This document shows, piece by piece, positions 1-32,058 of a stretch of 32,058 bases of DNA. Each line of letters opens with the position of its first letter. The first letter of the stretch is position 1. Both the position numbers and the translations under genes were made by a program. Below the pieces are notes generated by a model. It was not told the origin of the DNA and did not search any database. It was given only the letters and a program-made list of their open reading frames with translations. This DNA comes from a bacterium (GTDB taxonomy: Bacteria > CLD3 > SB21): positions 6,325-38,382 of the forward strand of contig JAEUSJ010000008.1 in the NCBI GenBank assembly GCA_016788215.1, read 5' to 3'.

Positions 1-473
1 CCGCATTGAGGATCGGTAAGCGCTTCCCAGAGCGAATCCTCGAACTTCACCGGCTGGCCGAGATTAACGCCGAATCGCGTTCCTCTAACCATGAACGGGG
101 CCTGACTCATGCTCTCCGTTCCGCCGGCAAGCACGACCTCGGACTCGCCGATCAAGATCTGACGCGCGCCTTCAATGATCGACTCAAATCCCGATCCGCA
201 AAGCCTATTCAGCGTCAGCGCCGGCGTGGTAACCGGCAGCCCCGATTTTAGCGCAACATGCCGCGCAAGATAAATAGCATCGGCGCTGGTTTGTTCCGCA
301 TTGCCGAAAATCACATGGTCGATATCTTCCGGCCTTACGCCCGATCGTTTCATCGCTTCCTGTGCGGCAAAAACGCCTAACTGAGTTGCAGAAAAATCTT
401 TTAGTGTGCCGCCAAATTTTCCAAACGCCGTTCGCGCGCCGTTTACTATAACAATATCTTTTGTCAGTTTCAT
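1..473 (-). CDS. Thiolase (acetyl-CoA acyltransferase), N-terminal part, cut by the window edge
   Basis: The minus strand encodes about 157 residues from an ATG at 473, preceded by a strong GGAGG ribosome binding site, and runs off the window at base 1. The N-terminus (MKLTKDIVIVNGARTAFGKF) is the standard thiolase opening, and LNRLCGSGFES carries the acyl-accepting nucleophile Cys92. This is the first half of a protein usually about 390 residues long. Thiolases condense two acyl-CoA units or cleave 3-ketoacyl-CoA in the cytoplasm. The half seen here cannot separate biosynthetic acetoacetyl-CoA thiolase from a beta-oxidation enzyme. The catalytic His and second Cys lie beyond the window. The family call is secure; the exact role is not. 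Confidence 0.93.
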   Translation of the reverse strand, partial: MKLTKDIVIVNGARTAFGKFGGTLKDFSATQLGVFAAQEAMKRSGVRPEDIDHVIFGNAEQTSADAIYLARHVALKSGLPVTTPALTLNRLCGSGFESIIEGARQILIGESEVVLAGGTESMSQAPFMVRGTRFGVNLGQPVKFEDSLWEALTDPQC

Positions 474-565
474 GATTTCCTCCGTGTATCTATTTGTAAA
501 TTGTATTCATTAGCATTTTTGACAGGAAAGATTACTGAAATTCCGATCCTATTTCCACATCTTTT

Positions 566-601
566 TAAAAAAAAATCCCGTACGTCTTAGAGTACGGGAT
601 T
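566..601 (-). terminator. Rho-independent terminator of the 632-1933 gene
   Basis: ATCCCGTAC (575-583) and GTACGGGAT (592-600) form a perfect 9-bp stem with an 8-nt loop. On the minus strand the stem is followed at once by a run of nine T. It lies about 30 nt after the stop codon at 632, so it should end transcription of the secreted-protein gene before the thiolase promoter. Confidence 0.9.
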
Positions 602-631
602 GGGTTAATTCAGGACAAAGTTTTCTTGAAT

Positions 632-1933
632 TTAATTTCCTTGGTTCTCTTCTTCTGGCGGAATCTCAGGTTCTACAGGTTTTTTATCTTTAGCATCAAG
701 AATGGTGACGTATTCACCGATAATGCTCTTGTAATTTTTCCGCATTTCTTTGATCGGAATAAAATTCTGGCTGCGTTTCTGAATTTCCTGCTCGGAATAC
801 AAAATGCCTTCTACTTCTTTTTTACGCCTTTCTGATTGCTCCAGAACCACTTCTTCTTTCACTCTGGACTGTGGCGAAGACGCGCGCGGCATCAAAGGAA
901 AAGTTACTCCGGTGAATATACGCCAGGACGGATAATCGGATTTAGAAATCGTCAGGTCATCAATGCCGAGAAGTTGGTCGTTTCCAACAGTTTTGTCCGT
1001 GCCCTTAAGCACCTGATATTCGCCTCCGAGGTGAACTCCCATCCAGTCGAACCACTGATATTTAACCCCCAAGGCGACGTAAGCATAATTTTGACGGCTG
1101 TAAGCGGCCTCAGGAGGTTTTTCCAGAAAAAACTGGCCGTACACGTCGCCGGTAATGTACAAATATTTTCCTGCAATGTCGATCGGGTATGAGCCGCCAA
1201 AGGCGAAACGCAAACTGGAAGAATTGGCCGTCGCTACTGCTGTGTCGGCGAGTGAGTTACCGAAGGCCGATGTTCGCCGCAGACTATCTTCAGCTTTATA
1301 TCCTATATAAGCGCCGTTGTCGAGATGATTCCAGTATTGTAAATTCAAATGCAGGGCAAGTCCGGATTCAATAAAATCAGGATGTGAGAAATACGATGTG
1401 AGGATCGACAGGCCGGCCTCAGTACTGCCGCCTGAATACGGCCGGAGTGGCGTGTTATAAAATCCATCGCCTTGAAACCTTCCGGTTAACATGAACCCGA
1501 GATTTATTTTGTTCTTTGCAAAAGAATACGGGAGTAAGCGCAGATTTAAGAAAAGTTCGTCCGGAACATCCACGCTTTTAAAAAATGTAACGATCTCTTT
1601 GTTAGTAATTGCCGGAGCCAGATTGGTAGTTTGAACAAAGTTTCCGCTGAAAATAACATCGAAAGTTGGTGTAATGCCTACTTGCATCCCAAATTGCGTT
1701 CCGAAATCTTTGACGGTCCTGGACCCGCTTGGGCGATCTCCCGAACCTGTAAAAAAGTGAGAATTCTGAAAGAGATAAAAACTCGGGAAGGGCAGCGCTT
1801 TTGCCGAATAGGCATAAAACGATCCGTAGCGGTCCGTTACTGCCGAAGAGCTTCCGATCTGGGCGTTCCCATCACGCACACCGATCATCGCCATTATGAA
1901 CAGACACGTCAACATCCACGAAGTAGATCGCAT
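632..1933 (-). CDS. Secreted, probably outer-membrane beta-barrel protein of unknown function
   Basis: I do not recognise the family. The preferred start is the ATG at 1933, because GGAG sits 8 nt upstream; a further in-frame ATG at 1960 has no ribosome binding site. From 1933 the protein is 433 residues and begins with a clear signal peptide (MRSTSWMLTCLFIMAMIGVRDGNAQ). The body to about residue 365 has alternating polar and aromatic stretches typical of outer-membrane barrels (for example KINLGFMLTGRFQGDGF and YAYVALGVKYQWFDWMGVHLGGEYQV). It does not end in a barrel-type aromatic residue. Instead it continues into a charged tail of about 70 residues ending in a Pro/Glu-rich segment, likely periplasmic. 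It is transcribed alone, with a strong terminator. Surface or transport roles are possible, but nothing in the sequence decides between them. Confidence 0.75.
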   Translation of the reverse strand: MRSTSWMLTCLFIMAMIGVRDGNAQIGSSSAVTDRYGSFYAYSAKALPFPSFYLFQNSHFFTGSGDRPSGSRTVKDFGTQFGMQVGITPTFDVIFSGNFVQTTNLAPAITNKEIVTFFKSVDVPDELFLNLRLLPYSFAKNKINLGFMLTGRFQGDGFYNTPLRPYSGGSTEAGLSILTSYFSHPDFIESGLALHLNLQYWNHLDNGAYIGYKAEDSLRRTSAFGNSLADTAVATANSSSLRFAFGGSYPIDIAGKYLYITGDVYGQFFLEKPPEAAYSRQNYAYVALGVKYQWFDWMGVHLGGEYQVLKGTDKTVGNDQLLGIDDLTISKSDYPSWRIFTGVTFPLMPRASSPQSRVKEEVVLEQSERRKKEVEGILYSEQEIQKRSQNFIPIKEMRKNYKSIIGEYVTILDAKDKKPVEPEIPPEEENQGN

Positions 1934-2197
1934 AGTCAGAACTCCAAAATAGATGGCCATTTATATATTATTGAATTCTTTGGAAGATAAAGCAATGTCA
2001 TTATAAATGCAAGATTTTTTTGGTTCATTTTTTCCGCAAACTCATATTAATCAATTCTTAAATGCCTTTTTTTGACAATAGGCAGATCTACAGGAATCTT
2101 TTACTTGTGTTCAATTATTATTAGTCTTGCTTCTCTTTTTGTCATTACTTATCTTTCGCCGTTTTACAATACCATAACATTTAAAATGATTTAGATA

Positions 2198-3313
2198 GTG
2201 GAAATTAGACAAATTACGAAATCGGATTTAAATGATTTCATAAAGTTCGAATGGGAAGTATACAAGGACGATCCTAATTGGGTCCCTCATCTTCTGATCG
2301 AGCGTAGAGAATTTTTAGACCCGAAAAAAAATCCGTTCTTTGAACACAGCGACGTTGCTTATTTTCTGGCCTACAAAGACAGCCGGATCGTCGGCCGTAT
2401 TGCCGCCGTGATCAATCGGGCGCATAATTCATTTCATGAAGACCGTGTCGGGTTTTTCGGGTTGTTTGATTGTTTTAACGATCAGGGAATTGCCGATGCG
2501 CTCCTGGCAAAAGCAAAATCGTATGTCGCGTCCAAAGGCATGACGTCGCTCCGCGGGCCAGTCAATTTATCCACCAACGATGAATGCGGATTGCTTGTCG
2601 ACGGATTGAATAAACCCGCGCAGATCATGATGACATATAATCCGCCGTATTACATCACGCTTCTCGAAAAAAACGGGTTTCAGAAAGCAAAAGACCTGCT
2701 GGCATACTATGTGGACGTTCCTTCGGAAGTACCGGAACGGCTGCGCCGCGGCGTGGATATCATTATGAAGCGTAATGAATTCACCATACGCACGGTCAAG
2801 ATCAAAGATTTCAAGAACGAAGTTCAGCGCATCAAAAAGATTTATAATGCCGCATGGGAACGCAATTGGGGATTTATCCCGATGACGGACAAGGAATTCG
2901 ACCATCTCGGCGTGCAGATGAAGCAGATTTTGGATCCTAAATTTTTGTTTATAGCAGAGCATAAAGGCGAACCGATAGGATTTTCGCTGACCATTCCCAA
3001 TATTAATGAAGGACTGATCAAGATCCGCGACGGGCGATTGCTTCCGTTCGGACTGATCAAACTGCTTTGGCATACGCGAAAAGGGAAATTGAAATCCGTT
3101 CGCGTGATCACATTGGGCGTCACACCGGAACACCGGAATTCCGGAATCGATATAGTTTTTTATTACAAATCATTCGAAGAAGCAATCCGGCAAAAACTCA
3201 CATGGGCGGAAATGTCATGGATACTCGAGGACAATATCCCCATGAACCGCGCTTTGGAGCGTATGGGCGCTACCGTATATAAAACGTACCGCCTTTACGA
3301 AATGCCGGTTTAA
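2198..3313 (+). CDS. GNAT-fold acyltransferase, candidate bacterial ceramide synthase (bCerS-like)
   Basis: A 371-residue protein starting at GTG 2198; the only nearby ATG (2186) runs straight into a stop. It looks like two acetyltransferase-like halves: an N-terminal one with FLAYKDSRIVGRIAAVIN and a C-terminal one with FIAEHKGEPIGFSLTIPN followed by VITLGVTPEHRNSGIDIVFY, the usual GNAT acyl-CoA-binding region. There is no signal peptide. It is the first gene of a tight operon with an extended SDR (9 nt downstream) and a PAP2-type membrane enzyme. Bacterial ceramide synthases belong to a GNAT-like family and are often encoded near an SDR ceramide reductase, so sphingoid-base N-acylation is a reasonable hypothesis. 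A generic N-acetyltransferase remains possible. The GNAT call is firm; the ceramide role is inference. Confidence 0.8.
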   Translation: MEIRQITKSDLNDFIKFEWEVYKDDPNWVPHLLIERREFLDPKKNPFFEHSDVAYFLAYKDSRIVGRIAAVINRAHNSFHEDRVGFFGLFDCFNDQGIADALLAKAKSYVASKGMTSLRGPVNLSTNDECGLLVDGLNKPAQIMMTYNPPYYITLLEKNGFQKAKDLLAYYVDVPSEVPERLRRGVDIIMKRNEFTIRTVKIKDFKNEVQRIKKIYNAAWERNWGFIPMTDKEFDHLGVQMKQILDPKFLFIAEHKGEPIGFSLTIPNINEGLIKIRDGRLLPFGLIKLLWHTRKGKLKSVRVITLGVTPEHRNSGIDIVFYYKSFEEAIRQKLTWAEMSWILEDNIPMNRALERMGATVYKTYRLYEMPV

Positions 3314-3321
3314 GGAATAAT

Positions 3322-4311
3322 TTGAAAGCACTTGTTACTGGCGCAACCGGTTTTATCGGAAGTCATTTAGTTGAATTATTGCTCGCAAAAGGATACGAAG
3401 TCATTTGTACGGTACGTCCGACCAGCGATCTTATTTGGCTCAAAGGGCTGAATATCAGGTTAGTTCAAGGCGACATCACCGACCGTGAGTCGCTCGTTGG
3501 GCCGGTCAAAGATGCGGATTATATTTTCCATGTCGGAGGCATTACCAAAGCGAAGAAGGAAGCGGACTATTATAAGGTCAATGCCGACGGCTCGCGTATT
3601 TTATATGAAGTCTGTCTTGAGCATAATCCGGGAATAAAAAAAATCGTTCATCTTAGCAGTTTAGCCGCGGGGGGGGCTGCGCAGATCGGCCGGCCACGAA
3701 TGGAAACCGATACCGATTCGCCGCTCACATACTACGGCAAGAGTAAACTGGAAGGTGAAAAGTACGCTGTTCAGTACAGCAAGACTCTGCCGATTACGAT
3801 CCTTCGGCCTCCGGCAGTTTACGGCCCCAGAGAAAAAGATATTTTCTTTTATTTTCAGTTGATCAGTAAACATCTCAAGCCGCAATTAGGATGGAAGAAA
3901 AAATACCTCAGTATGATTTATGTTAAGGACCTGGTGAACGCGGCCCTGCTTGCCGCCCAATCGCCGCAAAGTAACGGCCAGATTTATTATGTAGATGACG
4001 GAAGCATTTACACCTGGCAGGATTTGAGCAGGGAAATACAAAAAGCGATGCAGACCTGGACCCTGCCGCTATTGGTTCCCGAATGGTTAATCACTGCTGC
4101 GGCCTATGTGAGTGAAGCGTTGGCGTCGTTATCTTCCAAACCCGCTTTGCTGAACAAACAGAAAATAATTGAATTGAAACAAAAGTCCTGGGCAACTTCT
4201 TCGGATAAAATTCGTAATGAACTCGGTTTCCAAAGCGAGTATGACCTGAAAAAAGGTTGCAGAGAAACCGTGAATTGGTACCGTGAACAAGGCTGGATAA
4301 AATTAAAATAG
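3322..4311 (+). CDS. Extended SDR, NAD(P)-dependent epimerase/dehydratase family, candidate ceramide reductase
   Basis: A 329-residue cytoplasmic enzyme starting at TTG 3322 with AAGGAA just upstream. The N-terminus has the extended-SDR nucleotide-binding motif GATGFIG (residues 7-13). HLSSLAAGG supplies the catalytic Ser (112 or 113), and YYGKSK supplies the Tyr138-xxx-Lys142 pair. ILRPPAVYGPRE is the usual substrate-side motif of epimerase-like SDRs. The enzyme should reduce, oxidise or epimerise its substrate with NAD(P). It lies between the GNAT protein (9 nt gap) and the PAP2 enzyme (1 nt gap), so the three are almost certainly co-transcribed. Bacterial 3-oxo-ceramide reductases (CerR) are extended SDRs annotated this way, which fits the neighbours, but a sugar-nucleotide or hopanoid-type epimerase cannot be excluded. 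Confidence 0.88.
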   Translation: MKALVTGATGFIGSHLVELLLAKGYEVICTVRPTSDLIWLKGLNIRLVQGDITDRESLVGPVKDADYIFHVGGITKAKKEADYYKVNADGSRILYEVCLEHNPGIKKIVHLSSLAAGGAAQIGRPRMETDTDSPLTYYGKSKLEGEKYAVQYSKTLPITILRPPAVYGPREKDIFFYFQLISKHLKPQLGWKKKYLSMIYVKDLVNAALLAAQSPQSNGQIYYVDDGSIYTWQDLSREIQKAMQTWTLPLLVPEWLITAAAYVSEALASLSSKPALLNKQKIIELKQKSWATSSDKIRNELGFQSEYDLKKGCRETVNWYREQGWIKLK

Positions 4312-4312
4312 A

Positions 4313-5257
4313 GTGACTATGTTTGAATTATTACATAATAAATTCTCTCCTACGCGAACCGAAACAATCGTTCTGCCCCAAAAAAAATTACCGGATATGC
4401 TCAATCCTAACGATTGGGCTTTTTTGATTTATATTTTTGTCGTGGGGTTGGTCGTTTTAATATTTCATTCCAATTTACCGGATTGGCCATGGTATATAGC
4501 CGCTCAGGCAAGCATTGTCGTAATCACGCTGATGATCATTCGTTTTTTTCACCAAAGCTCGATTAATGTTCTCCAGATGCTTCGTCATTGGTACCCGATT
4601 TTTTCATTCACTTTTCTTTATATGCAGGCCGGCCTGCTGAATCAGTTGGTATTCCAGGGCTACGTGGATGACTTTTTTCTAAGAATTGACCTTTGGATTT
4701 TCGGCGTCAATCCCAATATCTGGCTGTATGACCGGGTGAATAATTTTTATTTTAATGAATTTATTCATCTGTGTTATTTTTCATACTATATTTTGCCGGC
4801 TGCATTTGGCGTAATTCTCTATATTACCAAAGATAAAGAATTCTACCGCACGCTTTTCGGAATTTCCATCACGTTCTACTTTTGTTATTTTCTTTATATT
4901 TTGATTCCCGCCGCAGGCCCGGTGGATCAGCGCGTAGGCCGGTTTGAGGATGGAGGATTATTTGTTCCTGTGATGAATTGGATTTACTCCGAAGTCGAAA
5001 AACCCGGCGCGGCATTCCCGAGTTCACACGTCGCCATAGCATTAATCACGCTCATGTATGCGTACCGCCTGCACCGCAGAGTGTTCTGGGTATTTTTGCC
5101 GTTTATCGTTGGCCTGATCTTTTCAACGTTTTACGGGTTTTATCATTATGTGATAGATTCGATCGCCGGAGCGGCGATCGCGGTGGGTTCGTACTATTTA
5201 TGCAATTCTCTATTCGACAAATACGCCAAAGCAAAATTTCCTGATCATTTTCCTTAG
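4313..5257 (+). CDS. PAP2-superfamily integral membrane enzyme, AUR1/inositol-phosphoceramide-synthase-like
   Basis: A 314-residue membrane protein beginning GTG ACT ATG at 4313; the ATG at 4319 is an equally good start. About six hydrophobic segments lie between residues 37 and 300. The PAP2 catalytic signature is present in order: PAAGP (199-203), PSSHV (236-240) with His239, and HYVID (278-282) with His278 and Asp282. The phosphatase/phosphotransferase active site is therefore complete and membrane-embedded. The layout, with the PAAGP segment before PSSH, resembles the AUR1/IPC synthase branch, which transfers a phospho-head group to ceramide. Simple lipid phosphatase activity is the alternative. 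It is the last gene of the acyltransferase-SDR operon. Its final codons form the left copy of a direct repeat that brackets hipBA. Confidence 0.85.
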   Translation: MTMFELLHNKFSPTRTETIVLPQKKLPDMLNPNDWAFLIYIFVVGLVVLIFHSNLPDWPWYIAAQASIVVITLMIIRFFHQSSINVLQMLRHWYPIFSFTFLYMQAGLLNQLVFQGYVDDFFLRIDLWIFGVNPNIWLYDRVNNFYFNEFIHLCYFSYYILPAAFGVILYITKDKEFYRTLFGISITFYFCYFLYILIPAAGPVDQRVGRFEDGGLFVPVMNWIYSEVEKPGAAFPSSHVAIALITLMYAYRLHRRVFWVFLPFIVGLIFSTFYGFYHYVIDSIAGAAIAVGSYYLCNSLFDKYAKAKFPDHFP

Positions 5258-5258
5258 G
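5233..5258 (+). repeat. Left copy of a 26-bp imperfect direct repeat flanking hipBA
   Basis: The last codons and stop of the PAP2 gene plus one base (core CTGATCATTTTCCTTAGG) recur at 7203-7228 in the same orientation with 22 of 26 bases matching. The two copies bracket the complete hipBA unit and its operator, as a duplicated target or attachment site would. Confidence 0.6.
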
Positions 5259-5302
5259 AATGGCGCATGCACGGCTCGTTTTTTTGCAAAAAAAAAAGTT
5301 AG

Positions 5303-6601
5303 TTATATCCTCAACAGGAATGTGCTTCGAATGGCTCCGATTTGATCTCGATTTACATCTGCTTTCTTGGCATACGTATTCCAATTCAAAATGGTGTCAA
5401 TCGTTTTGGCGATAATCTCGTCCGCTTTCTTAATGTTCATTTTTTTGGCCGTTGCCATTAGATCCTTCCTTTGGATGCCGTCTCTTTTTCCGTTGATACT
5501 CATCTGGTGCTCCTTCATCCATTTATTTTTTGGATCAAAAGCATATGTTAAATCGTAGGCCGGAGATAATCGCCACAGCCCGCTTTCGTCCATAATGAAA
5601 GAGATGTTTTTGGTATGGTCGTCTTGATTTCTAGCTATGACATTAAAAACCATTCGCCGGTACATGTTCTCGGTATCGGTGTATGGTAATTTTAGCTGGC
5701 GCATTATTTGGAATGCTAGCTCATACGAATTGGCTGAAGGGTTGTTATAATCAAAATGTGCGATCGCACAAAGGGTTTGCATGTGGAGTTTCTTTGTCCC
5801 ATCGCGATCGAACCGCCTCGACATGAAATGCGCACGTTTATTTTCTTTGAGCAATTTACATGAGGACATCTCGATGCCGCAGTCTTTTGCCATGAGGTAA
5901 TACGCATACTCGATTTTTCCATAACCCTTCGGGTCGCCTAACTTCTGATTCGTGACGCCGTCAAATTTAATAACCCAGTATGCATAATCTTTCAGGCCGT
6001 CTATCTGACCGGAACGCACATCTCCCGTAATCTCGTTGTACGCAATAATGGCTTTGGCTCTTGCACCGCCTGCGGAGGAACCAACGCGGACAATTTCTAA
6101 TAAGCCTTTGTTTGTTTTATCATGAATATTGGTCTGAAGTTTTTTTCTTTCCGTAAGAACGTCCTTTGCGAGCTTGACCAGTTTTTTTATTTCAACAGGA
6201 TTGGATTTTTCATCAAATGGAGAAATCGCCGGTTCATATTCCAACGCGCCCATGCCCCGCTGGCCGATATAGCATAATCGCTCTACAGGGCTGAAACTGC
6301 GGACATCACGGCCCTGTTGGGCGAGCCAGGCATCAATCAGGGTATTGCCGAACTTGTCCGGCAAGCTATCGCTCAATAGACCAGGCAACCCTCTGTAAGT
6401 TTCTTTGTTTAGCGTGGGGAAAGAAAATATCCTGCTGCCCGAACGAATTTCTTCCAACGGCATGGTAATCGGCGCCAGGTCCCAGTTTTTTTTTAAATAG
6501 GCCTCATCAAATTCCAATGTGGCATAACCGCGGTCTGGATTCCATAAGACCGCGCCGGCAAAAGTTCCCCAAATATTCACTTTGGCTGCAATAGTTGTCA
6601 T
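5303..6601 (-). CDS. hipA: HipA-family serine/threonine kinase toxin
   Basis: A full-length 432-residue HipA. The N-terminal subdomain (residues 1-110, with GLPGLLSDSLPDKFGN) is present, so this is the fused rather than the split HipST form. VGSSAGGARAK (173-183) is the Gly-rich ATP loop holding the usual autophosphorylated serine (Ser175). YWVIKFD (208-214) carries the ATP-site Lys. DDHTKN (327-332) gives catalytic Asp327 and Asn332, and SPAYD gives the metal-binding Asp350, with the same 18-residue Asn-to-Asp spacing as in Escherichia coli HipA. The kinase should be active. HipA proteins phosphorylate translation factors such as glutamyl-tRNA synthetase and cause growth arrest; the target here is unknown. 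It starts 13 nt after hipB ends, so the pair is co-transcribed and autoregulated through HipB. Confidence 0.95.
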   Translation of the reverse strand: MTTIAAKVNIWGTFAGAVLWNPDRGYATLEFDEAYLKKNWDLAPITMPLEEIRSGSRIFSFPTLNKETYRGLPGLLSDSLPDKFGNTLIDAWLAQQGRDVRSFSPVERLCYIGQRGMGALEYEPAISPFDEKSNPVEIKKLVKLAKDVLTERKKLQTNIHDKTNKGLLEIVRVGSSAGGARAKAIIAYNEITGDVRSGQIDGLKDYAYWVIKFDGVTNQKLGDPKGYGKIEYAYYLMAKDCGIEMSSCKLLKENKRAHFMSRRFDRDGTKKLHMQTLCAIAHFDYNNPSANSYELAFQIMRQLKLPYTDTENMYRRMVFNVIARNQDDHTKNISFIMDESGLWRLSPAYDLTYAFDPKNKWMKEHQMSINGKRDGIQRKDLMATAKKMNIKKADEIIAKTIDTILNWNTYAKKADVNRDQIGAIRSTFLLRI

Positions 6602-6614
6602 GTGGTTTTCTGCG

Positions 6615-6959
6615 TCATTTCTTATTTTTTACAGGTTTTCTTTTGGGCGATGCCTTTAGACGTTGCCGCTCCTGTATTTTTAATACTTGAAGAGGGCTTA
6701 TTTGCGATTCCTCACGAAACACGTCTAAGATATCTAGTTTATCCAAAGCACGAAGCACTTGTACAAGAGTAAGCAAGGTGGCCGCACGCCCGGATTCCAT
6801 CCGGCTTATGGTCGTCCGGTCGACCCCAGCTATACGCGCCAGTTTTTCCTGCGAAATATTTTTCTTCAGGCGCATACGCCGAAGGCTTCCGCCTATTTCC
6901 TTTACAATAACAGGGTCGGCCATAGCCGATCTTATTTGTTTGTAGCTTGTAAGCTCCAT
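6615..6959 (-). CDS. hipB: HipB-like antitoxin, XRE-type DNA-binding protein
   Basis: A 114-residue protein with a helix-turn-helix at about residues 25-80 (LRRMRLKKNISQEKLARIAGVDRTTISRMESG). The N-terminal SYKQIRSAMADPVIVKEIG block is normal for this antitoxin subfamily, which supports the start at 6959 over the internal ATG at 6923. The C-terminus is strongly basic (ending KASPKRKPVKNKK), unlike the short tail of E. coli HipB. It should neutralise HipA and repress its own promoter. A palindrome (6942-6957) overlaps its first codons, and a 28-nt perfect palindrome lies about 115 nt upstream of the start. Both are probable operators. Confidence 0.92.
   Translation of the reverse strand: MELTSYKQIRSAMADPVIVKEIGGSLRRMRLKKNISQEKLARIAGVDRTTISRMESGRAATLLTLVQVLRALDKLDILDVFREESQISPLQVLKIQERQRLKASPKRKPVKNKK
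6942..6957. promoter_or_regulatory. Operator-like palindrome overlapping the hipB start
   Basis: GTAGCTTGTAAGCTCC matches the consensus GTAGCTTNNAAGCTAC found in the upstream palindromes with one change in the right arm. It covers the first six codons of hipB, where a bound HipB dimer could block initiation. The matching position before the DUF1697 gene (7852-7866) keeps only a worn version. Confidence 0.5.
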
Positions 6960-7039
6960 TAGGTCTTCAAATTCCGTATTCGGTTGCTTTCGTGCTACAT
7001 AATATAAGGCATATTTGGCTGTACCGCAATATATTTTTT

Positions 7040-7102
7040 GTAGCTTATACGCATCGTTATAGTTAAGTTATGTTAATAACGTAGCTTATAAGCTACGTTA
7101 TT
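7040..7102. promoter_or_regulatory. hipBA upstream operator region with a 28-nt perfect palindrome
   Basis: Positions 7075-7102 form a perfect 28-nt palindrome centred on GTAGCTTATAAGCTAC (7081-7096). A half site GTAGCTTATA starts at 7040, exactly 41 nt earlier. A degenerate site lies at 6983-6998. Repeated sites at fixed spacing upstream of an XRE antitoxin gene are typical HipB operators, allowing cooperative looping or repression. Confidence 0.65.
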
Positions 7103-7202
7103 GTAGTACAGTAATTCATAAACTCAGAGCGGGGACACGGGTTTTTCGTAGGGCGGTAACCGTGATGGGTTAATACTTATCTGCAATCATCTGTTCAACA
7201 AA

Positions 7203-7228
7203 TAAGTTTTCTGATCATTTTTCTTAGG
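7203..7228 (+). repeat. Right copy of the 26-bp direct repeat flanking hipBA
   Basis: Core CTGATCATTTTTCTTAGG repeats the 3' end of the PAP2 gene (5233-5258) with four mismatches, about 1.97 kb away. No open reading frame continues through this copy, so it looks like a duplicated gene end left by an insertion. The rest of 7103-7293 holds nothing I can identify. Confidence 0.6.
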
Positions 7229-7293
7229 TGTGTAAACTCAAATCCCTATCTCTAACCGTTTGCTGAAGTGCGTTACCGGCTTCGTGCTGATAC

Positions 7294-7833
7294 TTATCGT
7301 ACACCAAAACTCCCAGGTACCAAGACCTTGGCGATCGCAGTGATCGTATTCCAGTTGCGCGTAGTGACCGGTACTCCGAAGAGACGGTCAACAGTGCCAA
7401 GATAGCTGATGACCTTCATGTCACGGCGATACTGACCAAAAACGAATCGATCTTTTCTATCGATGATTTTCACCAGCCATCTTCCGACAGAAGGTAAGTC
7501 CAGAGGCATCCGGGGTTCAGAGCGGGGGCGGCGGGACAGGAAGCTCACAAAGTGGACGATATCCGGTCGCACCGGCATGTGCGCGAAAGGGTTCTGGGAC
7601 ATCAGGTCGAGAATTTCCCGTCCTTTGCAAATAACGACCTGTGTACTAACCGGAAGCCTTCGAGCCAATTCAGCGCGAAGTTTTGTCTGGGTGATCGGTT
7701 GCCGAATCACAAAAGTGCCCGCCGCACCGATGTTCACAACATCCAAATGTTTCAATTGTTCGGTAAGGATCGTAGGTCGGAAGGTCCTATGACCGCCGAC
7801 GTTGACACCTCTCATAAGAACCACAAGTGCCAT
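7294..7833 (-). CDS. DUF1697 family protein
   Basis: A 179-residue protein from the ATG at 7833, preceded by AAGG; the reading frame stays open to 7938, but the family begins with the MALVVLMRGVNVGGH motif. The C-terminal signature TRNWNTITAIAKVL is the conserved DUF1697 ending (usual form TRNWNT), and the length is normal, so the gene is intact. DUF1697 proteins are small soluble proteins of no proven function. What stands out is the upstream DNA: the 45 nt around the start and two palindromes further out correspond in order and spacing to the hipB control region, as if this gene took over a duplicated hip promoter. It may therefore respond to HipB. No toxin or antitoxin motif is visible in the protein. 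Confidence 0.85.
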   Translation of the reverse strand: MALVVLMRGVNVGGHRTFRPTILTEQLKHLDVVNIGAAGTFVIRQPITQTKLRAELARRLPVSTQVVICKGREILDLMSQNPFAHMPVRPDIVHFVSFLSRRPRSEPRMPLDLPSVGRWLVKIIDRKDRFVFGQYRRDMKVISYLGTVDRLFGVPVTTRNWNTITAIAKVLVPGSFGVR

Positions 7834-8225
7834 AGCCGACCTTACGTTTTTGTTGCCTTTGGCTCCATAAGGTGCTCCACTGTAGTATGCGGCTACTTTT
7901 ATGCTACCATATATACGGCGTCCCGTGCAGGAAAGCACATATTTGTTGTAGCTTTTAAGCTACATTATTATCAATAACAAGTGATAATGTTGCTTATAAG
8001 CTACTGTGTGTAAACAGCCGCCATAATTAAATCTTCGACATGTGTGAACACGCCTGCGATTCGCGTGTAAGCCGCTTAAATCCATTCCATTTAATTACTC
8101 AAACCTAAATTTATGCTAACATCAAACCGGCGGTTTGCCCAACATATCTATTTTAATGGTATAAGATAGAATCTCAAATTTATAATATGCGAATGCGAGA
8201 CGTATGTTCGTGACCTATTCAAACG
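7834..8225. promoter_or_regulatory. Gene-free region with a hip-type control region upstream of DUF1697
   Basis: GTAGCTTTTAAGCTAC (7948-7963) and GTTGCTTATAAGCTAC (7989-8004) lie 117 and 158 nt from the DUF1697 start. The corresponding hip sites at 7040 and 7081 lie 119 and 160 nt from the ATG at 6921-6923, with the same 41-nt step. The two sites here also sit in a larger inverted arrangement (ACATTATTATCA facing TGATAATGT). Beyond 8005 I see only a small hairpin, CAAACC-GGC-GGTTTG (8123-8137), with no T-run, and no gene. Confidence 0.6.
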
Positions 8226-9020
8226 TTATTGAATCTCATGTCCCTGGAAAGAAACTACTCCATTAGTAGTAATATCGAATGTCCATTTGTTATATCCAAA
8301 ACATCCGGACATGCAATCACCATACCCATAGTAGAAGATGACACGTGAATATCCCGAATGGGTTTCTATTTCCAGTTTTGTCAAAACATTGTAACCAGTA
8401 TCGGGCTGTGTATCACCAACACCCGGTACTCCGTTAAAAATTTTTGCCAAAGCCTTGGTGTTTAGCGGCTCTGTTGTATTAATGATGACGTAAGCATAAT
8501 TATTGAAACCCCATAATAAGGTGCTATTAATTTCCAAAGAGTATAATAGTAACAGACTATCAAATGTTGCATTACCTGTCGGAACAATTCCATGATGAAC
8601 GTTTTGCATCCATTGATTAGCTGTATCGGCTGTTAAAATCAAGCCGGATGTAACCTTCGTCTTCTTATGGATTCCCTTTTGAATAATAAGTGTGTCGAGC
8701 AAGGGAAACGAATCACGGCTATCGTATAGATACGCTAATGGAAAAAGGAACCTGTTTACTAAGGAATCAGGAATGCGAATGAGCGATGTGCACGGAAGCG
8801 CATTTGCAAATAGATAATCGATTGTAAAATTTGTTGCATCATCTAAGAAATGTGCTTTGCCGCTATCGCTCACCGAATACGTAGTATTCACTACAATGTT
8901 GGGGCAATCAGGCAAGATCTCATTGATTGGTAAATCATCATTATCGAGTTTAGATGCATGTTCTTGACAAGAAAATGCCAATACGATTAGACAACATAAA
9001 CCGTATAAAAAAAATTTCAT
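8226..9020 (-). CDS. Predicted lipoprotein of unknown function
   Basis: A 264-residue protein with a lipoprotein signal (MKFFLYGLCCLIVLAFSCQE); the likely acylated residue is Cys18. The start at 9020 has a strong GGAAG site. The mature part is rich in Asp, Asn and Thr with few charged clusters. Its C-terminal domain contains a Tyr/Gly-rich beta stretch (SGYSRVIFYYGYGDCMSGCFGYNKWTFDI) with two cysteines that could form a disulphide. I do not recognise a family; it is probably anchored to the outer membrane facing the periplasm or surface. It stands alone, and its 5' leader resembles that of the DUF3078 gene at 17608. Confidence 0.8.
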   Translation of the reverse strand: MKFFLYGLCCLIVLAFSCQEHASKLDNDDLPINEILPDCPNIVVNTTYSVSDSGKAHFLDDATNFTIDYLFANALPCTSLIRIPDSLVNRFLFPLAYLYDSRDSFPLLDTLIIQKGIHKKTKVTSGLILTADTANQWMQNVHHGIVPTGNATFDSLLLLYSLEINSTLLWGFNNYAYVIINTTEPLNTKALAKIFNGVPGVGDTQPDTGYNVLTKLEIETHSGYSRVIFYYGYGDCMSGCFGYNKWTFDITTNGVVSFQGHEIQ

Positions 9021-9707
9021 ATGCTCTTCCTTTCTTTGGTAATGATTCTTTTTTTATAGTCAGGGGTTGACTTGCTTGTTGTGAGATTTGAAATCTGTAT
9101 CGCATGACTCGTTTATTCATAATATTAAGAATGTTGCCAAAATCTACCATAAAAGACAATTAAAGAAATGTTTCACGTGGATGTGTCTGATGCCGTTCGT
9201 GTAATATTAGAAAGTTCATGAATGGCCCTACGATTAGAAACGACACTACTGATATATATTATAATATAAACGCCCATAGACGATTTGTCAATGAATTTGT
9301 TGTTGTTGAGTCTGATCAAAGCTTTAAATATACCACCCCTCTGGGGTTCAATTCCTTTTCCCGTTTCTTTTCTACTTATATACCGCCCCTGCCGGGGCTG
9401 AGCCTTTTACGCCAGAGGCGTAAAATATCTGTTGACAAAACAAGTAAATGAATTATAGTCCCGTAGGGACGAAATAAAATCCGGTCTCATTTTTCATACC
9501 ATTTTCACCGATACTATCGTTGAAAAGATTAGCTTCACAACCGATCATGTTATTTACACCAAACCCTACGCTTTCAATTAGCACCGGAATAGTTACCTAT
9601 GCTTGTCCTCAAAGCATGGACATTGTTCAGATTTCCATTCTTGTATCAATTCTTTTGAATCTAACAATTGGATACATTATCTTGATTGAAACAATAACCC
9701 TTATTTT
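9021..9707. other. Gene-poor 687-nt intergenic region
   Basis: Apart from the stem-loop block at 9335-9470 and a doubtful small reading frame ending at 9711, no coding sequence with a ribosome binding site or recognisable product is visible. It separates the divergent lipoprotein and SDR genes, so promoters for both should lie here; I could not identify them with confidence. Confidence 0.6.
9335..9470. repeat. Block of four short intergenic stem-loops
   Basis: Four inverted repeats follow one another: ACCCC-TCT-GGGGT (9335-9347), GCCCC-TGCC-GGGGC (9385-9398), TTTTACGCC-AGA-GGCGTAAAA (9405-9425) and GTCCC-GTA-GGGAC (9458-9470). Each has a perfect stem of 5-9 bp with a 3-4 nt loop. Such GC-capped hairpin series look like an intergenic REP-like element rather than terminators. 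Confidence 0.65.
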
Positions 9708-9711
9708 ATGA
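9616..9711 (+). CDS. Possible small single-pass membrane protein overlapping the SDR start
   Basis: From the ATG at 9616 this frame encodes 31 residues that are almost entirely one hydrophobic segment (MDIVQISILVSILLNLTIGY and on), ending in a TGA that overlaps the SDR ATG as ATGA. Longer versions from TTG 9520 or ATG 9548 are also open. None has a clear ribosome binding site. The coupling and hydrophobicity are suggestive, but chance in AT-rich DNA is at least as likely. Confidence 0.2.
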   Translation: MDIVQISILVSILLNLTIGYIILIETITLIL

Positions 9712-10457
9712 AACACTACATCATCTCCGGCGGCGGATCAGGTATCGGCCGTGCTATCGCACAGGCACTGTCCTCAGACCATACGGTGATCCTCTGCGGA
9801 CGGAATTTGAAAAATCTTGAAGGAACACTTTCTTCACTAGAAAATCCGTCACGGCACCGCATTCTCACCATGGATATCCGTTCTCTCAAAGGCGTACAAG
9901 AAGCGGCACGGAAACTTCCATTTCCTTCCTTGGACGGAATTATTGCCAATGCAGGTATCGGCGGCGCCAATTTCTTCGGACCCGAAGACCGCTGGCAGGA
10001 TATTATCGAAACGAATCTTTCGGGAACATATTATTTCGTAAACTCGTTTTTACCCATGCTTCGAAAAAGTTCGTCTGAATATAAACACCTCACGATCGTT
10101 TCGTCCATTCTCGCAAGGCTCGGCGTGTCCAAGTACTCTGCGTACTGCGCGAGCAAAGCGGGGCTGCTCGGCCTGATGAGAAGCTGGGCGACGGAATTAG
10201 CGCCGGAAAAAATACTCGTTAACGCGATCTGTCCCGGTTGGGTCAATACGGACATGGCGCAGAGCGGCCTGGAAGAAATAGCGCAAGGGCTCGACATTAC
10301 CCAAGACCAGTTTTATCAGATCGCCATGCAATCCGTGCCTCTTGGCAAAATGTCCGAGCCGGAAGAGATCGCTGAACTCATCGCGTATGTACTGCAGCAA
10401 AAAAGTATAACGGGACAGTCTTTTGATATCAATAACGGCGCAATCATGAATAGCTAA
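9708..10457 (+). CDS. Classical SDR oxidoreductase (FabG-like)
   Basis: A 249-residue short-chain dehydrogenase/reductase. It has the cofactor motif SGGGSGIG (7-14), NAG (81-83), the structural Asn103, Ser132/133, and the catalytic Tyr146-CAS-Lys150. CPGWVNTDM follows as usual. The family oxidises or reduces hydroxyl/keto groups with NAD(P)(H); 3-oxoacyl-ACP reductase is the commonest annotation at this length, but the sequence does not fix the substrate. No good Shine-Dalgarno precedes the ATG at 9708, which could fit coupling to the upstream small frame. It is followed after 120 nt by a biotin carrier protein on the same strand. Confidence 0.92.
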   Translation: MKHYIISGGGSGIGRAIAQALSSDHTVILCGRNLKNLEGTLSSLENPSRHRILTMDIRSLKGVQEAARKLPFPSLDGIIANAGIGGANFFGPEDRWQDIIETNLSGTYYFVNSFLPMLRKSSSEYKHLTIVSSILARLGVSKYSAYCASKAGLLGLMRSWATELAPEKILVNAICPGWVNTDMAQSGLEEIAQGLDITQDQFYQIAMQSVPLGKMSEPEEIAELIAYVLQQKSITGQSFDINNGAIMNS

Positions 10458-10577
10458 AATCCCATTAAGCCGCAAACACACGAAGGACCAAAGAGAAAAA
10501 CAGTAATAAATATATTTTGAATTTATGATTCCGATGTATTAGCTTAGCCTATCCCTGGGGATTACACTATTCTGAAT

Positions 10578-11093
10578 ATGAAATACAAAGTGTCTAACGA
10601 CAGCAAAGTCTACGATATTGAAATCATTGAGCATGACGACCGTCTGAAGGTTCGCATCGGAAAAGAAATTGTACAGGAATTGGACGTTGATTTTAAGACC
10701 GTAGGAAAGGGTTCCGTTCATTCGATGCTCGTGGGCAATGACTCTTTCCGCGTGATCATTGACAAAAAAATGGGCACGCACAGAGTATATACCCGTGGCC
10801 ACCGTTTTGAGTATACTGTGGAAGACGAGCGCACGTTTCTCTTGCGATCATTGATCGGACAAACGAAGGTCAAAGCAGGCGGAGAGGTGAAGGCGCCAAT
10901 ACCCGGTCTGGTTACAAAAATATTTCTTAACGAAGGCGACACCGTATCGCATGGCCAGGGCGTCATGATCCTCGAAGCAATGAAAATGGAAAATGAGATT
11001 AAGGCGCCTGTTAACGGAATCATTACAAAGCTGGCTGTGAAGCCCGGCCACAATGTGGAAAAGGGGCAAAACTTATTTGTTATCGATACCTAG
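10578..11093 (+). CDS. Biotin carboxyl carrier protein of an acyl-CoA carboxylase
   Basis: A 171-residue protein whose C-terminal 75 residues are a biotinyl/lipoyl domain. EAMKMEN carries the biotinylated Lys136, and the mirrored APIPGLV and APVNGII strands flank it. The N-terminal 95 residues match the linker domain seen in carriers of propionyl-CoA or methylmalonyl-CoA type carboxylases/decarboxylases. It would shuttle CO2 between a biotin carboxylase and a carboxyltransferase. Neither partner gene is in the window, so it is separated from its complex. The 120-nt upstream gap holds no terminator I can see, so it may be transcribed with the SDR gene. Confidence 0.9.
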   Translation: MKYKVSNDSKVYDIEIIEHDDRLKVRIGKEIVQELDVDFKTVGKGSVHSMLVGNDSFRVIIDKKMGTHRVYTRGHRFEYTVEDERTFLLRSLIGQTKVKAGGEVKAPIPGLVTKIFLNEGDTVSHGQGVMILEAMKMENEIKAPVNGIITKLAVKPGHNVEKGQNLFVIDT

Positions 11094-11147
11094 CGTATCA
11101 TGAAATGTTTTCTTAATACGTTTGATTCATTATCAAAAAGGTTCACA

Positions 11148-11195
11148 ATGAAATATCCCGAGGATTCTTTACACTCCTTGGGATCTGAAAGATGA
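11148..11195 (+). CDS. Possible 15-codon leader peptide coupled to the Crp/Fnr gene
   Basis: MKYPEDSLHSLGSER starts at ATG 11148, 6 nt after AAAAAGG, a better ribosome binding site than that of the regulator gene. Its TGA overlaps the regulator ATG (ATGA, 11192-11195). A stem-loop lies within it, and translation of the leader would unfold that hairpin. Confidence 0.4.
   Translation: MKYPEDSLHSLGSER
11156..11183 (+). promoter_or_regulatory. Stem-loop masking the Crp/Fnr ribosome binding site
   Basis: TCCCGAGGA (11156-11164) pairs with TCCTTGGGA (11175-11183) as nine pairs including one G-T, around a 10-nt loop. The right arm includes GGGA, the best Shine-Dalgarno candidate, 8 nt before ATG 11192. 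The hairpin could hold down initiation unless a ribosome enters through the leader ORF. Confidence 0.4.
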
Positions 11196-11905
11196 ACATG
11201 ATGACAAAAAAATATATTATACCCATGTGCGATTCGTGTGAGTCGCGATTCGATTCGATCTTTGCGGAGCTGAAACCTTCCGATTTAGCACAGATTGCGC
11301 AAAACAAATGCGGCAACATCTATAAAAAAGATCAAATTATTTTCTATGAAGGACATGTGGCGACCGGGCTCTACTGCATTAATAAAGGCAGGGTAAAGGT
11401 TTACAAAATGAATCACGAGGGAAAACAGCAAATCATACGCCTTGCCAAGGAAGGCGACATTATAGGTTATTCGTCCATGATAACCGGTGATGCGTATTCT
11501 TCTTCAGCGGAAGCTCTGGAAGACGCCCTGGTTTGTTTTATTCCTAAAAGTGTTTTTCTGAATATCGTTCAGTCAAATTCAGACCTTTTTATGAAATTGA
11601 TCCAGCTTCTCTCACGGGATATGAAAGAAACAGAAAATCGTTTTGTTACCATGGCGCAGAATACGGTACGTGAAAGATTGGCAGAGACCTTACTAATGCT
11701 GAAAGAATTTTGCGGGCATGACGACTTTGGATTGAATATTATCATGTCGAGGCAGGATATTGCCAATATCGTTGGAACGTCAACCGAAACGACCATACGG
11801 CTTCTTTCGGATTTCAAAAATGAGAAATTGATCGATTTTATCGGAAAGAAAATAAAAATTCTGAACCCGCGCGCCTTGATCAAAACGGCTAACTTATCGG
11901 ATTAG
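11192..11905 (+). CDS. Crp/Fnr-family transcription regulator with an FNR-like cysteine pattern
   Basis: A 237-residue regulator with an N-terminal cyclic-nucleotide-binding-type beta-roll (about residues 25-145, including GLYCINKGRVKVYK), a long dimerisation helix, and a C-terminal winged helix (MSRQDIANIVGTSTETTIRLLSDF, about 190-213). Cysteines occur at 13, 16, 40, 62 and 115. The N-terminal CDSC pair plus Cys115 in the beta-roll resembles FNR (Cys20, 23, 29 and 122), so an oxygen-sensing Fe-S cluster is possible. The glutamate/arginine cAMP pocket of CRP is not evident. Likely control is through the leader ORF and hairpin just upstream. Target genes are unknown; the convergent RND operon is not an obvious one. 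Confidence 0.9.
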   Translation: MNMMTKKYIIPMCDSCESRFDSIFAELKPSDLAQIAQNKCGNIYKKDQIIFYEGHVATGLYCINKGRVKVYKMNHEGKQQIIRLAKEGDIIGYSSMITGDAYSSSAEALEDALVCFIPKSVFLNIVQSNSDLFMKLIQLLSRDMKETENRFVTMAQNTVRERLAETLLMLKEFCGHDDFGLNIIMSRQDIANIVGTSTETTIRLLSDFKNEKLIDFIGKKIKILNPRALIKTANLSD

Positions 11906-11933
11906 AGCGGCACCTGTAATTACGCCTGCCAAT

Positions 11934-14900
11934 CTAACGCACCACCTCTGCCGTTAATTCTTCTTTATATTCTGTTGATGCTTCTAATCCCTTCGGCAAT
12001 TCTTTTTTCATCATCGCATAGATAGCAGGAATTACAAACAGCGTCAGCGCCAGCGAAAACATGAGTCCGCCGATCACTACAATACCCATCGACACACGGC
12101 TTTTCGCCCCTGCACCCAATGCCAGCGCGATCGGTAGCGCGCCCAGCACGGTCGCGAGACTCGTCATCACAATAGGACGAAAACGTAATTTTGCAGCTTC
12201 CTGCACAGCCTTGAAAACAGACAATCCTTCTTCCCGCCGCTGATTTGCAAACTCAATAATCAAAATACCGTTCTTCGTTACCAACCCGATAAGCATGATC
12301 ATGCCGATCTGGCTGAAAATATTCAGCGTTTGATCGAAATACCAAAGAGAAAGTAACGCCCCGGCTAATGCCAGAGGTACCGTTAGCATGATGATGAACG
12401 GATCGATAAAACTTTCAAACTGTGCAGAGAGCACGAGATAGATGATCACGAGCGCCAGGATAAATGCAAAAAGAATATTCGACGAACTCTCGGCGAAATC
12501 TCGTGAAGGCCCGCTGAGCGTGGTGCTGAACGATTCGTCCAGCACTTTATCGGCAATCCTGTCCATGGCAGCGATTCCATCGCCCATCGCCATTCCGGGA
12601 TTGAGGCCTGCGGAAACGGTGGCTGAAACGTAACGATTAAAATGATATAACTGCGGCGGAGCCACACGTTCGGTAACCGAAACAATATTATCTAATTGAA
12701 TCAACTCACCTTTGTTATTTCTCACATAAAGCGATTTCAGGTCCAGCGGTTTGTCTCGATATTCGCGGCTCATTTGACCCACGACCTGATATTGTTTTCC
12801 GTTCATAATAAAATATCCAAACCGCTGACCGCTATACGAAAGACGCAAAATTTGTCCGATATCCGTTGCCGATACTCCCAATGCCCGCGCGCGGTCTCGG
12901 TCAATACTAATGTGGAGTTCGGGTTTATTAAATTTAAGATTGACATCGACGGTTTGAAACGCCGGGTCTTTCCGCGCTTCTTCCAAAAATTTAGGAACCA
13001 CGTCTCTTAGTTTTTCGAAATTAGGCGCTTGTAAAACGTATTGCACCGGAAGTCCTCCTCGTCCGCCGCCTACCGCGATCGTTTGTTCCTGAATAACAAA
13101 TGCACGCGCTTCCGGGAAGCGGCGTAAATTGGCGGAAATATAATTCGCGATTTCTTGTTGGCTACGATCCCTTTCCTCTGGAGGAGTCAGGACCACGCGG
13201 GCAAACCCTGTATTGACGGCGCCGGTTCCGGCAAACCCCGGCGCGGTTACGGTCAGAAACACTTTTTTCTCCGGAAGAGAATCATTAACAAATTCTACCA
13301 AATTATTCATAAAACGGGTCGTATAATCGTACGAAGCTCCTTCGGGTCCCGTGGCCGTTATACGTATTATGCTGCGATCTTCCAGAGGAGCCAGTTCGGA
13401 CTGCAGGCGCGAGCCTACTAAAAAGATAATTACAAATGAACCGGCCATTATCGCAACGGATATCCATTTCTTGGCCATAAAACGGCTCAGTCCGCTGCTG
13501 TATGCATTAACCAGATTCACAAAAAACGGTTCCGTGATATCATAAAAACGGGTATGCTTTTGTTTGCGGCGAAGTAATTTTGCGTTAAGCATGGGCGTGA
13601 GTGTCAGCGATACAAAAGCGGAAATCAGAACGGCGCCGGCAAGCACAACACCAAACTCGCGGAACAGGCGTCCTACAAACCCCTGAAGAAAAATGATCGG
13701 CATGAATACGGCCGCTAATGTGATGGAGGTGGAAATGACCACAAAGAATATTTCCTGAGAGCCTTTGAAGGCAGCCTGCATCGGATTCATTCCCGCTTCC
13801 ACTTTTTTGAATATATTCTCAGTTACAACGATGCCGTCGTCCACAACAAGACCCGTTGCCAAAACAATTGCCAATAAGGTCAACACATTTACAGAGAATC
13901 CGGATAGATACATAATGAAAAAAGCGCCGATCAAAGAAACGGGAATGTCTATTAGCGGACGCACGGCGATAATCCAGTCTCTGAAAAAAAGAAAAATGAT
14001 CAGTATGACCAGCGCTATAGCGATGAAAAGCGTTTCCTTAACTTCTTCAACGGATCGCTTTATAAACCGCGTATTATCCATCGCGAAATTCAGTCGGTAG
14101 TCTTTCGGCAGATCGTTTTTTATTTGTTCGGCACGCTTGTAGAATTCGTCTGAGATATCAATGTAGTTACTGCCCGGCTGCGGCACGACGGCCAAACCGA
14201 TCATCGGAATGCCGGATTCCTTCAATATCGTCTCTTCATTTTCCGGGCCCAGAATGGCATAACCAATATCCTGTAATTTGATCGTGGTCTCGCCGTCCGC
14301 AACTATAATAAGATTATTAAAATCACTTTCCGTAACCAGTTTACCCAATGTCCGCACCGTCAGCTCGGTCATATTGCCGGCAATTTTGCCGCCCGGTAAT
14401 TCTATGTTTTCACGATCGAGCGCATTCTTTACATCTAGCGGGGTTAATTTATAGGACGCCAATTTAGCCGGATCCATCCAGATACGCATCGCATATCTTT
14501 TTTGGCCCCAAATCTGAACTCCGCTGACGCCGGGAATCGTCTGAAGCCGCTCGGCAATTACATTCTCAGCATAATCACTGACCTGAAGCTGGTTCTTGGT
14601 GTCGCTTTGCAAGGTCAGAGTTAAAATGGCGTCCGAATTCGCATCGGCTTTGGACACGACGGGGGGCGCATCAATATCCTGTGGAAGCTGACGAACGGCT
14701 TGTGATACTTTATCGCGAACGTCATTCGCTGCAGTTTCCAAATCCACATCGAGATTAAATTCAACCGTAATACTGCTGGTACCTTGGCTGCTCGATGAGG
14801 AAATGACGCGGATTCCGGCTATGCCGTTAATTGCCTTTTCCAGGGGCTCCGTGATCTGCGACTCCATCACATCCGAATTAGCCCCGGTATAACTCGTTCG

Positions 14901-15041
14901 CACAGTAATGATCGGGGGATCGATCGATGGATATTCGCGTACACCCAGAAAAGTAAATCCGATCACGCCGAATAGGATGATGACCAAATTCAAAACAATG
15001 GCCAGCACAGGCCGGCGAATACAAATAGCAGATAAACTCAT
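11934..15041 (-). CDS. RND-family multidrug efflux pump, inner-membrane subunit
   Basis: A full-length 1035-residue hydrophobe/amphiphile efflux (AcrB/MexB-type) transporter. The first membrane helix follows MSLSAICIRRPVLA, two large periplasmic loops come after TM1 and TM7, and GLVVDDGIVVTEN gives the proton-relay pair Asp401-Asp402. The C-terminal half repeats the pattern (LIGLVTKNGILIIEFAN). It uses the proton gradient to push drugs, detergents or lipophilic compounds into a trimeric channel. The adaptor gene lies 34 nt upstream on the same strand, so they form one transcript. No TolC-type outer channel is encoded nearby; it would have to come from another locus. Confidence 0.96.
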   Translation of the reverse strand: MSLSAICIRRPVLAIVLNLVIILFGVIGFTFLGVREYPSIDPPIITVRTSYTGANSDVMESQITEPLEKAINGIAGIRVISSSSSQGTSSITVEFNLDVDLETAANDVRDKVSQAVRQLPQDIDAPPVVSKADANSDAILTLTLQSDTKNQLQVSDYAENVIAERLQTIPGVSGVQIWGQKRYAMRIWMDPAKLASYKLTPLDVKNALDRENIELPGGKIAGNMTELTVRTLGKLVTESDFNNLIIVADGETTIKLQDIGYAILGPENEETILKESGIPMIGLAVVPQPGSNYIDISDEFYKRAEQIKNDLPKDYRLNFAMDNTRFIKRSVEEVKETLFIAIALVILIIFLFFRDWIIAVRPLIDIPVSLIGAFFIMYLSGFSVNVLTLLAIVLATGLVVDDGIVVTENIFKKVEAGMNPMQAAFKGSQEIFFVVISTSITLAAVFMPIIFLQGFVGRLFREFGVVLAGAVLISAFVSLTLTPMLNAKLLRRKQKHTRFYDITEPFFVNLVNAYSSGLSRFMAKKWISVAIMAGSFVIIFLVGSRLQSELAPLEDRSIIRITATGPEGASYDYTTRFMNNLVEFVNDSLPEKKVFLTVTAPGFAGTGAVNTGFARVVLTPPEERDRSQQEIANYISANLRRFPEARAFVIQEQTIAVGGGRGGLPVQYVLQAPNFEKLRDVVPKFLEEARKDPAFQTVDVNLKFNKPELHISIDRDRARALGVSATDIGQILRLSYSGQRFGYFIMNGKQYQVVGQMSREYRDKPLDLKSLYVRNNKGELIQLDNIVSVTERVAPPQLYHFNRYVSATVSAGLNPGMAMGDGIAAMDRIADKVLDESFSTTLSGPSRDFAESSSNILFAFILALVIIYLVLSAQFESFIDPFIIMLTVPLALAGALLSLWYFDQTLNIFSQIGMIMLIGLVTKNGILIIEFANQRREEGLSVFKAVQEAAKLRFRPIVMTSLATVLGALPIALALGAGAKSRVSMGIVVIGGLMFSLALTLFVIPAIYAMMKKELPKGLEASTEYKEELTAEVVR

Positions 15042-15075
15042 AAAGGCCTTTTATTTTAAAATGTGTCTTATGAGG

Positions 15076-16149
15076 TTACTCAAGATCTGAAATGGATACC
15101 GGGCTTCCGGGTCTCAGCAATAACACGCCGGTAGTAATCACGGTGTCCCCGGGTTGTAGCCCTTTGGTGATCTGTATCTTTGTGTCCGTTCGTAAACCGG
15201 TCTCAACAGAGATGGATTGTGCGAGGCCGTTTTTATAAACAAAAACTTTCTGGCTTTTTAGTTCAGGAATAATAGACTCCGTCGGAACCATCAGCGCATT
15301 CTTAGTTTCCTTCAGAACGACTTCGATATTGGCAAATGCGCCCGGAAATATTTTTCCGTCGGTGTTGGTGCAAATCGCGCGCATCGCAACCGTTCGCGTC
15401 GCCGGATCAATCTTAGGTTCAATCGCAAATATTCGGCCCGTGTATTTTTTTTCAGTGCCTGAAATGGTAAAAGTTATCTCGGCTTCACGAAGAATATCGT
15501 TCACATATTTTTCCGGAATTGAAAAATCAATTTTAACCGCCAGAATATTCTGAAGAGTTGCGATTTTAGTTGTTGTAGAAATATAACTGCCTTCGCTGAC
15601 GTATTTCAATCCTATCACGCCGTCAAAAGGCGCGCGGATTTCCGTTTTGGCGATCTGCGCTCTGAGCAGTGCAATGTCGGCCTGTACAGAGTTCAGTTCA
15701 TTGACCGTTGCGTCATATACTTCTTTGGCAAGAAGTTCTTTTTCAAATAATATCCTCTGCCGAACCTCATTGCTTTCGGCTAATTTTTTCCGCGATTCCG
15801 ATTTTTCCAATTGCGCCTGCAGTTCCGAGTCGTTGAGTTTGATCAGCAGTTCGCCCTTGCTGACGCGGCCGCCTTCTTTGAAAAGAATTTGGATCACCCG
15901 GCCGGATATCTCACTTTTCATATCTACTTCTTCGTTAGCGATGACGGTTCCGGTGGCCAACACTTTATTCGTCAGAGTTTCATAAGCTATGACGCGCCCT
16001 TTAACGATAATCCAGCTATCTTTTAAACTTCCGGCGGCACGGATGGATTTCGATTTTTCTTCACTTGTAATCCATTTATTGATCGACAAACCGCCGATCG
16101 ATATTGCGACAACGCCCCACATTATAACACTCTTCATCTTCTTGCTCAT
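15076..16149 (-). CDS. RND efflux periplasmic adaptor (membrane fusion protein)
   Basis: A 357-residue adaptor with an N-terminal membrane anchor (MKSVIMWGVVAISIGG) and no lipobox. The lipoyl-like halves appear around residues 65-105 (GTVIANEEVDMKSEISGRVIQILFKEGGRVSKGE) and 170-195 (EIRAPFDGVIG), joined by a short coiled-coil hairpin (about 105-165). Beta-barrel and membrane-proximal domains follow. It links the inner-membrane pump to an outer channel. It is encoded between an AhpD-like gene (47 nt upstream) and the pump (34 nt downstream), and is most likely co-transcribed with the pump. Confidence 0.94.
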   Translation of the reverse strand: MSKKMKSVIMWGVVAISIGGLSINKWITSEEKSKSIRAAGSLKDSWIIVKGRVIAYETLTNKVLATGTVIANEEVDMKSEISGRVIQILFKEGGRVSKGELLIKLNDSELQAQLEKSESRKKLAESNEVRQRILFEKELLAKEVYDATVNELNSVQADIALLRAQIAKTEIRAPFDGVIGLKYVSEGSYISTTTKIATLQNILAVKIDFSIPEKYVNDILREAEITFTISGTEKKYTGRIFAIEPKIDPATRTVAMRAICTNTDGKIFPGAFANIEVVLKETKNALMVPTESIIPELKSQKVFVYKNGLAQSISVETGLRTDTKIQITKGLQPGDTVITTGVLLLRPGSPVSISDLE

Positions 16150-16196
16150 GGAATAATAACTTTCATGTAGTCATATCAAACGTTTACTATTTCTGA

Positions 16197-16544
16197 TTAT
16201 TTCACGTTTTCTAATTCATCTAAAAACGCCACGGCTCTGCGTAAGTGTGGAATAACGATGGATCCGCCGACAACCAGGCCGACGCTGAAAACTTCAAACA
16301 TCTCTTCCCGTGAGACGCCGGCTTCTTTACATTTATTAATGTGATAAGACACGCAATCGTCGCAGCGCAGTACCATCGAGGCAACCAGGCCGAGCATTTC
16401 TTTTGTTTTAACGTCGAGCGCGCCCGGCTGATAGGTCAGCGTATCGATCGAAAAGAACCGCTTCATGACCTTATTATCTTGCTCCAGGATCCGTTCGTTC
16501 ATCTTCTGGCGAAATTCTGTAAACTCTTTGAAGCGATCTGCCAT
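16197..16544 (-). CDS. Carboxymuconolactone decarboxylase/AhpD-family protein
   Basis: A 115-residue all-helical protein of the CMD/AhpD family. RCDDCVSYH supplies the redox pair Cys61 and Cys64 with His68, the AhpD-type peroxidase/thiol centre that true carboxymuconolactone decarboxylases lack. It probably acts as a cytoplasmic thiol-disulphide or peroxide-handling protein. It lies 47 nt upstream of the efflux adaptor on the same strand and may be part of that operon, which would link oxidant defence to efflux. The peroxiredoxin partner of AhpD is not in the window. The family is certain; the physiological substrate is not known. Confidence 0.92.
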   Translation of the reverse strand: MADRFKEFTEFRQKMNERILEQDNKVMKRFFSIDTLTYQPGALDVKTKEMLGLVASMVLRCDDCVSYHINKCKEAGVSREEMFEVFSVGLVVGGSIVIPHLRRAVAFLDELENVK

Positions 16545-16696
16545 GTTTCTCCCCGTGCAAAATTGATATGATGTAATGGCTGTACCGTATCCCGCTTGAT
16601 ATCAATCGAAAATCAGAATTATACGGAGCAGCCGTGTTTTAGGATGAAAGGAATGTAGCCAAGGCGCATAATAAAAACACTATTTTTTTTTGGAAA

Positions 16697-16730
16697 CAAA
16701 AAAGGCAGCTGAAAAACTCCAACTGCCTTT
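16697..16730 (-). terminator. Rho-independent terminator of the mscL-DUF3078 operon
   Basis: AAAGGCAGCTG (16701-16711) pairs with CAACTGCCTTT (16720-16730) with a single imperfect pair. On the minus strand this is followed by a run of six T. It lies about 20 nt after the DUF3078 stop at 16751. Confidence 0.85.
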
Positions 16731-16750
16731 GATCAAAGCCGTCTTATACG

Positions 16751-17608
16751 CTAAAAATTATACAAAAAACCCACGGCAATTATTTCTTTCAATTGCCATT
16801 TTGCTTTCCCGTCAGTGTCTTTGATATCGTAATCATATATAACATTCGTCGAAACGGTGGAAGTAATATATTTATTCACTTTCAGCAGAAGCATGTTTTC
16901 CCAGTTAACATCAATATGCTTGAGGTCTTTATAACTCGAAAACAAATTCAATTTAGTTTGGAAATCCGTATTCTCCATTAATTTTCGTTTATACACGCTG
17001 TTAATATTCCAGCCTAATTCGCTGCGAACCGTCTTCCCTGGATCGACGCCATATGCGCCGTAGTGAGAAAGGGTATCGTCAAGTACGAACGTCATTTTAC
17101 CCGTGATCGGAGAAATGAGAGCGAAGAAATTATCGTTGGGCTTAAACTCGGCGCCGAGCGAAAGCATCAAGTACGCCGGCGACATAAATTCTGATATTTT
17201 TGATTTCGGCGTAGTCTTGTAATCGAACCCGTTTGCAAATTGCGTTCTGAAATCGAGTAAACCGGTGTAGCTCCAATTCCGAATGGCCTCACGCCCAAAT
17301 TTCGAAGTCAGAACAATTTTATCGTCGCTTTTGCGAACGCCCAAATCGCCTTGCTTTACAAGGCCGTACCCTAATTCCAGTGTATTATCCCACGAAATTT
17401 TATCTTTCTTCATGTTGGCAAATACATTTACCAGCCCGTTCACTGCCAATGAATTTTCACCGCCGCCTGACCAATTCTTTAATCCGACCTGATTAAAATT
17501 AAGCCCAAGCGCTCCTCCGGTTTTCCAGGAACCTGTGGTATCCTGCGAAACCAAACTTTGTGATAGCATCATGGACAGAGCACATACCATTACTAATAAT
17601 GTTTTCAT
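16751..17608 (-). CDS. DUF3078 family outer-membrane protein
   Basis: A 285-residue protein with a signal peptide (MKTLLVMVCALSMMLSQSLVSQ) and the opening WKTGGALGLNFNQVGLKNWSGGGENS, the hallmark of DUF3078 proteins from Bacteroidetes and relatives. The remainder is a run of amphipathic beta strands ending in VGFLYNF, an aromatic C-terminus suited to barrel insertion by BAM. Its function is not known. The start at 17608 has a strong GGAAGAG site. It follows mscL by 21 nt and ends at a clear terminator, so the two are probably one transcript. Its leader resembles that of the lipoprotein gene at 9020. Confidence 0.88.
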   Translation of the reverse strand: MKTLLVMVCALSMMLSQSLVSQDTTGSWKTGGALGLNFNQVGLKNWSGGGENSLAVNGLVNVFANMKKDKISWDNTLELGYGLVKQGDLGVRKSDDKIVLTSKFGREAIRNWSYTGLLDFRTQFANGFDYKTTPKSKISEFMSPAYLMLSLGAEFKPNDNFFALISPITGKMTFVLDDTLSHYGAYGVDPGKTVRSELGWNINSVYKRKLMENTDFQTKLNLFSSYKDLKHIDVNWENMLLLKVNKYITSTVSTNVIYDYDIKDTDGKAKWQLKEIIAVGFLYNF

Positions 17609-17629
17609 AATCTCTTCCTTTGGTAATTG

Positions 17630-18055
17630 TTATTTAGCGTTTTTTAGAAGATCCCTAATCTCCGTAAGCAGCAATTCCTCATTGCTCGGTTTAGGGGGTT
17701 CTGCCGGGGTTTTTTCCTCTTTTCGTTTGATCTTGTTAACCAGCTTGACCACCATAAAAACGGCGAATGCAATGATAATAAAATCCACGGTGGTTTGAAT
17801 GAACGATCCGTAGTTTAAAGTCACTACGTGATCGATCATGTTGCCCGAAGTGTCAATCATCGGCGCCTTCATTTTGATCGACAAATCTTTAAAATTGAGT
17901 CCGCCGATCAGCCAGCCGATGGGCGGCATCAGAACATCATTGACCAGAGAAGACACAATTTTTCCGAATGCGCCGCCGATGATAATACCGACGGCCAGAT
18001 CGACGACATTTCCCCTGGACATGAATTCTTTGAATTCCTGCATCATGCTTTTCAT
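17630..18055 (-). CDS. mscL: Large-conductance mechanosensitive channel MscL
   Basis: A 141-residue MscL. The N-terminal helix and TM1 ([40 protein letters not shown]) match the family closely, with the pore-lining Gly/Ala/Val pattern. TM2 ([21 protein letters not shown]) is followed by the usual cytoplasmic helix bundle ([14 protein letters not shown]). The homopentamer opens at high membrane tension to release solutes in hypo-osmotic shock. It is first in a two-gene unit with the DUF3078 outer-membrane protein, an uncommon partner. Confidence 0.97.
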
Positions 18056-18201
18056 GCGCTATCTTGCCTTTCAGTTATGGAATGAAAACTTAACCTAAGT
18101 CAATAAGGAAGGTGGATTTTGAATTTGCAAAAAGAGAATTACTTAGCGTAAACTTACAGCATCTTATTTATGGAATCAAGAGACCCTATTTTTTGATTAC
18201 A

Positions 18202-18588
18202 TCAAGCTCCGAATGCGCCGGAATGAAGTCTGTGCATAATCAGAGCCGATAATTTACTTTTCATATCACTTTTAGGAATAAAATCATCCGCCAGGCAGTC
18301 TTTGGCAAGTTGCCGATACACGGCTCCTTCATGGAGTGTGATCACAACGATAAAGATGCCGGGGTAATGAGCCTTGATGACCTTAGCCGCTTCAAGACCC
18401 GTTTTGTTGGGCATGCTGATATCCATCAAGATCATGTCCGGAAGAAGCTTGCTTGTAAGCTCAATCACGTGATCGCCGTCCAGCGCTTCGGCCACAACCG
18501 TGACAGCTCCCAGCGATTCAACAAATTCACACAATGTTTTCCGAAATACGTGATTGTCATCAGCGATGAGTATCGTAATGTTCCGCAA
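18202..18588 (-). CDS. Receiver-only response regulator
   Basis: A 128-residue CheY-like receiver: the acidic pair Asp10-Asp11, phospho-acceptor Asp56 in MDISMP, Thr in VITLHE, and the conserved Lys in IPKSD. There is no output domain, and the protein ends soon after the last helix. It lies 95 nt downstream of the NarL-type regulator gene on the same strand and shares its acceptor-region motif, so it may have arisen from the same lineage. It could act as a phosphate sink or as a competing partner for the upstream PAS kinase. Partners cannot be read from the sequence. Confidence 0.9.
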   Translation of the reverse strand: MRNITILIADDNHVFRKTLCEFVESLGAVTVVAEALDGDHVIELTSKLLPDMILMDISMPNKTGLEAAKVIKAHYPGIFIVVITLHEGAVYRQLAKDCLADDFIPKSDMKSKLSALIMHRLHSGAFGA

Positions 18589-18683
18589 TGCAGTCCACGA
18601 TTATGTATTCTGATTTTCTTAAGAAATTAGTATAAGAAGGTTCTCGGAACAATCAGGGAAAACACGTATTTGATTGCAAAGCG

Positions 18684-19319
18684 TCACGGGCCGACGATGC
18701 CGTTCTCCATAGCAAATCGAACGAGCCCTGCGGTGTTCTTGATCTCCAATTTCTGCATGAGATTGGATCGGTGGGTATCGACGGTTCGGGGGCTAATAAA
18801 AAGTTTTTCAGCAATAGCCTGATTAGTTAAGCCGTCCACGATGAGTCTGAGAATTTCCTTTTCGCGGCGGGTGATCGGAATGGACGATTGGGATTTGCTT
18901 AGGTAGTTTTTGGACGTCACGTCGGACATGGAGCGGGTGAAAAATTTTTCGCCTTTGTAAACCGTTCGAATGGCATTGATAAATTCTTTTTTTTCGGCGC
19001 TTTTTAGTAAATAACCAGCGGCGCCGGATTTGAATATCTGATAGGCATAATCTTCATTTTCGTGCATGGTCAATATCAGAACTTTTGTTTTCGGAAATTC
19101 CCTTTGGATCAAATCTGTCGCCTCCAATCCGGTCATACGAGGCATAGATATATCCATGATGACAATGTCAGGTGACAGGTCCTTGATCTTCTGAATAACC
19201 TCAAGTCCGTCAGACGCTTCCCCTGCAACAAATAGGTCATTTACATCCTGAAGCAAGGTTTTCATCCCCTCCCTCACCAAGGCGTGATCGTCGGCTAATA
19301 AAATCCGTATTTTTTTCAT
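18684..19319 (-). CDS. NarL/FixJ-family response regulator
   Basis: A 211-residue regulator with a receiver domain (residues 1-120; Asp10-Asp11, phospho-acceptor Asp56, Lys in LLKSAEK) and a LuxR-type helix-turn-helix (about 148-205: TRREKEILRLIVDGLTNQAIAEKLFISPRTVDTHRSN). Its ATG overlaps the stop of the upstream histidine kinase by 4 nt (ATGA), so translation is coupled and the two are a cognate pair. It should bind DNA as a dimer when phosphorylated. The adjacent receptor/transporter genes are the natural candidates for regulation. Confidence 0.95.
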   Translation of the reverse strand: MKKIRILLADDHALVREGMKTLLQDVNDLFVAGEASDGLEVIQKIKDLSPDIVIMDISMPRMTGLEATDLIQREFPKTKVLILTMHENEDYAYQIFKSGAAGYLLKSAEKKEFINAIRTVYKGEKFFTRSMSDVTSKNYLSKSQSSIPITRREKEILRLIVDGLTNQAIAEKLFISPRTVDTHRSNLMQKLEIKNTAGLVRFAMENGIVGP

Positions 19320-20413
19320 TTTTCGTTATCTTTCAGTTGCACTATGACCTCCGTCCCCTGCCCCGGACGCGAGTCAAGGTAAAATGATGCATTTATGGAT
19401 TCCGCTCGTTCTCTCATATTCATTAGCCCCATTCCGCGGTGCTGCTTTCCTGTATTCGCTTCGTCCGGAATAAAACCATTACCGTCATCTTCAATGGATA
19501 ATGTAACCGTTTTCCTATCTTTTATCAGCTGAATGGTTGCTTCATGTGCATACGAATGTTTGATTATATTATTCAATGCCTCTTGTGCAATTCGATACAT
19601 CCCGATTTCTACGACACGCGGCAATCTTTTTTCCAATCCGTTACAAACAAATCGGATTTTTAGGCTCTCGTTCTGCGATAGTTGTTCGCATAATTGGTTT
19701 AACGCCGGAGGCAATCCGAAGTCTTCCAGAATACTCGGCATCAGATTGTAAGATATGCGCCGCACCTCTAGCATAATCTGATTCAGAAGATTCTTTATAT
19801 TTACAGCGCGTTTTATGGTCAGTACATCCATGATCTCCAGCTTGTCTTCAAGAATATCAACGTTGAATTTAACGGCAACAAGCATCTGCCCCAGAGCGTC
19901 ATGAAGTTCTTTGGCAATTCGTCTTCGTTCTTCTTCTTGAGTTTCTACTATTGCCGCCGTACGGGCTTTTTGCTTTTGAAACTGCACGTGCAGTTCCTCC
20001 GCTCGTTTTCGTTCAGTGATATCGCGTTGCACCGAAACAAAATGGGTAATCTTGCCGCCGGTGTCTCGGACGGGCGAGATGTGCCATTCAAGATAATATT
20101 CTGTCCCGTCTTTGCGATAATTAATCGCCTCTCCGAAAAACGGTTCGCCATTTTCCAGGCAAAGTTTTAGTCGATCCAAAACCTTCCGATCCGTCTTAGG
20201 GCCCTGCATCAGGCGCGGCGATTTTCCTATGACTTCTTCACTGGTGTAGCCCGTCATTTTAGAAAACCCGGGATTAACAAAAACAATTCTAGGCCCCGGT
20301 GGGTGAAGGTTTGCGTCGGTGATGAGTACGCTGTCTTCCGTATCCTGAACTGCGGCCTGAAGGAGTCGAACTTCGGAGCTGACTCTACTTTTTGACGTCT
20401 TATTTTTTTCCAT
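19316..20413 (-). CDS. PAS-domain sensor histidine kinase (NarX/HisKA_3 type)
   Basis: A 365-residue cytoplasmic kinase with no membrane segment. A PAS domain with a PAC-like end covers about residues 18-135. The HisKA_3 dimerisation helix follows (EEERRRIAKELHDALGQ, phospho-acceptor His171), then an ATPase domain with ALNNIIKHS and EDDGNGF, and RGMGLMNMRERA as the ATP lid. The PAS region keeps the GKSPRLMQGPKTD stretch of the LOV-like subgroup but lacks the flavin-binding cysteine, so light sensing is unlikely. It starts 31 nt after the TonB receptor gene ends and is coupled to the regulator gene, which ties it to uptake of some ligand. Confidence 0.94.
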   Translation of the reverse strand: MEKNKTSKSRVSSEVRLLQAAVQDTEDSVLITDANLHPPGPRIVFVNPGFSKMTGYTSEEVIGKSPRLMQGPKTDRKVLDRLKLCLENGEPFFGEAINYRKDGTEYYLEWHISPVRDTGGKITHFVSVQRDITERKRAEELHVQFQKQKARTAAIVETQEEERRRIAKELHDALGQMLVAVKFNVDILEDKLEIMDVLTIKRAVNIKNLLNQIMLEVRRISYNLMPSILEDFGLPPALNQLCEQLSQNESLKIRFVCNGLEKRLPRVVEIGMYRIAQEALNNIIKHSYAHEATIQLIKDRKTVTLSIEDDGNGFIPDEANTGKQHRGMGLMNMRERAESINASFYLDSRPGQGTEVIVQLKDNEK

Positions 20414-20444
20414 CGGCTTCCTGAAAAAAGATTTGAAAGAAAAA

Positions 20445-22508
20445 TCAATTATACAATTTCCAAATTAACCCGACGCGAACCTGCTGACGTGTAATATCAT
20501 ATCCGTCGAGCATAGTAAATCGCACGCGCGGAAAGTTCTCCGCTTCATAAAAGATCTGTAAAGTTCCTATGTTCACCGAAATGCGCGTGTTCAATATCCA
20601 TCCTCCGCGCGCATATCGCGGGGTTATGAAATATATTTGCGGCGCATCGTGAAAACTGAAGCCCGCATGTTTCCCCACGTACATCGCCGATAAAAATCCT
20701 GTCAGCTTCAGATTATTTTTTAAAAAAAGAAACGTGCCGTAACCGCTCAGATAAGTACGATAAGCCGGAACTCCTTGGCGTACTTCGTCGTCACCCTTGG
20801 ATAAAGACTGCCGCGCCGTAAATTCAAACATGGCGATTCTTTTCATGAACTCAAACTCCACGCCGTACGTTTTAGAACGGGGAAGATTCCCAACCTTGAT
20901 CTCCATCGAATCTGTGTTGAAATTCACGGGATAGTAATACAAGGCGTCGCGCAGGTTATTTCCATAACCGCTAATGACCACGCGGTCAAAATAGAAGATG
21001 TTTTTCACTTGAATGGATGAGGACAAGCTTTGAGTTGTTTGCTTGGAAAGGTTTTTAGCAAAATCGATCGGAAAATTAAAATCACCCGGAGGAAATCCTG
21101 AAAATTGAGTTTCATATCGCCCGACGTTATTTTGAAACTCATCCATTAATGTCGGAAAGGATTCCGTATGACCTGCATTCGCCAAAATATTCAAACGGTC
21201 ATTCACGGGCAGAGTTACTGTCAATGCCCCGGAGATCGCCTGATGATATATCGTATGATATTCATACCGTCCCGAAGGCTGAACAACCAACGTATTCCAT
21301 TCAAAGGTATCTCCGGCAAATACGGCCGTCTGATTATTGCGCGTTTCCTGCGTAGGTATCCGGTCAATCGAACGTTTCACATATTGTCCGCCGACCCATA
21401 ATCGATGCTGCGCTATATTCAAACCGTACCGCCCATCCCATGCGACTGACTGTGTTGAATACAAAGACGGAATACTTATTTTTTTTGGAAAACTCCTTGA
21501 GTAGCGGTCGATATGGGTAAAATATAGATGCGACTGAAACAATGACCTTTCCGATCTTCCTGTAAGGCTTAGTTGGTAATCCGTCCTCTCGTCCTTGCGG
21601 AATCCGCCGACCGTGGAAAAATCAAAAATATTTTTATCGCCGTAAATATTCCGCCCGTAAGCGTCGAACCTGTCTTTGTTGCTCTGCGTATAGAACTTCA
21701 TGGACCAGTCGGGCGTGATTAAAAAATTTATCCCTGCATACAGATTTTTTCCGGCATAGCGTGTTCGCTGAAAATTATACAAGAAACCGCCCTGCAACCC
21801 CTGTACATTCTGTTCCCCGGGCGTTTCCTTCGCGGAACCTCCGACATACACCTGAAGATGACTGCCGAGATTTCTTCCAAAAAAAATTCCGATGTCCTGA
21901 AAAGGGCTAAACGCCGATCGGAATTTAATGGACGTCAGGGGTTCGTTAGCGGTAAATTGCCGCGGAACAATATTAATATATCCTCCGGCGGCCTGATCGC
22001 CGTACCGCGGAGAAGCGTTCCCTCGGAAAATCTCGATTCGCTCGATGTTTTCAAGTGAGATCGTGTTCAAGTTAATCCAGCCCGCATCCGGATCGTTCAT
22101 TGGAATGCCGTCCAGCAAAACAAGAATGCGGCGATTGGATAAACCGTTGGTTGATGCCGTGATCGGCTTACCGTAGCTGCCGAGGTCGTGAACATAAAAT
22201 CCTCCTGCCACCCACAGCCAATCTGCAAAATCGCCGTGGTAGGATTTCATCATTTCATCGTGGTTGATAATTTTAAAGAAGAATGAGGAATCGGAATAGA
22301 AAAACAGGTTCGCTGAATCGGCTTTTTGATTTACGTGTTGAACGGTCAATTTTGAGTACATAGCGGCCCAAAGAGAATCCTCGCCTGAAACCGCCGCCGT
22401 ATCGGCAGGAGTCTTTATCGAACCGGTCTCCTGCGCGTCAAGTACACCGTATGGAATTCCCAGTAGAAAAAAACCGCACAATATCGTTTCGGCTATCTTA
22501 GAATACAT
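20445..22508 (-). CDS. TonB-dependent outer-membrane receptor
   Basis: A 687-residue receptor from the ATG at 22508, where a signal peptide begins (MYSKIAETILCGFFLLGIPYGVLDAQ); the longer open frame to 22586 would overlap the upstream gene and hide that signal. The plug domain lies at about residues 80-180 (RILVLLDGIPMNDPDAGWIN, RIEIFRGNASPRYGDQAAGGYINIV). A beta-barrel follows, ending VGLIWKLYN. There is no SusC-type N-terminal carboxypeptidase-like domain, so it resembles siderophore/vitamin/peptide receptors more than SusC. It takes up a bulky ligand across the outer membrane using TonB energy. It lies 34 nt downstream of a POT-type inner-membrane transporter and just upstream of a two-component pair. 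Confidence 0.93.
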   Translation of the reverse strand: MYSKIAETILCGFFLLGIPYGVLDAQETGSIKTPADTAAVSGEDSLWAAMYSKLTVQHVNQKADSANLFFYSDSSFFFKIINHDEMMKSYHGDFADWLWVAGGFYVHDLGSYGKPITASTNGLSNRRILVLLDGIPMNDPDAGWINLNTISLENIERIEIFRGNASPRYGDQAAGGYINIVPRQFTANEPLTSIKFRSAFSPFQDIGIFFGRNLGSHLQVYVGGSAKETPGEQNVQGLQGGFLYNFQRTRYAGKNLYAGINFLITPDWSMKFYTQSNKDRFDAYGRNIYGDKNIFDFSTVGGFRKDERTDYQLSLTGRSERSLFQSHLYFTHIDRYSRSFPKKISIPSLYSTQSVAWDGRYGLNIAQHRLWVGGQYVKRSIDRIPTQETRNNQTAVFAGDTFEWNTLVVQPSGRYEYHTIYHQAISGALTVTLPVNDRLNILANAGHTESFPTLMDEFQNNVGRYETQFSGFPPGDFNFPIDFAKNLSKQTTQSLSSSIQVKNIFYFDRVVISGYGNNLRDALYYYPVNFNTDSMEIKVGNLPRSKTYGVEFEFMKRIAMFEFTARQSLSKGDDEVRQGVPAYRTYLSGYGTFLFLKNNLKLTGFLSAMYVGKHAGFSFHDAPQIYFITPRYARGGWILNTRISVNIGTLQIFYEAENFPRVRFTMLDGYDITRQQVRVGLIWKLYN

Positions 22509-22542
22509 TTCGTTCGACTTAATTTCGTAAAACGCTTCGGCG

Positions 22543-23823
22543 TCAGGAAACCTTTTGTTTGGATTCTTGCCGTCCGACAACCACATTGTAAATTGCCATC
22601 AGTACGGTCGCAAATGCGCCGACGCCAAAAAGCGCAAAAAAGATCATTTCCGGATTCGGCGTGGTTTTAAGACTCTCGTACATCCAACCACCAAGAGGAT
22701 CGCCGACAAACAGCGCTATGGCAATGGGCAAAAAAGCATATCCCTGAAATAATCCCTGTTGTCCCGGAGGCGCTATGTCCGAAATATACTCATAATAACG
22801 CGGCGCCTGCATGATTTCGCCCAGAGCAAACGCGACAATTCCCGCCACAATCGTAGGAATGCTGGGATAAAGTCCGATAATCAGCCAGCACAAGCTGGAA
22901 ACGCCAAAGCCAACCAGAATCGCCGTGCGCGTGCGAATGTGTTTGGTGAGATAATTCACGGGAATTTGCAGTAATATGATAGCGCCCGCAGCAGACCAGG
23001 ATTGAATAATCTCATAGGGGGCATGCGGATCAATAAAGTCAATAATGTAGTAAGGCAGTACGATGAACTCCTGCCAAAACATAACCCAATATAATGAATA
23101 AAGCAGCAAGAGCACCATGAACTTCAGATTGCCCAATACCAGAAACAGGTTCGCGATTTTCTTGCCAAGCGATTCTGTGATCTCGGTCATTTCGCTTTTC
23201 ACCTCTTTGTACATCAAGAGATTGACGATAAGCATAGCGAGACAACTGACCGATGAAACGACATAAACAAATTCCATTCCGAAGCTGTCGCGAACGAAAT
23301 ACGCGATCGTGGGACCGATCGCGGCGCCGATATTAACCAGCCAGTAATAAATAGCGTACCCCAGCGATTTGGTTTCGGGCTTCGACGTCACGGCAACGGT
23401 TCCCAATACGGCCGGTTTGATAAATGATCCTCCAATCGCGGTAAAAAATAAAAAGGCAACCAGCAGCCAGTACTGCGATGTGTCGCCGTAGAGGCCTTGA
23501 AATGCCGTCATCCCCACCGAACCGACAAGAAAATAACCCAAGGCAAGAATCGTAAAGGCAATGGAGAATGCGTTTCGAAAACCCCATTTGTCGGCCAGCG
23601 TGCCGCCGACGATCGGCAGCAGATAGATCATTCCGCCAAAAATACCGGAGAGCTGCCCCGACTCGCTTTCTGTAAATCCAAGCCTGTCACGCAAGTACAG
23701 GCTCATGACAATTTTTTGCCCGTAGAATGCCAGACGTTCAAACAGCTCCATTCCATTAGCTACCCAGAATGTTGGATGGAATCCTTCACGAACCTTTTGC
23801 AATTGTTCTTGCAGTTTTGACAT
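22543..23823 (-). CDS. POT-family (proton-dependent oligopeptide-type) MFS transporter
   Basis: A 426-residue transporter with about 12 membrane segments. ELFERLAFYG (26-35) matches the ExxER motif of POT/PTR2 transporters, where the Glu-Glu-Arg cluster couples proton and substrate. YYWLVNIGAAIGP matches the second POT signature. Such proteins import di- and tripeptides or related small molecules across the inner membrane. It is shorter than classical POT proteins (about 480-500 residues). It is the first gene of a run with a TonB-dependent receptor 34 nt downstream and then a histidine kinase and regulator, suggesting a two-membrane uptake route with its own control. The substrate is not determined by the sequence. 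Confidence 0.88.
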   Translation of the reverse strand: MSKLQEQLQKVREGFHPTFWVANGMELFERLAFYGQKIVMSLYLRDRLGFTESESGQLSGIFGGMIYLLPIVGGTLADKWGFRNAFSIAFTILALGYFLVGSVGMTAFQGLYGDTSQYWLLVAFLFFTAIGGSFIKPAVLGTVAVTSKPETKSLGYAIYYWLVNIGAAIGPTIAYFVRDSFGMEFVYVVSSVSCLAMLIVNLLMYKEVKSEMTEITESLGKKIANLFLVLGNLKFMVLLLLYSLYWVMFWQEFIVLPYYIIDFIDPHAPYEIIQSWSAAGAIILLQIPVNYLTKHIRTRTAILVGFGVSSLCWLIIGLYPSIPTIVAGIVAFALGEIMQAPRYYEYISDIAPPGQQGLFQGYAFLPIAIALFVGDPLGGWMYESLKTTPNPEMIFFALFGVGAFATVLMAIYNVVVGRQESKQKVS

Positions 23824-23857
23824 AGTTCCTCGCGCTGGTTATCGAAATGCCTTTAAC

Positions 23858-23967
23858 CGCAAAGGGCGCAAAGAAAACACATGAGGTTTACGGAGTATAA
23901 ACCGAATCATTAAATAGTTTTTACACCTTGTGATCTTTGTGTGATTCTTTGTGATCTCTGTGGTTAT
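23858..23967. repeat. Short-period repeats of CGCAAAG/CACAAAG type
   Basis: CGCAAAG occurs at 23858-23864 and 23867-23873. On the other strand CACAAAG occurs at 23935-23941 and 23947-23953 with 12-nt spacing, followed by CACAGAG-like units. The two groups face each other across a 60-nt gap. A related string (CCGCAAACACACGAAGGACC) lies at 10471-10490. Confidence 0.5.
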
Positions 23968-24038
23968 GTTTTTTTGTTTCAAGTCGAAATAAATTCTCTG
24001 CTATGTTGAGTATTCTTTGTGGATTTAGCGATTTGCCA

Positions 24039-24818
24039 TTATTCGCCGAAGACCTGTTTGTTCCGTGCTTCGCCAAGTATTTTCTTATTCGCCTCATCCA
24101 AACCCACAATGTCATCCAGACTCATATAGGCGGCAATTTGCACGTTGGTATTTATGTCTTTGGAAAGCCGGATAAGCAGGTCATAAATCGGTTTGGGTAT
24201 CTTTTCCTTACCCCTAAAAATAACGCCGAATCCGTCTGCGCAGGACTCGCGCATATTCCATGCGGGATGCGTACTCGCTTCCATCAAAAATTTTAATGCC
24301 TCTCCATGCCCTTTGTGTGCGATCTGTGTAATGCCTTCAACGGCAGCCATCCCCAATGCGTCTTCATCGTCCGGATTTTGCAAATACCTTTGAAGACAAT
24401 AATTTTTAAGAAAATCAAAAGACTCGTGGCCGCCGATATTACCGATAGAAATAATAATCTCTTCCTCGATTTCCGGCGTGATCACATCCTTGTTATTTGC
24501 ATCGGTCAGAAAATTAATCAGCGCTGCAAAACCATCGGAATGAGCCCAAAGCCCGAGGCCGATGATGCCGGTGAGAATACGGTTTGGATCGGCATCGTTC
24601 ATCAGCGCATGCAGGTAGTCCGACAGACGTGGATCGCATTCGAGATACGGGATCAGGTGAAGGGCGTCGTTGCGCTCGACCTCATCCGCGCTCAGGATGT
24701 TCCTGGTTATGACTGCGAAGATCTCTTCTTTGAATTCCTCCGCATTTTCCGGATCCATATTTCCGCGATCGTCTTCTTCAAAGTCCGGCTCATCTATGTC
24801 AAGATTTCTCTTTATCAT
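24039..24818 (-). CDS. HEAT-repeat-like helical protein
   Basis: A 259-residue acidic soluble protein. After an acidic N-terminus, helical pairs typical of HEAT/PBS-lyase repeats run through the sequence: EVERNDALHLIPYL, RILTGIIGLGLWAH, EEEIIISIGNIGGHESFDFLKNY, ALGMAAVEGITQIAHKGHGEALKFL and TNVQIAAYMSLDDIVG. These repeats build protein-protein scaffolds; no catalytic motif is visible. It lies 36 nt downstream of the marC gene on the same strand, so the two are likely co-transcribed. The binding partner is unknown. Confidence 0.82.
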   Translation of the reverse strand: MIKRNLDIDEPDFEEDDRGNMDPENAEEFKEEIFAVITRNILSADEVERNDALHLIPYLECDPRLSDYLHALMNDADPNRILTGIIGLGLWAHSDGFAALINFLTDANNKDVITPEIEEEIIISIGNIGGHESFDFLKNYCLQRYLQNPDDEDALGMAAVEGITQIAHKGHGEALKFLMEASTHPAWNMRESCADGFGVIFRGKEKIPKPIYDLLIRLSKDINTNVQIAAYMSLDDIVGLDEANKKILGEARNKQVFGE

Positions 24819-24854
24819 TTTTCCTAAGCGTCATTTCGAATTAAACGAAAAGTT

Positions 24855-25481
24855 TTACATCCCGCCCTGAATAATTTCAGTGATCCCCTTGCGTACCATC
24901 ATGACGCCGATTGCGGCCAGCAATAACGTCACCACTTTCGCGATACCTTTGGCGCCGCTGCGGCCTGTAACCCGCAGAATATATGGCGAATACCGCAAAG
25001 CAGTATAAACAATCAGTAAATTAATTACAACAGAGGAAATGGTCGGTCCCATGCCGTACGAGTCCATGGATATCATCAAGGTCGTTAATAAGGCCGGCCC
25101 AACGATCAGCGGAATCCCGATGGGCACAATGCCGATCGACGCCGTGTGCTGAATTTTGATTTCGGTTGTTTCGTCCTGTACTTCATGGCTTTTCCTTTCT
25201 TCAGTAGAAAACAGCAGGTCATTAATCGCAATGGCAAACAAAATGATCCCGCCTGCAATCTTAAAATCGCTCATCGTAATTCCGAGAAAAAGAAAAATAA
25301 TTTTTCCAAGAGCGAGAAACGTCATACTGACAAGAAACGCGGTGAAAATGGACTGCCGCAAAACCCGCCGTTTTGGATTCTCCGGAATACCTTCGGTCAG
25401 CGTGAGGTATACCGGAACTATACCGATCACGTCGATCGCGACGAATATCGGAATGAATGCTAATAGGTAATCTTGTATCAT
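24855..25481 (-). CDS. MarC/UPF0056 family membrane protein
   Basis: A 208-residue integral membrane protein with about six hydrophobic segments and the MarC pattern: IFVAIDVIGIVPVYLTLTEG near the N-terminus, then FKIAGGIILFAIAINDLLF, and PIGIPLIVGPALLTTLM in the middle. The length is normal. MarC was once linked to multiple antibiotic resistance, but that role was not upheld and its transport activity remains undefined. It is the first gene of a probable pair with the HEAT-repeat protein. Confidence 0.92.
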   Translation of the reverse strand: MIQDYLLAFIPIFVAIDVIGIVPVYLTLTEGIPENPKRRVLRQSIFTAFLVSMTFLALGKIIFLFLGITMSDFKIAGGIILFAIAINDLLFSTEERKSHEVQDETTEIKIQHTASIGIVPIGIPLIVGPALLTTLMISMDSYGMGPTISSVVINLLIVYTALRYSPYILRVTGRSGAKGIAKVVTLLLAAIGVMMVRKGITEIIQGGM

Positions 25482-25750
25482 AATTCTCCAAAAGTCTAAA
25501 AAATCGCGATCAGAAGGCAGGCCGACGGTCTGTCACCATGATTTTTTGGTATTGGCAAAATAAGCAAGAAATGTCTGAGGCACAAATGGATTTATAGGAT
25601 GGATCAGTTAAACGAGTGGATGCGACCGCATTGCAGAAACGCAAAGATTGCTCGGTTTATCAAGCTGCATTTTGCATATCTGATTACGTTTTTTTGGAAC
25701 GTAACAGAACTGCGTGTTAAAAACGACAGTATGAGCGGTGCAAGTTAATT
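25482..25750. other. 269-nt intergenic gap with nothing recognised
   Basis: The stretch lies upstream of marC and downstream of the AT-rich TPR gene, and I see no coding frame, convincing terminator or repeat in it. The marC promoter should lie here. Confidence 0.5.
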
Positions 25751-26731
25751 TTATAACTTTAATTTTTTGGCAATTTCTTTAGAAGAAACATCATTGATTC
25801 CTAAAATCAGTTTATTCCTTCGACTCAACATCTCTTTTCTATATTCTTCAGAATAAGTTCTAGTTAAAATAAAATGATCGTAACCAAGGATATTTGACAC
25901 CTCATCTGCAATCAACTGACTATTAAAGAGTTTTAAAAAAAATTTATGAGCTTTTGAATACCTTAAAACCCAAAGGTCCAAACAATCTAAAGAATAATCC
26001 CTCGCAACGTCAGGTTCATTATAATTTGATTCGTGAATTATTGAATATTTGAGAATAATACTCTTGCCTGCTAAATATTCAGCAACATAAATATTATTAA
26101 TGAATCCTCGTCGAAAATAAGTTATTGCTTTGATTTTTTTGCCTTGTAGAAATAAGCAAATGGCATAACTATACAAGTTAGGAGGATACTCCTCTAAACT
26201 CGCTGACAAATATTTCTCCGCGAGTTCGTTTTTTCCTAAATAAAGATATACATTCCCAATAAGATGTCTAATTCCTTGATTATCATTAGGGTTGTAAAGC
26301 AGTAATTTTTGAAAACAATTAGCGGATGCTCCGTAGTTTCTTACCCTCAAATAAGCTAACCCCAACGTGCACAGTGCTCTTAAAAAAGGCCTGTTGCTAA
26401 TAATACTCCACACTATTTTTCCATCAAATGTTTTAGGGATAAGTAATTCAAAAAGCTCAACTGGTTTTTCTAAATATTTCAACACTCCGTAATAATTATC
26501 TTTTTCTGATTGAATCGCTGCTAAACTAACATAGGCATCAATAAACCAATGATCTTTCTTAATAATATCTTTAAATACGCCTATTGCTTTTTTTGTATCC
26601 CCAACATCAAGAAGTTCACATGCCTCATAAAATCGATCAAAAAGCGGTTGACGTGCATGTCCCCATTCAAAATATCCCTCAACATCTTCTTCGTTGATAA
26701 GAAAAGTCGGTTGTTCAAAAAAACGTTTCAT
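25751..26731 (-). CDS. TPR-like helical-repeat protein in AT-rich DNA
   Basis: A 326-residue soluble protein. Tetratricopeptide-like helix pairs fill residues 35-210: YEACELLDVGDTKKAIGVFKDIIKKD, FIDAYVSLAAIQSEKDNYYGVLKYLEK, RALCTLGLAYLRVRNYGASANCFQKLLLYNPND, GNVYLYLGKNELAEKYLSASLEEYPP. The block NRPFLRALCTLGLAYLR and LLLYNPNDNQGIR is shared with a group of ST7-like/TPR proteins. The C-terminal 110 residues have no motif I know. The gene is much richer in A+T than its neighbours (one sampled line of 60 bases has 14 G+C, against 31 in murI), which hints at recent acquisition. It appears monocistronic. Confidence 0.78.
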   Translation of the reverse strand: MKRFFEQPTFLINEEDVEGYFEWGHARQPLFDRFYEACELLDVGDTKKAIGVFKDIIKKDHWFIDAYVSLAAIQSEKDNYYGVLKYLEKPVELFELLIPKTFDGKIVWSIISNRPFLRALCTLGLAYLRVRNYGASANCFQKLLLYNPNDNQGIRHLIGNVYLYLGKNELAEKYLSASLEEYPPNLYSYAICLFLQGKKIKAITYFRRGFINNIYVAEYLAGKSIILKYSIIHESNYNEPDVARDYSLDCLDLWVLRYSKAHKFFLKLFNSQLIADEVSNILGYDHFILTRTYSEEYRKEMLSRRNKLILGINDVSSKEIAKKLKL

Positions 26732-26826
26732 AATTACATCACATTTTTAAATTTAAATACCCACATCAATCATGACTTGCCGATTCATATAGTAGATAGA
26801 TAATTTAATATATAAGCCTCATTTTC

Positions 26827-27708
26827 TCAAAACCCCAAAATTTCCACATTCACCGTTTCAATATCTTCCATCTTTGATCCGAGGAACCTTTCGCCCACTT
26901 TCACAAAATTCTTCGGCATATCGGTTACGTAAAACTTATGCTGTCCTCTAGGCGTTTTGGCGCTGAGCAGTTTTTTATCAGCGAGAATTTTTTTTGCAAT
27001 TTTCGCCGTTTCTACGCCGGAGTCAATGAGGCCAACCGGGGACCCTATGATGCGGTCGATAGATTTCTGTATTGTCGTACTGAGCATGGGGTAATGCGTA
27101 CACCCGAGCACGAGCGTGTCAATATTCGTTCCGGCGAAATGCCGGAGATATTCCCCGCTGATCTGTTGCGTCACATCGTGATCCAGCCAGCCTTCCTCCG
27201 CCAACGGCACAAATAAACTGCAGGCATGCGAAAAAACTTCCGTTTCGGCATTCATCTTCTTGATCGTTATGGGGTACGCCTCGCTGTTGACCGTGGTTTG
27301 CGTTCCAATAATTCCGATACGTTGTTTCACACTGCGCCCGACCGCCGCGGACGAACCCGGTACTATGACGCCGATCACGGGTATCTTGAACATATTGGCG
27401 ATGAAGTCCAATGCGACTGCGCTGGCGGTATTGCAAGCAATGACGATCATCTTGACATCATGTTCGAGTAAAAATAAACAGCTCTGCAGAGTAAACGCTT
27501 TGATCGTGCGATCGGACTTTGTGCCGTACGGCACGCGCGCGGTGTCGCCGAGATAGACGATGCGTTCATTGGGCAATTGACGCATAACTTCCTTGACCAC
27601 GGTCAAACCGCCGATACCGGAATCAAAAATTCCGATGGGCTGATCGCTGAGTGTTTGCGGAGTGTCCATCAAAGGACTCGCCGCAGACTCCGGGCGTGAG
27701 TTTGTCAT
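26827..27708 (-). CDS. murI: Glutamate racemase
   Basis: A 293-residue MurI that makes D-glutamate for peptidoglycan. FDSGIGGLTV (28-37) carries the catalytic-site Asp. The two catalytic cysteines are Cys92 in IACNTAS and Cys203 in LGCTHYP, with the partner His in the latter motif. About 20 residues precede the usual family start (PIGIFDSG), but the ATG at 27708 has AAGGA 7 nt upstream, so I keep it; ATG 27669 is the alternative. Its start overlaps the stop of the sigma-54 regulator gene (ATGA), so translation is coupled to that gene. That is an unusual neighbour for a core cell-wall enzyme. Confidence 0.96.
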   Translation of the reverse strand: MTNSRPESAASPLMDTPQTLSDQPIGIFDSGIGGLTVVKEVMRQLPNERIVYLGDTARVPYGTKSDRTIKAFTLQSCLFLLEHDVKMIVIACNTASAVALDFIANMFKIPVIGVIVPGSSAAVGRSVKQRIGIIGTQTTVNSEAYPITIKKMNAETEVFSHACSLFVPLAEEGWLDHDVTQQISGEYLRHFAGTNIDTLVLGCTHYPMLSTTIQKSIDRIIGSPVGLIDSGVETAKIAKKILADKKLLSAKTPRGQHKFYVTDMPKNFVKVGERFLGSKMEDIETVNVEILGF

Positions 27709-29150
27709 AGATTTTCCTTCGCTTCCTGGATGTTCAGTTCCAATTCTTTTATCTTCTGCTGTAAGTACTGCCTCTTCATACCGAGTTTTGCCGCGGTCTG
27801 AGATATATTCCAGTGATTGAGTTTCATCGATTCCATGATAAACTCGCGTTCAAACGCGCGTACGACGCGCTGTTTGGCGTCCTGGAAACTCACGTCGCCC
27901 CGCTCAAGAATTTCTTTGATTCCCATCGGACTGAAATCGTCGCTTTTTTTCAGGTCGTCATGCAACAGGTCTTTTGTGATTTCCTCGCCGGAACTAAGCA
28001 CTACGCTGCGTTCAACCACATTGATCAGTTCGCGCACATTGCCCGGCCAGTCATAATCCATAAGTACTTTCATCGCATCATTTGAAAAGCGCGTGACGTT
28101 AATTTTATGTTTTTGTGCAAATACGCTGAGATAATGTTTAGCCAGCAGAGGTATGTCGCCCGTGCGTTTGCGCAGAGTCGGAACTTCGATCTCAACCACA
28201 TTAATACGGTAATACAGGTCTTCCCGGAATTGTCCTTCGCGGATAAATTTGGATAAATCGCGGTGGGTGGCGCTGAGAATACGCACGTCCACCTGGATAG
28301 ACTCCGTGCCTCCGACGCGCTCGAATTTTCTTTCCTGCAGGACGCGCAGAACCTTGGCCTGCGTTTCGAGCGACATATCGCCGATCTCGTCGAGAAAAAG
28401 GGTCCCGCCGTCCGCCAATTCAAATTTTCCCTGTTTCGCCGCTACCGCGCCGGTGAACGCGCCCTTTTCAAATCCGAAGAGTTCGCTTTCAATCAGTTCT
28501 TTCGGAATGGCCGCGCAGTTAATGGAAATAAACGGCCCTTTGGCGCGGAGACTCTGATCGTGAATCGTTTTGGCGACCAGTTCTTTTCCTGTGCCGCTCT
28601 CGCCGCGAATTAGCACCGTTACATTACTTTTGCTTACTTTGTCAACAAGGTCATACACGTGCCGCATCGGTTTGCAGTCGCCGATAAATCCGGTGAATCC
28701 TTTGCTGATCTGAAGTTCTTTTCTTAACTGCGTATTTTCACGTTGAAGTAAAACCTGCTGCACGGCATGCCCTACCTGAGCGCGTAATTCCTCTATGTCA
28801 TACGGCTTAGACATATAATTGAATGCTCCGGACTTGATCGCTTCGACGGCCATCTTCTCAGAACCGTGCGCCGTAATCACAATCACAAGACTTTCGATTT
28901 TGCGTTCCTTCAGCTTTTTCACTAAATCAATGCCGTTCATACCGGGCATTGAAACGTCCGTCACGATGACATCGTAACTGTTAGTGCTCATCAAATTCAA
29001 CGCGGAAAGAGCGTCCTCGGCTTCGGCAATACGATAACCTTCCGGCCTTAGGGCTTTGGCCATACCGTAGCGCGCAGCTTTTTCATCATCTACAATCAGA
29101 ACGCCGATAGTGGATTGTAATGTGGAATGCGGTGTAATGGGTTCGCTCAT
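27705..29150 (-). CDS. NtrC-family sigma-54-dependent response regulator
   Basis: A 481-residue regulator of classical build: receiver (about 14-125, phospho-acceptor Asp65 in VTDVSMPG), AAA+ ATPase (about 155-385) with Walker A GESGTGKE (183-190), the sigma-54 contact loop GAFTGA (230-235) and Walker B LFLDEIGD (251-258), and a Fis-type helix-turn-helix at the end (HWNISQTAAKLGMKRQYLQQKIKEL). It opens sigma-54 promoters by ATP hydrolysis when phosphorylated. The kinase gene ends 3 nt upstream and murI overlaps its 3' end. I found no convincing -24/-12 promoter by eye in this window, so its targets are probably elsewhere. Confidence 0.97.
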   Translation of the reverse strand: MSEPITPHSTLQSTIGVLIVDDEKAARYGMAKALRPEGYRIAEAEDALSALNLMSTNSYDVIVTDVSMPGMNGIDLVKKLKERKIESLVIVITAHGSEKMAVEAIKSGAFNYMSKPYDIEELRAQVGHAVQQVLLQRENTQLRKELQISKGFTGFIGDCKPMRHVYDLVDKVSKSNVTVLIRGESGTGKELVAKTIHDQSLRAKGPFISINCAAIPKELIESELFGFEKGAFTGAVAAKQGKFELADGGTLFLDEIGDMSLETQAKVLRVLQERKFERVGGTESIQVDVRILSATHRDLSKFIREGQFREDLYYRINVVEIEVPTLRKRTGDIPLLAKHYLSVFAQKHKINVTRFSNDAMKVLMDYDWPGNVRELINVVERSVVLSSGEEITKDLLHDDLKKSDDFSPMGIKEILERGDVSFQDAKQRVVRAFEREFIMESMKLNHWNISQTAAKLGMKRQYLQQKIKELELNIQEAKENL

Positions 29151-29153
29151 AAA

Positions 29154-31460
29154 TTACTTAGTTGAGTCAAGGGGTATATAAATTTCGAATGAAGTGCCGA
29201 CGTCTTTCTGGCTGCGTAATATCAGCCGTCCGCCGATGGCTTCGGTTTTATTTTTTACAATAGCCAGTCCAAGGCCTGTGCCGGACGATTTCGTGGTATA
29301 GAATGGTTTAAATATTTCTTCCATTCTTTCAGGACTGATGCCGGAACCGTTATCGGTGATCGCAATCTTGATACACCGTTTCTGGTCCGGCAGCAAATGC
29401 GGCGCATATTCCACAGAAGGCTTTTTTTCTGTTGACTGAATCGACTGTACGATCATAGGATCAAGATTCCACTCGGTAAATCCGTCCGCCATATCGGGCG
29501 GATACAGCTTATCTACGATCATGACGCCCGGCTGTTTTTCCGAGGTCGTCGCTTCAAACAGATCCGCCTCCCGCACGGTGTAGCCCGCACTGAACATGAG
29601 CCGGCCGCCGTGTTCCATCGATTGTATTGCATTGATAATAATGTTAAAAATGATCTCTTTCAAGTCTCCTTGCCGGGATTTGATCATAAGTGGAGTATGT
29701 TCATATTTGGTATACAGCTTGATACCTTTACTGCGCGTTTCCTGCCGTAAAATAGTCAGTATATTGTCAATGATCTTGACTATATCAATCTCATCCTCAT
29801 CAGAATCATCCGTTCGGGCAAATTTGAGCAGTTGTCCTACCACCATGGTCAGGCGGTCAATTTCTTCCGTAATGATCTGCAGATCCATCAGTTCGTGATC
29901 CTTGCTCCCGCTTTTTTTCTTCTCATCCCTCAGTGATTGCACAATACTTTTGATCGAACTCAGAGGATTTTTTACTTCGTGCGCAATGCTTGTTGCCAGC
30001 AGGCCAAGTGACGATAATTTATCGGCCTGAAACATTTTAGATTCCAGCTCGATACGCCGCTGAACTAATTCAATATTTTCAATCGCAATGGCTATCTGGC
30101 TTGATACGGTCAGCAGAATTTCCTTTTCTTCAAATGTAAATTCCTCATTGGTCTTCTTTTTACCGATAGCCAGCAAACCGACCAGATCATTTTCCAGGCT
30201 GATACCGAGATAAATATGATAAGGAATTTCAGAAGATCTGAAATGAAAAAGATTCATGCGACGCGCCTCGTACAATCCGTTACCTTTTTGAATATTCTTT
30301 ACTACGGATTCCAGTTTGAATTCCTTTATATCCCCTAGACTCTGCGTAACGGAATAATACATGCGCTCAGGATATATGTGTTTGCCTAAGATAAACAATC
30401 CGACTTCTTCCACATTAAAATATTCAATAACCGACGAATGAACTACCTTCAGTAAATCGTCCAGGTTGCCTGCACTCACGATCTTTTCGCTGATCTTGCG
30501 AATCATAGATTGATACAAATATTTCTGATTGAGCGCGTAGTACCCGGCGATACGGCGTATCATATATTTGACCGGTTCGTATAAAATGAACATCAGCGAC
30601 ACGATGAGAATCTCCAGCATTTCAACGCTGAGATCAGGATTATCTTCTCCCATTTTCCGTAATGCACGCGCCGCTACGATATAGATACTCAAAAAAGTTC
30701 CTGCAATCGTGATCAGCAGAAAGCGCCTCCGCGCCACCGTAGAGTAAAAAGGATATTTGTACAAGAGATAGATCATAACTCCGGTTGGAATGAGCGAGGA
30801 AATCATCAATAAACTTTTGAGCGATTTATCCAATCGAACGTTCCCCGTTCCTCCGAAAAAATAAAAGTACAGAAGCAAAGCTGAGATAATAAAAATGATA
30901 ACCGTCTCAACCACGAAAAATTGCCGCCATTTTTCGTTTCGGCTTAACATGATAATTCGAATCGATAGCATTGCAGAAACCCAAAGCGCGATCACTATAA
31001 AAAAAATAAAGACGGGAATAAAACTCATATTTTCATCGAGAATACGCTTTCGTGAATCTACGATCGTATATTGTCCGAAATAAATAATGAAAATAATTGG
31101 CAGATAAAAAAAGAGGGGGAATACTTTATAAAAAACGCCCTTTCGACCAACCAGTTGATGAACATAATCCAAGAAAGAGGCGTGAACGTGTACTACCACC
31201 GCCGGGAGAAACACAATGCTGTACAGCGATATATAGCGTAATTCTGTATATATCTCTTGGGCCGGCCGGCCGAAGACTTGCTTAATGGTCATTGCAAAAA
31301 ACTGGAACCCGTGCCATATCGTCAGAATAAGAACCATGAACAAAAAAACATGTTCATGCATCAGCTTATTTTTTCGTTTAAGTATTTCCCCGCACAAAAC
31401 GGCGTACAGGATCATGCCGACAAAAAAACCAAGCATGACGATCATATCATAACCGAACAT
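29154..31460 (-). CDS. Multi-TM, GAF-domain sensor histidine kinase
   Basis: A 768-residue membrane kinase. Roughly eight hydrophobic helices cover residues 5-300, and a GAF domain lies at about 325-465. The HisKA box is SIAHEVKNPLSSIK (His494). The N box is IIFNIIINAIQSM (Asn610), with DNGSGIS (703-709) and GTGLGLAIV (727-735) as G boxes. An unusual stretch of roughly 60 residues (about 621-690) lies between the N box and the first G box. The overall plan resembles PrsK-type kinases, which pair with NtrC-family regulators, and the next gene, 3 nt downstream, is one. The signal is probably membrane- or envelope-related. Confidence 0.94.
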   Translation of the reverse strand: MFGYDMIVMLGFFVGMILYAVLCGEILKRKNKLMHEHVFLFMVLILTIWHGFQFFAMTIKQVFGRPAQEIYTELRYISLYSIVFLPAVVVHVHASFLDYVHQLVGRKGVFYKVFPLFFYLPIIFIIYFGQYTIVDSRKRILDENMSFIPVFIFFIVIALWVSAMLSIRIIMLSRNEKWRQFFVVETVIIFIISALLLYFYFFGGTGNVRLDKSLKSLLMISSLIPTGVMIYLLYKYPFYSTVARRRFLLITIAGTFLSIYIVAARALRKMGEDNPDLSVEMLEILIVSLMFILYEPVKYMIRRIAGYYALNQKYLYQSMIRKISEKIVSAGNLDDLLKVVHSSVIEYFNVEEVGLFILGKHIYPERMYYSVTQSLGDIKEFKLESVVKNIQKGNGLYEARRMNLFHFRSSEIPYHIYLGISLENDLVGLLAIGKKKTNEEFTFEEKEILLTVSSQIAIAIENIELVQRRIELESKMFQADKLSSLGLLATSIAHEVKNPLSSIKSIVQSLRDEKKKSGSKDHELMDLQIITEEIDRLTMVVGQLLKFARTDDSDEDEIDIVKIIDNILTILRQETRSKGIKLYTKYEHTPLMIKSRQGDLKEIIFNIIINAIQSMEHGGRLMFSAGYTVREADLFEATTSEKQPGVMIVDKLYPPDMADGFTEWNLDPMIVQSIQSTEKKPSVEYAPHLLPDQKRCIKIAITDNGSGISPERMEEIFKPFYTTKSSGTGLGLAIVKNKTEAIGGRLILRSQKDVGTSFEIYIPLDSTK

Positions 31461-31463
31461 AGA

Positions 31464-32058
31464 TTACCTTACGCGATAGCTACCTCTGACATCCGCCCTG
31501 AATATCACGGCGCCTTGTTGATCCGTTCGATATACTTTCGCACCGCTACGGACCAGATCGCCGACAACTGCCGGCGATGGGTGATTAAACATATTGAATT
31601 CGCCGCAGGAAATAACAGCAAACTTAGGCTGCACTTTCGACAGAAATGCTTGCGACGTCCCGTTCCACGATCCGTGGTGGCCGACTTTCAGAATATCACT
31701 TTGAAGCGTTTCCGAGTAGTCGCTTATTTCGGCCAGGCTTGGGAGTTCGGCATCCCCCATAAATAGCGCCTTGACGCCACGGTACCTGAGCTGGAAAACA
31801 AGAGACGTGTTATTCGTTCCCGCGGGAGCCGGCGCGTTTTCGGAAACAAACTGTTTCCCGGGATGCATGAAATATAACGCAACATCCTTATCAATTGCAA
31901 GCGCGTCTCCGGCGCGGATTATGCGGCGCGGAATACTGCGCCGTTCTATTTGGCACAGAATACTGTCGTACACATCGGATCGGTAAAATTGCCCGGGGTC
32001 AATCACTTGCCCAACGGTAAAATGTTTCAAAAGATAAAACACTCCTCCTATGTGATCG
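31464..32058 (-). CDS. ComEC-type metallo-beta-lactamase domain, C-terminal part, cut by the window edge
   Basis: The minus-strand frame remains open to the window end. Its first visible codons read DHIGGVFYLLKHF, the second half of the metal-binding HxxxDHxGG motif, so the gene begins outside the window and the GTG at 32042 is not its start. MGDAELPSLAEI, VGHHGSWNGTS and VISCGEFNMFNHPSP are the later metallo-beta-lactamase motifs, in the form found at the C-terminus of ComEC/Rec2 DNA-uptake proteins. It could be the end of a full ComEC channel or a stand-alone hydrolase of that family. It stops 3 nt before the kinase gene, so it is the upstream member of the same operon. Confidence 0.88.
   Translation of the reverse strand, partial: DHIGGVFYLLKHFTVGQVIDPGQFYRSDVYDSILCQIERRSIPRRIIRAGDALAIDKDVALYFMHPGKQFVSENAPAPAGTNNTSLVFQLRYRGVKALFMGDAELPSLAEISDYSETLQSDILKVGHHGSWNGTSQAFLSKVQPKFAVISCGEFNMFNHPSPAVVGDLVRSGAKVYRTDQQGAVIFRADVRGSYRVR

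Follow-up and report, generated by a model that had tools for sequence, protein, structure and literature searches.

A close described counterpart of the locus reported here is the hipBA module of E. coli K-12, whose antitoxin HipB binds cooperatively to four operators (PMC3376134). Regulation by E. coli HipB of promoters beyond hipBA is attributed to Lin et al. 2013, as listed among the references of PMC7029023. A second point of comparison is promoter capture, which has been obtained experimentally by tandem duplication with 9-bp microhomology at its borders (PMC11111574). For capture by deletion or tandem duplication, that paper cites Anderson and Roth 1978 on Salmonella his, Blount 2012 on the E. 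coli citrate transporter, and Li and Bock 2019. Promoter capture is a known process, and the case described here is new.

We analyzed a window of 32,058 nucleotides, the whole stretch of DNA presented above, from a fragmented metagenome assembly of an uncultivated bacterium (G000; 621 contigs, contamination estimate 8.75%); comparison within the genus covered only three congeneric genomes. The window carries a hipBA module with its control region and an array of putative operators:

5303 to 6601, minus strand: hipA, HipA-family kinase toxin of 432 aa (Pfam HipA_C 2.4e-50, Couple_hipA 2.5e-15)
6615 to 6959, minus strand: hipB, HTH antitoxin of 114 aa, presumed autorepressor (Pfam HTH_3 2.9e-13, 50 bits)
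6919 to 7102, minus strand: hip control region, source copy (P), from the operators to hipB codon 13 (comparison with G001, alignment to the second copy)
6942 to 6957, no strand: putative operator O1, GTAGCTTGTAAGCTCC, 1 mismatch
6983 to 6998, no strand: putative operator O2, GTTGCTTTCGTGCTAC, 3 mismatches (2 mismatches in G001)
7040 to 7055, no strand: putative operator O3, GTAGCTTATACGCATC, 3 mismatches (1 mismatch in G001)
7081 to 7096, no strand: putative operator O4, GTAGCTTATAAGCTAC, perfect

Judged by its Pfam domains, this is an ordinary hipBA module. The C- and N-terminal domains of HipA are both present (HipA_C 171.6 bits, Couple_hipA 57.2 bits), as are the kinase motif residues (NQDDHTKN), and hipA has a dN/dS of 0.08 against G001, a genome of the same genus. 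The hipB gene lies directly upstream of hipA in the same operon, with a gap of 13 nt, and is 88% identical in G001; its product scores 35 bits against the couple_hipB profile TIGR03070, under that profile's cut-off. As in E. coli K-12, an HTH antitoxin stands beside a HipA kinase and four palindromic operators lie upstream of hipB. The operator, however, is TATCCN8GGATA in E. coli and GTAGCTTNNAAGCTAC here, and here the array stands a second time, before a gene outside any toxin–antitoxin system. A hipB start at 6923 in place of 6959 was raised by a dN/dS near 1 in codons 1-13, calculated from very few sites, and was rejected, since the distant HipB of G006 also carries the N-terminal SYK.

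The second array precedes a gene of the DUF1697 family:

7294 to 7833, minus strand: DUF1697-family gene, 179 aa (Pfam PF08002 1.3e-8)
7829 to 7836, minus strand: junction GCTATGGC (ATG regions of hip, G000, G002 and L042 compared)
7834 to 8004, minus strand: second hip control region (P'), quite probably captured, before DUF1697 (alignment, relatives, junction)
7842 to 7868, minus strand: remnant of the first 12 hipB codons, with the start codon intact (sequence and alignment with the hip copy)
7852 to 7866, no strand: decayed copy of O1 in P' (comparison with the hip copies)
7892 to 7907, no strand: decayed copy of O2 in P' (comparison with the hip copies)
7948 to 7963, no strand: candidate captured operator O3', GTAGCTTTTAAGCTAC, perfect
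7989 to 8004, no strand: candidate captured operator O4', GTTGCTTATAAGCTAC, 1 mismatch

The four sites in the hip region (6942, 6983, 7040 and 7081) form two pairs, with members 41 nt apart, and three of the four occupy the same places in G001. Of the corresponding pairs in P', the proximal one (7852-7866 and 7892-7907) has decayed; the distal one is still near perfect. Allowing at most one mismatch, the palindrome GTAGCTTNNAAGCTAC occurs four times in the 3.73-Mb assembly, always within the hip region or P'. Every site with two mismatches or fewer in G001 falls in the hip promoter; G002 and G006, which are without this hip promoter, contain only scattered 2-mismatch matches. We considered and rejected a genome-wide HipB regulon acting through this operator: the other matches in this assembly are three scattered 2-mismatch sites, within the yield of the reversed-pattern control. 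An earlier sequence-only reading of the window had placed palindromes 119 and 160 nt from the ATG at 6921-6923 in the hip locus and 117 and 158 nt from the DUF1697 ATG, each pair 41 nt apart, and these distances were confirmed. Of the four palindromes that it cited, those at 7081 and 7948 are perfect, whereas the one at 7040 has 3 mismatches (GTAGCTTATACGCATC) and the one at 7989 has 1. It overlooked two more sites in the hip region, 6942-6957 (1 mismatch) and 6983-6998 (3 mismatches).

The similarity of the two regions extends well beyond the palindromes. Local alignment in gene orientation of 6919-7102 with 7829-8004 gave a score of 122, compared with 45 or less in 1000 dinucleotide-preserving shuffles. 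The whole-length alignment contains two 1-nt gaps and 122 identical bases out of 175 aligned (~70%), runs from the operator at 7081-7096 or 7989-8004 to GGCTATGGC at the ATG, and keeps a constant register of ~910 nt. When the assembly was searched independently with the hip DNA, the second copy came up (68% identity, E 6.7e-9) but a third did not; among relatives, G001 has one such region where the window's assembly has two. A strict sigma-70 promoter was not found in the hip control region or in P', and the window contained no RNA families. Recurrence of palindromes by itself could come about by chance or convergence, the two regions being alike only through binding of the same regulator or through AT-richness. 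We give this explanation next to no credence: the homology is colinear over ~180 bp, includes non-operator and former hipB coding DNA, lies far above the shuffles, and is missing from other DUF1697 loci. Chance similarity was rejected on the dinucleotide shuffles, and the claims of the sequence-only reading that the hipBA control region is repeated before DUF1697, and that chance can hardly account for the matching order and spacing, were both borne out.

Comparison with relatives gave the direction of the change. In G001, hipBA occupies the same position and the operators keep their distances (84% identity of 6605-7096 to the G001 hip locus), and DUF1697 has no match anywhere in the assembly. 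G002, also of the same genus, lacks a hipB of this kind but carries, flanked by the same PAP2 and SDR genes, a DUF1697 gene that has undergone an internal deletion. The G002 gene matches window positions 7732-7836 at 94%, and the match ends at the junction. Upstream of the gene, G002 is homologous to L042, the Ignavibacteria assembly with the nearest DUF1697 relative of full length (98, shuffled sequences reaching at most 41). The window from 7834 onward matches neither upstream region (25, inside the shuffled range). Because G002 and L042 have a common upstream region, absent from the window, their arrangement is taken as ancestral and that of the window as derived. Among 62 other DUF1697 loci from many phyla, none had the hip operators, and none had hipA or hipB within ~5 kb where that much flank was present; the idea that DUF1697 generally goes together with hipBA was rejected on this basis. 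The family members G003, G005 and G006 carry DUF1697 in other contexts.

At the start codon, the switch from donor to recipient is sharp. The 8 nt of GCTATGGC are the exact overlap of the hip homology and the G002 homology, being common to the hip promoter/hipB side and to the ancestral DUF1697 start, and they join hipB codon 13 to the DUF1697 ATG. The same correspondence had been proposed earlier from the sequence; it holds for a hipB start at 6959, the start favoured by the conservation of SYK in a distant HipB. A 1-nt deletion in the hipB-derived leader, which probably came later than the capture, leaves an 8-codon upstream ORF (MEPKATKT*) terminating 8 nt ahead of the ATG of DUF1697.

These observations make it quite probable that DUF1697 captured a copy of the hip promoter, with control by HipB through the retained operators as the presumed consequence. 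The ancestor would have had DUF1697 under its native promoter, followed downstream, in transcription order, by a hipBA module that had inserted behind the PAP2 gene. Illegitimate recombination at the 8-nt microhomology GCTATGGC would have fused codon 13 of hipB with the start codon of DUF1697, replacing the gene's own promoter with the copied hip control region. Most simply, this would be a 910-bp tandem duplication with breakpoints at the two copies of GCTATGGC, which would put P directly before DUF1697; the rest of the upstream duplicate would later have been lost, leaving DUF1697 behind a hip promoter copy with a four-operator array. Since in the direction of transcription the hip source comes 910 nt after the target, a single tandem duplication could suffice, and the event probably took this route. 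In 8005-9707, no remnants of the lost duplicate (a second PAP2 end or a second DUF1697) were detected.

The same fusion could also have arisen from a second complete hipBA operon that once stood upstream of DUF1697 and lost hipB' and hipA' through a deletion reaching from codon 13 of hipB to the ATG of DUF1697; the functional outcome would be the same. A decayed second hip operon had also been named as an alternative by the sequence-only reading. The microhomology fits a deletion too, and P' has diverged from the two hip copies to a similar extent (122/175 identical bases to that of G000, 129/176 to that of G001), as a paralogous operon could be. However, this origin needs an extra copy, of whose hipA' and hipB' there is no trace in the window or the assembly, whereas the 910-bp tandem duplication accounts for spacing and junction in one step; we therefore regard a lost second operon as unlikely, although worth keeping in mind. 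The near-equal distance implies that the capture is probably as old as the split between G000 and G001 or older. At sites where the two hip copies differ, P' sides with G000 at 14 and with G001 at 20; the dating is only indicative. The central claim of the sequence-only reading, that a copy of the hip promoter/operator captured an unrelated gene, is supported by the shuffle significance, the restriction of the operator to this locus in the assembly, and the polarity given by the relatives, with the non-hip upstream region of G002 and L042. Its further suggestion that DUF1697 may belong to a HipB regulon fits the retained operators.

HipB is the likely binding protein of these operators, as in E. 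coli, because they co-occur with this hipB: in G001 they lie in the hip promoter, and G002 and G006 show only scattered 2-mismatch matches. HipB dimers from the adjacent operon would probably occupy the two distal operators that P' retains and tie transcription of DUF1697 to the autoregulation of hipBA. DUF1697 would then be repressed when HipB is plentiful and derepressed upon HipB degradation, the presumed direction of regulation, and repression may be weaker than at hipBA, only the distal pair being intact. Control of DUF1697 by HipB, as repression or tuning together with hipBA, is considered likely because O3 and O4 are conserved above their surroundings and the DUF1697 frame is intact, with a dN/dS of 0.14-0.20 against relatives on long branches. 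Between P' and the two hip copies, O3 and O4 agree at 27/32 and 29/32 bases, and the sequence outside the operators at 73/112 and 77/113 (p = 0.028 and 0.007 in a one-sided Fisher test, from few bases and chosen after the sites had been seen).

It is also possible, although we lean against it, that P' is a scar under no selection, with DUF1697 expressed from P' or not at all, regulation by HipB without consequence, and operators that persist since the copy has not yet decayed. P' has indeed lost two of its four operators and the hipB reading frame to decay, and DUF1697, absent from G001 and disrupted in G002, can be dispensed with in this genus. On the other hand, P' retains one perfect and one 1-mismatch operator despite ~35% divergence of the flanks, its operator bases are kept better than those flanks, and the DUF1697 frame is unbroken. 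A stronger proposal, that DUF1697 has been recruited as a third component of the hipBA circuit, controlled by HipB/HipA, made upon HipB depletion and contributing to the HipA-induced state, seems improbable to us; if true, it would provide the first physiological context for a DUF1697 protein.

As in known promoter captures, illegitimate recombination appears to have linked a coding region, at its start codon or close to it, to a promoter from the neighbourhood. Here, by contrast, the event is natural and on an evolutionary timescale, the promoter carries the operator array of an autorepressor, and the duplicate unit is no longer visible. The locus would thus be a clean natural case of an autoregulated toxin–antitoxin promoter and its operator array copied onto an unrelated neighbour, with ancestral state, junction and microhomology all visible. 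As with the E. coli HipB targets attributed to Lin et al. 2013, the antitoxin would act beyond the promoter of its own operon, but the second target here would be a copied whole control region immediately beside hipBA. Such copying would offer one concrete route for an antitoxin to gain a regulon past its own operon, as well as a testable regulatory handle on DUF1697, a protein family of unknown function.

The 179-aa protein is, by its profile match, a divergent DUF1697 member (35.8 bits against PF08002, cut-off 24.4). Its AlphaFold model has a pLDDT of 89, and the sole significant Foldseek match was 2HIY (SP0830 of S. pneumoniae; E 1.4e-4, TM 0.58-0.62). Assigning a function from the fold was abandoned, since this match is itself without known function, and we found no literature on DUF1697 function. 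In L043, L046, L047, L048, L050 and L053, from several phyla, genes of the DUF1697 subfamily have ~20-60 bp of flanking DNA in common on both sides, often including a AGGAGGAAAC ribosome-binding site; these flanks suggest horizontal movement of the gene as a compact unit. In L042, the gene is bracketed by an 18-nt inverted repeat, GCGTTATGCGCAACCCGC (3075-3092 and 3879-3896), which vaguely resembles integron attC ends.

The surrounding region is itself variable. A PAP2-type gene lies at 4313-5257, and a copy of its 3' end is found on the far side of hipBA:

7146 to 7228, plus strand: decayed second copy of the PAP2-type gene's 3' end (68% identity to PAP2 in G000)

The G001 copy of this 3' end is 88% identical to the PAP2 3' end of the window. 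hipBA lies between direct copies of the PAP2 3' end in both G000 and G001, and G002 has a single copy and no hipBA, an arrangement that looks like an empty integration site. Between the PAP2 and SDR genes (5258-9707), G000 carries hipBA, DUF1697 and a lipoprotein-like ORF; the same spot holds hipBA and two ORFs of unknown family in G001, and only the broken DUF1697 in G002. The lipoprotein-like ORF (8226-9020) has relatives of 40-45% identity elsewhere in G001 and G002.
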